From IMG/VR virus record IMGVR_UViG_3300038470_000079, positions 1 through 59,854 of that record: a stretch of DNA of 59,854 nucleotides. One strand, 5' to 3'. Below, piece by piece: positions 1 through 59,854 of this stretch (positions within the stretch are counted from its first letter, which is position 1; every line of letters begins with the position of its first letter). The DNA is from a virus. Position numbers and translations under genes: made by a program. Under the pieces are notes generated by a model. The model was not told where the DNA came from, ran no database searches, and worked only from the letters and a program-made list of their open reading frames with translations.

Positions 1-127
1 GGCCGAGTTCAAGCGCCAGCGCCTGAACATCGAGCAGATGTACAACCTCAAGCTGATCAGTCCCACGCAGGCCGAGAAGCTGGCCAAGGTGAAGAAGCCC
101 AAGAAGGGCGAACAAGCCGTGAAGCCG
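1..127. repeat. Terminal direct repeat, left copy
   Basis: These 127 bases are identical to the last 127 bases of the window. The length equals a common assembler k-mer size, so this is most simply the overlap left when a circular contig is closed. It shows the sequence is complete as a circle, or is a terminally redundant, permuted linear molecule. It need not be a real physical repeat in the virion. Confidence 0.95.
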
Positions 128-304
128 ATCATCGGGCCGCGTCTGTGGAAGCAGATGCAGGACATGATCGTCCGTGCGGACCCGAAGCCCAGCGTCAAGC
201 CGGCGCACGTGATCACCACGCCGTACAGCCCGACGCAGCCGGACGAGTCCGGCTTCGAGGCCATCCCCGAACCGCAACCCGAGGTCGAAGAAGACCTCTC
301 TTGA
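2..304 (+). CDS. DUF2800-type RecB-like nuclease, C-terminal end
   Basis: This is the end of the gene that starts at 58610 and crosses the circle joint. Reading frame 2 of the window continues the frame at the right end exactly. The last residues are an acidic, proline-rich tail (PEPQPEVEEDLS). Counting the 127-base overlap once, the whole protein is 473 residues. A ribosome site (AAAGGAG) for the next gene follows its stop. The domain description is given with the 58610 entry. Confidence 0.85.
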   Translation, partial: AEFKRQRLNIEQMYNLKLISPTQAEKLAKVKKPKKGEQAVKPIIGPRLWKQMQDMIVRADPKPSVKPAHVITTPYSPTQPDESGFEAIPEPQPEVEEDLS

Positions 305-315
305 AAGGAGCGAAC

Positions 316-654
316 ATGCTCGATGACCGTGTGTACACGCCGCCCCCGATCGCGGGCTACCGCAACTTGACCCAGGCCGAGGTCGACGCGATCAACCAGA
401 TCAAGAACATCGGCAAGGAGCTCGACGGCGCAATCGCGGCGTTTCGCGAGCACCTGAAGGCGCAGCGCGCCGCGGCGGGCCCGGACCATACCAAGACCCG
501 CGAGATCGGTTTCCTCCCGCCGAACCGCAACCCGGCCGAGATGGAGCGCCTGGACCACGCCGAGCCTGAGCGTTGGCTCGCGATGGCCCGCACCGACCTG
601 CAGACCGGCCTGATGAAGCTGGTGCGCGCCATCGCGCAGCCCGCGTCCTTCTGA
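316..654 (+). CDS. Probable Acb2/Tad1-like cyclic-nucleotide sponge
   Basis: This 112-residue protein starts at ATG 316 behind AAAGGAG. It carries the signature I associate with the Acb2/Tad1 hairpin family (DUF7681-like): an N-terminal GYRNLT...IKNIGKEL helix and a C-terminal WLAMARTDLQTGLM...RAIAQP helix. In characterised Acb2, Tyr11 and Lys26 contact the cyclic nucleotide. Here Tyr15 and Lys30 have the same 15-residue spacing. Known family members form hexamers that soak up CBASS and Thoeris signal molecules, protecting the phage from abortive infection. A central insert (residues about 45-75) makes it longer than the roughly 90-residue classic form. It lies between the DUF2800 and DUF2815 genes in the early operon, where early anti-defence expression makes sense. 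Binding activity is inferred. Confidence 0.68.
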   Translation: MLDDRVYTPPPIAGYRNLTQAEVDAINQIKNIGKELDGAIAAFREHLKAQRAAAGPDHTKTREIGFLPPNRNPAEMERLDHAEPERWLAMARTDLQTGLMKLVRAIAQPASF

Positions 655-690
655 AGTTCCTCCACCACCCAACGAAAGGAGCATCCAACC

Positions 691-1290
691 GTGGGTACCG
701 TTCTGAAACTGACCGACGTTCGGTTGTCGTATCCGCGCCTGGATACGCCCGACTACTTCCAAGGCGTGAAGTCCAAGGCGACCGACAAGCGCCGCTGGTC
801 CGCTGCCTTCCACATCGCCAAGAGCGACACGGCGCAGATCAACAAGACCATGGCGGCGATCGAGGCCGAGGCCAAGGGCAAGTGGGGCAACAAGGCCGCT
901 GCGATCCTCAAGGGGATCATGGTCGACCCGAAGGGCTGCTGCTACGCCGATGGCGAACTGAAGGATGCGCCCGACGTGATGATCCTCACGGCCCACAAGA
1001 ACGAGGACACGGGCCCGCCGCTCGTCTACGACAACGACAAGTCGCCGATCTACGACAAGGTGTCGCGCGAGATCATCAAGGGCAAGGAAGGCCGCCTCTT
1101 CGCCGGCTGCTACGTCGACGCCCAGGTCGAGATCTGGCCGCAGGACAACAAGATGGGCAAGGGCATCCGCGCCACCCTGCTGATCGTGCAGCGCCGGCGC
1201 ATCGGCGAGGCCTTCAGCGGCGGCTCGGCGCCGAACCCGGACGACTTCGACGAGATCGAGGAGGGCGCCGACGCGGACGATGTGAGCTGA
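691..1290 (+). CDS. DUF2815 family single-stranded DNA-binding protein
   Basis: The 199-residue product starts at GTG 691 with AAAGGAG 11 bases upstream. It has the layout of DUF2815 (phage Enc34-type ssDNA-binding) proteins: an N-terminal strand segment (LKLTDVRLSYPRL), a conserved middle (GCCYADGELKDAPDVMILTAHK), a RLFAGCYVDAQVEIWPQDN strand region and an acidic tail (DDFDEIEEGADADD). Such tails in ssDNA-binding proteins recruit partners. Its neighbours, DUF2800 nuclease and family A polymerase, are the usual replication and recombination partners of this family. It should coat single strands during replication. Confidence 0.85.
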   Translation: MGTVLKLTDVRLSYPRLDTPDYFQGVKSKATDKRRWSAAFHIAKSDTAQINKTMAAIEAEAKGKWGNKAAAILKGIMVDPKGCCYADGELKDAPDVMILTAHKNEDTGPPLVYDNDKSPIYDKVSREIIKGKEGRLFAGCYVDAQVEIWPQDNKMGKGIRATLLIVQRRRIGEAFSGGSAPNPDDFDEIEEGADADDVS

Positions 1291-1320
1291 TCGGCGCGAG
1301 ACCTGGCTCTGCGGGGCCGG

Positions 1321-1503
1321 GCTCTTTGGTGATCGGACTGCATCCTCTAGAGAGGAAGAAAGCCACTGAGTTGCGGAGCCGGAGCACCTGCAGACGTGCA
1401 GGACCGGCGGAACGGGATTCCTGGGGACAGCGCTCTAGTAAAGGCCCGGGGGCACCACTCAAGCGGACACATCCGACCCGCTGCAGTCTGATCACCAAAG
1501 AGC
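1321..1503 (+). ncRNA. Highly structured RNA element, family not recognised
   Basis: The ends 1321-1342 and 1482-1503 pair over 22 positions with a single G-U wobble, enclosing 139 nt. Inside are further hairpins: 1343-1347 with 1352-1356; a two-part stem 1378-1382/1404-1408 plus 1387-1392/1397-1402 with loop GACG; 1409-1412 with 1418-1421; and 1464-1467 with 1472-1475. That is a multi-branched fold closed by one long helix. No coding frame fills the gap. The ribosome site of the next gene (AGGAGAG, near 1514) lies just outside the closing helix. It could be a stand-alone noncoding RNA, a leader controlling the 1525 gene, or a processing or stability element. Direction is assumed from the flanking genes. 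Confidence 0.7.
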
Positions 1504-1524
1504 ATTTTCAACAGGAGAGCGAGC

Positions 1525-1821
1525 ATGGTTTTTGACTTCGGGGCGTTTATCGCCGGGGTGACGGTTGCAGCCGTCATCGGTTTCGGCTTCTGGTGGTCGG
1601 CTCGCGCCGCCATCACGCCATCCGTGGCCCAGGCCCAGTACAAGCAGTTGATCAACGCGCAGACCGCGCTCGTGGAGGAAGAGGCGCTGCTGGAGTACTA
1701 CCGCGTGCACGTGCCGATGCTGCGTGCGCAGATCAAGCGCCTGGAACTGGCGGCCGAGAAGCGCGAGAAGACGCGCCAGCAGCAGGCCACCTCAGCAAAG
1801 ATCAACGCATCGCCGGTCTGA
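1525..1821 (+). CDS. Small membrane-anchored coiled-coil protein
   Basis: This 98-residue protein has one N-terminal membrane segment (residues about 5-28, FGAFIAGVTVAAVIGFGFWW). A charged helical stretch rich in Gln, Glu and Lys follows (about 35-90) and looks like a coiled coil. A good ribosome site (CAGGAGAGCGAGC) precedes ATG 1525. Topology suggests an inner-membrane anchor with a cytoplasmic or periplasmic rod. I do not recognise a family. It follows directly on the structured RNA element, so it is the gene most likely to be controlled by it. Confidence 0.7.
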   Translation: MVFDFGAFIAGVTVAAVIGFGFWWSARAAITPSVAQAQYKQLINAQTALVEEEALLEYYRVHVPMLRAQIKRLELAAEKREKTRQQQATSAKINASPV

Positions 1822-1824
1822 TCC

Positions 1825-2001
1825 GTGGGCCCGATCACCGAAGCCTTCCTGCGGTGGTTGACGCAGCAGCCGGAAGGCTGCCGCGTCAACATCGCTGAGG
1901 CCTACGTTAACGGTCAGAGTGTGACCTACGAAGCGTTCAAGGCCGGATACCTAGCAGGCCTGAACGCGCCTGACGACGAAGACGAGCCCGTCGATGCGTG
2001 A
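1825..2001 (+). CDS. Small acidic protein of unknown function
   Basis: A 58-residue frame opens at GTG 1825, three bases after the preceding stop, and its end overlaps the polymerase start by 8 bases. The sequence begins VGPITEAFLRWLTQQPEGC and ends in an acidic DDEDEPVDA tail. The middle (VTYEAFKAGYLAGL) is typical of short phage proteins placed just before DNA polymerase. Tight packing on both sides supports it as a real, translationally coupled gene. Confidence 0.65.
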   Translation: MGPITEAFLRWLTQQPEGCRVNIAEAYVNGQSVTYEAFKAGYLAGLNAPDDEDEPVDA

Positions 2002-4387
2002 TTCCTGGGGCGATCTGGAGACCCGCTGCGCCACGCCACTGAAGCATGGCTCGTGGGTCTACGCCGAGACTGCGGAGGTCATGCTCTGGGCCTACGCGCT
2101 CGAAGACGGCCAGATCAAGGTCTGGGACCTGCTCAACAAGATGATGCACTGGCAGGACGACATGACCGGCCTGTGGGAGGAGGCACCGTGCCCCGGCATC
2201 CCGGCCGATCTCGAACTGCAGTTCGACGACCCGGACATCGCCTTCTGGTTTCATAACGGCGTGCAATTCGACTTCCCGGTGCTGGAGCACGCGCTGCCGC
2301 GCATCGCGGCCCGCATACCGCAGTACCGCCGTCGCGATACCATGGTCCAGGCCTACTGTCACGGCATGCCTGGTGCACTGGACAAGCTGGGCGCGGCGCT
2401 GAACATCGACGAGTCCAAGCGCAAGGACAAGCGCGGCAAGGCGCTGGTGCAGCTTTTTTGCGTGCCCAAGAAGACCGACAACCCGGACGAGATCGTCTGG
2501 AACACGAAGCAGACGCACCCGAAGGAGTGGCAGGAATTCATCCAGTACGCAGGCCAGGACATCGTGGTCATGCGCGAGGCGCACCGCAAGCTGCCCAACT
2601 GGAACTACAAGGGTCGGCAGCTCGAACTCGCGCACCTCGACGCGAAGATCAACGCCCGCGGCTTCGCGATTGATCGCACCCTCGCCGAGGCGGTGATGCG
2701 CGCCAGTACCGAAGAGAAGGCACGGCTGGCCAAGCGCACGCAGGAGATCACCGAGGACGAGGTGAAGGCCGCGACGCAACGTGACGCGCTGCTGCGGTAC
2801 ATCGTCAAGGCCTACGGTGTCGATCTGCCCGACATGAAGTCGGACACGCTGGAGCGCCGGCTGAATGACCCGGATCTGCCGGTCGAGGTGAAGGATCTGA
2901 TCGGCATTCGGCTGCAGGCCTCGATGAACTCGTCCAGCAAGGCCAAGACCCTGCTGAAGGGTGTGTGCCGCGACAACCGCCTGCGCGGCGGTGCGCAGTT
3001 CCGCGGCGCCTTTCGCACCGGCCGCTGGGCGCACCGCCTCTTCCAGCACGGCAACATGCCGCGCATGGATCCTGAACCGATCGCGCGGTGGTTCGGTATC
3101 CCGAAGAGCAAGGTCAAGAAGAAGCACATCCTGCAGTACGTGAGCTCGGGCATCGAGTCGCTGATCGCCGGTTGCGAGGACATCACACACGGCGAGGTGA
3201 TGCGTCTGTGCGCCATGGTGATCCGCGGCCTGATCGTGGCCGGCCCTGGCAAGAAGCTGTGCATCGCCGACCTTGCGAACATCGAGGGCCGCGGCGCGGC
3301 GTGGGCTGCCGGTGAAGAGTGGAAAATCCAGGCGTATCTGGACTACGACACGATCATCGGTGAGACCGAAGATGGTGAGCCCATCCGCAAGGGTGCGGAC
3401 CTGTACAAGGTTGCGTATGCCGAGGCTTTCCGGTGCTCGGTTGAGGAAGTGGTCGACTGGCAGCGGCAGATCGGCAAGGTGATGGAGCTCATGCTCCAGT
3501 ACCAAGGTGGTGTCGGCGCGTTCATCACCGGCGCAGCCACCTACGGCATCGATCTGGACGAGATGGCAGAGATCGCCTGGCCCAACCTGCCGGCCGATGT
3601 GATCGAAGAGGCGCAAAGTTTCCTGCAGTGGCTGTACGACCAGGTGCAAGCCAAGCACCGCAAGCGCGTCGAGAAGGCCGAGAAAAAGTTCAACCTGGGC
3701 CCCGATGCGCCGGACTTCGTGCCGATGCCTGATGAGGCGCAGCACCGTGCCGACTTCGAGAAGACGATCGCCGGGCTGGAAGTGCTGCGCGACCAGGAAC
3801 TGATCGAGGCGCGGCACGGCCTCGACGAGAAGGTCTTCGTGGTGTGCGACTCGCTGAAGCGCCTGTGGCGCCGGGCGCACCCGGCCATCGCCGGTACACG
3901 CAGCACACCGTCGTACTGGACCGAGCTAGAAGACACGGTCCGCTATGCGATCCTGAACCCAGGCGTCACGCTACCGTGCCGCAAGGTGAAGATCCGCCGT
4001 GACGGTGGGTGGCTGCGCATCGTGCTGCCCTCCGGCCGGGCGCTGTGCTACCCGTCGCCCAAGCTGGCGAAGGACGGCACGATCACCTACATGGGCCAGA
4101 ACCAGTACAGCAAGAACTGGGAGCGGCTCAGCACCTACGGTGGCAAGATCTTCGAGAACATCGTGCAGGCCATTGCGTGCGACCAACTGGCCGAGTGCAT
4201 GCCGACCATCGAAGAGGCTGGCTATCCGATCGTCTTCCACGTGCATGACGAAGACGCCACCGAGACCCCGGACGATCCGCGGTGGTCTGCCGAGGAACTC
4301 GCGCGACTGATGTGCTCGCACCTGGGCTGGAACGAAGGCTTGCCGCTCGCGGCTGAGGGTTTCGAGACGAAGAGATACCGTAAGTGA
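1994..4387 (+). CDS. Family A DNA polymerase with 3'-5' exonuclease domain
   Basis: The 797-residue protein replicates the phage genome. The exonuclease domain shows DLET (Exo I, residues 7-10), HNGVQFD (Exo II, about 87-93) and YAGQDIVVM (Exo III, about 183-191), with the metal-binding acidic residues present, so proofreading is probably active. Polymerase motif A is IADLANIEGRGAAWAAGE. Motif B is the phage-type GKVMELMLQYQGG, which differs from the bacterial Pol I form. Motif C is VHDED. No N-terminal 5'-3' exonuclease is present, as usual for phage enzymes. It starts at ATG 1994, overlapping the previous gene. Confidence 0.93.
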   Translation: MRDSWGDLETRCATPLKHGSWVYAETAEVMLWAYALEDGQIKVWDLLNKMMHWQDDMTGLWEEAPCPGIPADLELQFDDPDIAFWFHNGVQFDFPVLEHALPRIAARIPQYRRRDTMVQAYCHGMPGALDKLGAALNIDESKRKDKRGKALVQLFCVPKKTDNPDEIVWNTKQTHPKEWQEFIQYAGQDIVVMREAHRKLPNWNYKGRQLELAHLDAKINARGFAIDRTLAEAVMRASTEEKARLAKRTQEITEDEVKAATQRDALLRYIVKAYGVDLPDMKSDTLERRLNDPDLPVEVKDLIGIRLQASMNSSSKAKTLLKGVCRDNRLRGGAQFRGAFRTGRWAHRLFQHGNMPRMDPEPIARWFGIPKSKVKKKHILQYVSSGIESLIAGCEDITHGEVMRLCAMVIRGLIVAGPGKKLCIADLANIEGRGAAWAAGEEWKIQAYLDYDTIIGETEDGEPIRKGADLYKVAYAEAFRCSVEEVVDWQRQIGKVMELMLQYQGGVGAFITGAATYGIDLDEMAEIAWPNLPADVIEEAQSFLQWLYDQVQAKHRKRVEKAEKKFNLGPDAPDFVPMPDEAQHRADFEKTIAGLEVLRDQELIEARHGLDEKVFVVCDSLKRLWRRAHPAIAGTRSTPSYWTELEDTVRYAILNPGVTLPCRKVKIRRDGGWLRIVLPSGRALCYPSPKLAKDGTITYMGQNQYSKNWERLSTYGGKIFENIVQAIACDQLAECMPTIEEAGYPIVFHVHDEDATETPDDPRWSAEELARLMCSHLGWNEGLPLAAEGFETKRYRK

Positions 4388-4403
4388 AGCGGGAGGAGTG
4401 AGC

Positions 4404-4685
4404 ATGCCACGCTGTCGCGAGCACCAAGGCCATACGTACGAGGATCAAATGCTCTCGGGGGACTACGACTCTTACTACGACGAGCTTGAAGAAGAGGCAC
4501 GTGAGCCAGCGTGCCGCCACTGTGGCAGCACCGAGGTGCGCTGGCGCCAGCAGACCGGCCGGTGGGTCCTCTTCAGCATGCAGCCCGGCGTCGAGCACGT
4601 ATGCGAGATCGATGACAGCGACTTCGAGGCGATCCCTGAAGGTGACGATGACACCGGTATTCCGCCCGAGGAGAGACTCTGGTGA
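4404..4685 (+). CDS. Small zinc-ribbon-like protein
   Basis: This 93-residue protein starts at ATG 4404 behind GGGAGGAG. It is acidic (DYDSYYDELEEE) and holds a CRHCGS pair about 36 residues in and a later HVC, which could bind a metal ion. The middle (EVRWRQQTGRWVLFS) resembles short zinc-ribbon phage proteins. It ends in EERLW, part of a gene-junction motif seen elsewhere in this genome. The TGA overlaps the GTG of the next gene by 4 bases. Function is unknown. Confidence 0.7.
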   Translation: MPRCREHQGHTYEDQMLSGDYDSYYDELEEEAREPACRHCGSTEVRWRQQTGRWVLFSMQPGVEHVCEIDDSDFEAIPEGDDDTGIPPEERLW

Positions 4686-5026
4686 CCCGCTCGTCCATTC
4701 GTGAAGCGCTGCTGATCGCGCAGCGTGAGAATCTAACCGCTTCCGAGGCTGCGCAGCGTACCGGCGAGAATCGCAACAGTGTCGCCGAAGCGGCCAAGCG
4801 CCTTGGCGTAGTCTTGCGCAAAGGCCGCAGGGACGCTGACGACCGTGACGTGATGGTCAAAATGTTTCTCGACGGCCTGGATTACGTGCAGATCGCCAAA
4901 CTGTTCGGAATGAGTCGCGAGAACGCCCGCATCGTACTTTGCAGGCTCGGCTTCAAGGTGAAGGACCGCGGCCGCAACACGTTCGAGTTCTGGCGCGAGC
5001 ATCTGGCCAAGAAGGGTGTGAAGTGA
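4682..5026 (+). CDS. Small helix-turn-helix DNA-binding protein
   Basis: This 114-residue protein starts at GTG 4682 in a GTGA overlap. Two helix-turn-helix-like stretches are visible: LTASEAAQRTGENRNSVAEA (about 19-38) and DYVQIAKLFGMSRENARIVL (about 65-84). Two such units in one short chain are typical of phage DNA-binding or sigma-like regulators. It lies between the zinc-ribbon protein and an HNH nuclease. Its DNA target is unknown, and it is a candidate regulator of early or late genes. Confidence 0.65.
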   Translation: MTRSSIREALLIAQRENLTASEAAQRTGENRNSVAEAAKRLGVVLRKGRRDADDRDVMVKMFLDGLDYVQIAKLFGMSRENARIVLCRLGFKVKDRGRNTFEFWREHLAKKGVK

Positions 5027-5406
5027 GCCGGCCCAAGTCGTACCCGTGCCTGTGGCTGCGCCTCATGGCCCACGTCATCGAGCCCCTGAACGAGCAGTCG
5101 TGCTGGTGGTGGGGTGGCAGTGTGACCAACCGCGGGTATGGCGGCCTGCAGATCCGCGTCAACGGCACGCCGATCAAGCACTACGCCCACCGCGAGGTGG
5201 CGCACGTGCTGCGCGGGTACAACGAGTTCGACCTGGACGACGATCCGCTGGGCCCGATCCTGATCGTCGAGCGGCCGCGCATGGATCCCGACGAAGAGAC
5301 GATCGAGCACCTGTGCGGCAACCGGCTTTGCGAGAATCCGGATCACCACATCGAACTGACGCGCACCGAGAACTCGGCCGCACGCTGGAGGCCACGCAAT
5401 GCTTGA
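5023..5406 (+). CDS. HNH endonuclease, short form
   Basis: The 127-residue product starts at GTG 5023 (GTGA overlap). Its C-terminal HLCGNRLCENPDHHIELTRTEN is the HNH_3-type zinc-supported catalytic motif. The upstream CWWWGGSVTNRGYGGLQI is the strand region that usually precedes it, followed by HYAHREVAHVL. Proteins of this type are free-standing homing or nicking endonucleases. It sits in the replication cluster and overlaps the VRR-NUC gene by 8 bases. Confidence 0.82.
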   Translation: MSRPKSYPCLWLRLMAHVIEPLNEQSCWWWGGSVTNRGYGGLQIRVNGTPIKHYAHREVAHVLRGYNEFDLDDDPLGPILIVERPRMDPDEETIEHLCGNRLCENPDHHIELTRTENSAARWRPRNA

Positions 5407-5713
5407 AGAGAGCGTCGAGGATTACGCCCGCCGGCGCGTCGCGGAAGAAGGCGGCGAGATGCGAAAGCTGAAGTGGATCGGCCGCCGTAAAGCGCCGGAC
5501 GACGTGGTCATGCTGCGCGTCGGCTCGCGTGTTGGCCGCTATGCCACCATCTCCACGATCTGGGCCGAGTTCAAGAAGCCCGGCGGCCTGAAAACCTTCC
5601 CGAAAAACGCTCACGAGCGCGCCCAGGATCGTGAGCACAAACGCATGCGCGAAGCCGGTCAGACGGTGGTGGTGGTCGATTCGTACGAGGGCGTCGAGGA
5701 GTTGCTGCGATGA
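5399..5713 (+). CDS. VRR-NUC domain nuclease
   Basis: The 104 residues form a compact VRR-NUC (PD-(D/E)XK-like) domain: EEGGEMRKLKWIGRRKAPDD, VMLRVG, IWAEFKKPGG (catalytic E-x-K) and VVVVDSYEGVEEL. The family cleaves branched DNA and is regularly paired with a phage SNF2-type helicase, which here lies three genes downstream. It probably acts on recombination or replication intermediates. ATG 5399 lies inside the end of the HNH gene, so translation is likely coupled. Confidence 0.88.
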   Translation: MLEESVEDYARRRVAEEGGEMRKLKWIGRRKAPDDVVMLRVGSRVGRYATISTIWAEFKKPGGLKTFPKNAHERAQDREHKRMREAGQTVVVVDSYEGVEELLR

Positions 5714-6021
5714 ACGTGAAGCAAGGTGACCTGGCCTACGTCTACTTTCCAGGCCACAAGCAGCACATGCGTTTCGTGGCGTTGGAAACGTACCTCGGGT
5801 ACGTTAACGCCAACTCGGCCATCGTCTACGCCGGTGAGACCTGGATAGTTGCCGCAAGCGGACCTGTGTGGGGCGTCAAGGCCTGCCACGGTTCGTTCGA
5901 CGACGAAGACCCGACCGCTACACGTGCGCCCTGCTGTGACGCGGTTCTGCGCCCGGTCGGCGGTGTGCCGCTCGATGGCGAAGGCGCACCGGTGAAGAAG
6001 GATCTGGAGGCCACAGCGTGA
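5710..6021 (+). CDS. Conserved-type phage protein of unknown function
   Basis: This 103-residue protein opens at ATG 5710, overlapping the VRR-NUC stop by 4 bases. The chain reads like a small beta-barrel (GDLAYVYFP...MRFVALETYLG...WIVAASGPVWG), followed by a Cys pair (APCCDAVLRPVGG) and a charged tail. Similar short proteins with an APC.DA.LRP ending occur in many proteobacterial phages, as I remember them. No function is known to me. Confidence 0.7.
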   Translation: MNVKQGDLAYVYFPGHKQHMRFVALETYLGYVNANSAIVYAGETWIVAASGPVWGVKACHGSFDDEDPTATRAPCCDAVLRPVGGVPLDGEGAPVKKDLEATA

Positions 6022-6242
6022 ATTTCGAAGACCTCAACGAGATTGCCGCGATCCTCAACGACCAGAGCATTTCGCCGGAAGACCGCTACGTGATCGCGGA
6101 TCCGGAGACCCTGGCGCAGTGGATGTACGAAGCAGGTGCGCAAGAGCGCGGCCCGGCGTGGCATCAGATAGGCGAGGTCACCAAGTCCGTGTGGCGCGAA
6201 CGTGTGGCAGCGATAGTGCCCGACGGGGTCCCACCGTGGTGA
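6018..6242 (+). CDS. Small acidic protein, function unknown
   Basis: This 74-residue frame starts at GTG 6018 in a GTGA overlap and ends in a GTGA overlap with the helicase. It is largely helical and acidic at the start (NFEDLNEIAAILNDQ), with tryptophans in the second half. I see no motif. The operon context and both overlaps make it likely to be expressed. Confidence 0.65.
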   Translation: MNFEDLNEIAAILNDQSISPEDRYVIADPETLAQWMYEAGAQERGPAWHQIGEVTKSVWRERVAAIVPDGVPPW

Positions 6243-7792
6243 AAGAGTTTGCCCTGCGGCCGTGTCAGTACCCGATGGTCGCGCACGCGATGGAGCACCC
6301 ACGCTGCGCGATCTGGGCCGGCATGGGTATGGGCAAGACCAGCGCTACGCTTTACGTCATCGCGTCGCTGCTGCAACTGGGTCTCATCCGCTGGACCCTG
6401 ATCCTCGGACCCCTGCGCGTGGCTCGCGGTGTGTGGACACGCGAAGCCGGTCAATGGTCGGTCTTCTCACACCTGCGCATCGCGTTCGTCGAAGACTGGA
6501 CGCCGCAAGAGCAGGCCTTCCTGCGCGCCCGCACCGCGTACGGCCGGGCTCTGGCCAAGGACCCGGACAGCGAGGCCACCCGCAACCTGCGCAAGCAGAT
6601 GCAGGCCTTGCAGCCGGCAGCCGCTGCGGCGCGCCTGCAGGTCATCCGCCACCTGGACATCCTCACCATCAATTACGACGTGCTGGAGCAGCTAGTCGCG
6701 ATTCTCGGTGACGAGTGGCCCTTCGACCTGGTGGTCGCTGATGAGGCCACGCGGGTGAAGAGTTTCCGCATCCAGAAGGGTGGCAAGCGCGCCGGAGCGC
6801 TGGGCAAGGTGGCCTTCAAGCGGACCAAGCGGTGGATCAACCTCACCGGCACGCCCGCGCCGAACGGATTGCAGGATCTGTGGGGCCAGACGTGGTTTCT
6901 GGATCGCGGCCACCGCCTGGGCAATACCTTCAGTGGATTCATGGACCGCTGGTTCGGCTTCCGCCGTATCAAGGACGCTGTGAACCCGGACAGCGCCTAC
7001 GTGGAGCGCATCGTCTTCCCGCACTCGCAGGCCGAGATCCAGGGCTTGCTGAAGGACGTGTGTCTGACCCTGGACCCGAAGGACTGGTTCGACCTGCAAG
7101 AACCGGTTGTAAACACTCTTTACATCGACCTGCCGGTCGGAGCCCGCAAAAAGTATCGCGAGATGGAGAAAGAGTTCTTCACTCGGTTGATGCGCGAGGG
7201 CATCGAGCACGACATCGAGGCTTTCGGCGCGGCGGCCAAGGCGATGAAGTGCCTGCAGCTGTGCAACGGCGCGGCGTACGTTGGGGACGACAACAAAACC
7301 TGGGCAGACGTGCACGACGAGAAGCTGCAGGCCCTGGAGTCGGTGGTCGAGGAAGCTGCCGGCGAACCGGTGCTCACGGCCTACCACTTCAAGTCGGACC
7401 GAGCCCGGATCATGAAGCGCTTCCCGCACGCCATCGACGTGGCCACGCCGAAGGGTCTCGCGCAGGCGCAGGCCGGTGAAGGTTCGCTCTGGATCGGCCA
7501 CCCGGCCAGCATGGGCCACGGCATCGACGGGCTGCAGCAGCACTGCCACACGCTCGCTTTTTTCGGTCTCTGGTTCAACCTGGAAGAGCACATGCAATTC
7601 ATCGAGCGTGTCGGACCGGTGCGCCAGGCGCAGGCCGGCCTCGAACGCACGGTGAACATCCACTACATCGCGGCTCGCGACACGGTGGACGAGATCGTGT
7701 TGGAACGTCTCACGAGCAAGCGCAGCACGCAGTCCGTGCTGATGGACGCAATGAACCGCTACAAGGAGCGCAATCATGGAACGCAAGGGTGA
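6239..7792 (+). CDS. SNF2/SF2-type DNA helicase
   Basis: The product is 517 residues from GTG 6239 (GTGA overlap; GTG 6236 is an alternative). Motif I is GMGMGKTSA near residue 28. Motif II is VVADEATRVK (DEAT box) near 165. Motif III is NLTGTPAPNGLQDLW. The C-terminal lobe has IGHPASMGHGIDGLQ and ERVGPVRQAQAG, with Q-R-x-G-R-like motif VI partly replaced by V-G-P-V-R. This is the usual phage DEXD/SNF2 helicase that accompanies VRR-NUC and family A polymerase, likely remodelling replication or recombination intermediates. Confidence 0.9.
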   Translation: MKEFALRPCQYPMVAHAMEHPRCAIWAGMGMGKTSATLYVIASLLQLGLIRWTLILGPLRVARGVWTREAGQWSVFSHLRIAFVEDWTPQEQAFLRARTAYGRALAKDPDSEATRNLRKQMQALQPAAAAARLQVIRHLDILTINYDVLEQLVAILGDEWPFDLVVADEATRVKSFRIQKGGKRAGALGKVAFKRTKRWINLTGTPAPNGLQDLWGQTWFLDRGHRLGNTFSGFMDRWFGFRRIKDAVNPDSAYVERIVFPHSQAEIQGLLKDVCLTLDPKDWFDLQEPVVNTLYIDLPVGARKKYREMEKEFFTRLMREGIEHDIEAFGAAAKAMKCLQLCNGAAYVGDDNKTWADVHDEKLQALESVVEEAAGEPVLTAYHFKSDRARIMKRFPHAIDVATPKGLAQAQAGEGSLWIGHPASMGHGIDGLQQHCHTLAFFGLWFNLEEHMQFIERVGPVRQAQAGLERTVNIHYIAARDTVDEIVLERLTSKRSTQSVLMDAMNRYKERNHGTQG

Positions 7793-8312
7793 CTGGATCT
7801 CGACGTTCACCGGCCGCCAGTACTGGCCGCTGGACCCACGCCCCGGTGAGGTGAACATCATCGACATCGCGCACGCACTGAGCAATCAGTGCCGCTGGGG
7901 TGGCCACACGAAGCACTTCTACTCGGTGGCCGAACACAGCATCGCGGTGTCATACGCCGTGCCCGAGCCTTTCGCGTTCGAAGGTCTGCTGCACGACGCC
8001 ACCGAGGCCTACCTGGTGGATCTGCCGCGACCGATCAAGGCATCGATGCCGATCTACAGGGATACCGAAGCACTGAACTGGAAGGCCATCGCCGAGCGCT
8101 TCCGGTTGCCGCAGGAGATCTCCACGTACGTGCACGAGGCCGACAATCGCGTGCTGCTGGCCGAGGCTGACCACTTGATGACCGGCGCCATCGCCAGGAT
8201 GCCCCGCGACACTGAGCCCGCACCGATGATCGTGGTCGGCTGGGAACCGCGCGAGGCGAAGCGCATGTTCCTGGAGCGGTTCGAGGAACTGATGGCTCGG
8301 AGAGCGCTGTGA
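7776..8312 (+). CDS. HD-domain nucleotide phosphohydrolase (YfbR/DatZ-like)
   Basis: This 178-residue protein has the HD metal site spread as expected: HTKHFYSVAEHS, LLHDATEAYLVD and EADNRVLLAEAD. The N-terminus (WISTFTGRQYWPLDPRPGEV) matches phage YfbR-like deoxynucleotidases. DatZ, the dATP triphosphohydrolase of 2-aminoadenine phages, belongs to the same group, but PurZ is absent here. It most likely degrades selected (d)NTPs to shape nucleotide pools. It forms a block with the DUF5664 and MazG-like genes and overlaps the helicase by 17 bases. Confidence 0.85.
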   Translation: MERKGDWISTFTGRQYWPLDPRPGEVNIIDIAHALSNQCRWGGHTKHFYSVAEHSIAVSYAVPEPFAFEGLLHDATEAYLVDLPRPIKASMPIYRDTEALNWKAIAERFRLPQEISTYVHEADNRVLLAEADHLMTGAIARMPRDTEPAPMIVVGWEPREAKRMFLERFEELMARRAL

Positions 8313-8746
8313 CGTTCAAAGACACCAACCCGAAAGACGCAATCGGCGACACGAAGGTGCCGCTGCACCTGTGCTCGCCGATCGCCGCAGCGCACTGGGC
8401 GTTGGCTCAGCATCTGGGCCGCACCAAGTACGGTGCGTGGAACTGGCGCGCAGCCGGCGTCCGCGCATCGGTCTACATCGCCGCCGGCAAGCGGCACCTC
8501 GACGCGTACCTGAGCGGTGAGCAGTTCGACCCTGTCGACGGCACGCACCACCTCGGCAACGCCATGGCGTGCTGCGCGATCCTCCTGGAAGCCGAGGCGA
8601 TCGGCAATCTGACGGACGATCGTCCGCCGCGCGTGGACATGCGTCCGACGTACGCCTTCGTCGAAGCGCAGATGAAGGCCATCACTGAGAAGTACGCGGA
8701 CAAGAACCCCAAACACTGGACCATCAACGATCAGGAGAAGCCATGA
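8309..8746 (+). CDS. DUF5664-type dATP/dGTP diphosphohydrolase-like protein
   Basis: The 145-residue product starts at GTG 8309 (GTGA overlap). It shows the DUF5664 pattern: NPKDAIGDTKVPL, GRTKYGAWNWR, AAGKRHLDAYLSGEQFDP and THHLGNAMACCAILLEAEA. The family is named for dATP/dGTP diphosphohydrolase activity in phages and has a MazG-like all-helical fold. It probably hydrolyses purine dNTPs. With its two neighbours it forms a nucleotide-pool module. Confidence 0.83.
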   Translation: MTFKDTNPKDAIGDTKVPLHLCSPIAAAHWALAQHLGRTKYGAWNWRAAGVRASVYIAAGKRHLDAYLSGEQFDPVDGTHHLGNAMACCAILLEAEAIGNLTDDRPPRVDMRPTYAFVEAQMKAITEKYADKNPKHWTINDQEKP

Positions 8747-9135
8747 ACGCTTACAACGTGGAAGCACTGCGCACGTCGATCCAAGTCCTGCAGATTGCAG
8801 CCTTCAGCGCCAGCTACGACGCCGGCTGGTGGACCCAGCCTGATGGTACCGACGTGCGCGACAACCCGTACTGTTTCGGTCTCCACTGTGGGCTGATCCA
8901 CACCGAGATCAGCGAAGCCATGGAAGGCGATCGCACCGACGCGATGGACAAGCATCTACCGCATCGGCCGTCACGCGAAGTGGAACTCGCCGACGCATTC
9001 AGCCGCATTCTGCTTCTGGCCGGCGCCTACAACCTGGATCTCGCCGGTGCCTTCATCGAGAAGGCCGAGTACAACCTGCGGCGCGCCGACCACAAGCGGG
9101 AAGCTCGCGCCGGTGCGAACGGGAAGAAGTACTAA
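8743..9135 (+). CDS. MazG-like nucleotide pyrophosphohydrolase
   Basis: This 130-residue protein carries an all-alpha NTP pyrophosphatase signature: HTEISEAMEGDRTD (E-x3-E metal ligands) and EVELADAFSRILLLAGAYNLD (E-x3-D), followed by FIEKAEYNLRRADHKREA. These ligands coordinate Mg2+ for NTP to NMP plus pyrophosphate cleavage. Its ATG overlaps the DUF5664 stop by 4 bases. It is the last gene of the nucleotide module before the HNH promoter at 9142. Confidence 0.85.
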   Translation: MNAYNVEALRTSIQVLQIAAFSASYDAGWWTQPDGTDVRDNPYCFGLHCGLIHTEISEAMEGDRTDAMDKHLPHRPSREVELADAFSRILLLAGAYNLDLAGAFIEKAEYNLRRADHKREARAGANGKKY

Positions 9136-9141
9136 AACCCG

Positions 9142-9171
9142 TTGACCTGAAACTGCAGCAAATGCTACAGT
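9142..9171 (+). promoter_or_regulatory. Promoter with overlapping operator for the HNH gene
   Basis: TTGACC (9142-9147) and TACAGT (9166-9171) are 18 bases apart. The palindrome AGCA-AA-TGCT (9157-9166) runs into the -10 box. The same arrangement occurs at two promoters near 57.56 and 57.73 kb. Predicted transcription starts at about 9178, on the ATG itself, so the mRNA would be leaderless. No ribosome site is visible. Confidence 0.65.
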
Positions 9172-9177
9172 AGACCG

Positions 9178-9663
9178 ATGTCTTTGACTCACATCCGGCT
9201 GCGGCAAGTGCTTCGGTACAACCGTCGCACCGGAGTGTTTACGTGGATCGAGTCCGCGCCAGGCCGAAAATTAGGGCGGCGGGCGGGGTCTTCAGCGGGC
9301 AAAAACTGGTACCGCCAGATCGTGATCGATCGCGAAACGTATTTGGAGCACCGTTTAGCGTGGTTCTATGTGACGGGCCGTTGGCCCATTCACCAGGTGG
9401 ACCACAAAAACCGAATCAAGCACGACAACAGGTGGCGTAATCTCCGGTCTGCAACGCAGAAGCAAAATGCTGAAAACGTGAACGTGAGGCGCCATAGCGG
9501 TTCTGGGGTGAAGGGCGTGCATTGGGACTCATCCCGCCAGAAGTGGCAAGCCTACATCGGGCACCGGCACCAACGGCTCCACCTCGGCCGATTTGCGTCG
9601 TTAAAAGCCGCCGTAGCGGCTCGTAAACGGGCCGAGCAACGTTTGTTCACGCACGCAAACTGA
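9178..9663 (+). CDS. HNH homing endonuclease with AP2 DNA-binding domain
   Basis: The 161-residue protein has an N-terminal segment LRYNRRTGVFTWIE, an HNH core HQVDHKNRIKHDNRWRNLR (about 78-96) and a C-terminal AP2 domain (GVKGVHWDSSRQKWQAYIG...LGRFASLKAAVAA). This is a typical mobile phage endonuclease. It sits at the start of the glycan cassette and has its own promoter and operator. The gene at 10261 is a paralog. A+T content is higher than in its neighbours, consistent with later arrival. Confidence 0.9.
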   Translation: MSLTHIRLRQVLRYNRRTGVFTWIESAPGRKLGRRAGSSAGKNWYRQIVIDRETYLEHRLAWFYVTGRWPIHQVDHKNRIKHDNRWRNLRSATQKQNAENVNVRRHSGSGVKGVHWDSSRQKWQAYIGHRHQRLHLGRFASLKAAVAARKRAEQRLFTHAN

Positions 9664-9664
9664 G

Positions 9665-10264
9665 ATGAAAAACTGGTCTGACAAACCCTGCGTAATCCTA
9701 GCCTCCGGTCCAGGCTTAACGGATGCCCAGTGCTACCGCGCTCGTGTTGCGGCGGCAGCCACCCACAGTATCGTAGTGAACGACACGTGGAGGAGGTTTC
9801 CCGATGCGGAGGTGATGTACGCGGGTGACTTCATGTACTACAAGGTCCACCATAAGAAGGTGAAAGTCCACTTTCACGGGCAGCTGTGGACGCAAGATGC
9901 CGCCGCTGCGGCCCGCTACGGTATCAACCGCGTGAAGGGCGCCAACCGACCGGGTCTGGGCCCTGAAGGCATGATCCACACGGGCGGCAACTCGGGGTAC
10001 CAGGCCATCAACCTCGCGTACCTGTGGGGCGCGAAGAAGATCATCCTGCTCGGCTTCACGATGCGCGAGATCGATGGCAAGAAGCATTGGCACGAAGACC
10101 ACCCCAAGCCGCTGGTCGCACAGATCCTGCCGGACGAGTGGCGGCACAAGATGAAGTTCCTTGCCGATGACCTGAAGGTCAAGGGCGTGGACGTGGTGAA
10201 CTGCGATCCGCTGAGCGCGCTGACGTGCTTCCGGATGTCGACGATCGAACAGGAACTGCCGTGA
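9665..10264 (+). CDS. Glycan-cassette protein of the MptE/'norphogenetic' type
   Basis: This 199-residue protein opens with CVILASGPGLTDAQ, a Rossmann-like glycine loop, then HSIVVNDTWRRFPDAEVMYAGD and TGGNSGYQAINLAYLWGAKKIILLGFTM. That pattern is shared by phage proteins named norphogenetic and by DUF115/MptE-like and GT29/42-like enzymes that bind nucleotide-activated substrates. It probably takes part in sugar transfer. The exact reaction is not evident. ATG 9665 follows the HNH stop by one base. It ends in a GTGA overlap with a second HNH gene. Confidence 0.75.
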   Translation: MKNWSDKPCVILASGPGLTDAQCYRARVAAAATHSIVVNDTWRRFPDAEVMYAGDFMYYKVHHKKVKVHFHGQLWTQDAAAAARYGINRVKGANRPGLGPEGMIHTGGNSGYQAINLAYLWGAKKIILLGFTMREIDGKKHWHEDHPKPLVAQILPDEWRHKMKFLADDLKVKGVDVVNCDPLSALTCFRMSTIEQELP

Positions 10265-10764
10265 GAAAACTCACGCAATCTCGGTTGAAAGAGCTTCTGC
10301 ACTACGACAGGAGGACGGGGCTTTTCACGCGGCGGGTCACCCGCGGTAACGCAGGCAAAGGCACGCTTGTCGGTACGAAAAGCCCGAAGGGGTACTTGAC
10401 CGTCGAAGTCGACGGGCACAACTACCAATTGCACACATTGGCGTGGCTCTACGTGAAGGGGGTTTGGGCTCCCCAGTTAGACCACAAGGACACTGACAAA
10501 CAAAACAACCGAATCGGAAACCTGCGCCCATGCACCACGCAGCAAAATTGCGCAGGCCGGAGCCTCCGTAAAGACAACGCTACCGGGTTCAAAGGCGTAA
10601 GTCGTGTTGGCGACCGCTTCAGGGCCCGTATTCGTGTCGGCTACTTGGCGGTGGATCTGGGCCGCTACCCGACGGCCCGTGCGGCAGCGCAGGCGTACGA
10701 CAAAGCGGCGGTTCTTCACTTCGGTGCCTTTGCTCGCACCAACAAGACAATGGGGCTTTTGTGA
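10261..10764 (+). CDS. HNH homing endonuclease with AP2 domain, second copy
   Basis: The 167-residue product is read from GTG 10261 in the GTGA overlap. It contains LLHYDRRTGLFTRRV, the HNH core PQLDHKDTDKQNNRIGNLR and an AP2 end (GFKGVSRVGDRFRARIRV, VDLGRYPTARAAAQAYDKAA). It is a diverged paralog of the 9178 protein. Unlike that gene it shows no promoter of its own and depends on read-through. It splits two glycan-cassette genes without breaking them. Confidence 0.88.
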   Translation: MRKLTQSRLKELLHYDRRTGLFTRRVTRGNAGKGTLVGTKSPKGYLTVEVDGHNYQLHTLAWLYVKGVWAPQLDHKDTDKQNNRIGNLRPCTTQQNCAGRSLRKDNATGFKGVSRVGDRFRARIRVGYLAVDLGRYPTARAAAQAYDKAAVLHFGAFARTNKTMGLL

Positions 10765-11573
10765 GCGTCGCAATCATCAACATCCGAAAAGAGCCCGTGT
10801 ATCGCCGTGATGCGATTGAGGCGGGCCTGCGTCGGCTCGGTTACGGTTTGACCTCTAAAGGCCACCCGTCCGACAGACTTGATCTGTTATGTCTGTGGAA
10901 TCGCAAACGGGGTGCTGAGGAGCAAGCTGCAGAGGATTGGGAACGTCGCGGAGGCACCGTACTCGTCATGGAGAACGGCTACGCTGGGAAAGACCGCAAC
11001 GGCCTGCAGTTGTACGCCATCAGCGTTGGTCAGCACAACGGCGCCGGTTGGTTCCCTGTCAGCGACGAAAACCGGTTCTCGGCGCTCGGGCTCGAAGTGA
11101 AGCCGTGGGCGGACCGCCCCCACGGCTACGTGCTGGTCTGCGGTCAGCGCGGTATCGGGTCGACCATGATGGCCAGCCCTCCGCAGTGGGCTGAGAAAGT
11201 TGTCAAACGCCTATCGGCGGGTTCCAACATCCAGAAACTGAAGCATCGTCCCCACCCCGGCAACTTTGCTCCGAAGACCCTGCTTACCGACGACCTCAAG
11301 CAGGCTCGGGGCTGCATGATCTGGTCCAGCGCTTCCGGTGTGCGGGCGTTGATCGAAGGCGTGCCCGTTTCTTACGCGGCGCCGCATTGGATCTGCAGTG
11401 CCAGCGCCACGCGGTACACCGGAAAAGACACGGTCATCTTCCTGGCCGATGACGACGCCCGGCAACAGGCCCTGCACCGCATGTCCCACGGTCAGTGGAC
11501 CGTGGACGAGATCGCGTCCGGCGAGCCGTTCAAGCGCATCCTCGACAACCTGGAGATCGCCACGTGGCCCTGA
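10761..11573 (+). CDS. Capsule-type glycosyltransferase-like protein A
   Basis: The 270-residue protein starts at GTG 10761 (GTGA overlap). Stretches such as GGTVLVMENGY, HGYVLVCGQRGIGSTM, GCMIWSSASGVRALIEGVPV and QWTVDEIASGEPFKRILD resemble GT-B-fold capsule (KpsC/S-like) or CDP-glycerol-type transferases, with the S-S-A-S-G-V-R-A-L-I-x-G-V-P donor-site-like motif. The next gene is a paralog. Fold assignment is by pattern only. The substrate is unknown. Confidence 0.65.
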   Translation: MSVAIINIRKEPVYRRDAIEAGLRRLGYGLTSKGHPSDRLDLLCLWNRKRGAEEQAAEDWERRGGTVLVMENGYAGKDRNGLQLYAISVGQHNGAGWFPVSDENRFSALGLEVKPWADRPHGYVLVCGQRGIGSTMMASPPQWAEKVVKRLSAGSNIQKLKHRPHPGNFAPKTLLTDDLKQARGCMIWSSASGVRALIEGVPVSYAAPHWICSASATRYTGKDTVIFLADDDARQQALHRMSHGQWTVDEIASGEPFKRILDNLEIATWP

Positions 11574-12319
11574 CCCCCTACCCCGTGCGCGGCAAGCAGA
11601 AGTCCGTGGACCTCTGCAACGCCTTCGTCGCAGGTGCGAACCGCGTGTGCAAGAACCCAGAAAGCGCGGCCGTCTTCTTCGGCGTCAACGAGTCTAACCT
11701 GGAGACCTGGCGCGACGTGCTGCGCTTCAAGCGGCCGTTCTACTACATCGACAACTCGTTCTTTGACCCGACCCGCGGCACGCACTTCCGGGTCACCAAG
11801 AACAAGATCCAGATCAGCGTCGCGGACCACCGGCCCGACTTCGCGCGCTGGGAGGCCCTGGGCATCGACCTGAAGCCGTGGGTCGACCAAGGGAGTGATC
11901 GGCACGTGGTCGTGTGCCCTCAGTCGAGCACCTTCATGCGCGACATCGTGCGTTACCCCGGCGACTGGCTGAAGCAGACCTTGGCCGGTCTGAACGAGTT
12001 CTACCCTCACCGGCGGGTGGTCGTGCGCGAGTGGACCTCGAACAAGATCACCGCGTCGCGAACCCTGCCGCAGGATCTGGAGAACGCGGTGGCCCTGGTC
12101 ACGCACACGTCGATGGCCGCCGTCACAGCACTCGTCCACGGCGTGCGGGTGAAGGTGTCCGGCATGCACGCGGTCTCGTCCGTCCTGCAGCCGCACACGA
12201 TGGCCGGCTCCGGCGCCTGGGAGGGCGACCGGCGGCATGTGCTAGCCACGCTGGCCGGTGCACAATGGACAATCGAGGAATTGCGGAGGGGTGACGCATG
12301 GTCGTACCTAAACTCGTGA
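11564..12319 (+). CDS. Capsule-type glycosyltransferase-like protein B
   Basis: This 251-residue protein begins at GTG 11564, overlapping the previous gene by 10 bases. It shares the order of motifs with the 10761 product: RPFYYIDNSFF, HVVVCPQSSTFMRDIV, ALVTHTSMAAVTALVHGVRV and QWTIEELRRGDAWSYL. A GT-B donor-binding lobe is likely. The two paralogs may add successive residues or act as a heterodimer, which is inference. Confidence 0.65.
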   Translation: MALTPYPVRGKQKSVDLCNAFVAGANRVCKNPESAAVFFGVNESNLETWRDVLRFKRPFYYIDNSFFDPTRGTHFRVTKNKIQISVADHRPDFARWEALGIDLKPWVDQGSDRHVVVCPQSSTFMRDIVRYPGDWLKQTLAGLNEFYPHRRVVVREWTSNKITASRTLPQDLENAVALVTHTSMAAVTALVHGVRVKVSGMHAVSSVLQPHTMAGSGAWEGDRRHVLATLAGAQWTIEELRRGDAWSYLNS

Positions 12320-12864
12320 GGGGATGGTTCAGCACTCCGGGTCGCCCTGGCGACCGCACGCTGGACCAGCAGCTGGGTGGCCTGGACTGGCTCATGGCGA
12401 ACTGCACCGGTCGCAGCGTCCTGGACGTGGGCTGCGCCGAAGGCCTTATCTCGATCGAGATGGCCAAGCGCGGCGCAGTCGCAGTGCACGGCATCGAAAT
12501 CATCGCCGAGCACGTAACCGTGGGCAACAAGCTGCGCGGCGAACTGCCGATCTGCTTCGAGGTGGCCAACGCCAACACGTGGCGGCCCAAGCGTCAGTAC
12601 GACATCGTCGTGATGTTGGCCCTGCTGCACAAGCTGAAGAATCCGACCGAGGGCTGCCACTACCTGGCCGCCGCGGCGCGGCAGGCCGTGGTGATGCGCC
12701 TGCCGCCGACCTACGCGCCGACGATCATCGATGAGCGTTCGGACTACAACCCCCACCACATGGACAAGGTGATGCTGGGCCTGGGGTTCGAACTGGAGAC
12801 CGAGAACTACCACGGTCACAAGGGCGAGTGGGTGGGCGTGTGGGTGCGCAAGGAGCAACCGTGA
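12298..12864 (+). CDS. Class I SAM-dependent methyltransferase
   Basis: The 188-residue protein starts at ATG 12298 behind GCGGAGGGG. Motif I is VLDVGCAEGLISIEMA (about 41-56). An acidic strand end (VHGIEII) would hold the SAM ribose, and YDIVVMLALLHKL is motif II/IV-like. No DNA-methyltransferase DPPY or NPPF motif is present, so a small molecule or sugar is the more likely acceptor. Context is the glycan cassette. Confidence 0.8.
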   Translation: MVVPKLVRGWFSTPGRPGDRTLDQQLGGLDWLMANCTGRSVLDVGCAEGLISIEMAKRGAVAVHGIEIIAEHVTVGNKLRGELPICFEVANANTWRPKRQYDIVVMLALLHKLKNPTEGCHYLAAAARQAVVMRLPPTYAPTIIDERSDYNPHHMDKVMLGLGFELETENYHGHKGEWVGVWVRKEQP

Positions 12865-13403
12865 CCGATCTGATCGACCGCTACAAGCAGATGGCCGCCG
12901 GTGGCAGCCAGTTCCACGGTCTCACGGTTCTGGACCACGTCAAGAGTATCGGACGGTTGGCCCGCGCGGTCGGCGCCACTTCGATGCTCGACTACGGCTG
13001 CGGGCGGGGCGATGCCTATCGTTCGCCGCACAAGCTGCACCACCAGCTGGGCATCAAGCGTGCGAACGTGCGGCTCTACGACCCGTCGTTTCCGGCGCAC
13101 AGCGAGTTCCCGCTGGGCGACTGGGACCTCGTGATCTGCTCTGACGTGCTGGAGCACGTGCCCGAGGACGAGGTGGACTGGTTGCTGGGTACGCTTTTCC
13201 GGTGCGCCCGCAAGGCCGTGTGGATGTCGGTGTGCTGCCGGCCGGCCAAGAAGACCTTCCCGGGCACCGACATCAATCTGCACGTGACCGTGCGGCCGTT
13301 CGACTGGTGGAAAGAAAAGGTCGAAGCGATGTGGCGCGCCGAGATGAGCCCTGAAGGCGGCGAGGCCCGCCAGATCGACTACAACCTGGTGGAGACCAAG
13401 TAG
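12861..13403 (+). CDS. Class I SAM-dependent methyltransferase, second
   Basis: This 180-residue protein starts at GTG 12861 (GTGA overlap). SAM motif I is SMLDYGCGRGDAYRS (about 39-53). Then come VRLYDPSF and WDLVICSDVLEHVPEDEVDW, where DVLEHV is the typical post-II helix of small-molecule or sugar methyltransferases. It is only distantly related to the 12298 protein. It probably methylates a glycan intermediate. Confidence 0.82.
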   Translation: MTDLIDRYKQMAAGGSQFHGLTVLDHVKSIGRLARAVGATSMLDYGCGRGDAYRSPHKLHHQLGIKRANVRLYDPSFPAHSEFPLGDWDLVICSDVLEHVPEDEVDWLLGTLFRCARKAVWMSVCCRPAKKTFPGTDINLHVTVRPFDWWKEKVEAMWRAEMSPEGGEARQIDYNLVETK

Positions 13404-14180
13404 GTGGGCATGGGCGACGAGCTGATGGCCGCGGGCGAAGCCCGGCGCCGCTTCGCCGAGAACGGCCGGCCCGCGATCATCGTCAGCGGCCGCGATGGCC
13501 GGGCCCGCTGGTCCGACCTCTGGCAGGGCCTGCCCTACATCCTGAAGCGCCCCAACGGCCGGCCGTTCAACCGTATCGTGAGCGGTGGCGGTGTGCGGCC
13601 GTACATTGCTGCGAAGGCGGCTGACAGGTGGACCTGGAAGCCGTACGTGCCTCACCCGGCCGAGATCGTCTTCACCGAGGCCGAACGCCAGTTCGCGAAG
13701 CCGTACCGCGGTATGGTGATGATCGAGCCCAACGTGAAGGACGTGGGTCACACCAACAAGGCGTGGACGTGGCGAAACTGGCAGCATTTGGTGGTCGATG
13801 TTCCGGTTCACGAGGCGAAGTGGGTGCAAGCCGTTGCAAGTCGAAAGACGCCCCACCTTGCCGGGGCGTTTCCGGTTGACACCCCCACCTTCCGCCACGC
13901 CCTGGCCGTGCTGTCCGTCTGCCGCGCCTTCGTCGGTACCGAGGGCGGCATGATGCATGGCGCTGCGGCGGTGGGCACGCCGGCCGTGATCCTGTGGTCC
14001 GAGTTCATCTCGCCCGAGATCACGGGCTACGCGATGCACCGGAACATTCGCCACGCCGGCAAGCCTTGCGGCATGCGCACGAACTGCCCTGGCTGCCGCC
14101 AGTCGATGGACGCGATCACCGTTGAAGAGGTGGTCAAGAATCTGAAGGAGGTGCTCGATGAACGCGCGCGTGAAGTTTGA
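13404..14180 (+). CDS. GT9-like (heptosyltransferase-type) glycosyltransferase
   Basis: The 258-residue protein is read from GTG 13404, right after the preceding TAG (ATG 13410 is an alternative). The C-terminal half has CRAFVGTEGGMMHGAAAVGTPAV-type sequence, the nucleotide-sugar site of GT9 transferases, and a Cys-rich end (GMRTNCPGCRQSM). GT9 enzymes add heptose or related sugars to lipopolysaccharide cores. Here the acceptor could be a host or virion glycan. Confidence 0.78.
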   Translation: MGMGDELMAAGEARRRFAENGRPAIIVSGRDGRARWSDLWQGLPYILKRPNGRPFNRIVSGGGVRPYIAAKAADRWTWKPYVPHPAEIVFTEAERQFAKPYRGMVMIEPNVKDVGHTNKAWTWRNWQHLVVDVPVHEAKWVQAVASRKTPHLAGAFPVDTPTFRHALAVLSVCRAFVGTEGGMMHGAAAVGTPAVILWSEFISPEITGYAMHRNIRHAGKPCGMRTNCPGCRQSMDAITVEEVVKNLKEVLDERAREV

Positions 14181-14829
14181 ACAAGGCTGGTGGTGGCCTC
14201 ACCACGAAGAGCACATGCTCGCGTGGATGAAGAGCCCGAAGAACAAGTTCGTCATGAACGGCCGTGCCACGTACCAGGGCGTCAAGCAGTTCGCGGTGCT
14301 CAAGCACTGCAAGCGGTTCCGTACCGTCATCGACGTGGGCGGCCACGTGGGCCTGTGGTCCTGGAACTTCATGCACAAGTTCCAGCACGTACACGCCTTC
14401 GAGCCGGTGGAACTGCACCGCGCCTGCTTCAGCAAGAACGTGCTGGACCACAAGGGCGACCGCGATGTCAAGCTGTACGCTGTGGCCCTGGGCGACACCA
14501 CCGGATCGGTGGACATCTGGACCGAACAGGGCAGCAGCGGCAACTCCTTCGTGAAAGGTGATGGCAACATCCCGCTGCGCACCCTCGACTCCTTCGGTTT
14601 CACCGATGTCGACCTGATCAAGATCGACTGCGAAGGCTTCGAGGAGAAGGTTCTGCGTGGTGCGATCGAGACGGTGCGGGCCAACCGGCCAACGGTGATC
14701 GTCGAGCAGAAGCGCGACATGGCTGCCCGCTTCGGGCTGGAACTCCTCGGTGCCGTGAAGGTGCTGAAAGACGAAGGCTACAAGGTGGTCGAGGAGATCA
14801 GCGGCGACTACATCATGGTGCCGATGTGA
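14158..14829 (+). CDS. FkbM-family methyltransferase
   Basis: The 223-residue product has the FkbM pattern: VIDVGGHVGLWSWNF (motif I, about 59-73), HAFEPVELHR, LYAVALGDTTGSVDIW and DLIKIDCEGFEEKVLRGA. The last is the hallmark KIDxEGxE segment. Family members O-methylate sugars or small molecules. ATG 14158 follows AAGGAGGTGCTCG. It is the third methyltransferase in the cassette. Confidence 0.9.
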   Translation: MNARVKFEQGWWWPHHEEHMLAWMKSPKNKFVMNGRATYQGVKQFAVLKHCKRFRTVIDVGGHVGLWSWNFMHKFQHVHAFEPVELHRACFSKNVLDHKGDRDVKLYAVALGDTTGSVDIWTEQGSSGNSFVKGDGNIPLRTLDSFGFTDVDLIKIDCEGFEEKVLRGAIETVRANRPTVIVEQKRDMAARFGLELLGAVKVLKDEGYKVVEEISGDYIMVPM

Positions 14830-15083
14830 GTTGCGGATCGCACCCGAATCAATCGAAGAAGGACGCAGAATGGTCGCGGAGGCTGCAAGGACTCCCACCG
14901 TGTAAACGCTGTACGTACGTGGGGCGGGTGCTTCTCTGCACACTGATATGCGACAGATGCTGCGGTGATTGGCGCGTCCTGAACCGCGGTTGCGTGAAAC
15001 CGTTTCTCCATGCGTTCGACCATCGTTTACTGCCGCGAGTGCTACCGAAAGCACCAGCGCCTCACCAGGAGAGAAGGCGATGA
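14826..15083 (+). CDS. Small cysteine-rich protein, unknown
   Basis: This 85-residue frame runs from GTG 14826 to TGA 15083. It overlaps both neighbours by 4 bases in the pattern used throughout the operon, the main argument that it is real. Cysteines cluster as CKRC, LLC and CDRCC, suggesting metal binding. Other frames here also contain cysteines (VYCRECYRKH), so the possibility of a frameshifted zinc-finger gene remains. Confidence 0.5.
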   Translation: MSCGSHPNQSKKDAEWSRRLQGLPPCKRCTYVGRVLLCTLICDRCCGDWRVLNRGCVKPFLHAFDHRLLPRVLPKAPAPHQERRR

Positions 15084-15769
15084 AGGTCTACATCGGTTAC
15101 GACGAACGCGAGGCCCGCGCAGCCGAGGTGGCGGCCAAGACGCTGCGCCAGGTGAGCGGGCTCGATGCCGAGTTCATCTGCGCCGACAAGCTGGCCGCGC
15201 ACGGCCTGCTCAACCGGATCAGCGACCACCGGGACGGGCAGGACTACGACCTGGTCTCGAACCACAAAAAGAGCACCCGGTTCGCTGTTTCACGGTTCCT
15301 GACCCCGGTGCTGTGCCAGCACGGCGTGGCGCTCTTCGTCGACTGCGACGTGGTCTTCTTGCGCGACCCGCGCGAGATGCTCCTCAACCTCGAAGGCCGA
15401 CTCGGCGCTGTGGCGGTCGTGAAGCACGACTACAGCACCGTGGCGCAGTGGAAGATGGTGAACCAGCAGAACACCAACTACCCGCGCAAGAACTGGTCGT
15501 CGGTGATGCTGTTCAACTGCGACCATCCGTCGCATCGACGCCTCACGCTCTGGGACATCAACAACCGGCCTGGGCGTGATCTGCACCGCTTCTACTGGCT
15601 CGACGACGCCGAGATCGGTGACCTGGATCCGAAGTGGAACTGGTTGGTCGGCGAGCAGCCGCAACCGGCCGACGTGGGCATCGCGCACTTCACGCTGGGC
15701 GGCCCGTGGCTGTTCGGGTGGCATGGCGCGCCACACGACGACATCTGGCGTGCTGCGGAGGCATCATGA
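15080..15769 (+). CDS. GT8-like glycosyltransferase
   Basis: The 229-residue protein starts at ATG 15080 behind AGGAGAGAAGGCG. MKVYIGYDERE opens a GT-A fold. STRFAVSRFLTPVL and ALFVDCDVVFLRDP hold the DxD metal and nucleotide-sugar site. WSSVMLFNCDHP and IAHFTLGGPWLFGW complete the catalytic lobe. It is a retaining-type transferase by family. It is unrelated in fold to the GT9-like enzyme, so at least two sugar-linkage chemistries are present. Confidence 0.82.
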   Translation: MKVYIGYDEREARAAEVAAKTLRQVSGLDAEFICADKLAAHGLLNRISDHRDGQDYDLVSNHKKSTRFAVSRFLTPVLCQHGVALFVDCDVVFLRDPREMLLNLEGRLGAVAVVKHDYSTVAQWKMVNQQNTNYPRKNWSSVMLFNCDHPSHRRLTLWDINNRPGRDLHRFYWLDDAEIGDLDPKWNWLVGEQPQPADVGIAHFTLGGPWLFGWHGAPHDDIWRAAEAS

Positions 15770-16227
15770 ACGATCCTGTCATCTACGAAGACGCATTCAA
15801 CCTGTTCTGTGGCGCGAAGATCGGTGAAGGCATCAGCCGCACGGTATTCGCCTGCCGGATCGACCCGACCATCGTCATCAAGGTGGAGGACAGCGTCTCG
15901 TACCGTCAGAACGTCATCGAGTGGGAGATCTGGCAGCGCGCCATTGGCACCCCCGCGTCCCGATGGCTTGCGCAGTGCAAGTGGATCAGCCCCAACGGCA
16001 AGGTGCTCATCATGGAGCGCACACGGCCGCCACTAGAAGCGGAGCTACCGAAGCGCGTGCCGGTGTATTTGACCGACCTAAAGCGGACCAACTACGGCAT
16101 GGCCAAGACCAACAAGGCCAAGGAATACTTGGTGTGCCACGACTACGGTACCAGCCTGATCTTCGAGAAGGGCCTTGAAACAAAAGCGTTCAAGAAGGCT
16201 GACTGGTGGAGTGTGGAAAGGTCGTGA
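15766..16227 (+). CDS. Minimal protein-kinase-like fold protein
   Basis: This 153-residue protein reads like a shortened kinase: a glycine loop IGEGISRTVF (about 19-28), a VIKVE lysine (about 40), a catalytic-loop-like LTDLKRTNYG (D-x-K-x2-N, about 104) and a DFG-like HDYGTS (about 127). All the phosphotransfer residues have plausible counterparts, but the C-lobe is almost missing. It may phosphorylate a sugar or a protein, or be a pseudokinase. ATG 15766 overlaps the GT8-like gene by 4 bases. Confidence 0.6.
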   Translation: MNDPVIYEDAFNLFCGAKIGEGISRTVFACRIDPTIVIKVEDSVSYRQNVIEWEIWQRAIGTPASRWLAQCKWISPNGKVLIMERTRPPLEAELPKRVPVYLTDLKRTNYGMAKTNKAKEYLVCHDYGTSLIFEKGLETKAFKKADWWSVERS

Positions 16228-16418
16228 AAACTACCGAGCCCCATGCTCACGCGATGCTGCGGCTGCTCGATGAGCTGCGCCGGCAGGTCGAGCATGGCCA
16301 GGTGATCGACCTCTTCATCGCGACCAAGGCCCCGGACGGGACCACCCGGCCCTACTGGCCGATCGAGCGCGGCCAGGCTTGCACGACCTCGTCGTGCCGG
16401 CGGGCGCAGTCCAGGTAG
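16224..16418 (+). CDS. Small protein at the end of the early operon
   Basis: The 64-residue frame opens at GTG 16224 (GTGA overlap). Its first half is helical (HAHAMLRLLDELRRQVEHGQ) followed by a short strand pair (IDLFIATK...PYWPIERG). The last 67 bases overlap the Rz1 gene on the other strand, so its C-terminus is constrained by that gene. Function is unknown. Confidence 0.55.
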   Translation: MKTTEPHAHAMLRLLDELRRQVEHGQVIDLFIATKAPDGTTRPYWPIERGQACTTSSCRRAQSR

Positions 16419-16603
16419 AGCGCCACCACCTCACGGCTCCAGCGCAGCTGATCCGCCTTGCTGCTACCGGCCGGCGCTGGAAACGCTGGGCAGCGCTGGG
16501 CCAAGTCCGCGGCGAGCGTTGGCGCTTTCGATGTCGTCGGCCAGGAGCCGCATGCCGTCATCATCCAGGCACTGCTCGCGATACACAGGCTTCTCCAGAA
16601 CAC
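16352..16603 (-). CDS. Rz1-like outer-membrane spanin lipoprotein
   Basis: The 83-residue product has a signal sequence ending in a lipobox (AWMMTAC, lipidated Cys 18). A mature part with prolines near the start (GSWPTTSKAP) follows. It begins inside the Rz gene in another frame and extends past its end, the classic overlapping spanin arrangement. With Rz it bridges the periplasm and fuses the inner and outer membranes at lysis. Confidence 0.85.
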   Translation of the reverse strand: MFWRSLCIASSAWMMTACGSWPTTSKAPTLAADLAQRCPAFPAPAGSSKADQLRWSREVVALYLDCARRHDEVVQAWPRSIGQ

Positions 16604-16826
16604 GCTCCACCTCCTTGGTCACCACGCGCTCGCGCACCTGGATCTCGGCCACGCCGGCCTGGTAGCGCGTGCTGGCCTCGTGAACGCCGCGCTGCTGGCC
16701 CTCCAGCTGCAGCGCCGCGGCGCGCTCACCGCGAGCCCGCTCGCTGTCGGCTTTCCAGCTGTGCACCGTCCAGCCAGCACCGAAGCCGACCAGCACCGCC
16801 GCGCCACCCACGTAGGCCCAGATCAT
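16464..16826 (-). CDS. Rz-like inner-membrane spanin
   Basis: This 120-residue protein starts at ATG 16826, overlapping the endolysin stop by 4 bases. One N-terminal membrane anchor (IWAYVGGAAVLVGFGAGW) is followed by a long charged helix (SERARGERAAALQLEGQQRG...) and a Cys in the periplasmic part. These are the features of i-spanins. It pairs with Rz1 to complete host lysis after the endolysin has cut peptidoglycan. Confidence 0.85.
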   Translation of the reverse strand: MIWAYVGGAAVLVGFGAGWTVHSWKADSERARGERAAALQLEGQQRGVHEASTRYQAGVAEIQVRERVVTKEVERVLEKPVYREQCLDDDGMRLLADDIESANARRGLGPALPSVSSAGR

Positions 16827-17437
16827 CGGGAAAGCACCCGCAGTGCGTCGTCGAACCGGCTGCGCCGGTCCTCGGCGCCAGCCATCGCCGCACCGTTGAT
16901 CTTGCGCGTGATCGCGTCGATCTGGGAACTGTCGGCCAGGACGTTCATGCCAGCCGCGGACCAGAACCAGCCGGAGGTGAGCACCGCGATCGTCGGCTCG
17001 GCCACGCGATCGGGGTAGGCCTTCAGGTCGATGCCCAACGCCTCGCCGGCGGCCATGTAGTTGGCCCGGCCGGTGAGCTGGAAGAGGCCGCGGCCGCGGT
17101 AGCGCCAGCCGTCCCCGCTGGCCTCGTCGGCGTTGCCGTTGCGGTTGGCGTAGACCCGGTTGGCCAAGGCCTCGGGGTTGCGCAGCAGCGGCAGCGCGTC
17201 GGCGATCGTGGGTACCGCCCGGAACATGCGCACGATGCGTTCCGGGGTGGTGTACATGAGGTTCTCTTCCAGGCGCGTGAAGTTGGTGGACTCGTGCGCC
17301 GCCTGCGCGATGAAGCTGGCCATGCGCGCCGGCGTGTTGATGTCGAAGCGGGTGAAGGTGCTGTTGATCGGGTCGATGAACAGCCGGGCCTGACTGGGCC
17401 CGACTCCGCATGCGATGAGCTGGGCCAGGGTCAGCAT
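16823..17437 (-). CDS. GH19 chitinase-like endolysin
   Basis: The 204-residue enzyme has the GH19 lysozyme pattern: MASFIAQAAHESTNF (general acid Glu), TRLEENLMYT (second catalytic Glu) and YRGRGLFQLTGRANY. It cleaves the peptidoglycan glycan backbone. I see no signal peptide, so release should depend on the holin-like proteins encoded just upstream. ATG 17437 starts the frame. Confidence 0.92.
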   Translation of the reverse strand: MLTLAQLIACGVGPSQARLFIDPINSTFTRFDINTPARMASFIAQAAHESTNFTRLEENLMYTTPERIVRMFRAVPTIADALPLLRNPEALANRVYANRNGNADEASGDGWRYRGRGLFQLTGRANYMAAGEALGIDLKAYPDRVAEPTIAVLTSGWFWSAAGMNVLADSSQIDAITRKINGAAMAGAEDRRSRFDDALRVLSR

Positions 17438-17444
17438 GGCGGGC

Positions 17445-17672
17445 CTACTCGTGCAGGTCAGGTTGCGCCTTCAGGCGCGCAAACGTCTGGACCAGGACCA
17501 GGATGAGCACCAGAAGCGCACCGCCGTCCGCCTCGAATGGCAGGAGCGAGAGGAGCGCGGCCTGGTCGTCCCGTGGCAGCGCCATGAAAATCGTCGCGAC
17601 GGTGGCCAGGAAGATGTTGACCCGGATGCTGAGAAACTTCCAGGACTGCTTCCAGTCATCGATCAGCTTCAT
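17445..17672 (-). CDS. Putative holin (DUF7940-like)
   Basis: This 75-residue protein starts at ATG 17672 (overlap with the preceding gene). MKLIDDWKQSWKFLSIR is followed by two membrane segments (VNIFLATVATIFMALP and GALLVLILVLVQTFARL) with a short acidic loop between. The family is common directly before phage endolysins. It probably forms the inner-membrane lesion that releases the endolysin. Confidence 0.75.
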   Translation of the reverse strand: MKLIDDWKQSWKFLSIRVNIFLATVATIFMALPRDDQAALLSLLPFEADGGALLVLILVLVQTFARLKAQPDLHE

Positions 17673-17914
17673 TGGGTGGGTTCCTTCTGCCGCGCTTCGC
17701 GGCGCCATTTCCAGATCAGGTAGGCGAGCTGCGCGATCACGTAGACGCCGGTGACCAGACCGACCACGATGGTGGTCCACTGGTCCGCGGTCAGCGACAT
17801 CGTGACCGCACCTGCGATGGCGGGCGTGGCCTTGAGCGATTCCTGTGCTACTTCATGCTGCACGGTCCGTTCCCTCCAAGCCGGATTGTCAACGGTCTGC
17901 CGGCTGGCTGCCAC
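17669..17914 (-). CDS. Small membrane protein of the lysis cassette
   Basis: The 81-residue product starts at GTG 17914 behind AAGGAGTAACAGTC. The N-terminal 45 residues are soluble. One membrane segment (TIVVGLVTGVYVIAQLAYLIW) precedes a basic tail (KWRREARQKE). It could be a second holin or an antiholin partner for the 17445 protein. Confidence 0.6.
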   Translation of the reverse strand: MAASRQTVDNPAWRERTVQHEVAQESLKATPAIAGAVTMSLTADQWTTIVVGLVTGVYVIAQLAYLIWKWRREARQKEPTQ

Positions 17915-17919
17915 GACTG

Positions 17920-20900
17920 TTACTCCTTACCCTTAGTCGAGGACGCCTCAGCGACGCGGGTGCGCACTTCGGTGTCCTTGATGTTGCCCAGCACCAGCTC
18001 GCGCGGTGCACCGTCGCGAATGCGTTTGGCCTCCTGCTCGACGTACTCGTTCACCTTCTCGGGGAAGAGGCGCTTCCACACGCGCATTGCCGGTGCCTCG
18101 GTCTTGCCGCTGATCGCGATGCGGCCGCCATGGCGTTCAGCGAACGCGCGGTACAGCGCGTCGGCGATGCCTTTGCCACGCCAGGCCGGCTCGACCTTCA
18201 CCATGTCGACGCTCGCGTTCTCGCCGATCTGCTCAGCCTGCCCGCGGCGCAGGTTGTCGCGCAGGTACCCGATCATCTTGCCATCGGGACCGAAGACCTC
18301 GAAGCCGTGATCGCGTTCTTTGATCGTCACGCCTTCGGGTACTTTGCGGCTGCGGGTCTTGGCGGCGGCTTCTTCCCCTTCGCCCGGCGTGCCACGCTGT
18401 ACGCGATTGCCACCGCCTGCTTCTGGGGCTTTCCCGCCTTCATCTCCGCCGCCACGTTCTTGCTGAACGCCTTCTTGCTTGGGGACTTCACGAGCGGCAT
18501 TGGTGGCCTCCTTCTTCAACGGTGGCAGCAGTTCGCGGGCCTCGCCCGCGGGGATCTTCTCGACGGGTTCGACACCGGAGTTCGTGACCTCGGTGGCCTC
18601 ACCCACGGGCAGCGGCTTCGCGTCCGGCGCCCGGCCGGTAGCGGGCTCGCTCGGCAGCTCAGTGGCCTCACCCGCAGGGATCTTACCTTCGAGCTTCGCA
18701 GCCTGGGCTTCCAGCGACGCACGCAGCGCGGGGGTCTCCGCACGCGCGGCCAAGCGGCGCAGCTCGTCGATATCGTCCTCGCGTGCGCGAGCGTTGGCCT
18801 GATCCTTCAGTTCCTTCTTGATCTTCGCGGCTTCGCTGGCCAGCGCCTTCTTCGCGGTCGGCGACTGTGCGGTGGCCTGCAGGCGTTCGAGCTCCAGCAG
18901 CCGCGGGTCGGGCATCTCGATGTCGGTGGCCTCACCGGCCGGAATCGGTTCGTCTGACGGGCGCTGCTGGCTACGGGCCAGCTGCGCATCGTCGGACTGC
19001 ATGGCCTCGCCGGTGGCGGCGTCCGCAGCCACCTCGCGCGGCTCGCCCGCCACCATCGTGTCGGGCAGATCCGGCCGACCGGGCACGGCCGGTACCTGCT
19101 CGCCGGCGCGGCGTGCCGGGCTGGCATCACGGGCGTCACCGCTTCGAACCACCCGAGCCGGCGGCATGCCGTCACCCACCGCGGGCACCAGGTCGTCGGC
19201 GGGTACGACCTCTTCACGGCCGCGGGCCGGCGCGGCGCCACGCGTGGTGTCCCAGTCCGGTGTCAGGTCGCCCAACGGGCTTTCTGCGACGGCCGCGGGC
19301 CGGGCCGGGAACGGTGTTTGGCCGGCCGTGAGTTCGGGTTCGGCCGGTGCAGGGCCCTTCGGCTTCGGGCGCTGGACGAAGAGATCCTGTGCGGTCTTGG
19401 TCAGCAGGCCTGCACGGGCGGCCGGCCGGGCGCCTAGCATCAGGGCTTCCTTGCCCACCAGCGCCAGGCCGGCGTCCATGATGGTCGGACCGGTGTTGCC
19501 GACCTTTTCAGTGCGTTGCACCAGCCGCGGATGTGCCTGAGCGAACTCGGCCACCAGCTGCGCCTTGCCGGCCAGCGGCACACCCTTCTTCAGTTCGCGC
19601 CCGTACACCGCCGCATCGATGTTGCCGGTGGCGTCGTTCAGGGCCTTGTCAGCGGTGTAGGTCTTGGCGATGCGCACGCGCGCCTTGCGGTAGTCGGCCA
19701 CCACGTTGGCGAGTTTCGGGTTCGTCTTCGCGGCTTCCTGCAGATGCGCATCCACCGCGTCATCCAGCGCCTCGGCCATCTTGCGGTAGGCCTTGCCCAG
19801 GGCCTTGTCGCCAGCGCGGTAGGCCTTGTCGGCGTCGTTGCGCAGCAGCTTGACCTCTTCTACCGCCGCGGTGGCTGCGAACTCGCTGCGCGGGGTGACC
19901 GTGCCGTCCTCGCCCTTCTTGCCGCGCAGACCATCCATGACCCGCTGGAACGGCTTCTCGGTCCGGTGCTCGAACGATTCGGCAGCGGTGTCGTAGGCCT
20001 TCTCAACCTCATCGAGCGCCTTCTGGAACTTGGCCCCGACCTTCACCCGGCCGACGTTCTTCACCGCCTCGTAGGCCTTGCCTTCCTCGGTGCGAATGTC
20101 GGCCAGCGCCTGCCGGCTGAGCGGCACGTCGGCGGCCAGCCCGAGATCCTCGCGCACCAGGTTGTTGACCGTCTCCGCGTTCCTCTCGCTGGCGGCCTTT
20201 GCGAGCTTCGGTTCGCCGGCCAGACCCTCGATCGTGCGGCTGGTCTTGCCCGCCTTGGCCTCGGACGGCGTGAGCACGAAACCGGCCTCGCGGAAGCGTT
20301 CCATCTGCTCCAGGCGCGGCGCATCGAGCTTGTCAGCGCGGGCCTGCGCTGCGGTCTTCGCGGTCGCGGCTTCGGCGCGCCGGCCGGCCGCGCGGGCACC
20401 CGTAGCGCCGCCAGCGGCGCCCAGCACCGCGGTCATGCCGACCTCGGCCGCGTCCGGCGCCAGCGGCTGTTTCAGATCCTCGAACTGGGGGCCTTCCGGC
20501 AAGGCCTCGTTCGCCGCCGCGCGGGCGCCGACACCGGCCGGCACGTTCACAGCCAGGCCCGTGGCCGCGCCGGTGGCGCCCTGCCCCAGAGCGGTCTTGG
20601 CCGTGCGGCCGGCCACGCGCCCCACACCCAGCGGCAGCGCGGCCAGCGCAGCGTCGCCCGCAGCCTGCACGCCGCCCGCCCGCACCGCGTCCTCGGTGCT
20701 GCCGCCACGCTGGATCACCTCGCGAGCGCGTTCCTCGCCACCGGCGCCGGAGCCCGCGACCATCAGGCCGGCACCCATCATCGCGGCGCCGCCCAAGAAC
20801 TCGCCAGCGCGGTTGAACTTCTCGCCGGGTTGGGGTGCGTACTCCTCGGCCATGCGCTGCTGGCGCAGATCCATGTTGCGGAAGATCTCGTCCTGGCCAG

Positions 20901-21114
20901 CCGTGTCGCCAGCCAGCCCAGCCAGCCCGGCGGCGGCCTGATCGACCACACCCACGACTTGCCGGGCTACGAGGCCGGCCGTGCGCAGCGCCGAGTCGAT
21001 GAAGCCGACCTTGCGCTGCGGAGGCGGTGCGGCTGTGGCGAAGTCTTGCCACGGCGGGGCTTCACCCGCCGCTGGCGCGGCTGGGGCCCGGAAATCGTCC
21101 CACGGACCGGCCAT
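17920..21114 (-). CDS. Large internal virion/ejection protein with C-terminal GNAT domain
   Basis: The 1064-residue protein (ATG 21114; the GTG one codon earlier also fits) starts [10 protein letters not shown]...PPWQDF. It has a hydrophobic gly/ala-rich region ([18 protein letters not shown]) and long helical repeats. Several IPAGEATE-like linker motifs follow. Near the C-terminus is a GNAT acetyltransferase-like core ([20 protein letters not shown], with the R-G-x-G-I/A acetyl-CoA loop). It is the last of five ejection-type genes, so it probably enters the host with the DNA. The acetyltransferase part could modify a host target. That role is inferred. Confidence 0.78.
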
Positions 21115-23186
21115 CACTGCACCCGTTCCCAGTTAGCCTGCACCGCCGGATCACCACCCTTGAACCGGTAGCCCTTCATCACGGTGCCCACTGGCGGGGG
21201 CGCAGGCTTGCCGGCTGGCGCAGCTGCCGGCGCGGGTTGGCTGCCGGCAGCGCCCGCGGCAGAGGCCGGTGCTGCCGGTGTTGCGGGCTGCGCTGCACCA
21301 CCCACATTCAGGCCGCCGGTGAGCGCCTCACGCTGCTGCGTACGAACGGTGCCCACCGAACGGCCCGCAGCGTCCATCTCCCTCTTCAACTGCTTGATGG
21401 CTGCCTCGACCTGGTCGTGGCTGAACGCCGCTTCGAGCATTTCGCGTGCGTGCTGTTTGTCGTGCACGGTCGGTTGGCCAACCGGCGACACGGCACGGGA
21501 GTACGCGTTGATGAACGAGTTGAGCGCGCCGCCGTACTGCACAACCTCCGGATCACCCGTGTTGCGCTCGTAGGCGATGATGGCCTTGTTGATCGGGATG
21601 AAGTCGGTGCGGCCGACAGCTTTCGAGGTTTCGGTGACCAGATCAGCCATCTCGTAGGCTTCCGCCTTGGCCAGCCCGAAGTTGGCTGCCCGCGTACCGA
21701 GCGCGCGGGCGCCGGCCTTGCCCTCGGCAATCTGCGCTTGGTTGGCCAGCATCTCGCCGGACCCACCGCTGATCTGCGGCACGCGCTGCACGATGTCGCT
21801 GTACATGGTCTTGCCGGCGCCGGACTGCGCGAATCGCGGGGGCAGCGTGCCACCCTTGGCGACGAGTTCAGCCCAGTAGTCGACCTGCTTCTTGTACGCC
21901 TCGTCCTTGTTGTACTGATCGCTGAACGTGGCCGCGCCACCCGCGCCAGCGCCCACCGTCGGCCGCGACCTGATGCCGGAAATCAGGTCACCGCGACGGC
22001 GCTTGTACTCGTCGTCGTCCATGAGGCCGTCGATGTAGTCGTTCTCCAGCAGTTCCAGGCGGTTCTTCAGGTCCGCAGCACCTGCTTGGCCGGCCGAGGA
22101 CGGGGCAGCGGTCTTGGGCAGGCTGCGTTCGCTGATGACCTTGCCCGTGTTGGGGTCCACCTCACGTTCGAGCATGGTGCCGCCCAGGTCCACGCGCTCA
22201 CGTTGCACCTGCTTCTTGCCGGGCTTGATCGCGAGATTGAACTCGCTGAAGTACTTGTCGACCTCCGGTCCGGCTTCGCGCTGACCTTGAGCGAGGCGCT
22301 CCTGCAAGCGCGGGTCCTGCAGGGCCGTGGTGAGCGTGCCGAGGTTGCCGACCCAGTCCATGGCCTTCTGGATGTCCAGCACCGAGACGACATCGTCAGG
22401 GTTCGAAGACCGATCCTTCGTCATCGGTGCGTCGTAGTAGCGCTCACCGGCATCACCAGGCCGCTGCACGTAGACCCGCAGCCGCGGGATCACCTTGTTG
22501 GGGTGATCGACGCCGTTCGCGTCGCGCGCCGGGTCCAGGCCGATGATCTCCTTGCGCGTGATCGTGCCGCCGTACGGGCTGGGCGAACCCACACCGATAC
22601 GCAGCGAGGGTTCGAGCAGGCCGTTCACGGCCTGCAGCACGAGGCCCTGGTTGCCGGTCTCCATGCCGGCCTGCAGGTCGGCCGAGTGCTTCGGCATGCC
22701 CTGCAGATCCTTCATCGTCATGCCAGTGCCCAGGGTCACGGTGCGGTACAACTGCGCCGGCGTCATCTGGTCCAGGCTGACCTGCCCGGTGGCCAGCCGC
22801 GAGGCGTCGTCCAGCGCCTGCTGGCGCAAGCCGGCCAGGCGTGCCGACACCTGACCGTACTCCTCCGCTACGCCTGCTGGCGCCGCTTCGCCCGCTGCGG
22901 TCGCCCGGGCACCGATGTCGACCAGTTCCTTGCGTCGTGTCTCCAGGCCGGTCTGCGCCCGCGTGTTCGCGTCGCGGCGCTCCGCGTCCACGAGTCGGCG
23001 CTCGGCGCGCTGATCAGCCGAGCGGCGCAAGCCCAGTTCTTCATCGGCGCGTTTGTCCGCAGCCGCGTACCGGGCTTCCTGCGCCGTGGCGGCGCGCTTG
23101 GCCTCCTGCTGCTGGTCGAACCGCAGCCCGAGACCGAAGCCGGTTTCGATACCGCGTGCCGCTGCAGCGCCTGTAGAGGTTGCCAT
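21114..23186 (-). CDS. Internal virion/ejection protein
   Basis: This 690-residue protein starts at ATG 23186, one base after the preceding stop. It is almost entirely helical and charged (QQQEAKRAATAQEARY..., AERRLVDAERRDANTRAQ), with no enzyme motif. The C-terminal 60 residues are Ala/Pro/Gly rich. Size, composition and position match internal core proteins that line the podovirus head and form a channel on ejection. Confidence 0.7.
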   Translation of the reverse strand: MATSTGAAAARGIETGFGLGLRFDQQQEAKRAATAQEARYAAADKRADEELGLRRSADQRAERRLVDAERRDANTRAQTGLETRRKELVDIGARATAAGEAAPAGVAEEYGQVSARLAGLRQQALDDASRLATGQVSLDQMTPAQLYRTVTLGTGMTMKDLQGMPKHSADLQAGMETGNQGLVLQAVNGLLEPSLRIGVGSPSPYGGTITRKEIIGLDPARDANGVDHPNKVIPRLRVYVQRPGDAGERYYDAPMTKDRSSNPDDVVSVLDIQKAMDWVGNLGTLTTALQDPRLQERLAQGQREAGPEVDKYFSEFNLAIKPGKKQVQRERVDLGGTMLEREVDPNTGKVISERSLPKTAAPSSAGQAGAADLKNRLELLENDYIDGLMDDDEYKRRRGDLISGIRSRPTVGAGAGGAATFSDQYNKDEAYKKQVDYWAELVAKGGTLPPRFAQSGAGKTMYSDIVQRVPQISGGSGEMLANQAQIAEGKAGARALGTRAANFGLAKAEAYEMADLVTETSKAVGRTDFIPINKAIIAYERNTGDPEVVQYGGALNSFINAYSRAVSPVGQPTVHDKQHAREMLEAAFSHDQVEAAIKQLKREMDAAGRSVGTVRTQQREALTGGLNVGGAAQPATPAAPASAAGAAGSQPAPAAAPAGKPAPPPVGTVMKGYRFKGGDPAVQANWERVQ

Positions 23187-23187
23187 G

Positions 23188-23448
23188 TCAGTCGAAGAGT
23201 TTCGAAGCGATTGCGCCGATGCCGCCACCGATCATCGTGCCCAGGGGGCCGAATGCGGTACCCACCGTGGCACCGAGCGTGGCGCCCAGCTGCCGATTGC
23301 CAGCCTTGCGCTGCTGCTCGATCTGCTGGTTCTGGAGGTCGCGCGCCTGCTCCTGGTCCGCTGCCTCACCAGCAGCCCTCAGCGCTTCACGACCCTGGTC
23401 CTGACCGATGCTGGCCAGCGAGGCGCCGATGTTCAGTCCACGGGCCAT
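23188..23448 (-). CDS. Small glycine-zipper ejection-type protein
   Basis: This 86-residue protein has a helical, Gln-rich first half (EQARDLQNQQIEQQRKAG). A glycine-zipper membrane-active second half (ATLGATVGTAFGPLGTMIGG) follows. Such a layout is typical of small proteins injected with phage DNA that insert into the host envelope. It sits between two ejection-type genes. Confidence 0.65.
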   Translation of the reverse strand: MARGLNIGASLASIGQDQGREALRAAGEAADQEQARDLQNQQIEQQRKAGNRQLGATLGATVGTAFGPLGTMIGGGIGAIASKLFD

Positions 23449-23449
23449 G

Positions 23450-23848
23450 TCACACCCCCTGCGGCGCTGGGTTGCCCAGCACCGATTGCTGTCGTTGCGT
23501 GGTCAGGTCGCGCGCCACGTTCTGCGCCTGCACGTCCGCGAGCGAGCGCGACAGGCCGGTGGCACGCTGCTGCGCGGCCTGCTGTTCGGGCGTCAGCTGC
23601 AGGCCCAGACCGCGAAACCGGCGCTCGGTTGCACCGGCTTGTGCATCGAAGGCCTGGTTCACGTTCTGGCTCGCCTCGTTCATCGCGTTGGTGGCCGCCA
23701 TCGGGTCGGTGGCCATCTGGATCATCTGGTTCTCGATGGGCACAAAAGTGCCGACGTAGTTCGCCCACTGTTCGCGCGTCAGTGCAGCGAACACCTCTGC
23801 GGCCGAACCCCGCGGAGTGGGCGCGCTGTAAGGCAGTCCAGTTGCCAT
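23450..23848 (-). CDS. Virion protein of the ejection cluster, unknown fold
   Basis: The 132-residue protein is read from ATG 23848 behind CGGAGATTGACG. It begins with a short domain (SAAEVFAALTREQWANYVGTF). Gln-rich helices follow (RFRGLGLQLTPEQQAAQQR). No known motif. Composition and position suggest an internal virion protein. Confidence 0.62.
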   Translation of the reverse strand: MATGLPYSAPTPRGSAAEVFAALTREQWANYVGTFVPIENQMIQMATDPMAATNAMNEASQNVNQAFDAQAGATERRFRGLGLQLTPEQQAAQQRATGLSRSLADVQAQNVARDLTTQRQQSVLGNPAPQGV

Positions 23849-23850
23849 CG

Positions 23851-24510
23851 TCAATCTCCGCTCGTGCCGGCACGCATGAACCTGTCCATGGCGTTCAGGC
23901 CGGTAACGCCGGACAGATCGTTGGTGGTGCCGATGCCGGTGCCCTGGAAGTTCTTCAGGCCTTGTTGCAGACCGTAGCCGGCGAACTGGCCCGCGAGCTC
24001 GGCGTTGCCGGCTCGGCTCGCCAACGAGTTCTCGGCGTCCATCACGGCTTGCCGGGAGCTCTGCCGAGCCTGCGTGGTCAGCGCATCACCCACCGACGCG
24101 CGCTCACCCCGACCCATCGCGGTCAGTGCGCTCAGGCCTTCCATGTACGCGTCGTCCATCTGCTGGTCGGTGATCGTGAGACCCAGGCCGGTGGAGGCTG
24201 CTTCGTCATCACCCATGCCGCCCAACGCCGCTACGGCCCGACCGGAGTTCAGGCCAGCACCGCTGCCCGCGAGACGCTCCTCGGCGGCCTTGCTGGCCTG
24301 CGCGAACTGGGCGGCGGTGTCGGTGGAAGCCTTGCCCTCGGCCAGGCGCTCCTGCGGGGACCCCGACTGCCCGGAGGCCTGGATCTGCGCGGCGAGCCGG
24401 CGCTGCAGCGGCAGCCAGCGCTGCTTCCAGTCCTGGAACGATCGCTGGGCGAACTGAGCCTGAGCCCGCTGCTGCGGGGTCTCCTGGACTTCATCGCCTT
24501 TACCGGCCAT
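23851..24510 (-). CDS. Virion protein of the ejection cluster, helical
   Basis: ATG 24510 is preceded by GTGAGG, giving 219 residues. The chain is helical, Gln/Ala-rich (QQRAQAQFAQRSFQDWKQRW) with a repeated A-A-E-E-R-L-A-G-S pattern. It ends with a Gly-rich, less ordered tail. It has no catalytic motif. It overlaps the next gene's stop region upstream and is probably part of the internal core. Confidence 0.62.
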   Translation of the reverse strand: MAGKGDEVQETPQQRAQAQFAQRSFQDWKQRWLPLQRRLAAQIQASGQSGSPQERLAEGKASTDTAAQFAQASKAAEERLAGSGAGLNSGRAVAALGGMGDDEAASTGLGLTITDQQMDDAYMEGLSALTAMGRGERASVGDALTTQARQSSRQAVMDAENSLASRAGNAELAGQFAGYGLQQGLKNFQGTGIGTTNDLSGVTGLNAMDRFMRAGTSGD

Positions 24511-24892
24511 CGACACGCCTCACGAAGTCGTTGCCGCGGCGGGTCCACTCAAGGCCCAACCGTCGGGACCACCCTCGCCGCCGCGCGTGAAACGCGATGG
24601 TCTGGGCTCCGAGGTCGCGTGCTAGGGCCAGCAACGCGGGGCCTTGCCGTTCAAATGCTCCGTAGCGCAGTGCCACACCGAGCCAGATGAACATCTCCAG
24701 GGCTGCACCGTACGGCTGCAGCGCGATGACGATCACGCCATCATCACACGCCAGGCAGACGGCGCGCTCAGCTTCGCATTCTGCCCGGATTTCGGCAATC
24801 TCGGAAGAGGTCACCGTTCCGGGCTTCAGATGCCGGCAGATCTCGGCCACCAGCGCCGGGTCCTCGAAGCGGAACCCGGTATCGGCGATCAC
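24500..24892 (-). CDS. Small protein with GNAT-like topology, unknown
   Basis: The 130-residue frame starts at GTG 24892 in a GTGA overlap. Its alternating strands and helices (CLACDDGVIVIALQPYGAALEMFIWLG, QTIAFHARRRGWSRRLGLEW) resemble phage proteins encoded beside internal virion genes and sometimes described as acetyltransferase-like. No acetyl-CoA loop is evident. Function is unknown. Confidence 0.55.
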   Translation of the reverse strand: MIADTGFRFEDPALVAEICRHLKPGTVTSSEIAEIRAECEAERAVCLACDDGVIVIALQPYGAALEMFIWLGVALRYGAFERQGPALLALARDLGAQTIAFHARRRGWSRRLGLEWTRRGNDFVRRVDGR

Positions 24893-25140
24893 AGCGGATC
24901 TTCACCGCCGGCCGCCCACGGGCACAGGCCGCCCAACACGGTCCACATGGCGTCCTTCAGGTCAGGTGTGCCCTTCCCGCTGACGCGGTCGTAGACCTCC
25001 TTGGCGACAGCAAGTGCTACCGCAGCACCGAGGCCCCAGACGCGGTCGCCGGTCGCTCGGCTCACCGCTGCGCTGATCGCCGCTCCCCACAGGAAGTGGT
25101 TGGCCTTGTCCTGCGGGATCATCAGTTTCGCGAAGTCCAT
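24889..25140 (-). CDS. YfiM/DUF2279-like small membrane protein
   Basis: This 83-residue protein starts at ATG 25140 behind GGAAAGAAACG. DKANHFLWGAAISAAVSR and KEVYDRVSGKGTPDLKDAMW form the D-K-x2-H-F...K-E-x2-D pattern seen in YfiM-like lipoproteins and phage proteins. It likely sits in the membrane. Its role is unknown. Confidence 0.68.
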   Translation of the reverse strand: MDFAKLMIPQDKANHFLWGAAISAAVSRATGDRVWGLGAAVALAVAKEVYDRVSGKGTPDLKDAMWTVLGGLCPWAAGGEDPL

Positions 25141-25152
25141 CGTTTCTTTCCC

Positions 25153-26094
25153 TCACCACGCAATGATGCAGACGTAGCCGGGGCCACCCCGGCTCGCGCG
25201 AGCGGCCGGGGTGCTGCCGGTGAGTGCACCGCCCATGCCGCCCCCGCCGCAACCGAACCCATTACCATCACCGCCGGCTGCCTGCACAAGGCCCGCGCCG
25301 GTGGCGCTTCCGTGCGTGGAGCCACCGCCGGTGCCGCCATAGCCGAAGTGCAGGCCCTGCGTGAAGTTCCGGAACCCGGGACTGCCGCGCCCGGGCGGCG
25401 TGGTTGCCGAGGTGGTCCCGGTGCCGCCAGGCTGCGTCAGGTACCGCAATGCTGGGGTGGGTGGGTTGATCGACCCGGCCGCAGACCCGTTTGAGCCGGC
25501 AACACCCAGCCCTGCGCCGCCAGTGCCTGCCGTACTCATGATGCCGGACGTTGACACCGCCACGGCTACGCTACTGCCTGTCGTTCCTCCAGCAGACCCG
25601 GGTTGACCAGACAAGTACTGCGCCAAACCTAACCCACTGAAAGAGTTGGCGGCCAGACTAGACGCTGCACCCCCGGAGCCGGCGCCCCCACCTGTGCCCG
25701 CTGCTGCATTACCACCGAGCGTGCCTGCCGCAGCCGTCAGGACCAAGTGCGCCCCAGTAGATGCGTTGGGCTGTATGGCAACCCTGGTCACCAGGCCGGT
25801 CCCCAGTTTCGGCGCGCCCGCACTCACGTAGAGCACGTCTGGTAGCAAGCATGCCGGCAGGAGGATCGTGGCTTGTGCACCGCTGCCGCCACCGCCGCCA
25901 CCCGCGGCCGCCGAATTGGCGCCAATCACGCCTGTGCCGCCACCACCCCCGGCACCTTGGCCGAAGATGTACACCATCGAGCAGCCGGGGGGCTTGTGCC
26001 ACACCCGCCACTCGGTGTCGGCGACCACGGCCCAGCCCGGGAAATGCTGTACATCAGCCCGGTGAGCCGGCGGCAAGTGACCACTGAAGAGCAT
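25153..26094 (-). CDS. Glycine-rich tail appendage/receptor-binding candidate
   Basis: The 313-residue protein is read from ATG 26094. After an N-terminal cap (WAVVADTEWRVWHKPPGCSMVYIFG) it becomes extremely Gly/Ala/Ser/Thr-rich with polyglycine runs, ending SRGGPGYVCIIAW. Glycine-rich lattices of this sort form variable host-recognition tips in other phages. It is encoded among the tail genes. Receptor binding is inference. Confidence 0.7.
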   Translation of the reverse strand: MLFSGHLPPAHRADVQHFPGWAVVADTEWRVWHKPPGCSMVYIFGQGAGGGGGTGVIGANSAAAGGGGGGSGAQATILLPACLLPDVLYVSAGAPKLGTGLVTRVAIQPNASTGAHLVLTAAAGTLGGNAAAGTGGGAGSGGAASSLAANSFSGLGLAQYLSGQPGSAGGTTGSSVAVAVSTSGIMSTAGTGGAGLGVAGSNGSAAGSINPPTPALRYLTQPGGTGTTSATTPPGRGSPGFRNFTQGLHFGYGGTGGGSTHGSATGAGLVQAAGGDGNGFGCGGGGMGGALTGSTPAARASRGGPGYVCIIAW

Positions 26095-26099
26095 GGGGT

Positions 26100-26630
26100 T
26101 CAGCGCCTGGCCAGCCGACTGATCGACGCGGACAGCAGAGCGGGGTCGGGCTGCGTCAGCTCGATCGGCACGTTCATGATTTCGGCCGCCCGACCAACCG
26201 CGAGCGCCCCGCCTTGCTCCAGCGAGAGCACCGCGACGGAAATCGGTGTCTGCACTCCGAGCTTGACGCTGGTGGCGAACTCCATGCGGTGGAAGAACAC
26301 ACTCACGAAATCCTGCGCCTGTTGCGTCTGCTTGTGCCGGCGCACCAGGTCGCGTTGCTCGACATCGGTGAATCGATCCCACAGCACCTCTTTCGTGGTG
26401 TAGCGGATCGACGGCGGCGCGTCGGGAGGGATCGGGTCTGGCAGTGCCCACGGCGGTTGCGGTGGGTTGTCGTTCAGCACACGGCTCGGGCCAGCCAGCA
26501 GGCTCGGGTCGATGGTGACGCCGTCGAGTGTGGTGTACCGCTGCACCTCGCCGTTGTAGATCTCCTGGTAGCAGTCGAAGGGAGGCGTGTTGCCCGGCGG
26601 GTTCGTGAAGCGCACGAGGATGTAGAACAT
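26100..26630 (-). CDS. Tail-region protein, unknown
   Basis: This 176-residue protein starts at ATG 26630 behind AGGAAAGATGGCCT. It opens with strands (FYILVRFTNPPGN, YNGEVQRYTTLDG) and has a proline-rich hinge. A helical half (RRHKQTQQAQDFVSVFFHR) follows. It could be a tail fibre connector or a chaperone for the glycine-rich protein encoded next. I recognise no family. Confidence 0.6.
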   Translation of the reverse strand: MFYILVRFTNPPGNTPPFDCYQEIYNGEVQRYTTLDGVTIDPSLLAGPSRVLNDNPPQPPWALPDPIPPDAPPSIRYTTKEVLWDRFTDVEQRDLVRRHKQTQQAQDFVSVFFHRMEFATSVKLGVQTPISVAVLSLEQGGALAVGRAAEIMNVPIELTQPDPALLSASISRLARR

Positions 26631-26645
26631 AGGCCATCTTTCCTT

Positions 26646-27092
26646 TCAAGCCGGATCGTACTGACCGGCAATCGGGGTGAATATCCACCCAGCGGACACT
26701 GCCGTAGCCAGCCCGGCATAGATCCGGAAGCCAGGTGGCAGCGCCACGCGCGGCAGGATGTAGTCGATCTCAGGGCCTGTGACGGCGGTCGCGCTGGCGG
26801 TCGTGATGGGTAGCGCCAGTTCGCCGATAAACGAGTTGTTCGCTGCGGTGGTGTTGGCGCTGCCGTTGTTCAGGAAGAACCGCACGAGGCTGGCCACGTT
26901 CGTGCCAGCCGCTTTGCAGCGGATCACACCAACGTAGCTGCCCTGAGGACCGGCAGTGTGCACGAGCACGTTGTTGGCGCCCGCACCGGTGAAGTCGTTG
27001 GCGGCCGCGGTGACCGGCTGCGACATCGTAGTGCCGTTGTTGGTCGAGACATCGCCGCGCGCGGTGAAGATGGGCTGTGTGTTTGCTGCCAT
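26646..27092 (-). CDS. Small beta-rich virion or tail protein
   Basis: The 148-residue chain is beta-rich and low in charge (IFTARGDVSTNNGTTM, NVLVHTAGPQGSYVGVIRC, LPPGFRIYAGLATAVSAG). Such proteins occur next to podovirus tail fibre genes. An AGGTAT site lies before ATG 27092. It may be a structural decoration or tail knob component. Confidence 0.6.
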   Translation of the reverse strand: MAANTQPIFTARGDVSTNNGTTMSQPVTAAANDFTGAGANNVLVHTAGPQGSYVGVIRCKAAGTNVASLVRFFLNNGSANTTAANNSFIGELALPITTASATAVTGPEIDYILPRVALPPGFRIYAGLATAVSAGWIFTPIAGQYDPA

Positions 27093-27100
27093 GGAGATAC

Positions 27101-28081
27101 CTACGTTGCGCCGCCGGCCGCCATCGTAGCAGCGATAACCCGGCCCAGTGTCATGAACCCGATAGTGTTCGGCGCCAAGTCCGCGATGTCTTGCGCAGTG
27201 GTCTGCTGCAGCACTCCACCGTCCGACACCGCGATCACCTCGTCCCCAGCCAAGCTCCCCGCCGCCGGCAGTCCATCAAACGCCACCGCGATCTCCGGAT
27301 CGCCAGTGATGCCTTCCGGGTTGGTGACCTCGATGCCGGCCCCCTCGGTCAGCGCACGCGACGCGAAATCTGCACCGGTCCAGACCACCAAACCGCCGCC
27401 CAAAGTCAGCAGGTCGTTGATGGTCTCGACGGCGGCACGTACCAGACCCCAGGTGGCGGGCAGGAAGGTTTCGTACTCGGAGTAGACGCCCGGGTACTGC
27501 AGTGCCGGCCAGCCCGGCGAGACCTCGATCATGTCGCTGGCCACCGCCACGCCGACAGGAATCGCGACGTTCACGTAGTCGGGGAATTGCGTGAGGCCAT
27601 CCAGGCCTACATACACCGGCCCGCCGATCTCGAACACCGCACCGGCGATGGTCATCGTGCCTGACAAGCGCACGACCACGTTCCCGCCAACGCCAGCCGA
27701 TTGCGTGGCCACGCCCACCATGCCGTAACGCGCCAGCGGGTCAGCGGGCACCGCAGGCGACACACCAGTGTCAGACGAAGCGTAGACCACGTCGTTCTCT
27801 TGGACCGCGACATCGGCGCGGAAAACCTTGGTCTCCACGTCCGCTTCGATGACCAACGCATCGATGCGCGAGCTCAGGATCGAGATCTGCCGCTGCAGGT
27901 TGCTGATGCTGGCGTTGGCTTGCCCCTGCACCAGCGAAGACTGCCCGGCCTGGGCGCTCGCGGTCGCGAGCACGCTCTCGACGATACCGAACCTCTCACG
28001 GATCCGGTCGATCGCGACCTGCACATCCCGCAACGCCAGAGCGCGGACGCCGGGGATGGCCGGGGTGCCCAGAGTAGCCAC
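27101..28081 (-). CDS. Tail fibre or spike-like protein
   Basis: The 326-residue protein starts at GTG 28081, overlapping the previous TAG by one base. A helical trimerisation-like region (IDRIRERFGIVESVL...SISNLQRQISILSSRIDAL) is followed by beta-rich repeats and a C-terminal V-I-A-V-S-D-G-G-V-L-Q-Q-T-T-A-Q-D-I segment common in phage fibre proteins. It is likely a fibre or spike adaptor. Confidence 0.68.
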   Translation of the reverse strand: MATLGTPAIPGVRALALRDVQVAIDRIRERFGIVESVLATASAQAGQSSLVQGQANASISNLQRQISILSSRIDALVIEADVETKVFRADVAVQENDVVYASSDTGVSPAVPADPLARYGMVGVATQSAGVGGNVVVRLSGTMTIAGAVFEIGGPVYVGLDGLTQFPDYVNVAIPVGVAVASDMIEVSPGWPALQYPGVYSEYETFLPATWGLVRAAVETINDLLTLGGGLVVWTGADFASRALTEGAGIEVTNPEGITGDPEIAVAFDGLPAAGSLAGDEVIAVSDGGVLQQTTAQDIADLAPNTIGFMTLGRVIAATMAAGGAT

Positions 28082-31047
28082 TACTCCAGCTCCATCACGT
28101 CTTCGACAAACTGCGCCGTCTGCACGCGCGACGAGCCGACGAACTCGACAAAGAACCGCTCGTACCTGTCGGTCATCGGAAGAGTGAACGGTTCGTCGCT
28201 GGTGACCGCAGTCTCAAACAATTGCACGCCGTTACCGTACACGCGCAACGTGAGATCGTCGTAGTCTTCAGCCTCTACCTGGCAGTAGTTGAAGGTCGCC
28301 GGGTGGGGCAGCAGGTTCAACTTGCTGCGCCACGTGTAGGACAGTGGCAGTGTAGGGTCGCCATCGAACTCGTACACGATCGCACCGCTACCACCGCCGC
28401 CCGTGATCGTCCACGGCGAGGTGGGCGGCGTGAAGTTGGACGTGCTCAGTGGCGAGCCCAGCACCCAATAGGCTTCGTCAATTGCGATAGTCTCATCGTT
28501 GATGCCGTTGATGCCGAAGTTCAGGTACTTGAACTCGGTCTCGTCGCTCAGGTCGACCACCAACGAGTCTTGCAGAACCCCGTTGATGAACAGGCGCGCG
28601 GTCGTGCCGTCATAGCACCCACGCACGTGCACCCACTGGTCGGTGATGAGCGGGCCGCCGTCGAGGAACTGCGGGCCCCCGCTGTTGGTCACTGACATCA
28701 CATAGGTGGTAGGACCGGGCTGCAGTGCTGCACCACCGACATCACCACCCACCGACATGCCCGAATTGCCGGTGGCCACGTCGGAACCGGACCAGCTCCA
28801 GAAATCAAGCGCGAACGATTCGTTGGCCGGCCTGAGGTAGGAATCGGGTACCGGATCGACCTGCGACGCATCACGGTCCCACGAAGTCGCGCCTGGAGCA
28901 TCAGTGCCCAGGCTGTTTGTTCCGAACTTCGGCGCGGGCCCCGCCACCGGCAGGTCCCACAGCGTCTCGCCGCTGTTGTCCGTCCACGTCGCCCCGGTCT
29001 CGTCGGTTCCGGTGCTCACGCCGTCGAGTTCGTCTTCGGTGAAGTGGAAGAGACCCATCTGTGTGATGGATCCGGTACCTTGCGCCAAGTACAGCTTGTC
29101 GGTGAGCGGGTCCGCGTACATCGCGTCGGCATACACGCTCAGCCGAATCAAACCGAACCCGCTCGGCTTCAAGTCGAGCGCGTAGCCACCATCCGAGCCC
29201 GACGAGCCGTCGCCCAGCCAGAAGAAGTAGATGTCATCGTGCACGACTGCGCGGATGCTCTGCGGCACGAGATCCTGCCACTGCCGGCGCGTGAAGATGC
29301 CCTCGGTAACGTTGCGCACTTGACCAGGGCCCTGCACGGCGATGAGGCCGTCAGGGCTCGCGAACAGCACGCCCAGACCTGTGAGAGTGCCGAAACTGCG
29401 TTTGGCCACGGACGCCTGCTGAACTTCCAGCTTGGTCATGCTGTAGGTGGCCGGGTCCGTACCTGTGGCCAGGTACGGATAGGCCTCGGTGCCGATCACC
29501 ACCGTGTTGTCCACGTTCTCGATCCCGACGATGTCGGTGTCGGTGGTGAGACGGAACGACACAGGCCACGCGTGCGGCCGGTTCCGCGCCGACAAGCACA
29601 GCTGGTTCTTGCTGAACCCCACCATGATGCCGTTCGGCAGGGCCAGGATGCCGCGCAAGTCGGCCGGCGGCAGGTCGAACTCGTCCGACTCCAGCAGCTC
29701 GCCCAGCGCTGCATCGGTGAGCACGTCCACGTAGTCCGGCTCGTCGAGGTCGATCTCGGCGACGAAGCGGAAGAACGTGCCCGTGTTGCCCGTCGCCGCG
29801 CGGTAGATGCGCTTGGTCGCGATGCCGTAGTCGGCGCTGATGCCCGAAGGGATCGCGGTCGGCGTGGTCACCGTCACCGACACGCCGTCCGGCCGCCGGA
29901 TGGTCGCGCTCACGGGACTCGGTGCCGATTCCTCACCCAGGTCGTTGACGAAGGTGTAGACGTAGCTCGTGGCCAGATCCACCGGTGTGAAGCCGTTGGA
30001 ACCGCTTGCCTGCACGTGGATGTTGTCGAAGTAGGTGACGAAGAGACCCGCGTCGCTTGCCGAGGCCGCCGTGATCGCGCAGTAGTCACCCAGCGTGAAG
30101 ACCGCGGTACCGGTCACGCTGGCCAGCTCGCCCGAGCCCTGGAACACGCGCACCGTCACGGTTTGCGTGCCGTCGTTGTTCACGACGATGCTCACATCGA
30201 GCGTGTACCAGACGCCGGCCGAGAGCACCACCGCCACCGTATCGACCACTGCGGCGGTGTAGGGACTGAACTCCGAGGCATTGCGCAGCTGCAGCGACCC
30301 GTTCTGGAACCACGCCATCACCCCGGCGCCGTCAGGCGAACACGCGACGATGAACCCCGCTGTGCGTTGCGACGTGTCGCCACCGAAACGGATGTCCGCC
30401 GACGCGTGGACCACCGCGGCGTTGCCGATGCTGAAGTTGCGCACGGCATGCGGCTCCTGGCCGGCGTTGTGCGTCTCGTTGTAGGTCAGTTCGTACGATG
30501 GCGCGGGGTTGCCGACCACAGCATCCTGGCTGACGATCGCGAACGTGCCTCCGACGCCGTTGTTGGTGGCCGAGGTGACCCAGTTCGTCTCCAGCGAGTC
30601 GCCCTCGTCGAGCACATCGATCGAGTAGGTGGTGGGCGTCGTGTCCACGCCGATGACCAATGCCGCTGCGCTGTCCGGTGGCGGCACGCCCAGCGGCCGC
30701 GTCACGACCGGGTAGGGTTGCGAGCCGGTGGTGGCCAGCGCGTAGGTCGTGAAACGCGGCTCGGTGTAGATGTCCGGGCCGGTCAAGTAGGTCCGGAAGG
30801 TCGTGTCACCGGGGATCGTGCCGCGCGCCACGTCCACGTCCGCTTCCCACGACAGCCACGCGTCGTTGAGCAGGTAGATCGTCTGCGGCGCGTTGGCGAG
30901 CGTGGCGTTCTCCAACAGGCCACGCCACGTCTCCAAGTCACCGCTCTGCAGCCTGGCGTTCATCGCCAGCTGCGAAGCATTCGGGGGCAGCGCTCGGGGG
31001 CTTACGCGGGGCGCCTCACCCCGGAAGGAGTCGATCGCGACACGCAT
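28081..31047 (-). CDS. Large tail protein with LamG-like domain
   Basis: The 988-residue product starts at ATG 31047 (TGATG junction). Early sequence (RVSPRALPPNASQLAMNARL) matches tail nozzle-like podovirus proteins. Beta-domains follow, with a concanavalin/LamG-like module near residues 770-900 (QWVHVRGCYDGTTARLFING). It follows two short adaptor genes, so it is probably the tail nozzle (T7 gp12-like) with a carbohydrate-binding insert. Confidence 0.7.
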   Translation of the reverse strand: MRVAIDSFRGEAPRVSPRALPPNASQLAMNARLQSGDLETWRGLLENATLANAPQTIYLLNDAWLSWEADVDVARGTIPGDTTFRTYLTGPDIYTEPRFTTYALATTGSQPYPVVTRPLGVPPPDSAAALVIGVDTTPTTYSIDVLDEGDSLETNWVTSATNNGVGGTFAIVSQDAVVGNPAPSYELTYNETHNAGQEPHAVRNFSIGNAAVVHASADIRFGGDTSQRTAGFIVACSPDGAGVMAWFQNGSLQLRNASEFSPYTAAVVDTVAVVLSAGVWYTLDVSIVVNNDGTQTVTVRVFQGSGELASVTGTAVFTLGDYCAITAASASDAGLFVTYFDNIHVQASGSNGFTPVDLATSYVYTFVNDLGEESAPSPVSATIRRPDGVSVTVTTPTAIPSGISADYGIATKRIYRAATGNTGTFFRFVAEIDLDEPDYVDVLTDAALGELLESDEFDLPPADLRGILALPNGIMVGFSKNQLCLSARNRPHAWPVSFRLTTDTDIVGIENVDNTVVIGTEAYPYLATGTDPATYSMTKLEVQQASVAKRSFGTLTGLGVLFASPDGLIAVQGPGQVRNVTEGIFTRRQWQDLVPQSIRAVVHDDIYFFWLGDGSSGSDGGYALDLKPSGFGLIRLSVYADAMYADPLTDKLYLAQGTGSITQMGLFHFTEDELDGVSTGTDETGATWTDNSGETLWDLPVAGPAPKFGTNSLGTDAPGATSWDRDASQVDPVPDSYLRPANESFALDFWSWSGSDVATGNSGMSVGGDVGGAALQPGPTTYVMSVTNSGGPQFLDGGPLITDQWVHVRGCYDGTTARLFINGVLQDSLVVDLSDETEFKYLNFGINGINDETIAIDEAYWVLGSPLSTSNFTPPTSPWTITGGGGSGAIVYEFDGDPTLPLSYTWRSKLNLLPHPATFNYCQVEAEDYDDLTLRVYGNGVQLFETAVTSDEPFTLPMTDRYERFFVEFVGSSRVQTAQFVEDVMELE

Positions 31048-31691
31048 CAGCGCCTTCCATAGCAGACGAACGTGCGCCGCTTCGCGCGGCGGGCGCCGGT
31101 GTTGTAGCCGCGCTGTTCGTCGGCTTTGGCGTTGTTGATGCCGGCCTTGAACTTGCGATCCTCTTTCTCGGCCATCCCGTGGTTGGTCCACTTCTGGCCC
31201 GGCAGGTCCAGCAGATAGGCCAGCGCACCCGACGCAATCACCCGGCCCCACTTCTGGTCAAGGATGTCGGGCACCTCGGTAGCGTCCTCGGTCGGCTGGA
31301 TCTGCGCCGTCACATCGATGCTGTAGGCCGCGTCAGGCGTGTAGTAGAGCACGATCTCGCTCTCAGGCACGTAGGCGTACACGCGCGGCGGGTTCGGGCC
31401 GGCGTTGCGGCTCCACTCCAGTTCGTCCTGCGTGCCCAGCGGCCACTTGTTCCCGTTCGCGTCGGTGGCCCACACCAGGCGCACGCCGATGATCGTGGTC
31501 TGAGCATCGGTGGGCGTGAGCGTGTAGCTCGCATCACCGCTGGTGGTGCTGAAGGTGGCCAGCTCGTCGCGCAGCCAGCGGGTCTGCCCGCAGAAGTCCC
31601 GAGCCGCATCCACGTACGCCTTGACCAGCGTGGGCGTTGGGCAGCCGCGAACAATCTGGGCGATTCGGGGGAGCGCGTCACGCACGTTCAC
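31047..31691 (-). CDS. Tail adaptor protein (T7 gp11-like position)
   Basis: GTG 31691 in a GTGA overlap gives 214 residues. VNVRDALPRIAQIVRGCPTP, VDAARDFCGQTRWLRDELA and a beta-sandwich middle (TTIIGVRLVWATDANG) fit phage head-tail adaptor or tail tubular A proteins. It lies between a DUF6682-type adaptor and the large tail protein. A ring below the portal is the expected location. Confidence 0.7.
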   Translation of the reverse strand: MNVRDALPRIAQIVRGCPTPTLVKAYVDAARDFCGQTRWLRDELATFSTTSGDASYTLTPTDAQTTIIGVRLVWATDANGNKWPLGTQDELEWSRNAGPNPPRVYAYVPESEIVLYYTPDAAYSIDVTAQIQPTEDATEVPDILDQKWGRVIASGALAYLLDLPGQKWTNHGMAEKEDRKFKAGINNAKADEQRGYNTGARRAKRRTFVCYGRR

Positions 31692-32344
31692 GGCTTGTTC
31701 TCCTGCGGCGTGGTCTTCGGCGCGTAGCGCGACTGCGCCTGGGTAGACATGCCCAGGTCCGCGGCCCACTGCTGCTTGTACGACTGCGACTTGACCAGGT
31801 CCTGACGCTTCGAGTTCTTCGCGTAGGCTCGGTGCAGCACGTAGCTGATCAGGGCCGGCTCGAACTTGTCGTGCACCGCGAGTACGTCGTCGATGCCGCC
31901 GATCACGATCTCGTCCGGCAGCGTGCCGAAAAGCACCTCCACCTCGCCGGTGCCGTCGTTCGGCGGGCTCACGGTGAAGCGTGTCGGGTCGCGCATGTCG
32001 ACGTAGAAGTTGTCCACGTCGCGCTGGAAGCTGGTGGTAGGCCAGAAGCGGTTGGTCTCGTCGATCAGCTCGCGGTCGGCGAGCGTGACGACCTGGCCGC
32101 TGTAGGCGTTCTTGCGCACATCGAAGACCTGCACGCCGTCAGCAGGCAGCGCCTGCTCCGTGCCGTGGACCAGTTCCACGTTGCGCGTCGCCGAGTGAAA
32201 GTCCGGTTTCACCGCGGCGCCGGCGCGCATCGCTTCGTTCAGGTAGTCGAGCAGTTCCTGCTGGGTCCACGCGGTCGCGGCAGCATCCAGCAGCGTGCCG
32301 CGCGCTGCGGACATCACCTTGGCTGCCGTGACCGCGACGCCCAT
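31688..32344 (-). CDS. Phage adaptor protein, DUF6682-like
   Basis: This 218-residue protein shows the DUF6682 layout: an N-terminal helix pair (ARGTLLDAAATAWTQQELLDYLNE), then VLFGTLPDEIV, IDDVLAVHDKFEPALISYVL and a helical end (AYAKNSKRQDLVKSQSYKQQ). These proteins bind the portal and start the short tail. ATG 32344 sits four bases from the preceding stop. Confidence 0.78.
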   Translation of the reverse strand: MGVAVTAAKVMSAARGTLLDAAATAWTQQELLDYLNEAMRAGAAVKPDFHSATRNVELVHGTEQALPADGVQVFDVRKNAYSGQVVTLADRELIDETNRFWPTTSFQRDVDNFYVDMRDPTRFTVSPPNDGTGEVEVLFGTLPDEIVIGGIDDVLAVHDKFEPALISYVLHRAYAKNSKRQDLVKSQSYKQQWAADLGMSTQAQSRYAPKTTPQENKP

Positions 32345-32348
32345 GGCA

Positions 32349-32804
32349 TCAGCTCACGTCTTCGGTCGCTGCGGCCGCCGGCGCCTCCAGACGCTTCACC
32401 GTGTCCATGAACTGCTTGCGCAGCACGTCCAGCGGTTTGGTCCGGTCCAGCACCACGCCGTACTCGTTCGCGGCGAAGGCCAGCAGGTCGTCCTTCGAGC
32501 ACGTGCCCACGTCGAACGGGGGCTCCTGCGTCACGGTGCTGTCGATCACGCGCGTGCGGCCCAGGCCGCGCAGGCTGCTCGCCAGGTACGCCATGCGCTC
32601 GTCCAGTGACGCCTTGGCGTCACCGGTGTAGACCACGTACTTGCCCTTGCCCAGGCGCTGCTTGCGCAGCGTCGCGGTGTTGGGGATCAGGTTCCCGTCG
32701 TCGATGTTGATCAGGAACGGGTGGCGCTTGTCCTGGCCGTACTGGCGCGAGCTCGCGCGGCTGTCGGCCATGGCGTTCTCTTGGGCCTGGGTGATGACGG
32801 TCAT
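32349..32804 (-). CDS. Small virion-module protein, unknown
   Basis: The 151-residue product is read from ATG 32804 behind AGAGGAC. It has a central domain (HPFLINIDDGNLIPNTATLR, GKGKYVVYTGDAKASLDER) and an acidic C-terminal helix. Its place between coat and adaptor genes suggests a head completion or decoration role. I recognise no motif. Confidence 0.65.
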   Translation of the reverse strand: MTVITQAQENAMADSRASSRQYGQDKRHPFLINIDDGNLIPNTATLRKQRLGKGKYVVYTGDAKASLDERMAYLASSLRGLGRTRVIDSTVTQEPPFDVGTCSKDDLLAFAANEYGVVLDRTKPLDVLRKQFMDTVKRLEAPAAAATEDVS

Positions 32805-32832
32805 TGCTGTCCTCTTGCGGTTGGTGGAAAGC

Positions 32833-32850
32833 CGGCGCCCGAAGGCGCCG
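32833..32850 (-). terminator. Hairpin after the 32863 gene, weak terminator
   Basis: On the minus strand CGGCGCC and GGCGCCG pair around a TTCG loop, followed by only a short T stretch (GCTTTCC). It lies downstream of the small gene after the coat gene. It may attenuate transcription or protect the coat message rather than fully terminate. Confidence 0.4.
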
Positions 32851-32862
32851 ACTGCCCAGGGC

Positions 32863-33063
32863 TTACGAGCCGGACGGGCCGCCCGGCGTGTAGGCCCGGT
32901 GCTTCATCTTCCCGCTCTTCTGACCGGTGCTCACGTCGCAGCCCTTGATACCCGAGGGGTACGACTGCTTGCCCTTGCCACCGTTCTTGGAGCGTTCGGA
33001 AGTGATGGTCTCCGGCGGGACCTTGAAGTTGTCGCCGGGGCCGTACGGGTTGCTGGTCTTCAT
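32863..33063 (-). CDS. Small basic protein next to the coat gene
   Basis: The 66-residue protein starts at ATG 33063 behind a strong AAGGAGATTGAG. It is rich in Lys, Gly and Ser (SERSKNGGKGKQSYPSG) and probably unstructured. It holds no known motif. Its place right after the major coat gene, with hairpins on both sides, suggests high expression and perhaps a head-associated role. Confidence 0.65.
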   Translation of the reverse strand: MKTSNPYGPGDNFKVPPETITSERSKNGGKGKQSYPSGIKGCDVSTGQKSGKMKHRAYTPGGPSGS

Positions 33064-33094
33064 CTCAATCTCCTTGTTGCAGAGGCCGCGCCGG

Positions 33095-33112
33095 AAAGGC
33101 CCGAAGGCCCCT
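33095..33112 (-). terminator. TTCG hairpin just after the coat gene stop
   Basis: On the minus strand AGGGGCC and GGCCTTT pair (two G-T wobbles) around a TTCG loop, six bases after the coat stop. The T run is short. It may stabilise the coat mRNA 3' end or reduce read-through into genes that need less product. Confidence 0.45.
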
Positions 33113-33117
33113 CCAGT

Positions 33118-34047
33118 TTAGCCGCGACGCACGACGGCCGTGCCCAGGTACTTCGGTTCGACCACTTCGAAGCCGAAGACCATGAGGCCCTGGATCAGGT
33201 AGCCGAAGTCGCTCGGGTTGTCGATCATCCGGCACTCGATGATCTGCGACGCGAACGTCAGGCCGGCGCTGTGGCCGAACATGATGTACGTCGCCGGGCC
33301 GGGGCTGGTCTGGCGCAGCAGGTTGCGGCTCTGGTAGAGCATGAACCGGTCGATCATGCCCAGCTTGCCGTTGCGCACGATGGAGACATCGTCGCCGGCC
33401 AGCGAGGCGATCTTCAGGTCGGACTGCTTGATCAGGCCGGACATCCACGGCGGGATGACCATCCAGCGGCCCTCGTCGGGCACGTTCTGCTCGTCCAGCA
33501 CCACGCCGCAGTCGACGATGAAGTCGACCACGGTGGACTTGGTGATGGTCACCGGCGAGGTGGAGTCACCCAGGTTGATGCTGTCGGAGTCCGCACCAGC
33601 GGTGGTGCCGCGGTTGTCCGCGGACACGTCGGCCGGGATGGTCTCCAGCACCTCGGCGTCGGCGGCGATGCGCAGCTGGATCGAACCGTCGTTGGCGAAC
33701 ACGTCGGCCATGTCCAGGTCCGACTGCGCCGCATCGACCGTGTTCAGTGCCACAGCGAACGACTTCGCCTGGTCGATCACCAGCGTGACCGAGGCACTGC
33801 TCGGGTACTGGTTGGTCAGACCGTTGCCGATCACGTAGTCGGACACGGTGACATCCGGAACGGTCCGGATCTTCACCTGCGCGCCGAAGCCCGCGATGTC
33901 GCCTTCGTAGTCGGTGGAGGCGATGTCGCCGAAGACGGTGGCCTTGTAGAACTTCTCCACCATCCGCTGCGAGTAGACCTCGGGGATGAAATTGATGGTA
34001 CTGCCCGGACCGTAGTCGGGCAGACCGGTACCACGTTGAACGCCCAT
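33118..34047 (-). CDS. Major capsid protein
   Basis: The 309-residue protein follows the scaffold gene, as coat genes do. It opens TINFIPEVYSQRMVEKFYKATVFGDIAS-type sequence (N-arm and first helix). Then come the beta-rich body (GFGAQVKIRTVPDVTVSDY) and a domain VIDQAKSFAVALNTVDAAQ. WMVIPPWMSGLIKQ and ATYIMFGHSAGLTFASQI are typical of HK97-fold phage coats. ATG 34047 has GGAGCAATC before it. Confidence 0.88.
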   Translation of the reverse strand: MGVQRGTGLPDYGPGSTINFIPEVYSQRMVEKFYKATVFGDIASTDYEGDIAGFGAQVKIRTVPDVTVSDYVIGNGLTNQYPSSASVTLVIDQAKSFAVALNTVDAAQSDLDMADVFANDGSIQLRIAADAEVLETIPADVSADNRGTTAGADSDSINLGDSTSPVTITKSTVVDFIVDCGVVLDEQNVPDEGRWMVIPPWMSGLIKQSDLKIASLAGDDVSIVRNGKLGMIDRFMLYQSRNLLRQTSPGPATYIMFGHSAGLTFASQIIECRMIDNPSDFGYLIQGLMVFGFEVVEPKYLGTAVVRRG

Positions 34048-34091
34048 GATTGCTCCGTGAAGTTGAGGCGGTTACCGCCCCACCCTGCCGC

Positions 34092-35105
34092 TCAGCGGCG
34101 GGAGGTGGCGGCGAATTTCAACTTCAGGCGCTTGTCGAACTCAGCAGCTTCTTCCTTGGTGACATACCCTCTCTGACCAGGCTTGATGGTGGCCTTGCGT
34201 TTGGTGAAGTCGCGGATCTCCTTCTCGGTCGGGACCGTGAGGGCCCCACCGGGAGGTGTCGGCGGCGTGTCATCGCCACCGGGGGATCCGTCACCGTGCG
34301 GCAGCACCGGCGGGTCGGCCACTGGCGGGGGCGCGGTCTCGTTCTTGAATCGGCCGAACATCTTCGCCACCGCAGCGGCGTTTCCGTTCTTGTGATGCCG
34401 ATCCAGGGTCCGTTGACGTTGCTCGCTGGTGTCCTCGTCGGTCACGGCAAGCCACTCCAGCCACTCCGTTTGCGCGTTGATCACGGCCCAGTCCGGCACC
34501 AGCTCCGTGAGCCGGGTGACGAACCTGGATTCCTGTTCTTCCTGGACGCGCTGCGCTTCGGCGGTGCGCTGGTCCTGCAGGGGTTTGACCTGCTGGTTGA
34601 TCAGCGCCTGCGCTTCCTCGCGCGCGACTTTCAGAACCGGATTCACGATCGTGCGCAGCTGGTCTTCACCGAACTTCTCGATCTGCTCGGCTGTGAACAG
34701 CTTCGTCAGATCCATGGCCGGTGCGGGCTGCTGGGCCTGCAGCAAGCGAACCTGCTCCTGCAGCGTGGTCAGCTCCTGGTGCAGTCGGTCGCGTTCGGCT
34801 GCCCACCGGGCCCTGTCCGCAGCGAGCGTGCCTTCGACCGTCTTGAAGCGGTTCCGCCAATAGATGGGGTCCTGCTCACGTGGGTCGGGCGCATTCGACG
34901 AACCGGCCGGGGCAGCGGGCGCGGGGCCTGCTGGCGGTCCTGGAGGGGTCGGGCTCGCGGCAGCGCCGGCTGGATCGGCCGGGGCGGCGGCGGGGGCCGC
35001 GGAAGCTGGCTTACCGTTGGCGTCGATCCGGGCCTGGATGGCCTGGCCACGACGGATCACGGCGCGCGGCAGCTGCGTTTCGTTCGAGGCTCCTGAAGCC
35101 TGCAT
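34092..35105 (-). CDS. Scaffolding protein
   Basis: This 337-residue protein has a disordered Ala/Pro-rich start and a long coiled coil (LAADRARWAAERDRLHQELT). A helical core and a basic C-terminal end (FDKRLKLKFAATSRR) follow, the usual coat-binding tail of scaffolds. It sits directly before the coat gene. It directs procapsid assembly and should be absent from mature virions. Confidence 0.85.
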   Translation of the reverse strand: MQASGASNETQLPRAVIRRGQAIQARIDANGKPASAAPAAAPADPAGAAASPTPPGPPAGPAPAAPAGSSNAPDPREQDPIYWRNRFKTVEGTLAADRARWAAERDRLHQELTTLQEQVRLLQAQQPAPAMDLTKLFTAEQIEKFGEDQLRTIVNPVLKVAREEAQALINQQVKPLQDQRTAEAQRVQEEQESRFVTRLTELVPDWAVINAQTEWLEWLAVTDEDTSEQRQRTLDRHHKNGNAAAVAKMFGRFKNETAPPPVADPPVLPHGDGSPGGDDTPPTPPGGALTVPTEKEIRDFTKRKATIKPGQRGYVTKEEAAEFDKRLKLKFAATSRR

Positions 35106-35139
35106 CTTTCGTCTCCACGGTCCGGCTTTACCCGGGCAC

Positions 35140-35394
35140 CTAGACAGTCAGCGCAGCCTGCCTGACGGGGCGCGGGCTGCTCCTTGCCACGGTGGACTGC
35201 TTGGTGAGCAGATCGATCAGCCTGTCAAGCTGCTGGGCCTTGCCTTGGGCCACGAAGAGGTCCTCTCCCCGTACCTGGCGCAGCATCGCGTTCACCTCAG
35301 CCACCTCGGCATTCAGAATCTGCAACAGCGCGGCACAGTCCGGTGATTTCGAGAATCGCGCCAGGAATGCGACTTGATCGCTGCTCAGACTCAT
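35140..35394 (-). CDS. Small helical protein between portal and scaffold
   Basis: The 84-residue product is helical (LSSDQVAFLARFSKSPDCAA, LFVAQGKAQQLDRLIDLL) with a basic end. ATG 35394 lacks a clear ribosome site. A DnaA-box-like array lies just upstream. Many phages carry a comparable small gene between portal and scaffold. Its role is unknown. Confidence 0.65.
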   Translation of the reverse strand: MSLSSDQVAFLARFSKSPDCAALLQILNAEVAEVNAMLRQVRGEDLFVAQGKAQQLDRLIDLLTKQSTVARSSPRPVRQAALTV

Positions 35395-35403
35395 CGAGCC
35401 GGA

Positions 35404-35434
35404 TTATGCACAGGTTGTGCACAACTTGTCCACA
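35404..35434. promoter_or_regulatory. Array of three DnaA-box-like sites
   Basis: TTATGCACA (35404), TTGTGCACA (35415) and TTGTCCACA (35426) lie in direct orientation at exact 11-bp steps. The first fits the DnaA consensus TTATNCACA. The others differ at one position. The first 21 bases match the array at 37712 with one difference. It occupies the portal-to-35394 gap. Confidence 0.6.
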
Positions 35435-35437
35435 AGG

Positions 35438-37702
35438 CTACGCGGGCTGGGCCTTGGGCTCTTTGCCCGGTGCTGTTTGCGGTTTGAGCGCGCTGCTCAC
35501 TGCGTCACGTACCAGGTCGTGCATGAACTGACGATCCTGCGAAGATGCTTCGCGTGCTGCGATCGCGCCCTCCTTGCCCTGCACCTTGGCATTCTCGATC
35601 TGCAGCTGCTTCTCCAGCATCGCGTCTTGCGACTGCGCGGCTGCGGCCGCCTGCTTCTCGATCTCCTCGTCGCTGGGCACCACCGCGTCCACGTCGAGCT
35701 CCATCGCGCCGGCCACCTCGCGCAGCAGCGCCGCGCGGTACTTGCCGCCGATGATCGCTGCGTCGATCGGGTTGGCCGTCATGCCCAGGAAGTTCGTGCG
35801 GCGGGCCTGCGCCGACTCCTTGATGAGGATCGCCGCGGCGCCACGCGGCACCACGATGTTGTCGCCCTTGATGCTCGGGTCGGGGTTGTAGAGCATCTCG
35901 TTGATGAACTGGTCCTCGACGTTCGGCGCCGTGACGTTCGTGTCCACGTTGCTGATCGAACGACGCAGACCCTTGGCCGCGTTGTTCATCAGCGTGTGCA
36001 GGCCGGAGGCCGTGTCGGCGCTGCCGCCGGCGCGCTCGTTGCCGTAGGTGTAGCGTGGGATGCCCGTCGAATCGTCGGCCTTGATCTCCCACTTCTCGTA
36101 CACCGCCATCAGGTTGGCGCTGTTGTCGTTGGGCTGGAAGAAGCCCACGCCGGGGTTCACACCTTGCGTCGGGTCGCTCTTGAGCTGCCAGATCTTCCAC
36201 GGGAACATCGACAGCGAGTCTTCGCCATCGGCCAGGCGGTCGTTGTGCACCCAGGCCTGCGGGCCGCTGGCGATGCTCAGGTTGTCGGCCTGCGCACTCG
36301 CGGCCGCGTTGCACATCTTCTGCGGCGTGCTCGCGAGGTTGGGAATGCTGCGGCCCCAGAAGGCGCCAGGCACCGCGTCGTAGCAGGCCTTGCGGTACGG
36401 GCGGCGGCCCAGCGGGTTCGGGTTCAGCGCCGCATACAGCACGTAGTGGCCGCAGACCACCACGTTGCACTCGTAGTCGCGCGTCTCCTCCAGGTCTTCC
36501 TTCACCCCCCAGGACATCAACTTCCAGCCCGGCACCGAGCCCCAGTAACTCAGGGCGTCGATGAGCCCCGGCTGGGTGAGCTGCATGTAGGTGGTCTCTT
36601 GCTCCAGGCGCTGGCGCTCGGACTCGGTCCACAGCCAGCCTTCCAGGTGGCCTTCGCTGTAGTCGCGCAGCGCGCCGTCGATCTCGTCGTCCTTGTACCC
36701 GGGCAGGCCCTTCAGGTTGAAGAGCTCGCCGCGGGTGTAGCGCAGGCGCTCGATCACATCGCCGCGCTGCGGCGTGTCGGTACCCGAAGACGGGTAGAAG
36801 TCGAAGGGACTGACGCGCTTCCACGTGGGCACCGCCACCGTCTTCACCTCGGGGGTGAAGGACTTGGTCTTGCCCCACTTCAGGATCGTGCGGCGCTCGT
36901 AGATCGGACCCTTCAGGATCGCGGCCGGGTAGGTGACGAAGTCCTCGATGAACTCGTCCATCGCCTGGAAGTAGCCACCTTGGACCATGCGGTCATCGAT
37001 GACCTTCTCCATGCGCAGCGCACGCTTCGCGGCCGCACGCTCCATCTCCTTCTCGGCTTCGTCGCGCAGCTTCTCGCCGATCTCGGCGACGTTCTGCTTG
37101 AACTCGTCGCTCGGCGTGACGCCGCCACCGGCCTCGGCGGCCTTGAGCATCACCTCCTTGGCCATCGTCATCGCCTTGACGACGATAGTTTTCTTCAATT
37201 CGAACGGCAGATCCGGTAGTGGCGTCGGTTCCAGACCCCACGGCCGCTCGCCCACAGGCAGCAGGATGTCGCGGATCCAGGCGCTGGCCGCGCGGCACTT
37301 CACCTCGGTGAGCGGCGCCCAGACGATGTTGCCGCCGCCTTCCTGCTGCAGCTGCGCCAGCTCGGCCGGGCTGTAGATGCCGCGGCGCGCCCGCAGGTCG
37401 GCCAGCAGCTGCAGGTCGATCCGCTCCTTGATCAGCTTGTTGCGCGCCCACACCAGGCGCACGTGGCCGGCCAGCGACGACTCGGCCTGCGCGTCATCGA
37501 TGGCCGTGGGCTCGGGCTGGGCGAGGCTCTCCTCGCGCTCCAGCACCTCCTGCAGGCCCATGCGCTGCACCAGTGGATTGCCGCCGGCATTGGCCTGCTT
37601 GTCCGTCTGCGGCGTGGTGCCAGCAGGCGGGCCCGGGGGCGCCGGCTTGAAGCGGGAACCACCGGAACGCGGGTCGAAGGAACGCTGCAGCCCTGTTGCC
37701 AT
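35438..37702 (-). CDS. Portal protein
   Basis: The 754-residue protein follows the terminase genes and precedes scaffold and coat. Its composition and motifs match podovirus portals: ARNKLIKERIDLQLLADLRA, VKCRAASAWIRDILLP, a clip region (DFYPSSGTDTPQRGDVIERL), NPNPLGRRPYRKACYD and a helical, Gln-rich barrel end (ASSQDRQFMHDLVRDAVSSA). It forms the dodecameric DNA entry ring. ATG 37702 has no strong ribosome site and sits beside a DnaA-box-like array. Confidence 0.9.
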   Translation of the reverse strand: MATGLQRSFDPRSGGSRFKPAPPGPPAGTTPQTDKQANAGGNPLVQRMGLQEVLEREESLAQPEPTAIDDAQAESSLAGHVRLVWARNKLIKERIDLQLLADLRARRGIYSPAELAQLQQEGGGNIVWAPLTEVKCRAASAWIRDILLPVGERPWGLEPTPLPDLPFELKKTIVVKAMTMAKEVMLKAAEAGGGVTPSDEFKQNVAEIGEKLRDEAEKEMERAAAKRALRMEKVIDDRMVQGGYFQAMDEFIEDFVTYPAAILKGPIYERRTILKWGKTKSFTPEVKTVAVPTWKRVSPFDFYPSSGTDTPQRGDVIERLRYTRGELFNLKGLPGYKDDEIDGALRDYSEGHLEGWLWTESERQRLEQETTYMQLTQPGLIDALSYWGSVPGWKLMSWGVKEDLEETRDYECNVVVCGHYVLYAALNPNPLGRRPYRKACYDAVPGAFWGRSIPNLASTPQKMCNAAASAQADNLSIASGPQAWVHNDRLADGEDSLSMFPWKIWQLKSDPTQGVNPGVGFFQPNDNSANLMAVYEKWEIKADDSTGIPRYTYGNERAGGSADTASGLHTLMNNAAKGLRRSISNVDTNVTAPNVEDQFINEMLYNPDPSIKGDNIVVPRGAAAILIKESAQARRTNFLGMTANPIDAAIIGGKYRAALLREVAGAMELDVDAVVPSDEEIEKQAAAAAQSQDAMLEKQLQIENAKVQGKEGAIAAREASSQDRQFMHDLVRDAVSSALKPQTAPGKEPKAQPA

Positions 37703-37711
37703 GGGCCTACA

Positions 37712-37749
37712 TTATCCACAGGTTGTGCACAAGATGGAAATTGTGCACC
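37712..37749. promoter_or_regulatory. Second array of DnaA-box-like sites
   Basis: TTATCCACA (37712, the strongest E. coli-type DnaA box), TTGTGCACA (37723) and TTGTGCACC (37741) lie in direct orientation, 11 and 18 bp apart. The array sits 10 bases upstream of the portal start. A minus-strand terminator lies on its other side, so the array separates two transcription units. Confidence 0.6.
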
Positions 37750-37753
37750 GCAA

Positions 37754-37783
37754 AAACAAGAACCCCGCCTCTTGGGCGGGGTT
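37754..37783 (-). terminator. Rho-independent terminator before the portal gene
   Basis: AACCCCGCC (37761-37769) and GGCGGGGTT (37775-37783) form a perfect 9-bp stem. On the minus strand it is followed by CTTGTTTTTG. Leftward transcripts from the terminase genes would end here. Portal transcription then needs a new start, probably within the DnaA-box array region. Confidence 0.8.
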
Positions 37784-37855
37784 CAGGGCCGGAGGTAGCG
37801 AGTCCCCGGCAAGCGGGAGGAGAGCAATGACCCCTTGCGAGGTGACCGCAGTCTA

Positions 37856-38236
37856 TCACGGCTCCGGCGTGGTCACACCGGCGCTGCGCAGCGCGGTGCT
37901 CAGGTCCAGCAGTTCCTGCCGCTGGTGCGGCGGCAGCGCCAGGTCGCACGCCATGATTTCGAGGCAGTCGAGCATCACCTCCGGTGACCAGCCCTGATGG
38001 TAGGCCCGCTGCACCGCGCGCTGCACCGCCGTGCTGGCCCGGCAGAAGGCGTCGCAGAAGGCCGGCGTGGCGGCCACCACCTGCTCGTCCACGCCGGGCG
38101 TGGCCAGCTGGATGCCGGTGGGTGTGGGCCACGGGTAGGCCACAGGCGGCCAAGAAGCACCGAATTCCGAGGTGACCAGCACCTCCGGCGTCGGTAGCAG
38201 TTCGGGTTGAACGGGCTGAGTGGTCGTTTCCATCAT
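37856..38236 (-). CDS. Small protein after terminase, unknown
   Basis: ATG 38236 overlaps the terminase TGA by 4 bases, giving 126 residues. The first half is Pro/Thr-rich (TTQPVQPELLPTPEVLVTSE). The second is helical with cysteines (PAFCDAFCRASTAVQRAVQR, VMLDCLEIMACDLALPPHQR). No motif is recognised. A role in packaging or head completion is possible from position only. Confidence 0.6.
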   Translation of the reverse strand: MMETTTQPVQPELLPTPEVLVTSEFGASWPPVAYPWPTPTGIQLATPGVDEQVVAATPAFCDAFCRASTAVQRAVQRAYHQGWSPEVMLDCLEIMACDLALPPHQRQELLDLSTALRSAGVTTPEP

Positions 38237-39834
38237 TGGCTCCTGCTCCAGACGACGGTGCGCCGTCGCACCGGGCGCGCCTTTGCGGTGGTGACCTTGC
38301 GGTCGATGAGTTCGGGCACGAAGGTCAGGGCCAGCGAGTCCGCGCGGTCGGGCGACTTGATGCCGTTCTTCTTCGCGTCCTTCTTGCTCTGCAGCTGGAT
38401 GCGAAAGCGCCCGTCGTAGCCGTAGTCCAGGCTCGTGAGCTGGTCGGCGAGGTCGTCCTCGTCGGGGATCTGCCCGTGCTCCAGGAAGTCGCGCATCTTG
38501 CCCCAGCACTCGCTGCGCTGGTTGAAGTACTGCTTGTCGTCCTTCGCCGGCTGGCCCCACTGCACCGCGATCAGCGGCGGCAGGCCGGGCAGGCGCCGCA
38601 GCGTGCTGTCCAGGTCCGCGCCGTTGCCGATCGCGTCGTAGGCGATGCACGCGATGCCGCCTTCCTTGCGCACGAGTTCGAGCACGCGCCCGCCCAGGTC
38701 CACGCCGTCGTACCCGCTCAGCGCCACCTGGTACAGCACCTTGATGCCCTGGCGCAGCGTGATCACGCTGAAGTCGTCACCGAAGCGCGCCGGGTCGATC
38801 GCGAGGAACTTCTGGTGGTTGCGGTACACGTCCGGCGCGATGCGGCGGCGGCGGGCCTGCGTGACCAGTTCGGGCGAGATGAAGTTGCTGTAGCCGGCCC
38901 GCGGGAACATACCCTTCACGCGCACCCGCACGAAGTCGCTGTCCTCCCCATACTCGTCGATCCACGCCTGGATCTGCTTCTTGTTGCTGAAGCGCACGTC
39001 GCGGCTGTCGACCCGACCGGCGTGGTTGGCGCGCGGCTGCGTGCAGTTCTTGTGGAAGCGGCCGGTCGTGCGCGTGCCGTTGCCGTAGCGTAGCCAGATG
39101 ATCTGCGTCTTCGCGTCGGTCAGCGCACCTTCGGTCACCTCCCAGATCGAGTCGTCGATGGCCGAGGCCTCGTCGAAGATCACCACGATGCGCTTGCCCT
39201 GGTTGTGCATGCCGGCGAAGGCTTCCGTGCGCTCCTTGGACCACGGGATCTGGTCGATGCGCCAGGACTTCTCGCGCTCCTTGTCGCCTGCGATGTAGAT
39301 GGCCGTGGCGGTGAGGGTGAAGAGGTGCTTGGCGATGAACAGCTGATACCACTTCGCGAGTTCGGCCCAGGTCTTCGTGCGCAGCTGCGTGTCCGTGTTG
39401 GCCGTCACCACGCCGCGCGTGTCCTCGAAGGTGCTGATGCCCCAGAGGATGGCCCAGGCCACCTCGGCGGACTTGCCCACGCCGTGCCCGGCCGAGATGT
39501 CCTCCTGCACCACGCAGCCCTCGGTGCCACCCGCGGCCAGCTGCTTGCTGATCCGGTCCTGCTGGTCCTTCTGCCACTGCTCGGGCCCGTCCCAGTGCTC
39601 CAGCACCGTGCCTTCCTTGCCCCACGGGAAGGCCCAGAGCACGAAGCCGTGGAAGTCGCTCTCGAAGCTGGCCAGGTCGGCGAACAGCTCGGCCATGGGC
39701 GTGCCCTGCAGGGCCGCCAGCGTGCTGCGCCCGGCATGCGCTGGCACGGCCGGGTGCGGCGGCTGGGTGCTGTCGATGATCCGCCGCGGCAGCGGCGTCA
39801 CCCCGGCACGATCGGCGGCGGATACCTGACTCAC
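38233..39834 (-). CDS. terL: Terminase large subunit
   Basis: The 533-residue packaging motor has Walker A SAGHGVGKSAEVAW (about 113-126) and Walker B IVVIFDEASAIDD (about 215-227). An RNase H-fold nuclease domain follows, with FLAIDPARFGDDFSV, IAYDAIGNGADL and SPDRADSLALTF. It cuts and pumps DNA into the procapsid through the portal. It starts at GTG 39834 (GTGA overlap with the small subunit). Confidence 0.94.
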   Translation of the reverse strand: MSQVSAADRAGVTPLPRRIIDSTQPPHPAVPAHAGRSTLAALQGTPMAELFADLASFESDFHGFVLWAFPWGKEGTVLEHWDGPEQWQKDQQDRISKQLAAGGTEGCVVQEDISAGHGVGKSAEVAWAILWGISTFEDTRGVVTANTDTQLRTKTWAELAKWYQLFIAKHLFTLTATAIYIAGDKEREKSWRIDQIPWSKERTEAFAGMHNQGKRIVVIFDEASAIDDSIWEVTEGALTDAKTQIIWLRYGNGTRTTGRFHKNCTQPRANHAGRVDSRDVRFSNKKQIQAWIDEYGEDSDFVRVRVKGMFPRAGYSNFISPELVTQARRRRIAPDVYRNHQKFLAIDPARFGDDFSVITLRQGIKVLYQVALSGYDGVDLGGRVLELVRKEGGIACIAYDAIGNGADLDSTLRRLPGLPPLIAVQWGQPAKDDKQYFNQRSECWGKMRDFLEHGQIPDEDDLADQLTSLDYGYDGRFRIQLQSKKDAKKNGIKSPDRADSLALTFVPELIDRKVTTAKARPVRRRTVVWSRSQ

Positions 39835-40499
39835 CAGAGCTGCTCGGCCGGTTCGGGCGCCGCCACCGCGGCGGCGGGTGCTGGCGGCGCGGGCCGCGGC
39901 GTCACGTCCACCACGTCGCCGGCCGAGTCAGCCGGCCCGGTCGGGCCCGCCTGGCGCCGGCGGCGCGCTTCCGCCAGGGCGCTGGCCAAGGCGCTGGCCA
40001 GGGCGTTCACACCGGTCTCACCCTCGTCGCCCACCAGCTTGAAGTGCTTGGCCAGGATGCCCAGGGCGGCCATCTTGTCGTAGGTGCGGATCTTCTTCAC
40101 CGTGACCGGTTCAGCGTTCTCGCCCTTGCCTTCCCAGCGCGTCTCGACATCGATCGAGGAGATCCGTGCGGCCGCGTCCGCGTCCCAGTCCTGGACCGGC
40201 AGCAGGTTGCCGTTCTCGTCGAACACGTCGCGGATGTCGCCGAAGGCGATGCGGCCGAGTTCGATCATCGTGCGCCGGGCCGAGATCCCTGCGGCGGCGT
40301 GGTGCTGCTCCATGAGCTCGCGCACGCGGCGCTGCACGTCGGGCAGGTTGAACGCGTAGTAGAAGTTCTGCTTGGCGATGCCCACCTGCGCTGCCGCCGC
40401 GGCGCGGCTGAAGCCGCAGTTCACGTAGGCGTGGGCCAGCGCCTCGTGCCGGGGGTCCGCGCACGGGGTGCCGGTGAAGGCCTGCAGTGCCTGGGTCAT
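39831..40499 (-). CDS. terS: Terminase small subunit
   Basis: This 222-residue protein has an N-terminal helix-turn-helix (YVNCGFSRAAAAAQVGIAKQ) and a middle helical region (VQRRVRELMEQHHAAAGI). A beta-strand part (RISSIDVETRWEGKGE) and a disordered Ala/Pro tail ending EQLW follow. It recognises the packaging site and recruits the large subunit, whose GTG overlaps its stop. ATG 40499 is the first in-frame start. Confidence 0.85.
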   Translation of the reverse strand: MTQALQAFTGTPCADPRHEALAHAYVNCGFSRAAAAAQVGIAKQNFYYAFNLPDVQRRVRELMEQHHAAAGISARRTMIELGRIAFGDIRDVFDENGNLLPVQDWDADAAARISSIDVETRWEGKGENAEPVTVKKIRTYDKMAALGILAKHFKLVGDEGETGVNALASALASALAEARRRRQAGPTGPADSAGDVVDVTPRPAPPAPAAAVAAPEPAEQLW

Positions 40500-40502
40500 G
40501 GA

Positions 40503-40637
40503 TCAGTGCTTCGGGAAGTGGCCGCGCAGTTGGGCCATGACGATCGGGGTCCACCGACCTCGGATGTAGACCCGTTCGCGGAAGAAAAAGCGTCCGGCAG
40601 CGCTGGGCCACGTGTCGAAGGAGAGCCAAGGGATCAT
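40503..40637 (-). CDS. Very small protein before terS
   Basis: A 44-residue frame from ATG 40637 (MIPWLSFDTWPSAAGRFFF...) ends 3 bases before the terS start. It is aromatic-rich and basic at the end. The ribosome site is weak. An alternative start 96 bases upstream would cross the low-complexity stretch and looks less likely. Kept as tentative. Confidence 0.4.
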   Translation of the reverse strand: MIPWLSFDTWPSAAGRFFFRERVYIRGRWTPIVMAQLRGHFPKH

Positions 40638-40735
40638 GGTTCGCGGTTCAAGGATTCGGGATTCAAGGGTTCGGGATCGCGGTTCAGGGTTTGTTGCTGA
40701 AAAATCGAAATTCAGAAAACGCAAAATTTTCAAAA
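40638..40735. repeat. Low-complexity degenerate repeat tract
   Basis: Short units of the form GGTTC/GGATTC/GGGATT recur several times at 40638-40690. An A+T-rich stretch (GCAAAATTTTCAAAAATCAC) follows, very unlike the GC-rich surroundings. It lies upstream of terS and is a plausible location for the packaging site or the late promoter. No clear promoter boxes are seen. Confidence 0.5.
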
Positions 40736-40799
40736 ATCACGATTCCGTTGCTCCGTGGGTGGAGGAGCAGGAGGGGGTATGGCCCCCTCTGGCCAGCGA

Positions 40800-40997
40800 C
40801 TACTCCCCCGGGTACCCCCGGGCCTTGTTCATGAAGTGCTTCTTGGCCGCCGGCGCAGCCGCAACCGCACGCCGAGCTCGATCCAGGCCCGTGCGCTCGC
40901 TGCCCTGCAGCGTGGTCGTGACCCCCGTGGCCTGGGCACGGAATCGCTCGGGCGGGATCGCGTCGGGGCGGTGGGTCATGCTTGATGGTGGTTTCAT
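40800..40997 (-). CDS. Small basic protein, first gene of the late block
   Basis: This 65-residue frame starts at ATG 40997 with AGGA seven bases upstream. The chain is basic and helical in its second half (GLDRARRAVAAAPAAKKHFM). It could be a DNA-binding or head-associated protein. Overlapping frames on the same strand are longer but look non-coding. Confidence 0.5.
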   Translation of the reverse strand: MKPPSSMTHRPDAIPPERFRAQATGVTTTLQGSERTGLDRARRAVAAAPAAKKHFMNKARGYPGE

Positions 40998-41125
40998 GGG
41001 TGGTTCCTGATAGCGTGGGACTAAACCCGGAACTCCGGGCGGGTAACCACTTTCGATTCACGGCCCGTGGTTATTGGTTTGTTCCTCGGGCGCAACAGTT
41101 GACATATTAATCAATGACGCGGTTA

Positions 41126-41428
41126 TTACTGGATAACCCGCGGTGCAGCGATGGTCGCGAGTTCGTATTCGCGCTGCCAGTCGATCACGTGTTTGCGGAT
41201 CGCGGCGACCACACTAGGCCAGTTGACGCGCTCCGCGTCATCGCTGCGCCCCTCGCTCAGGCAGTTGTCCAGCAGGTGCGCAGCGGCCTTTTTGGCCAGC
41301 AGCATCGCGTCAACCCTGGGGTGCGGGTGTCTCCAGGCGGTCTGTTTGGTGGCGCCAGACGGGAATACGACACAAACGCCCCCGGCTGAGGGGTCATTAT
41401 TTGTCGCTTCGAGCCTGTAAATTCGCAC
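41126..41428 (-). CDS. Unknown protein between late and accessory blocks
   Basis: The 100-residue protein is read from GTG 41428 with AAGG eight bases upstream. It has a short strand region (RIYRLEATNNDP...VCVVFPSG) and then helices (RVDAMLLAKKAAAHLLDNCL, VNWPSVVAAIRKHVIDWQRE). A hairpin (41119-41141) covers its stop codon. It is transcribed away from an A+T-rich, dyad-containing region. Confidence 0.6.
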   Translation of the reverse strand: MRIYRLEATNNDPSAGGVCVVFPSGATKQTAWRHPHPRVDAMLLAKKAAAHLLDNCLSEGRSDDAERVNWPSVVAAIRKHVIDWQREYELATIAAPRVIQ

Positions 41429-41462
41429 TTTGTGACCTTAAAGGTTATCTAAGCAAGATTTA

Positions 41463-41496
41463 TGCTATTTTTAGCACAGTTCAATAGTTTTGAACT
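41463..41496. promoter_or_regulatory. A+T-rich region with two dyads, divergent control site
   Basis: TGCTA-TTTT-TAGCA (41463-41476) and AGTTCAA-TAGTT-TTGAACT (41478-41496) are perfect inverted repeats lying next to each other. A third nested dyad, ATAGTT-TTG-AACTAT, is offset by a few bases. They lie between the leftward 41126 gene and the rightward accessory block. An operator for a phage regulator is the simplest reading. The 41429-41665 gap holds no other gene I can support. Confidence 0.55.
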
Positions 41497-41665
41497 ATGG
41501 TTTGGGTGGTCGACTGATAATTTGCACGATAGCCTATCAAAGTATTGAATCACCGTCAAGCCGCAGTGCGATTACCTACACCCGGTGATGTTAGGGTTTG
41601 CGGGTTACGGCTCTTGGCACGCTACTCGCAATGTAGTTGGCATGCCTACCAATCACACCTAACCG

Positions 41666-41878
41666 ATGACCCCCTACACCGAAGCCATGGCCGCCAGCAA
41701 CGCAAGTGCTGCGGCTGCTGCACACACTGCTGATCGCATCTGCCTGCAGTACTGGGCTACCAGCGAAGGCCTGGATGTGATCCAGGTGGAGCGCACGCCC
41801 GAGGGCTATGGCGAGATCACGCAACTGCGCACCCTGCATCTGTGCGACCGTGCTAAGGCACTGGTCCGCGGGATGTGA
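41666..41878 (+). CDS. Small accessory protein, unknown
   Basis: This 70-residue frame starts at ATG 41666. After an Ala-rich helix (AMAASNASAAAAAHTADRIC) it has strands (LDVIQVERTPEGYGEITQLR) and a final helix. It is the first gene of the rightward accessory block. No clear ribosome site is seen. Confidence 0.5.
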   Translation: MTPYTEAMAASNASAAAAAHTADRICLQYWATSEGLDVIQVERTPEGYGEITQLRTLHLCDRAKALVRGM

Positions 41879-41912
41879 GCTGGATCGCGAATTCGTCTGA
41901 CCCGCCCGCACC

Positions 41913-42095
41913 ATGACCCGCAATCTGCTTGCTGACGTGCGCATCATGGCCATGCGCCATCCGCACCTAGCGGCAGTCACCTTGACCTTGCACAGCGGAT
42001 GCCGCTTTCGGCACGCGGTCTGGTACGTGCAAGGCCTGAGGCGTGCTCTCGCACGCGAACATCTGCAACGAATTAATGAGGCTTACGCGTCATGA
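41913..42095 (+). CDS. Small basic accessory protein
   Basis: The 60-residue product (ATG 41913) is basic and Arg/His-rich (MRHPHLAAVTLTLHSGCRFR). It overlaps the next start by 4 bases (ATGA). No motif is recognised. It is retained because of the coupling to 42092. Confidence 0.5.
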   Translation: MTRNLLADVRIMAMRHPHLAAVTLTLHSGCRFRHAVWYVQGLRRALAREHLQRINEAYAS

Positions 42096-42535
42096 CAACG
42101 ATCGACCCCCGCACGCTGCCGCCCATGCGACCGGTGCAGAAACTGACCCGCGATCAACGGTTCTTTTTCGACCACGCAGGGTATTCATACCCCGTCGGTA
42201 GCGACCCTGCGACCGGGCGCACCGCGTGCGCTTGTCGGCTCGCTGACGCAGAGGAAACGCTCTTGCAGGCCATGCGACGCGCTAACGTGGCGATGGTTTG
42301 GGAGCACGACGACATCGGCGCGCGGTATTACCGCAAGCGGCCAGAGGACACGCCCGACCACCGCATGGAGGGTAGCGACTGGCGCTACACGTGCGAGCTG
42401 GCTGCGATCGTGAACGGTGAGACCGTGCTAGCGTCCCTCGGTGCGGTGCTGGACGCGGACGCGAATTACCGGCGCGTCATCCGCGCGGAACTGGCCCTCG
42501 AATGCCTGGAACAACTGCAGGAGCTAGCGCAATGA
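42092..42535 (+). CDS. Accessory protein, unknown
   Basis: The 147-residue protein (ATG 42092) has an N-terminal segment RDQRFFFDHAGYSYPVGSDP with a Cys pair (CACRLADAEETLLQ). An acidic helical C-terminus follows. The FDHAGYSY...T-G-R-x-x-C-A pattern recalls small phage proteins of unknown function. It overlaps the next gene by 4 bases. Confidence 0.6.
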   Translation: MTTIDPRTLPPMRPVQKLTRDQRFFFDHAGYSYPVGSDPATGRTACACRLADAEETLLQAMRRANVAMVWEHDDIGARYYRKRPEDTPDHRMEGSDWRYTCELAAIVNGETVLASLGAVLDADANYRRVIRAELALECLEQLQELAQ

Positions 42536-42855
42536 TCCTTGTCACCACTACATACGAAATCGTGACCCCGGAAAGCGCTGAACATGGCGAAGCGGACACC
42601 GTTGGCGTCATCGCGGAGCACGAGCCGATGACGTTTCGGGAACTCGTGAAGGCTCTGCGTTACGGTGAGTCGTCGTGCTACCGCGCCCGCGGCGAAACTT
42701 TCGAGTGGGTCACGCAAGACCAAGGGGAGACCCACGCCTACTTCGAGCGCGGCGAACAGGAGTCGCGCTCCTACCATTTCAGCCGCAACAACCCACCCCG
42801 CAAAGCCCGTTACTGGCGCCTGGCATTCAAGGCCGCGGGTCTCATTAAGGAATAG
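42532..42855 (+). CDS. Accessory protein, unknown
   Basis: From ATG 42532 the frame gives 107 residues. It starts with a beta-strand (MILVTTTYEIVTPESAEHGE) and then a helix FRELVKALRYGE. The end is basic with aromatic residues (RKARYWRLAFKAAG). Similar proteins with a YE.VTPESAE.GE opening occur in many proteobacterial phages and prophages, as I recall. The function is not known to me. Confidence 0.65.
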   Translation: MILVTTTYEIVTPESAEHGEADTVGVIAEHEPMTFRELVKALRYGESSCYRARGETFEWVTQDQGETHAYFERGEQESRSYHFSRNNPPRKARYWRLAFKAAGLIKE

Positions 42856-42863
42856 GCCGCACC

Positions 42864-42968
42864 ATGATCGCCAACCTGATCGGCGCCTACATGATCGCCC
42901 GCTACCGCGCCCGGGCCCGAAATCACCCTCGCCATTCTGTGCGGGACCAAACCCGCCTGACCCCGTGA
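42864..42968 (+). CDS. Micro-protein between accessory genes
   Basis: A 34-residue frame (MIANLIGAYMIARYRARARN...) fills the gap between 42855 and the next start, which it overlaps by 4 bases. The amphipathic, basic start could associate with membranes. It is too short for firm support beyond the overlap. Confidence 0.4.
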   Translation: MIANLIGAYMIARYRARARNHPRHSVRDQTRLTP

Positions 42969-43693
42969 TCATCATCATCCGTGAAGAATCCGCGCACGCC
43001 ATCAACGGTGTGCCTGGTCGTCGATTCGCCGTGACCCGCCACGCGGGCCGCACCACGCTGGCGAGCCAGAAGTGGCGCAGCACTTCCCGGCCCATCGCAG
43101 AGTACGGTCGCGATGCTAGGCTGAGCGTAGAAATCTGCGTCGACGACGAATGCCGCAACGGTCACAACACGTTTACGATCACGGCGGAAGTGCGCATCCC
43201 CGGGCGCCGTGACATCGAGGCCGGCGGGTGCCTGTACGAAGACATCGCCCGCGTGTTCCCGGAGCTGGCGCCGCTGATCAAGTGGCACTTGGTCAGCACC
43301 GACGGGCCGATGCACTACCCCGGGAACGTCATCTATCACGCACGTGAACACGGCCCCACGCACGCGTGGGTGTACTACCGCGGGCCGAGGGCAACCGATC
43401 CGCTCGGTCTGGGCGAGGACGGGACCGAGGAACGATTGCTAGGCTATCTCGGGACTAGCGAGGCGAGCAAGGCGGAAGGCCAACCCGGCTACCGCGTCAA
43501 GTGGGATGACAAGACCGCCAAGGTGCGCAACCTCGATTACGCGCGCAACTGCGCCGTGTGGCCCGAAGCCACGGACGAGCAACTGTGCGCACCTGAACCG
43601 GAGCTGCAGACCGTGCTAATCGCCCGACTGCCTGCACTCCTGCAATCCTTCCGCAACGACATTGAAGCCGCTGGCTTCCTGTGGAGCATCTGA
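42965..43693 (+). CDS. Accessory protein, unknown, 242 residues
   Basis: GTG 42965 (GTGA overlap) starts this largest non-repeat accessory protein. Strands near the start (VIIIIREESAHAINGVPGRR), HNTFTITAEVRIPGRRD and LIKWHLVSTDGPMHYPGNVI look like a beta-sandwich core. The second half (GQPGYRVKWDDKTAKVRNLD) is mixed. The WHL.STDGPMHY...NV.Y segment resembles phage proteins of unknown function. It could be anti-defence by position, with no direct evidence. Confidence 0.65.
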   Translation: MIIIIREESAHAINGVPGRRFAVTRHAGRTTLASQKWRSTSRPIAEYGRDARLSVEICVDDECRNGHNTFTITAEVRIPGRRDIEAGGCLYEDIARVFPELAPLIKWHLVSTDGPMHYPGNVIYHAREHGPTHAWVYYRGPRATDPLGLGEDGTEERLLGYLGTSEASKAEGQPGYRVKWDDKTAKVRNLDYARNCAVWPEATDEQLCAPEPELQTVLIARLPALLQSFRNDIEAAGFLWSI

Positions 43694-43695
43694 CC

Positions 43696-44055
43696 ATGTG
43701 CAAAATCGAATCCCTCATCGCCAGCGCCATCACTGCGCGCCACGCACTGCAAACCGCCAATACGGTATGCATGCCCGACACTCGCCAAGATGGCAAGCCC
43801 CTACTGAGGGTGCTGCTGCACGGCAACCACATCGCAACCGTGGGGTACGACGACAACGGCCAGCCCTGCAACGCCCAGGGCACGCTCGCGGGGTGGGACA
43901 CGCGCACCACTCGTTTGCGCCTCACGCTAGTTGCACGCGCTGTCGGTGCGCCCTGCGGGCGTGGGGTGTGCCACATCGAAGGGGTGCCGCACGTGCGGCG
44001 TGCCGACGGATCGCATTTCCCGATCCTGCGTGATACCGAATGGTTCTCACTGTGA
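43696..44055 (+). CDS. Accessory protein A, intact copy of a duplicated gene
   Basis: The 119-residue protein begins at ATG 43696. A helix (SLIASAITARHALQTANTVC) precedes a beta-rich part (GNHIATVGYDDNGQPCNAQG, SHFPILRDTEWFSL). Bases 43751-44055 recur at 44329-44636 with few changes, so a partial second copy follows two genes later. Function unknown. Confidence 0.6.
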   Translation: MCKIESLIASAITARHALQTANTVCMPDTRQDGKPLLRVLLHGNHIATVGYDDNGQPCNAQGTLAGWDTRTTRLRLTLVARAVGAPCGRGVCHIEGVPHVRRADGSHFPILRDTEWFSL

Positions 44056-44252
44056 ACACCAAACCCGAAGCCGTGGTCCGGTTTTCCTTCCTGGACCGCC
44101 TTTGGTATGTGTGCCACGCACGCAGCTACCAAAACGCGATCCGATACCCGGCAAACGGCAAGCAAACACGTGCCGAAGCGGTAGTTTTGGCCGAAGCCAA
44201 CGGGTTCACGGTCGTGCGCCACGCTGACGACAACGCGCAAAAGAGCGACTGA
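44052..44252 (+). CDS. Small accessory protein B
   Basis: GTG 44052 (GTGA overlap) gives 66 residues with strands (AVVRFSFLDRLWYVCHARSY) and a helix (TRAEAVVLAEANGF). Its first nine codons resemble those of the 45453 gene (NTKPE), and its last bases resemble the end of the 45020 gene. It may itself be a chimera of the shuffled small genes. Confidence 0.5.
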   Translation: MNTKPEAVVRFSFLDRLWYVCHARSYQNAIRYPANGKQTRAEAVVLAEANGFTVVRHADDNAQKSD

Positions 44253-44254
44253 CC

Positions 44255-44328
44255 ATGATCCCGAACCCTTCCACGTGTGCGTGCACCGTAGCCAGTACTG
44301 GCAAGCCTGGTACGCGCTCAAGGCCACC
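44255..44328 (+). pseudogene. Broken 5' fragment of the 45253 gene
   Basis: These bases match the start of the intact 45253 gene but lack 10 bases after codon 3, which shifts the frame. The match ends abruptly at 44328, where the second copy of gene A begins. It marks one end of a recombination event. Confidence 0.75.
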
Positions 44329-44348
44329 AAACCGCCAATACGGTATGC

Positions 44349-44636
44349 ATGCCCGACACTCGCCAAGATGGCAAGCCCCTACTGAGGGTGCTGCTGCTGC
44401 ACGGCAACCACATCGCAACCGTGGGGTACGACGACAACGGCCAGCCCTGCAACGCCCAGGGCACGCTCGCGGGGTGGGACACGCGCATCACTCGCTCGCG
44501 CCTCACGCTGGTTGCACGTACTGTCGGTGCGCTCTGCGGGCGTGGGGTATGCCACATCGAAGGGACCCCGCACGTGCAGCGCGCCGACGGCTCGCATTTC
44601 CCGATCCTGCGTGATACCGAGTGGTTCTCGCTCTGA
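44349..44636 (+). pseudogene. Truncated second copy of accessory protein A
   Basis: The frame from ATG 44349 encodes 95 residues equal to residues about 26-119 of protein A with a few changes (one extra Leu; R-T-T-R-L to R-I-T-R-S; A-P to A-L). It lacks the N-terminal helix. It could still be translated as a shorter form, since its ATG is internal to the original gene, but no ribosome site is clear. Confidence 0.6.
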
Positions 44637-44648
44637 AGGAAGCTAACA

Positions 44649-45023
44649 ATGATCGACATCACTGCAATGGCCATGGGCTACGTCGAATGCATGCTGTGGT
44701 CCAGCACCGACGAGAACGGCGTGCCCCTGGACGATGACTACTTCCCGACCGACTTGGCACCCGAGACACAGCAACATGCGCGCGAAGACTGCGCCGAATT
44801 CATCCGCACGTGCGAGGCGCAGGGCATCACGCAAGAAGCCCTGCGCAGCTTGATGGATTCGTCCCGGTGCGGCCATGACCTTTGGCTCACGCGCAACCGC
44901 CACGGCGCGGGGTTCTGGGACCGCGGTTATGGTGACGTGGGCGACAAGCTCACCACCATCGCACACGAAATGGGCAGTCGCGATGCGTACGTGGGCGACG
45001 ATGGAAAGGTCTACACGTCATGA
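44649..45023 (+). CDS. Conserved-type phage protein of unknown function
   Basis: This 124-residue protein has GGAAGCTAACA before ATG 44649. The C-terminal RCGHDLWLTRNRHGAGFWDR...VGDKLTTIAHEMGS...AYVGDDGKVY is a pattern I know from many phage and prophage proteins of unknown role. An acidic N-terminal helical part carries ECMLWSSTDENGVPLDDDY. It overlaps the next gene by 4 bases. Confidence 0.75.
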   Translation: MIDITAMAMGYVECMLWSSTDENGVPLDDDYFPTDLAPETQQHAREDCAEFIRTCEAQGITQEALRSLMDSSRCGHDLWLTRNRHGAGFWDRGYGDVGDKLTTIAHEMGSRDAYVGDDGKVYTS

Positions 45024-45250
45024 AACAACGCCACGCCGAATCCGAACGCCTCAACGCGCGCGCCACCTTGGCAAACCTGAACATCGCAGTCGGGCAGGAC
45101 TTCCATACCTTGTCATCGTCGCAAGTGGATGCCCTGCTGTGCGAAGCGGACCGAGCGCGCTACCGAAAGCCCGCCAACGCCAACGGCTCGCGCGCTCGCT
45201 ACTTCCATGACCGATTGCAACGACGGGCCCGCGCGCAAAAGGGCGACTGA
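45020..45250 (+). CDS. Small accessory protein E
   Basis: The 76-residue protein (ATG 45020, ATGA overlap) is helical (AESERLNARATLANLNIAVG...SSQVDALLCEADRARYRKPA) and basic at its end. Its last codons match the end of gene B. Its role is unknown. Confidence 0.55.
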   Translation: MKQRHAESERLNARATLANLNIAVGQDFHTLSSSQVDALLCEADRARYRKPANANGSRARYFHDRLQRRARAQKGD

Positions 45251-45252
45251 CC

Positions 45253-45456
45253 ATGATCCCGCCCCCGTTCGAGCCCTTCCACGTGTGCGTGCACCGTAGC
45301 CAGTACTGGCAGGCTTGGTACGCGCTCAAGGCCACGTCACGCGCGGACGCGATGCAAGAGGGGGCCGTGATCGCCCAGCAGCACCGCCCGCACCGCGTGA
45401 CCCTGCACGCGGACCCCGAATCCCAACCCATTCACACCTGGAACCTGACGCGATGA
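45253..45456 (+). CDS. Small accessory protein C, intact copy
   Basis: The 67-residue protein (FEPFHVCVHRSQYWQAWYAL, ADAMQEGAVIAQQHRPHRV) has the strand-helix-strand form of small phage proteins with repeated Trp/Tyr. It is the intact parent of the broken fragment at 44255. It overlaps the next gene by 4 bases. Confidence 0.55.
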   Translation: MIPPPFEPFHVCVHRSQYWQAWYALKATSRADAMQEGAVIAQQHRPHRVTLHADPESQPIHTWNLTR

Positions 45457-45665
45457 ACACCAAGCCCGAAACCGTGAAGTACGTCGTGACCCTCAATAAC
45501 GAAGGCGGCGAGCTGGCAAGTGGCATTGCGCTGACGCCAGAACATGCGGCCCAGGTCGCGATTGCGATGATCGAGGCCACTGGCTCACTGCAAGATGGCG
45601 ACACTATCAAGGTGCGAGAGATCATCGAAATGCTCCCCCAGGCGAATTATCCGTACCCTGACTGA
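45453..45665 (+). CDS. Small accessory protein F
   Basis: ATG 45453 (ATGA overlap) opens a 70-residue protein: a strand (KYVVTLNNEGGELASGIAL), a helix (TPEHAAQVAIAMIEATGS) and a strand plus acidic helix. Its opening is similar to gene B. No known family. Confidence 0.55.
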   Translation: MNTKPETVKYVVTLNNEGGELASGIALTPEHAAQVAIAMIEATGSLQDGDTIKVREIIEMLPQANYPYPD

Positions 45666-45727
45666 CCGCAGCGACCTGCCCCTCACACGCGCAAACCGAC
45701 CCGTTCCCAACCCCTGAAAGGAAACCC

Positions 45728-46075
45728 GTGAAGACCTACGCTTTTTTCGCATGTGTCCACTCGTCCGCCGGCGCCAGCATCGCGGCCACCCTGGTCACCC
45801 TCATCGGCTTGGCCCTCGTGCTCGCGGGCCTGCTCTGGTACTGCGTGCGCTACTGGCACGGCAAGCCCGTCCCCAGCAGCGGCAACGTGCTGGCGTCCAC
45901 CATCTGGGCTGGCCTCATGACCGGTACATGCGCGGGCGTCGCGTACGAGCTCGCCAGCAATGGCGACCTGGGCACGGTCTGCTACCCGAGCAACATCGGT
46001 CTCGCGGTGCTGTGCATCACCGTTCTGACCGTCGGCGCGTGCTTGGTGGCCGCCCGACATGCACGGGAGATCTGA
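45728..46075 (+). CDS. Membrane protein, about four segments
   Basis: GTG 45728 behind AAAGGAAACCC gives 115 residues. Three or four hydrophobic segments are visible: ASIAATLVTLIGLALVLAGL, NVLASTIWAGLMTGTCAGVA and IGLAVLCITVLTVGACLVAA. It probably sits in the host inner membrane. A superinfection-exclusion role is possible but not shown. Confidence 0.65.
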   Translation: MKTYAFFACVHSSAGASIAATLVTLIGLALVLAGLLWYCVRYWHGKPVPSSGNVLASTIWAGLMTGTCAGVAYELASNGDLGTVCYPSNIGLAVLCITVLTVGACLVAARHAREI

Positions 46076-46076
46076 C

Positions 46077-46934
46077 ATGGAAATCACTCTCCACCTGCTC
46101 CAATCGTGGAACGCCTGCGACGATGGCGTCGCCTGGTTCCGCCAGCACTTCCCCTCCTTGTCGGCGCCGTACCAAGTCGTGCTGGACGCCTTGGCGGCAG
46201 ACGACAGACCTGATTACGCGCACTGGCTGATGGATCGTGCGGGCAGAGACGATTCCGTGCTGCGTGAAGGCGACAGGCACACCACCAAGCACCTGTTTTT
46301 CGCTGGGCGCATTGACGTGCCCGGGTCGTTGGTCGTCAGCGGGCACCTGCGCGCCGGCTGGGGCATCAAGGCCGGCTCAGGCATCAAGGCCGGCTCAGGC
46401 ATCAAGGCCGGCGAGGGCATCGAAGCCGGCTCGGGCATCAAGGCCGGCTCGGGCATCGAGGCCGGCTGGGGCATCAAGGCCGGCTGGGGCATCGAAGCCG
46501 GCGAGGGCATCGAAGCCGGCTGGGGCATCAAGGCCGGCTCAGGCATCGAGGCCGGCTCAGGCATCAAGGCCGGCGAGGGCATCGAAGCCGGCGAGGGCAT
46601 CGAAGCCGGCTGGGGCATCAAGGCCGGCTCAGGCATCAAGGCCGGCTCAGGCATCAAGGCCGGCTCAGGCATCAAGGCCGGCGAGGGCATCGAAGCCGGC
46701 GAGGGCATCGAAGCCGGCTCGGGCATCAAGGCCGGCTCGGGCATCGAGGCCGGCTGGGGCATCAAGGCCGGCTGGGGCATCGAAGCCGGCTGGGGCATCA
46801 AGGCTGGTGAAGATTATGGGGTGTTTGCTGGCCTCTCGATCAGGCTCACTAAATGGCCCGCACACGCCGCCGTAACCGCGAAAACCAAACCCGAGAACTT
46901 GGTTTCCGGCTTCTGGGTGGCTCGGGCCCGATGA
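46077..46934 (+). CDS. Hexapeptide-repeat (AGxGIx) beta-solenoid-like protein
   Basis: The 285-residue protein starts at ATG 46077. Residues 1-92 form a helical domain (SWNACDDGVAWFRQHFP...DRPDYAHWLMDRAG...GSLVVSGHL). Residues 93-242 are 25 perfect hexads AG-(W/S/E)-G-I-(K/E). A tail follows (YGVFAGLSIRLTKW). Six-residue periodicity with Ile and Gly at fixed places is what a left-handed or pentapeptide-like solenoid needs. Some bacterial proteins share GIKAG hexads after such a domain. Function is unknown. Charges alternate Lys/Glu along the solenoid. Confidence 0.75.
   Translation: MEITLHLLQSWNACDDGVAWFRQHFPSLSAPYQVVLDALAADDRPDYAHWLMDRAGRDDSVLREGDRHTTKHLFFAGRIDVPGSLVVSGHLRAGWGIKAGSGIKAGSGIKAGEGIEAGSGIKAGSGIEAGWGIKAGWGIEAGEGIEAGWGIKAGSGIEAGSGIKAGEGIEAGEGIEAGWGIKAGSGIKAGSGIKAGSGIKAGEGIEAGEGIEAGSGIKAGSGIEAGWGIKAGWGIEAGWGIKAGEDYGVFAGLSIRLTKWPAHAAVTAKTKPENLVSGFWVARAR
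46353..46802 (+). repeat. 25 tandem 18-bp repeats
   Basis: The unit GCCGGC-(TGG/TCR/GAG)-GGCATC-(AAG/GAR) repeats 25 times without interruption (450 bp). Only codons 3 and 6 vary, and every unit carries the palindrome GCCGGC. Neighbouring blocks repeat as larger units, a sign of slippage or unequal exchange. The copy number may vary between isolates and may be collapsed in assembly. Confidence 0.95.
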
Positions 46935-47194
46935 GCCATGAACGCCGAGACGGCGCCACCCTGCGCGAGGAAAGCGAGCGGCGCTCGTACTTCTTCGCGC
47001 TGGGTCTGCTGGGCTTCGCGCTGTGGTGCCTGGTCGCCCTCGCCCGCGAGCTCGTCATGCGGGCCCGCGACACGCGATTCAGGCGCCGGCAGCGCCGGCC
47101 GGCACGCCAGACCTACGCGGCGCTGGATCGCGCCTACAGGGCCGACATCGAGCGCCAGGCTCGCCAAGCCAGGCCCCGAAACACGAGGCCGTGA
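46931..47194 (+). CDS. Small membrane-anchored basic protein
   Basis: The 87-residue product starts at ATG 46931 (overlap with the repeat gene stop). One membrane segment (YFFALGLLGFALWCLVALA) splits a charged N-terminus from a very basic Arg-rich tail (RARDTRFRRRQRRPARQ). The tail could bind DNA or phospholipids. It is the last gene of the rightward accessory block. Confidence 0.6.
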   Translation: MSHERRDGATLREESERRSYFFALGLLGFALWCLVALARELVMRARDTRFRRRQRRPARQTYAALDRAYRADIERQARQARPRNTRP

Positions 47195-47307
47195 GGCCCG
47201 GACCGATCCCGACCGGCGCCGCCCGCGCGCCGGCTCACCCAACCCCATTTGCACCAACCCAGTGCGCATTCCAACCTTTTCAGCGCCTAATCCCTCCGGC
47301 TGCTGTC

Positions 47308-47444
47308 TGGTACCTCTGGTACCTCACTGCACCCCCTTAATGCTCAAGAGCCATAGAAAATCCGAAAAATAATTGGCCCAAAACTTTTTTTGCTCCCTAT
47401 AGGCTTGAGCCACAAGCTATGAAATTGAGGTACCAGAGGTACCA
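47308..47444. other. Inverted iteron structure, candidate replication origin
   Basis: Two 19-bp arms (47308-47326 and 47426-47444) are exact inverted repeats. Each contains the 9-mer TGGTACCTC twice in tandem. A nested pair GCTCAAG/CTTGAGC (47342-47348, 47404-47410) frames an A+T-rich loop. It lies between convergent blocks, 7 bases past the end of the SF3 helicase gene. P4-type alpha proteins bind iterons at their origin, so an origin role is plausible. A bidirectional terminator is the alternative. The 47195-47450 gap holds no gene. Confidence 0.55.
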
Positions 47445-47450
47445 AAAGCC

Positions 47451-49073
47451 CTACTCTGGTAGTAGTCTTACCCCGTGAATACGTAAAATCTTGCGTCTTC
47501 GCTGCCCACCGGCTCCCGATGTCCTCTGATCCTCGGTCCGAAATCCCGGCACCAAGCGCTCCAGCTCCGCGAGGAACCGCTGCTTGGAAAGTGCATACAA
47601 ACCGGATTCCTTCGTCCACGATACGTAATCCGGGTACAGCCCCCCTCCCAGATCCAGGGACCCCGTTTCATCGACGAGCGCACTGGTAAGCCCGCGCCCG
47701 CACTCGCAATGCTCGCCCAGCCACTGGCGCACGCGATCGTTCTCCCCGCGGTAAGCCTCACCGGCAGCCAGCACGGCCGAAGGTGCTGCCAACCCGTGCT
47801 CGAACCACAGGCGTGCGCCCTCGACGATCCAGGCCAGCACCGCCTCGCTGTGCTCCACGCTCGCCAGGCGCGCCATGAGGGTCTGGTCCTTCAGGTACCG
47901 CGCCGCGCCGCGGGCCACCTCGTCCTCGGTGCCGAACATCACCACGTAGGGGATGAGCAGCACGCGCCGCCAGATGCCGTGGTCCTGGCCCTTGATGACG
48001 GGCTTGTGGTTGGTTACCAACTGCAGCTTGTGGGTGGGCTTGAACTCGAAGAAATCCCGGTTCATGAAGCGCCCCACCAGCAGGTCGTCGCCGGTGGCGT
48101 GCTTGATGAAGGCCTCGCGCAGCACCTGCCCTTCGCCCGACTCGTGTGCCGTCACCAGGCGCCGCCCGCGCAGGCCGGCGATCTCGGTGGGGTGGCGGTT
48201 GTCGCCGTCCCCGCGCCGCTCGGTCAGCAGGCCCGGGGGCGCCGCGGCGGTGTACCCTTTCGCACCACCACCGAGCACGCGGCCGATGGTGGCCATGATG
48301 GTCGACTTGCCGTTGCTGCCGTCGCCCCAGTGGACGGCAAAGCACTGCTCGCGCACCGACCCGGTGGCGCAGTACCCGAACCAGCGCTGCAGGAACCGGC
48401 ACAGCACGCGTCGGTCCGCCGGCAGGTCTGCCTCACCCATGATCTGGGCGATCGTCTCTTCCCACAGCACCGAACGGGCGCCCGGCACGTACTTCAGATC
48501 GATCAGCTTGGTGATGTAGTTGTCCGACCGGTGCGGGCCGAGCACGCCCGTGCGCAGATCCACGGTGCCGTTGTCGCAGTTGAGCAGCCAGGGGTTGGCG
48601 TCGAAGATGTTGATGTCCACCTCCGACATCTTCTTCCACAGGGCCATCGCCGCATCGATGCGCGGTTTCATCTCGCACTGCTGGGCCCACTCGCGCAGGG
48701 CGTCGCCCGAAGCCGCGGCGAACGACTTGGCCTCGCGTGCGGCCTTCTCGCTGCGCTTGGCCACGGTCTCGGCCTTGCCCGCCTCGCGCCGGGCGAGCAG
48801 GGCCTCCTTGCGCAGGCGCTCCAGGTCGGCGACGGAGGTGCTGCCGGTGCCTTTGGCGGTGGCGTACGCGCGCTCGGCGATCACGGCCGCCTCGGCGAGC
48901 TCGAACGCGCGGCCGCGGTCGGCCTGAGCCGTGTCGCGCAGGTCGGAGAGCCAGGCGTCGTGCCGGGCGCGGGCGGCGGCCTCGGCTTCCGCCTCGGCGG
49001 CGCGAGCCGTGCGGACGATCGCGGCGCGGGTGGCGGCTGGCGGGGGCTGGGGGGCGCTGGGTTCGTCGGTCAT
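47451..49073 (-). CDS. D5/P4-type SF3 helicase (primase C-terminal half)
   Basis: The 540-residue protein starts at ATG 49073. It has an Ala/Glu-rich N-terminal helical region, a D5_N-type segment (NPWLLNCDNGTVDLRTG), Walker A GDGSNGKSTI, a B-type region, the sensor VTNHKPVI and IWRRVLLIPY typical of SF3 helicases. A C-terminal winged-helix-like region ends at the iteron structure. The primase half is a separate gene at 51412. Together they would unwind DNA and prime at the origin. Confidence 0.88.
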   Translation of the reverse strand: MTDEPSAPQPPPAATRAAIVRTARAAEAEAEAAARARHDAWLSDLRDTAQADRGRAFELAEAAVIAERAYATAKGTGSTSVADLERLRKEALLARREAGKAETVAKRSEKAAREAKSFAAASGDALREWAQQCEMKPRIDAAMALWKKMSEVDINIFDANPWLLNCDNGTVDLRTGVLGPHRSDNYITKLIDLKYVPGARSVLWEETIAQIMGEADLPADRRVLCRFLQRWFGYCATGSVREQCFAVHWGDGSNGKSTIMATIGRVLGGGAKGYTAAAPPGLLTERRGDGDNRHPTEIAGLRGRRLVTAHESGEGQVLREAFIKHATGDDLLVGRFMNRDFFEFKPTHKLQLVTNHKPVIKGQDHGIWRRVLLIPYVVMFGTEDEVARGAARYLKDQTLMARLASVEHSEAVLAWIVEGARLWFEHGLAAPSAVLAAGEAYRGENDRVRQWLGEHCECGRGLTSALVDETGSLDLGGGLYPDYVSWTKESGLYALSKQRFLAELERLVPGFRTEDQRTSGAGGQRRRKILRIHGVRLLPE

Positions 49074-49462
49074 GATGCTGCGGCGAGGTCGCGGTTCATC
49101 TTGTCGGCCACGCGTTGCGCGTAGCATTCATGCTTGAAGGTCCGGTCATGCAGCCGGTGGTTGACTAGCACACCCCAGGCGCGCAGCCGCGGGTTCCAGC
49201 GACGCAGTATCCAGCGCGTGCCGCAAGGGGACACGTGCCAGCGGTATCGTTTCATGGTGCTGTCGGTCATGATGACTTGTGACTCCCGATGAAACCGACC
49301 GCTGGCCATGTCGATGAGCATCGGAATGCTGTCCTCTAAGAACCACTCGGCGCGGGACTTCTTCGCGGACTCGAATGCACGCACAGCCGTGCGGACATCG
49401 GCGACTTCGGTGCGAACGAAGGCGCCGCTCTTGAACTGGATGTGGATGGTGTTGTTGGTCAT
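49070..49462 (-). CDS. Small basic protein of unknown function
   Basis: ATG 49462 is preceded by AGCGGAG and gives 130 residues. Longer starts at 49516 and 49552 are in frame, the last also with GGAG upstream. It reads as two short units: HIQFKSGAFVRTEVADVRTA with a helix, then a basic aromatic part (KRYRWHVSPCGTRWILRRWN). It overlaps the helicase start by 4 bases. Confidence 0.55.
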   Translation of the reverse strand: MTNNTIHIQFKSGAFVRTEVADVRTAVRAFESAKKSRAEWFLEDSIPMLIDMASGRFHRESQVIMTDSTMKRYRWHVSPCGTRWILRRWNPRLRAWGVLVNHRLHDRTFKHECYAQRVADKMNRDLAAAS

Positions 49463-49517
49463 GATGGGGTGCTCCGCTTGATGAGGTGAGGTCGGCAGCG
49501 TGGTCTCGTCGGTCATG

Positions 49518-49649
49518 GTCAGCTGCACGCACATCGACGATGCTTCGGTCATCCACTTCTCCAGGCGCGATCAGGCCCGCGGCAATCAGGTTGCGCAACC
49601 ACCGCACGGCGTACGGTTCGTTCTCGTTGTAGTAGGCGGGCCCGCTCAC
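49518..49649 (-). pseudogene. N-terminal remnant of a cytosine DNA methyltransferase
   Basis: From GTG 49649 (GTGA overlap) the frame encodes PAYYNENEPYAVRWLRNLIA...IAPGEVDDRSIVDVRAAD, the distinctive opening of phage Dcm-type methyltransferases. In intact enzymes this runs into a CHFFAGIG SAM motif. Here the match stops at residue 44 and the frame then overlaps another gene with no methyltransferase motif. It is a truncated relic, perhaps still translated as a leader. Confidence 0.65.
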
Positions 49650-49786
49650 TTGAACCGCTCACACGCGATGCCCGCCGCGAGAATGAACCCCGCCAGCACC
49701 GCGAGCCACGGTCGCTTCCACAGGAAGCCGTAATTCAGGGCCAGGGAGCCAGCCACCAGGAGCGCGAACTGCGCGGCTGCTACCAC
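49646..49786 (-). CDS. Tiny two-segment membrane protein
   Basis: The 46-residue frame starts at GTG 49786, inside the end of the 49780 gene, and ends in a GTGA overlap. Two hydrophobic stretches (AAAQFALLVAGSLALNYGFL and WLAVLAGFILAAGIA) with a WKRP turn make a hairpin membrane protein. Function unknown. Confidence 0.6.
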   Translation of the reverse strand: MVAAAQFALLVAGSLALNYGFLWKRPWLAVLAGFILAAGIACERFK

Positions 49787-50589
49787 AGCTGCTCCTGCTC
49801 AAGGTCCCAACCCGGCAGCGCCTCCACATATTCGCACGAAGAGCCGCACTCGATGGAAGGTTCGTCCTTGTAGCTGCCGGTGTTGGGGTCCAGCTCACGT
49901 AGCGGGAACCGCCGGCCTTTCAGTGGACCGCTTCGGTGCCGCAGGAGATAGGCACCAGGCCCGAGCATCTCTTCGATTTGCGCGACCTCTTCAAAACGGC
50001 CCGGAAAATCACGACGGATCTTGTTCCAGTAACCAGCACCACCCTTCACGCAGCCGATGCAGTTGGCGTTGTGGTACCCGAGTCGGTACATCTCAGGTAG
50101 CACCAAACCGGCGCGTTCGATCAGCGCCAGCGCGTCGCTCTTCGTGACGCCAGCGTCGATCAGCGGCGCGATCACGCGCCGGTCGGGGTTGGCATCGATC
50201 CAATTGTCCAAGCGGTCCTGTTCCGCTGCGTCGTACCCGAGCACGACCACATCATTGGGGAGCGCCTGGGCATCCAACACCTCTCGCTTCAGCGTTTTCG
50301 AACAGGGTGCACCGCGCGCGCCTTTCAGGTAGCGTCTCTTCCGGAACAGTTGCAACGTACTAGCACCGTAACGTGTATCAGCGAAGCGTTGGATCGACTG
50401 GCCAAACCACCGTTCACAGTCGCGTAGGAACCGAGCGTTGTCGGGGTGTTCCTCTTGCACGATTGCGTTGTGGATCACCACGTCGTGTGCCACACCATAG
50501 GCATTCAGCGCCAGTTTAGTCGCCACCGCCGATGTGACGCCGCACGAGAATTTGCAGACGATCCGCGCATCGCCCGGGATTTCTACCAT
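49780..50589 (-). CDS. PAPS reductase/ATP-pyrophosphatase-like protein
   Basis: This 269-residue protein has a PP-loop variant KFSCGVTSAVATKLAL (about 13-28). GAPCSKTLKREV, VVVLGYDAAEQDRLDN and a Cys motif in HNANCIGCVKGGAGYW follow. The family activates substrates by adenylation and includes PAPS reductases and DndC. Phage members are common, and their substrates are mostly unknown. ATG 50589 lies in the end of the previous gene. It ends in EQLW. Confidence 0.85.
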   Translation of the reverse strand: MVEIPGDARIVCKFSCGVTSAVATKLALNAYGVAHDVVIHNAIVQEEHPDNARFLRDCERWFGQSIQRFADTRYGASTLQLFRKRRYLKGARGAPCSKTLKREVLDAQALPNDVVVLGYDAAEQDRLDNWIDANPDRRVIAPLIDAGVTKSDALALIERAGLVLPEMYRLGYHNANCIGCVKGGAGYWNKIRRDFPGRFEEVAQIEEMLGPGAYLLRHRSGPLKGRRFPLRELDPNTGSYKDEPSIECGSSCEYVEALPGWDLEQEQLW

Positions 50590-51170
50590 AGCTGTTCCTC
50601 ATCCTTCAAGGCCTTGCTCAGCTTCGCCGGCACGATCGACTTGACCGCGCCGGCGTTGGCAGCCGCGACGATCGCGCGGCCACGATTCACGGCCTCGCGT
50701 TCGGGCCGCGAGCGCACGCGGCCGGCAGCCAGGCCCCCGGGGCAGTGGCTATCGCGCATCGCCATCAGGGCCTCGATCGCGTCCAGCGCCATCGTGTACT
50801 GCCACCCCGGGCCCTCCTGGTGCTGGAGCGAGCCGTAGTGATGCGCGGTCTCGGGTGGCTTGGCCAGACCCAGGGCCCATCGCCGGTAGCGGAAGTCCAG
50901 CGTCACCCAATACTCGGCCAAGTCCTCGCACCAGTGATCCGGCGCCCGCAGGGCCACGCATTGCGCAATCGCGGTGCCCAGGTCGACGGCGCACCACCCG
51001 ATGGGCAGGCAGCGCTGCACGGCCTGGGGGATGCCACCGTCACCGGCGTTGGTGCCGTTGTTGCCCCAGACCGCCGTCAGGCGCTCGGGCAGGCGAAGCT
51101 GACGCGCTGGCCCGTGCCAGATCGTCGGGAACTGGTGGCGCTCGCGCGCCAGCTGCTTCGCCCGGCCCAC
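50583..51170 (-). CDS. Unknown protein of the replication block
   Basis: GTG 51170 gives 195 residues. A conserved-looking middle has cysteines and tryptophans (CLPIGWCAVDLGTAIAQCVA, WCEDLAEYWVTLDFRYRRWA) and a helical end (AVNRGRAIVAAANAG). It ends in DEEQLW. No family is recognised. The start lacks a clear ribosome site, so a shorter form is possible. Confidence 0.55.
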   Translation of the reverse strand: MGRAKQLARERHQFPTIWHGPARQLRLPERLTAVWGNNGTNAGDGGIPQAVQRCLPIGWCAVDLGTAIAQCVALRAPDHWCEDLAEYWVTLDFRYRRWALGLAKPPETAHHYGSLQHQEGPGWQYTMALDAIEALMAMRDSHCPGGLAAGRVRSRPEREAVNRGRAIVAAANAGAVKSIVPAKLSKALKDEEQLW

Positions 51171-51176
51171 GGGTGC

Positions 51177-51419
51177 TCACACCGGTTCGAGTTGCTCGTG
51201 CGTGAGGTGCAGTGGCTCGGCTTCGCTGGCCTTGCTGCCGGAGAACTGCTCGTCGTACGCCTTCAGCGCAGCGTCCGCGTCGGTCTTCGCTTGGTCGGCA
51301 TCGCGCCCCTTGCGCATCGACTCCAGATAGGTCTGCTGCCACCAGGCCCGCCGAACGGTCTCCTCGGCGGTTTCGTTTGCCACACCACCAGCCGTGAACA
51401 TCCGTTGTGCATCACTCAT
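51177..51419 (-). CDS. Small helical protein, unknown
   Basis: ATG 51419 behind AAAGGAGAGTGAAG gives 80 residues, mostly helix (ANETAEETVRRAWWQQTYLE, KTDADAALKAYDEQFSG). It overlaps the end of the primase gene by 8 bases. Its size and charge suggest a partner or adaptor protein. Function is unknown. Confidence 0.65.
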   Translation of the reverse strand: MSDAQRMFTAGGVANETAEETVRRAWWQQTYLESMRKGRDADQAKTDADAALKAYDEQFSGSKASEAEPLHLTHEQLEPV

Positions 51420-52818
51420 CTTCACTCTCCTTTGATTCCTCGATTTCGCAGCGACGAGCTTCATCGCTAACGATCTTGCTCAGCATGCAGGTGTACCTGC
51501 ACACCCCCGCGTCGTCCTCGACCCAGCACTTTCCGTCGTCGACGTGCCAACGGTCTGCTGCCGACAGCGCCCGCCGCCCGTACGCCAGGACTAGGCGCAC
51601 GGCGTTGGCCTGATCGGTGGTGCGGTACTCGGCCGGCGGCACAGCACGCCGCACCACCTTGACCGCAACCTTTCCCTCACCCTCCCCTTTTGTAATCGTG
51701 CCGGGAGCAGCGTTTGCTACAACCTCGGCATGCTCACCGTTCTGGCTTTGATCGACATCATGATCTTCATCCTCTGGCTCCGGCTGCTCGTCATCTTCAA
51801 TCGCGCTGAACGCGCTGTCGTCGATGGGCGCCCGCCACCCGGCCGACTTCGCCGCCATCGACATGATGGACCGACCGGTGATGACCTGACCCCCGCCGCG
51901 ATTGGACGTGATGTATGGCCAGACGCGACTGCGGAAGAACTCAGCGTTGTGCTTGGCCGACCGCTCGCTGAACTCCTCTGCGAGCGCGAGGCCCGCTTCA
52001 CTGCCCGCGGTCTCGTGGTGGATGCCGCAGATGACGCGGAACCACTCGTCGTAGTCCAGTTCCGGCGCGCCGTCGCGCCCGTTGCCGATGGCGTCGAGGG
52101 CCTGGCGCCACAGACCGGTGAGCGATGCAGCGCCCGCGTCATCGCGCTCAAACCGCGTCGGGCGCTGAACCACGGGCACGGGCAGCGAGGTGGCCCAGGC
52201 CCATTCGAGCACAGCTTCACGGCCGCGCGGGTCATCCTCCAGCAGACCCGAGATCTCGTCGAGCAGCAGCGGCACGCTGCGCCCGGCCAGGGGCAGGATG
52301 AACTGACTGCCATTGCCGTCGTGCGGCACGCTGTCTTGCTTCGGGAAGATCTCCACCTGGCCGGCCCCGACCCCTTTGGTGCCCGGCCGCAGGCCGGCAG
52401 CCTCAAGGCAGTCGCGCAGCCACTGGCGCACGCTGTAGGCGTCCTGGGCGCTGTCCCAGAGCAGGTAGAGGTGGATGCCGCGGCCTCCGCTGCTGCGAAA
52501 GAGCAGGGGCTCGGCGCCCCAGATCACGGTGAGCGCGTCGACTACCTTGGCCACGGCCACGCTCATTTCCGTCCAGGTGGACTCGCCCTTGTGACTGTCA
52601 AAGTCGAGGACGGCGAGCATGGTGACTGACTCGCCGGCCTTGATCGGACAGACACCGCGTGCCGGTCCGCCGTTGAGGTGCGCGGCCAGACGGTCAGCGG
52701 TCAGTGGGCTCTTGGTCCACGCCTGGACGCCGGCCGCATTCTTGGCGGCCGTGATGTCCGTGCGTACGCGGTCCGTGATGGGCCGCAACGCCGCGATGAG
52801 CGGGTCGTTGGGGCTCAC
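51412..52818 (-). CDS. AEP-superfamily primase (TOTE/prim-pol-like)
   Basis: The 468-residue protein starts at GTG 52818. The catalytic core reads MLAVLDFDSHKGEST (D-F-D metal site), LFRSSGGRGIHLYLLW (S-x-x-x-G-x-H motif) and QVEIFPKQD. A PriCT-like helical region (DEWFRVICGIHHETAGSEAG) follows. The end, YGRRALSAADRWHVDDGKCW...SKIVSDEARR, looks like the start of a D5_N domain, whose remainder is in the 47451 gene. It would make primers for replication. Confidence 0.83.
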   Translation of the reverse strand: MSPNDPLIAALRPITDRVRTDITAAKNAAGVQAWTKSPLTADRLAAHLNGGPARGVCPIKAGESVTMLAVLDFDSHKGESTWTEMSVAVAKVVDALTVIWGAEPLLFRSSGGRGIHLYLLWDSAQDAYSVRQWLRDCLEAAGLRPGTKGVGAGQVEIFPKQDSVPHDGNGSQFILPLAGRSVPLLLDEISGLLEDDPRGREAVLEWAWATSLPVPVVQRPTRFERDDAGAASLTGLWRQALDAIGNGRDGAPELDYDEWFRVICGIHHETAGSEAGLALAEEFSERSAKHNAEFFRSRVWPYITSNRGGGQVITGRSIMSMAAKSAGWRAPIDDSAFSAIEDDEQPEPEDEDHDVDQSQNGEHAEVVANAAPGTITKGEGEGKVAVKVVRRAVPPAEYRTTDQANAVRLVLAYGRRALSAADRWHVDDGKCWVEDDAGVCRYTCMLSKIVSDEARRCEIEESKESEDE

Positions 52819-53057
52819 GCCAGAGTGTCGTTGCTGGTGACGAAGCTGAAATGGTTGCGGTCCAGCACCAGCAGCAGGTTGACGAAGGTGGTGGCGCTCA
52901 GGTCGTGGTGCTTGCCCTGCTTCAGGCGTGTCATCGTGGCGCTGTCGACGCCGGCCGCTTCAGCGATGGCTGTCCGGGTGGTGCCGGCGTACTTGCAGTG
53001 CGCGTCGATCGCCTTGTCCAGGGCCTTCAGGTCGATCCGGTAGGGGCTGTGTTTCAT
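52815..53057 (-). CDS. XRE-type helix-turn-helix regulator
   Basis: This 80-residue protein (ATG 53057) is one HTH domain: YAGTTRTAIAEAAGVDSATM and TRLKQGKHHDLSATTFVNLL. It lies directly before the primase gene, which it overlaps by 4 bases. A dyad at 53121 upstream could be its own operator. It probably controls the replication genes. Confidence 0.8.
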   Translation of the reverse strand: MKHSPYRIDLKALDKAIDAHCKYAGTTRTAIAEAAGVDSATMTRLKQGKHHDLSATTFVNLLLVLDRNHFSFVTSNDTLA

Positions 53058-53120
53058 GTGACGCCGGTCAAGTGAAGGCCGGAGGTTACAACACCGGCAA
53101 GAAGGTGAGCAAGGGCTGCG

Positions 53121-53131
53121 GTAACTGTTAC
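53121..53131. promoter_or_regulatory. Dyad upstream of the XRE gene
   Basis: GTAAC-T-GTTAC is a perfect 11-base dyad about 65 bases upstream of the regulator start. A related half-site (GGTTACAAC) is nearer. A minus-strand promoter with TTGCTC and a TAACCT-like -10 could fit between them. This suggests local autoregulation. The site overlaps the end of the 53128 gene. Confidence 0.4.
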
Positions 53132-53832
53132 ACGGGCCTGACCTTCTGTTCCGGATACCACGTGGCGCCTTGGCGTCGCGGACCGGTGTGCTTGTGGCGG
53201 TTCTCGAACTCGAACCGGTACCAGAAACCCCTTCTGTAGGTTGGTGTGCCCGGACGCATCTGCATTTCTGCGACGAAGGCTCGGTCGTGCACATGGGCCA
53301 CGCGCACCTCTTCCCCGACCTTGAATTTCGGCTGCGCGGGCTCGATCTCGAACTCGCCCTCGCCCTTGTAGATGTTGTGCGTCGGTGTGTTCGCAATCAT
53401 CGCGTAGTGAAAGGCGTCGGCGCCGTCTAATGAGCCCATGTCGACACCTATCCACATGGCGCCGGTGCCCTTGGTGATCGCGTCGACGAGCATCTCTTCG
53501 AGCGCGAAATCACGCGCCCGTGCGGACTGCGCCAGCATGTTGGCCAGTTTACCGGTGTACCGGCCCACACCGGCGAAGCCGACGTACCCCGCCGCTGCGC
53601 AGCCTCGGCTTCGTCCGCTGACCCACCGAGGCCGTTTGGTGTACGCGTGGTGGACGAGCGGGGCTTTCCCGCTCATGTCCCAGCCACCGAAGAACTGAGC
53701 CCATTGCACGTCGTACTCGCCGATGTCGCGCACCCGGTCCGTAGCCAGGCGCCGCCACCGCAGGGCCTCGTTGTGGGCGATGACATCGGCGAGCAGCAGC
53801 TGCTCGCGCAGGAGTTCGAGACGGGTTTTCAT
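53128..53832 (-). CDS. Unknown protein, 234 residues
   Basis: The protein (ATG 53832) has a helical start (MKTRLELLREQLLLADVIAH). A Gly/Arg-rich middle reads like a basic loop (YTKRPRWVSGRSRGCAAAGY), with MWIGVDMGSLDGADAFHYAM and a C-terminal SH3-like part (KFKVGEEVRVAHVHDRAFVA). The latter could bind a partner or DNA. It overlaps the previous gene by 4 bases. No family is recognised. Confidence 0.6.
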   Translation of the reverse strand: MKTRLELLREQLLLADVIAHNEALRWRRLATDRVRDIGEYDVQWAQFFGGWDMSGKAPLVHHAYTKRPRWVSGRSRGCAAAGYVGFAGVGRYTGKLANMLAQSARARDFALEEMLVDAITKGTGAMWIGVDMGSLDGADAFHYAMIANTPTHNIYKGEGEFEIEPAQPKFKVGEEVRVAHVHDRAFVAEMQMRPGTPTYRRGFWYRFEFENRHKHTGPRRQGATWYPEQKVRPV

Positions 53833-54953
53833 GCTTGATCCTTTCCGGCTTTCTTGATGGCAGCCTCGATGCGCAGTGCAATGGCGCAGTTGGCGGCTGC
53901 CTTCTTGGTGCTCTGGCCCGACTCGTGCACCTGCCCGGCCAGGTTCTGTGCCACGGCTTTCTCGCGATGGCTTTGCTCGTAACGCCAGAACTGCGCAGCC
54001 GCCTCGCGCAGTTCGGCCACCAGTGCGGCGATGGTGGCGTCCTTCGCGGCGAGAGCGGCTTCCACGCCCCCGGACAGCAGTGCCTGCTCGTGCGTGTAGC
54101 TGGCCTGCTGCTGCTCGGCAGTCATGTACTGCGCGCGGGCCTTGCTCGCTAGCGCCTGCCAGCCGCCGATAGCGTCCCCGCTGTAGCACCACACCTCTTG
54201 GTCTCCGTCCGTGACGCGCAGGGTAGCCGCCACCGGCATGCTCGCATCGCCGCTCTTGCTGGCCTCCAGGGTTGGCTCGCTCTGACTTCCTGACACGGGC
54301 GAGTTACGCAGCCGCTCACGCCCATCGGCTTGCTGTGCGAGGTACCCCGGAGGTAGATCCGCGATGATCGATTTCAGCTTTGTCTGCGCCTCCGGAGTGA
54401 GCGTGCGCCACTCACTGTCGCGCACGCTGATCTGACGCTCCGGCTCCCCGCCCTTCGGCGCCACCATGCGCCGGGCGAGGGATTCGATGCGGTCACGATG
54501 GGCCATGTAGGCGTTGTCCGGGTACCCTCGGTAGGCTGCGACGCACTTGTCCACCGCCTGCATCAGATCCTGCACCTCTTCCGGTGCGGCGGACGCTGGT
54601 GGCCCTTCGCGCAACCATTCGCACACGTCCGCAACCCAGTCGTTGTGCGTGTACTCGGGCGGCATCCAGTTGGATTCGCTGGCCGCTTGCTTGACCGACA
54701 TCCATGACTCACCGTCCAGGTCGATCGTTGGAATCTGCGCCTGCGCCTCATAGTGCGCGCGCGCGGCTTCGCGGTCGGCGCGGATCTGGGCGGCGGTGTG
54801 CAGATCATGTCGTCCAGGCTCCAACGTTTCGGCGGCAGCGGACTTTTCCAGCACCGTAGCGAACCACTTGGCATGCCCGCCTCGGAATGCAACAGCGATC
54901 GGCTCCGGCAGCGGGGCGTCGTACGGCTTCAGGGTGGGGGTCTTGTCGGTCAT
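53829..54953 (-). CDS. Unknown protein with helical C-terminal half
   Basis: This 374-residue protein starts at ATG 54953. Residues 1-30 (PYDAPLPEPIAVAFRGGHAK) are conserved-looking. The middle has ESWMSVKQAASESNWMPPEY and CVAAYRGYPDNAYMAHRDRI. The C-terminal 120 residues form an Ala/Gln-rich coiled coil. No catalytic motif. It belongs to the leftward block of small unknowns. Confidence 0.6.
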   Translation of the reverse strand: MTDKTPTLKPYDAPLPEPIAVAFRGGHAKWFATVLEKSAAAETLEPGRHDLHTAAQIRADREAARAHYEAQAQIPTIDLDGESWMSVKQAASESNWMPPEYTHNDWVADVCEWLREGPPASAAPEEVQDLMQAVDKCVAAYRGYPDNAYMAHRDRIESLARRMVAPKGGEPERQISVRDSEWRTLTPEAQTKLKSIIADLPPGYLAQQADGRERLRNSPVSGSQSEPTLEASKSGDASMPVAATLRVTDGDQEVWCYSGDAIGGWQALASKARAQYMTAEQQQASYTHEQALLSGGVEAALAAKDATIAALVAELREAAAQFWRYEQSHREKAVAQNLAGQVHESGQSTKKAAANCAIALRIEAAIKKAGKDQA

Positions 54954-54954
54954 G

Positions 54955-55683
54955 TCAGTCCTTCAGTTCCGCACGCATGCGTTTCAGCACTTCCTTGCCT
55001 GCGGCGTTCGATGGGTAGTGGCTCCAGTCCTCCTCGCACATCGGGAACGCATCGGCGATGATCGCCCTCAGCCGCTCCACCTCTGCCTGCAGCGCGATGC
55101 ATTGCGGCGTGTACCGAGGCGGGTCTCCGCGGAATACGCCATTGCACGCGTCTGGGTCGTGCATCATTCGCCGCTGGTGCTCCTTGAGGCGATCCACCTC
55201 TGCCTGCGCATCCACGAGCAGCGCTTCGAGGCCGGCGATGCGGGTCTGCGCGTCCTGGGCGATCTGCTGCGCCTCCCGCATGTGGCCGGACAGGAACGCG
55301 TTGCGCTCCTCCAGTTCCACGGCCTTGCGATTCGCCACACGCAGCGCTGCCGCGTCGAAGTCCTCCCAGCCGGACCCAAAGGTGCCGTTCATGATGGCCG
55401 CCATGTCGCCGATCTTGGTCTGCGCATCCGCAAGCTCACGCTGTAGTCTGGCTTGCTCGTCCTGCACCAGCAGGATGGCGCCAGCATCCAGCATGCGCTG
55501 CGCCTGCGCATCCGCGAGGCGCTGGAGGGTCGCCTTGTCGTGGGCTTCGATTGCGTTGAGGCCCAGCCGCAAATTGACCTTGTCGCGCGCCGCCGCGGCA
55601 CGAACACTATCCACGACCAACTGCCGACGCTGCATCAGCCACGCCTGCGGGTCGAACTCTTGGGGGGTGGTGTCGGGAGTCAT
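54955..55683 (-). CDS. Coiled-coil protein, unknown
   Basis: ATG 55683 gives 242 residues, nearly all long charged helices (ARLQRELADAQTKIGDMAAI, AQTRIAGLEALLVDAQAEVD) with one short interruption rich in Cys/Asp/Pro (DPDACNGVFRGDPPRYTPQC). It probably forms a rod-like dimer. Function unknown. Confidence 0.6.
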   Translation of the reverse strand: MTPDTTPQEFDPQAWLMQRRQLVVDSVRAAAARDKVNLRLGLNAIEAHDKATLQRLADAQAQRMLDAGAILLVQDEQARLQRELADAQTKIGDMAAIMNGTFGSGWEDFDAAALRVANRKAVELEERNAFLSGHMREAQQIAQDAQTRIAGLEALLVDAQAEVDRLKEHQRRMMHDPDACNGVFRGDPPRYTPQCIALQAEVERLRAIIADAFPMCEEDWSHYPSNAAGKEVLKRMRAELKD

Positions 55684-55811
55684 TGCTCGTGGTCCTTCAT
55701 TCGTTCGACAAGGCACAGGGTATCGTTGTGGCCGCCTCCGTGCATCGTCTCGTGTGCCGGCGCCGGCTGCAGCGCGGCGATGCTGGCGGTGATCTGGTCT
55801 TGGGTCATCAT
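55680..55811 (-). CDS. Tiny protein, unknown
   Basis: The 43-residue frame starts at ATG 55811 with AAGGAGC eight bases upstream and ends in a 4-base overlap with the next gene. It begins MMTQDQITASIAALQPAPAH and continues HGGGHNDTLC, rich in His and Cys. The good ribosome site and overlap argue for translation. It lies just downstream of a hairpin. Confidence 0.6.
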   Translation of the reverse strand: MMTQDQITASIAALQPAPAHETMHGGGHNDTLCLVERMKDHEQ

Positions 55812-55849
55812 GGGTCGTGCTCCTTCAAGCGTCTTCAAACCTTACGGGG

Positions 55850-55888
55850 CGGCCCGCGAACTCCCCAGTTCGCATGTCTCTCGGGCCG
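55850..55888 (-). promoter_or_regulatory. Two-part stem-loop before the 55811 gene
   Basis: GCGAACT (55856-55862) and AGTTCGC (55867-55873) form a perfect stem with a four-base loop. CGGCCC (55850-55855) and GGGCCG (55883-55888) form an outer stem. There is no T run on either side, so it is not an ordinary terminator. It may regulate the leader of the 55811-53128 genes. The 55812-55947 gap holds nothing else. Confidence 0.5.
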
Positions 55889-55947
55889 GCCGCTAAGGTC
55901 ACTACAACATCGGCGTCACCTCCTGCGGGGTTGGTAAGAAAAGGTTC

Positions 55948-56157
55948 CTACAGCAGCATGTCGCGCGTTGCCGCGTCTGCACCGTCCCAGCCCGCACGCC
56001 AGTGGACGGCCTTGTCCGGCGCGCCGCGAAAGGACTCGCGATCCAGGCCCAGACGCCGCGCCTTCGCGCCCTCAGCCCGCAGCAGTGCGTGCGCACGGGG
56101 CACGACCGTGGTCTTCGTGCCCCAGCGGTTGACCTTGTGGTAGTTCAGATTGCTCAC
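55948..56157 (-). CDS. Small basic protein, unknown
   Basis: GTG 56157 (GTGA overlap, GAGGAGC upstream) gives 69 residues: NLNYHKVNRWGTKTTVVPRA and a helical Arg-rich part (LLRAEGAKARRLGLDRESFR), then WRAGWDGADAATRDMLL. The tight junction with 56154 supports translation. Function unknown. Confidence 0.6.
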   Translation of the reverse strand: MSNLNYHKVNRWGTKTTVVPRAHALLRAEGAKARRLGLDRESFRGAPDKAVHWRAGWDGADAATRDMLL

Positions 56158-56387
56158 CAGAGCTGCTCCTCTTCCGGCGCCTGGACCTTGCCGTCGTACG
56201 TGAAGACCAGGCCGCCGTCGTCCTGGCACTCCATGGTCAGCTTGCCGCCGTTGGCGCCGCGCGGCCAGAGCACCCCGATCACAGGGACTCCGGCCTTGCG
56301 CAGCTGCTTGACGACGAAGTCGCCGCGCAGGCATTCGTTGCCGCTGAAGGGGCGCATTTGCGCCACCGTGATCTGGATCGTGACCAT
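56154..56387 (-). CDS. Small protein of unknown function
   Basis: The 77-residue protein (ATG 56387) reads as a beta-alpha-beta unit (VTIQITVAQMRPFSGNECLR, DFVVKQLRKAGVPVIGVLWP, LTMECQDDGGLVFTYDG). It ends EEEQLW. It overlaps the previous stop by one base. No family is recognised. Confidence 0.6.
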   Translation of the reverse strand: MVTIQITVAQMRPFSGNECLRGDFVVKQLRKAGVPVIGVLWPRGANGGKLTMECQDDGGLVFTYDGKVQAPEEEQLW

Positions 56388-56785
56388 CAGAGACTGTTAC
56401 CCTTGGCAGGCGCGACGATGTACGGCTGCTTGCCCGGCGCCGGGATGATCGCGCAGCCGGTGAAGCGCCGCCACTTCGTCTCCTGGCCCGACACGATCTG
56501 CGCCCTGTTGAGCACCATGATCTGCTTGGCGGCTGCCATGCACGACTTCAGGTCGGTGAAGACCGCACCGTCGATGTCGTACCCTTCCGCGGCCCCGGCA
56601 TTCGGTGCCTGCTCCAGCGGCTGGTGGATCACGGACATGACCACCACGACATCGGACGTGTTGTCGGCCTCGGCCTGTGCGGATTCGAGGGCCTTACCTT
56701 TCGCATGCAGCGGCAGGAGCAGTGCGGCCAGGACCGCGAGAGCCACGACGGCCCAGAACACGAGACGGATGAGCTTCGAACGCAT
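56387..56785 (-). CDS. Exported or membrane-anchored small protein
   Basis: ATG 56785 has GGAGGCGCTC before it and gives 132 residues. A signal-anchor (LIRLVFWAVVALAVLAALLL) is followed by a soluble domain with VVVVMSVIHQPLEQAPNAGA, two cysteines (LKSCMAAAKQ, FTGCAII) that could form a disulfide, and a strand-rich end. A periplasmic location is likely. Function unknown. Confidence 0.62.
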   Translation of the reverse strand: MRSKLIRLVFWAVVALAVLAALLLPLHAKGKALESAQAEADNTSDVVVVMSVIHQPLEQAPNAGAAEGYDIDGAVFTDLKSCMAAAKQIMVLNRAQIVSGQETKWRRFTGCAIIPAPGKQPYIVAPAKGNSL

Positions 56786-56837
56786 GAGCGCCTCCAGCAG
56801 AAAGTGCCGCACTGAACACCGTGCGGCGGGGTGTGTT

Positions 56838-57293
56838 TCAGTCGATCAGGATCAGCGCACTCGGCGGGTATGCCAGGCCGTCATCGAGCAGGATGCCGTT
56901 GCCCGGCATGTAGATCGCGGCCACGGTCTTGAAGGCGTTGACCTGGGATGCGTGGCTGTTGGTCCACTCACCACCCCAGCCGGGATCAGCCGGCGGGTCG
57001 CCACTGATCGGGTCCACCGGATCCACGACTTGCACCCGCAAGCCCGGCAAGAAAACCCGCTCGTTGAACCCACTGTCGGTATCCATGAACGCGGCTTTGG
57101 CACCGGCCGGCAACGGCGGACCATCGACACCGAAGGCCTTGCTGAACTCGTCGGTGACGACGGTGGCCACCAACCGAGCATCACGCACCGTGTTTTCGAG
57201 GTTTTCGGGATCGATCGACCCCATGAACGCCTCGCGCCAGATCTCGCGACGTTCCTTGGCGAGCTCGCGTTGCAGCTTCTTGTTCCCGTTCAT
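56838..57293 (-). CDS. Unknown protein after the Cro-like gene
   Basis: The 151-residue product starts at ATG 57293 behind AGAAAGGATCCAA (4-base overlap with the regulator). It has a basic helix (NKKLQRELAKERREIWREAF) and then a mixed domain (TVRDARLVATVVTDEFSKAF, GLRVQVVDPVDPISGDPPAD) ending in ALILID. I recognise no family. Confidence 0.6.
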   Translation of the reverse strand: MNGNKKLQRELAKERREIWREAFMGSIDPENLENTVRDARLVATVVTDEFSKAFGVDGPPLPAGAKAAFMDTDSGFNERVFLPGLRVQVVDPVDPISGDPPADPGWGGEWTNSHASQVNAFKTVAAIYMPGNGILLDDGLAYPPSALILID

Positions 57294-57544
57294 TTGGATC
57301 CTTTCTGCTGCTTCTCGCAGCGCTTGGCGTATTCGCAGTTGGCGCACGCCGTGGCCAACGTGCTCTGAGGGATGATCAGTTTCATGCGCAGCGCCGCCTT
57401 GCGGATGCGCAGCGCCGCGTCGGCACTCGGTGTCCGCCACCCCGATGCATACTGGCGCATCGTGCCGCGGGGGATACGGGCGAGGTCGGCGAGCTTGTCG
57501 CGTTGCTCGGTGTCCAGGTCCTGCAGGAGGGTCTTGGTCATCAT
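57290..57544 (-). CDS. Cro-like HTH repressor with Cys-rich tail
   Basis: ATG 57544 (or 57541) gives 84 residues. The HTH is in QRDKLADLARIPRGTMRQYA...TPSADAALRIRKAALRM. The C-terminus CANCEYAKRC has three cysteines that may bind metal. Its own promoter is overlapped by the AGCA-N2-TGCT operator, so autoregulation is likely. The same operator lies over the early rightward promoter and at 9157, making this the likely switch protein. Confidence 0.8.
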   Translation of the reverse strand: MMTKTLLQDLDTEQRDKLADLARIPRGTMRQYASGWRTPSADAALRIRKAALRMKLIIPQSTLATACANCEYAKRCEKQQKGSK

Positions 57545-57551
57545 GGGTCCC

Positions 57552-57580
57552 AATGTAGCATTTGCTGCAACGTCAAACAA
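57552..57580 (-). promoter_or_regulatory. Promoter of the Cro-like gene with operator
   Basis: On the minus strand TTGTTT and TACATT are 17 bases apart. The dyad AGCA-TT-TGCT (57557-57566 on the plus strand) overlaps the -10. The mRNA leader is under 10 bases. Binding of the Cro-like protein here would block its own transcription and, because the plus-strand -35 shares these bases, the small RNA promoter as well. Confidence 0.65.
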
Positions 57581-57590
57581 GGGCTAAAAT
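57562..57590 (+). promoter_or_regulatory. Promoter of the C4-like small RNA
   Basis: TTGCTG (57562-57567), a 17-base spacer and TAAAAT (57585-57590) face right. The -35 box lies within the operator of the divergent Cro-like gene. Transcription should begin near 57597. Confidence 0.65.
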
Positions 57591-57596
57591 CATGCC

Positions 57597-57688
57597 TGCC
57601 GGTTCTTCGGAGCGCCGGCAAGTCGGGCTAGTCCCAACCTACGCCCGATGTTCAAACCCTTACGCCCACTTCGGTGGGCGTTCTTTTT
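57597..57688 (+). ncRNA. C4/P4-CI-like antisense regulatory RNA
   Basis: A transcript of about 92 nt from the promoter above would fold into GCCGG/CCGGC (57598-57602, 57615-57619), TCGGGC/GCCCGA (57623-57628, 57643-57648) and the terminator hairpin. The core AGTCGGGCTAGTCCC...ACGCCCGATG is one I recall from the C4 antisense RNA family (P1/P7 c4, phage P4 CI RNA), which blocks expression of lytic genes through pairing and premature termination. The early rightward genes lie just downstream, as in those phages. A cmsearch would settle the family. Confidence 0.62.
57663..57688 (+). terminator. Rho-independent terminator of the small RNA
   Basis: CGCCCAC and GTGGGCG pair around a TTCG loop and are followed by TTCTTTTT. 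It is the strongest terminator in the window. It separates the small RNA from the early rightward operon, or could be the controlled stop through which the operon must read. Confidence 0.88.
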
Positions 57689-57708
57689 GCACGCTGTTGC
57701 AAAAAGGC

Positions 57709-57736
57709 TTGCAACGCTTGCAGCAACTGCTACACT
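57709..57736 (+). promoter_or_regulatory. Early rightward promoter with operator
   Basis: TTGCAA (57709-57714) and TACACT (57731-57736) are 16 bases apart, with the operator core AGCA-AC-TGCT at 57722-57731. A further TTGCAA copy lies at 57696. This would start transcription of the early block that continues through the circle joint. A fourth operator core (AGCATTTGCT) lies at 57822-57831 inside the first gene. Confidence 0.65.
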
Positions 57737-57778
57737 CGGCGCTCGTTTTCCGTGAAACCGGACCCAGAGGTGGGGATC

Positions 57779-57991
57779 GTGGTAGTACGCCTGCGCTTGT
57801 GGTGGCTGCGCCTTTGTCTGAAGCATTTGCTGCAACGCCTCAATCACCTTGCGAACGAACGTGACCACGCACTGTTCTGCTACGACATGGAGGTCGTCGA
57901 TGAAGTAGAAGCCAAAATCCGCCGCATCAGTCGTCGCTGTGCGCGCTTCGGCGCCGCCATCACCTACATCAACCAACGAAGGAAATCATGA
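57779..57991 (+). CDS. Small basic protein, first gene of the early block
   Basis: The frame gives 70 residues from GTG 57779, which has an AGAGGTGGGG stretch before it. GTG 57752 is also in frame but has no ribosome site. A Leu/Arg/Trp-rich start (VVVRLRLWWLRLCLKHLLQR) is followed by helices (EVVDEVEAKIRRISRRCARF). It could be a leader peptide or a small DNA-binding protein. It overlaps the next gene by 4 bases. Confidence 0.5.
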   Translation: MVVRLRLWWLRLCLKHLLQRLNHLANERDHALFCYDMEVVDEVEAKIRRISRRCARFGAAITYINQRRKS

Positions 57992-58464
57992 CCGTCCAAG
58001 TGACCATGACCTTTGCCACCGCGGCGGAAGCAGCCAGCGCGCTCGCACGCATGACCGGTGGCACCAAGGACGCACCGAACCCTCAGGCAAAGCCTGCGGC
58101 GACGGAAGCCGCTGCCGCTTCTTCGCCGCCTGCCGCGTCGGCAGCTGCATCCGAGACGAAGGCGCCGGCATCGACGAAGCCGCCCGCCGCTTCGCCGAAG
58201 CCCGAACCCGACAAGCCCAAGGCCCCGCCGCCCCCGCCCCTGCCGGCTGAACCCGAGGTCAAGTACGCGACCTCCGGTCTGCCCGAACTGATCAAGGAAG
58301 CCCAGGTCGCCGGCCGGATCGCCGACGTGAAGGCCTACCTGGCCGAGGTCGGCGTGGAGAAGGGCCCGCAGCTCGACACGAAGGGCGCCGACGCCATCGC
58401 CAAGGTGAAGGCCAAGGTGGAAGCCCTGGTCGCCGAGATCAAGGCCGCGGAAAGCGTGGCGTGA
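57988..58464 (+). CDS. Protein with disordered Pro/Ala linker, unknown
   Basis: This 158-residue protein (ATG 57988) has a short N-terminal strand-helix unit (TVQVTMTFATAAEAASALAR) and a long Ala/Pro/Lys linker. A C-terminal helical domain follows (GLPELIKEAQVAGRIADVKA, DAIAKVKAKVEALVAEIKAA). Its place before DUF2800 and the ssDNA-binding gene suggests a recombination role. No motif is recognised. Confidence 0.65.
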   Translation: MTVQVTMTFATAAEAASALARMTGGTKDAPNPQAKPAATEAAAASSPPAASAAASETKAPASTKPPAASPKPEPDKPKAPPPPPLPAEPEVKYATSGLPELIKEAQVAGRIADVKAYLAEVGVEKGPQLDTKGADAIAKVKAKVEALVAEIKAAESVA

Positions 58465-58613
58465 CCCTGACCGCGCTGGCGCAGGCGCTGCAAGAGGCCG
58501 GTCTGCGGTCTCCAGTGTCGCGCTGGCGCGATCTCCAACACTCACCGTGGGTGGCCTTGCGATACCAGATCGTGCACCACCCGCGCTACGACTTCAGAAC
58601 CGTACTCAAATGA
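58461..58613 (+). CDS. Tiny protein before the DUF2800 gene
   Basis: A 50-residue frame from GTG 58461 (GTGA overlap) reads ALAQALQEAGLRSPVSRWRD...PWVALRYQIVHHPRY and ends in an ATGA overlap. It is basic and helical at the start. Both overlaps support translation. Function unknown. Confidence 0.6.
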   Translation: MTLTALAQALQEAGLRSPVSRWRDLQHSPWVALRYQIVHHPRYDFRTVLK

Positions 58614-59854
58614 GCGATCACGCGCGTCTGAGCCCCAGCGGCTCCAAGAAGTGGTTCGCTTGCCCTGGCTCGTTGGCCCTCGAAGCCTTCGTCCCGAACG
58701 TGCCCAACGACTACAGCGACGACGGCACCGCGTGCCACCACGTGCTGGAGCAGTGCCTGAAGCAGCACATCGCCGGCTTGCCGGGCACCGACGCCGATGC
58801 GTACGTCGGCGACGAGATCCCGGTGAACGGATCCGATGAGCCGGAGCGCCTCTTCGAGTTCACCGACACGATGGCCGAGAAGACGCAGATCGTGATCGAC
58901 GGCGTGATCGCCCTGGCCGGTGAAGACATTCTCACGGCTGAAGAGCGCGTCGACTTCAGCGAAGACATCGCGATCCCGGACCAGTTCGGCACGCTGGACG
59001 TGTCGATCCTGCGTGTCGCGTTGAAGGAACTGTGCATCGCTGACGCGAAGTTCGGCTACCGGCCGGTGCCGGTGGAGCGCAACACGCAACTCATGACCTA
59101 CGCGCTGGCGAAGTACCGCCAGATCGAACTGATCTACGAGGTCGAGACCGTCCGGTTCTTCATCTTTCAGCCGACACTGCGGACCGAACCGTTCGAGTGG
59201 TCGTGCACGATCGAGGAACTGCTGGCCTTCGCCAGCACGCTGCGCAGCAAGGGTTGCAGCGTGCAGCTCGCCCAGCGCGAGTTCGATGACTGGCTACTGG
59301 ACACGCATGAGCCCCTCGACGGTGCCCCGTTCGATCTGCCCGCGGCGCTGCTGGACATGCACCCGCGCCTGAAGCAGTGGGCCGAAACCTTCCTGAACCC
59401 GCGCCCGAACGCCGAAGAGTGCGCCTTCTGCCGCGTGATGCACTGCTGCCCGAATGCGAGCCTCGAATTGCAGCGCCTGGCCGACGCGAACTTCGGCGTG
59501 ATCGCCGAGGACGAAGCCGCGGGCCGCGCTGCCGTGAACGCGGTCCAGAACTACTCGGCGCCGCGCCTGTCCGAAGCGATGAAGGCCGCGCCCTTCATGG
59601 AGGACTGGATCACCGCCGTGCGGGCCGAGACCGAGCGCAAGCTGCTGCGCGGCGAGGAAGTGGAGGGTTTCGGCTTGCAGCTGGGCCGCCAGGGCATTCG
59701 GCGCTGGAGGGATGCGGCCGAGGCCGAGGCCGAGTTCAAGCGCCAGCGCCTGAACATCGAGCAGATGTACAACCTCAAGCTGATCAGTCCCACGCAGGCC
59801 GAGAAGCTGGCCAAGGTGAAGAAGCCCAAGAAGGGCGAACAAGCCGTGAAGCCG
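58610..59854 (+). CDS. DUF2800-type RecB-like nuclease, continues at window start
   Basis: The gene starts at ATG 58610 and runs off the right end, continuing at 2..304. HARLSPSGSKKWFACPGSLA opens the family. ECAFCRVMHCCPNA is the C-terminal Cys cluster likely to hold an iron-sulfur or zinc site. GTLDVSILR and CIADAKFGYRPV-VE (D-A-K for the D-x-K catalytic pair) plus the later Q-L-M-T-Y-A motif are the PD-(D/E)XK (RecB/Cas4-like) core. It probably works as the recombination exonuclease with the DUF2815 ssDNA-binding protein. Confidence 0.85.
   Translation, partial: MSDHARLSPSGSKKWFACPGSLALEAFVPNVPNDYSDDGTACHHVLEQCLKQHIAGLPGTDADAYVGDEIPVNGSDEPERLFEFTDTMAEKTQIVIDGVIALAGEDILTAEERVDFSEDIAIPDQFGTLDVSILRVALKELCIADAKFGYRPVPVERNTQLMTYALAKYRQIELIYEVETVRFFIFQPTLRTEPFEWSCTIEELLAFASTLRSKGCSVQLAQREFDDWLLDTHEPLDGAPFDLPAALLDMHPRLKQWAETFLNPRPNAEECAFCRVMHCCPNASLELQRLADANFGVIAEDEAAGRAAVNAVQNYSAPRLSEAMKAAPFMEDWITAVRAETERKLLRGEEVEGFGLQLGRQGIRRWRDAAEAEAEFKRQRLNIEQMYNLKLISPTQAEKLAKVKKPKKGEQAVKP
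59728..59854. repeat. Terminal direct repeat, right copy
   Basis: This is the right copy of the 127-base terminal overlap, identical to 1-127. It lies within the DUF2800 gene, whose frame stays open across the joint. That supports closing the circle here. Confidence 0.95.

Follow-up and report, generated by a model that had tools for sequence, protein, structure and literature searches.

A divergent switch with paired operators

The window, as we call the whole 59,854-nt stretch of DNA analysed here, comprises positions 1-59,854 of IMG/VR record IMGVR_UViG_3300038470_000079, an uncultivated phage. Its replication and virion genes (DNA polymerase, helicase, primase, terminase, portal-like adaptor and internal virion protein) mark it as a podovirus-like genome. 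The locus described here is a divergent switch (Table 1), with a leftward regulator gene on one side and rightward early genes on the other; an exonuclease-like protein (DUF2800) is encoded downstream. The sequence points to promoters, an operator pair and a terminator in a conserved arrangement; more tentatively, it suggests that the regulator acts as a repressor and that leaderless translation takes place.

Table 1. Features of the switch region and of a distant operator-bearing promoter in the window
Feature	Position	Strand	Basis or remark
Switch regulator gene, 84 aa, Cro/CI/YdaS-type HTH	57293..57544	-	12-locus alignment, profile, structure model
P_reg, TTGTTT-17-TACATT	57552..57580	-	read from sequence; relatives likewise
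Operator O1, GTAGCATTTGCTGC	57555..57568	.	15.4 bits, best in window; overlaps P_reg -10 and P_sRNA -35
P_sRNA, TTGCTG-17-TAAAAT	57562..57590	+	read from sequence; equivalents in 8 relatives
Predicted small RNA, ~92 nt	57597..57688	+	fold z; terminated RNA at equivalent position in 7 relatives
Hairpin 1, UUCG tetraloop	57597..57620	+	fold
Hairpin 2, 7-nt loop UCCCAAC	57622..57649	+	fold
Intrinsic terminator	57662..57688	+	stem 57662-57681, T-run to 57688; compared with shuffles
Early promoter P_E, TTGCAA-16-TACACT	57709..57736	+	read from sequence; placed alike in all relatives
Operator O2, GCAGCAACTGCTAC, inside P_E	57720..57733	.	14.6 bits, third best in window
First early gene, 70 aa, GTG start, Shine-Dalgarno AGAGGTGG	57779..57991	+	ORF; candidate RNA target
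Possible further operator, O3, within early gene 1	57820..57833	.	15 bases, GCATTTGCTGCAACG, in common with O1
Putative regulon member, TTGACC-18-TACAGT, operator 9155-9168	9142..9177	+	tied best operator score, 15.4 bits

A leftward Cro-type gene at a divergent switch had already been recognised in the sequence-only reading, and the gene is indeed of the Cro/CI HTH type. Its product ends in a cysteine tail, CxxC(E/D)(F/Y)A(K/R), and residues G34, R36, C66 and C69 are invariant in the regulators of the 12-locus alignment. No Pfam or NCBIfam model matches the window protein above cut-off. Compared with the PDB as a profile, the family matches YdaS/Cro chains at E 0.009-0.013; the structure model is a helical HTH (pLDDT 77), for which the best Foldseek matches are YdaS, HigA and P2 C, none of them below E 0.067. 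The fold resembles those of Cro/YdaS, HigA and P2 C, and weakly so by sequence. A close kinship with the regulator of a known isolate was considered and discarded, the only such match being a weak one to P2 C.

The operator is a 14-bp palindrome, GTAGCA-NN-TGCTAC, and was scored with a matrix built from the 11 other loci, the window being left out. The three best among the 59,854 window positions are O1 (57555, 15.4 bits), a site at 9155 (15.4 bits) and O2 (57720, 14.6 bits). Of 200 random sequences from a first-order Markov model, 4.5% had a top site reaching 15.4 bits and none (0/200) had a third-best one reaching 14.6 bits. With the same leave-window-out model O3 scores only 9.3 bits and is weak. 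Since the operator at 9155 sits in a promoter directly followed by the ATG (9178) of an HNH endonuclease gene (phrog_99, E 2.5e-55), the regulator probably governs a small regulon. In the window, the P_reg -10 element ends about 7 nt before the regulator ATG; in most of the relatives read, its distance from the start is 6-7 nt. Because of this spacing, and the same geometry at the HNH promoter, both messages are predicted to be leaderless. The switch regulator probably also controls the homing-type endonuclease via such a message. A gene at 9665-10264 of the window matches phrog_4603, annotated as alpha-2,3-sialyltransferase (E 3e-40). On the early side of the switch, an A-tract (57701-57705) lies directly upstream of the P_E -35 element, as one does in several terminator-bearing loci; it is possibly an UP element, and it is also complementary to the T-run of the terminator.

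A predicted self-terminated RNA and its counterparts in related phages

The promoter, the stretch of about 92 nt with two hairpins and the terminator that the earlier reading had placed between the divergent genes are all present in the sequence. The 95 nt at 57596-57690 fold at -41.7 kcal/mol, compared with -28.3 +/- 3.4 kcal/mol for 200 dinucleotide shuffles, none of which (0/200) is as stable (z -3.9); a second computation, done alongside the relatives, gave z -3.75. In this fold, hairpins 1 and 2 are separated by a single unpaired A. A terminator of any kind appears in 4% of shuffles of the window intergenic region. P_sRNA is weak on its own, with 8 of 12 consensus bases, and it is missing from the output of a standard promoter scan because of its weak -35 element; its backing comes from the same placement relative to the operator in 9 of the 12 loci. 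As for a protein encoded over the RNA, the alternative that the earlier reading had named, the two frames concerned (57562-57864 on the plus strand, 57590-57976 on the minus strand) find no convincing homologue among the relatives (best E 0.5), where the regulator does have homologues. At the sequence level, the locus thus displays the features of an intrinsically terminated phage small RNA: a promoter, a structured body, a terminator, no coding frame and a conserved position. The strongest composition-corrected plus-strand fold of the window lies elsewhere, in an AT-rich intergenic stretch (41401-41510) that contains no tRNA and has no Rfam match beyond chance.

The DUF2800 protein and the regulator led us to 11 other uncultivated phage loci (L002, L003, L004, L005, L016, L020, L033 (=L034), L035, L036, L037 and L038). 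All 11 have the small leftward HTH gene with its cysteine tail, and related early genes follow in 10; L016, found through the regulator alone, has different ones. The two best palindrome matches occupy fixed places in 12 of 12 loci, O1 by the regulator start over its -10 element and O2 inside P_E. A recognisable promoter overlaps O1 in the window, L002, L003, L020, L033, L035, L036, L037 and L038. Between O1 and O2 a rightward terminator occurs in 8 of the 12 loci, against 0.19 expected from shuffles, and a leftward one in none of the 12; L004, L005 and L016 are without the RNA. Taken together, a transcript from a regulator-controlled promoter is quite likely real, and given the promoter in 8 related phages and the terminated RNA in 7, 57597-57688 is probably a real regulatory RNA. 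Isolated phages are distant: in DUF2800, BPP-1-like podoviruses have 35% identity and Casjensviridae 30%. Three isolates examined (Casjensviridae, BcepC6B-like) lack such an operator or RNA; their regulator is comparably placed and their intergenic regions are short.

The window RNA has no sequence similarity to those of the other loci, and in L035 and L036 nearly identical promoters, operators and terminators surround almost completely different bodies. In five relatives (L002, L003, L020, L037 and L038) the RNA includes a hairpin whose loop is rich in pyrimidines and resembles an anti-Shine-Dalgarno sequence, the pyrimidine stretch being CCCTTCCTTCCTTCC in L002, TCTCCTCCCTCC in L003 and L020, TTTTCTCCCTCCTCCCTC in L037 and two runs of 12 in L038. 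Against composition shuffles, the run stands out in L002 (p 0.023), L020 (0.014) and L037 (0.002), and more weakly in L003 (0.077) and L038 (0.097); the window RNA, with 6 nt only (p 0.74), has no such run. Between L003 and L020 the pyrimidine segment TTGGTCTCCTCCCTCC is identical and an inner stem pair changes from C-G to G-C; part of this segment, GTCTCCTC, is common to L038. On this comparison the segment looks like an anti-Shine-Dalgarno recognition loop, in principle as in the alpha-r14 RNAs.

These patterns bear on the chief rival to a base-pairing RNA, namely that the slot serves insulation only: the terminator would keep rightward (antisense) transcription out of the early operon, P_sRNA would be a weak side effect of the operator, and the body would be functionless. 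The nearly invariant flanks around almost wholly different bodies in L035 and L036 fit insulation, as do the weakness of P_sRNA and the lack of a standout target (see below). It is harder to reconcile with bodies that are structured beyond shuffles in 8 of 9 loci (z -2.0 to -5.8, terminator included and partly responsible for these scores; L033 has z -1.3), with the pyrimidine loop that L003 and L020 have in common and L038 has in part, or with a promoter ahead of the terminator in 9 of 12 loci, needless for a terminator alone. On balance, we regard insulation alone as somewhat unlikely.

The early regions contain further features of their own. A small frame at 58461-58613 of the window (VTLTALAQALQEAGLRSP...) has, by eye, similar counterparts at the equivalent place in L003, L020 and L038 and is perhaps a conserved small protein before DUF2800. 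Stretches of about 80-125 nt after the early genes of L004 (3000-3125), L033 (2850-2955), L037 (3680-3800) and L036 (2080-2178) form long stems around inner hairpins, reaching -73 kcal/mol for 126 nt in L004. Rfam gave nothing beyond chance at E<=5 for those of L004 and L037 and nothing at the gathering cut-off for those of L033 and L036; they are possibly a second structured RNA family of the relatives' early operons. Between early genes of L003, a tRNA gene (2680-2753) seems to lie within a long closing stem, GGTGGGCTCTGCGCG / CGCGCAGAGCCCACC, recognised by eye at 2583-2905. Extremely repetitive short-unit DNA is found in the early regions of L037 (2920-3155) and L033 (3390-3715), with frames that are, by eye, Tyr/Gly/Asp/Ser-rich and Val/Gly/Ser-rich.

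Candidate functions and the search for a target

The earlier reading had assigned the RNA core to the C4 antisense family of P1/P7 c4 and P4 CI. No Rfam family, C4 (RF01695) included, matches anywhere in the window at its gathering cut-off, and the C4 model has no match even at E<=10 in 57450-57900. The latter interval is likewise without a match at E<=10 to isrK (RF01394) or c4-a1b1 (RF03163); the five matches it does give at that threshold are chance ones, all far below their cut-offs. This negative result is informative because the same Rfam library finds both C4 (74.9 bits, cut-off 45) and isrK (60.8 bits) in phage P4, our positive control. In the C4 consensus a long stem closes off two hairpins, which makes three stems in total, whereas the window RNA has tandem hairpins, a terminator and no closing stem. 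As had also been noted, the window contains no visible integrase: Pfam models for tyrosine and serine integrases, which match in control genomes, find neither. This absence, checked in one genome of the set (the window), does not prove a lytic life style since the record may be incomplete. A same-strand small RNA upstream of early genes, one of whose loops has faint complementarity to the Shine-Dalgarno of an early gene, does recall C4, but without the covariance match, the closing stem and the integrase a true C4/P4-CI immunity RNA is extremely improbable. The C4 label for this RNA was plausible but wrong and is corrected here. The 15-mer core AGTCGGGCTAGTCCC was also considered as a signature of the C4 family and rejected, as none of its 10 exact matches in IMG/VR has a comparable setting or structure.

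For each RNA, we calculated interaction energies that take accessibility into account with two genes, the first early one and the conserved phrog_18562. In the window, the loop of hairpin 2 could pair with the gene-1 Shine-Dalgarno at -13.5 kcal/mol for the hybrid and -4.1 kcal/mol net, and gene 1 ranks 43rd among 113 start regions. Over nine loci, the pairing of each RNA with its own first early gene has ranks 3, 7, 2, 6, 5, 9, 1, 3 and 2 of 9, indistinguishable from chance. Two candidates were set aside: an antisense match to the first early gene, with 9 of 10 pairs around AGAGGTGGGGATC by eye, is not significant against controls, and the best partner elsewhere in the window, at 45431 on the minus strand (-12.1 kcal/mol), is equalled by 19% of loop shuffles. 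With no integrase and a gene-1 pairing no better than controls, the proposed immunity role finds no support. What survives of the proposed RNA-based switch is the structured, self-terminated RNA at a divergent switch; neither C4 membership nor an immunity role is supported.

The earlier reading further envisaged premature termination of lytic transcripts, as in P4. Such termination in a shared leader is not required here, because a separate promoter, itself with an operator, serves the early genes past the terminator. A related possibility is that P_sRNA is a second early promoter whose transcript stops at 57688 and sometimes reads through into the early operon via alternative folding. The heptamer TACGCCC occurs at both 57640 and 57661 and would let the 3' arm of hairpin 2 compete for the terminator; the direction is that of the early genes, and a terminated leader of this general kind exists in P4 and Gifsy-1 (isrK; PMC12197685). 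We nevertheless consider an attenuated leader improbable, as an early promoter with its own operator follows the terminator in all loci and as the minimum-free-energy and centroid folds both keep the terminator.

The best explanation, to which we assign a probability of roughly 0.5, is that 57597-57688 encodes a noncoding, base-pairing regulatory phage small RNA under the switch regulator. Because P_sRNA overlaps O1, a single circuit would link the RNA to the P_reg message and to the early operon with P_E and O2. With little regulator present as infection begins, P_reg, P_sRNA and P_E would all fire; as the regulator accumulates, all three would be shut. The RNA would then base pair with other messages through its exposed parts, the loop UCCCAAC and the linker UUCAAACCCUUA; among the exposed loops of the predicted fold, that of hairpin 2 is the likeliest to pair. 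Such pairing would most likely block ribosome binding, to judge by the pyrimidine-rich loops of the corresponding RNAs in relatives.

A more specific idea, which we find distinctly doubtful, is that the operator/promoter and the terminator are fixed and flank an exchangeable RNA cassette, which would act as an RNA specificity or exclusion module of integrase-less phages. It draws on bodies that diverge almost completely even in close relatives (L035 and L036), several of the RNAs carrying anti-Shine-Dalgarno loops. The regulator message and, in the window, the HNH message are predicted to be leaderless and would escape silencing by such an RNA.

Relation to known RNAs and regulators

The known small RNAs of the early switch come mostly from temperate phages, such as P1, P4 and Gifsy-1. 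A small RNA at this point is of a kind already known; what is new here is that it has no detectable homology to the known ones. Its slot recurs across a set of uncultivated phages, where it goes together with a regulator whose 14-bp operator is defined. If transcribed, these RNAs would be a second, unrelated solution for RNA regulation at this point of the phage circuit, and the loci would offer a concrete set for comparing how RNA targets change.

The put RNA binds the beta-prime zinc domain of RNA polymerase and causes read-through of terminators. In HK022, putL consists of two stem-loops within about 70 nt just downstream of P_L (PMC9378689). According to its predicted fold, the window RNA likewise has two stem-loops directly after a phage promoter, one nucleotide apart and spanning 53 nt from the start site, and could in principle bind the polymerase so that terminators are ignored. 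However, unlike putL, it runs into a strong terminator only 12 nt later, the early genes have a second promoter and are independent of this transcript, and the relatives mostly have one large-loop hairpin instead of two; a put-like antiterminator is very improbable. An inverted pair in the HK022 record, taken as putL/putR, was dismissed since it looks, by eye, like operator sequence.

The C4 RNAs (P1/P7 c4, P4 CI) are phage RNAs of about 80-90 nt whose loops pair at ribosome binding sites (PMC5320573). In this family, the a' and b' loops are complementary to the target at its ribosome binding site and upstream of it. The window RNA shares with them its strand and its place upstream of early genes (early or antirepressor genes for C4), but it has its own terminator and its own operator-overlapping promoter, and no antirepressor gene was seen. 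With a promoter directly upstream, RNase P processing, which makes the C4 5' end from a longer transcript, would be unnecessary. As in isrK (RF01394) of the P4 leader and Gifsy-1, a phage promoter is closely followed by two neighbouring hairpins, then a linker and an intrinsic terminator; unlike isrK, the window RNA has no covariance match, no C4 downstream and a separate early promoter past the terminator.

Outside phages, the alpha-r14 or cuckoo RNAs (NfeR1; CCUCCUCCC loops) combine pyrimidine-rich anti-Shine-Dalgarno loops with divergent stems (PMC10746234). The hairpins of L002, L003, L020, L037 and L038 show the same combination, although they are phage-borne and have one hairpin rather than three, and the window RNA is without such a loop. 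The regulator, finally, is like YdaS/Cro, P2 C and HigA in being a small HTH protein with a divergent promoter, palindromic operators and expected autoregulation; it differs from them in belonging to a cysteine-tailed family and in having a message predicted to be leaderless.
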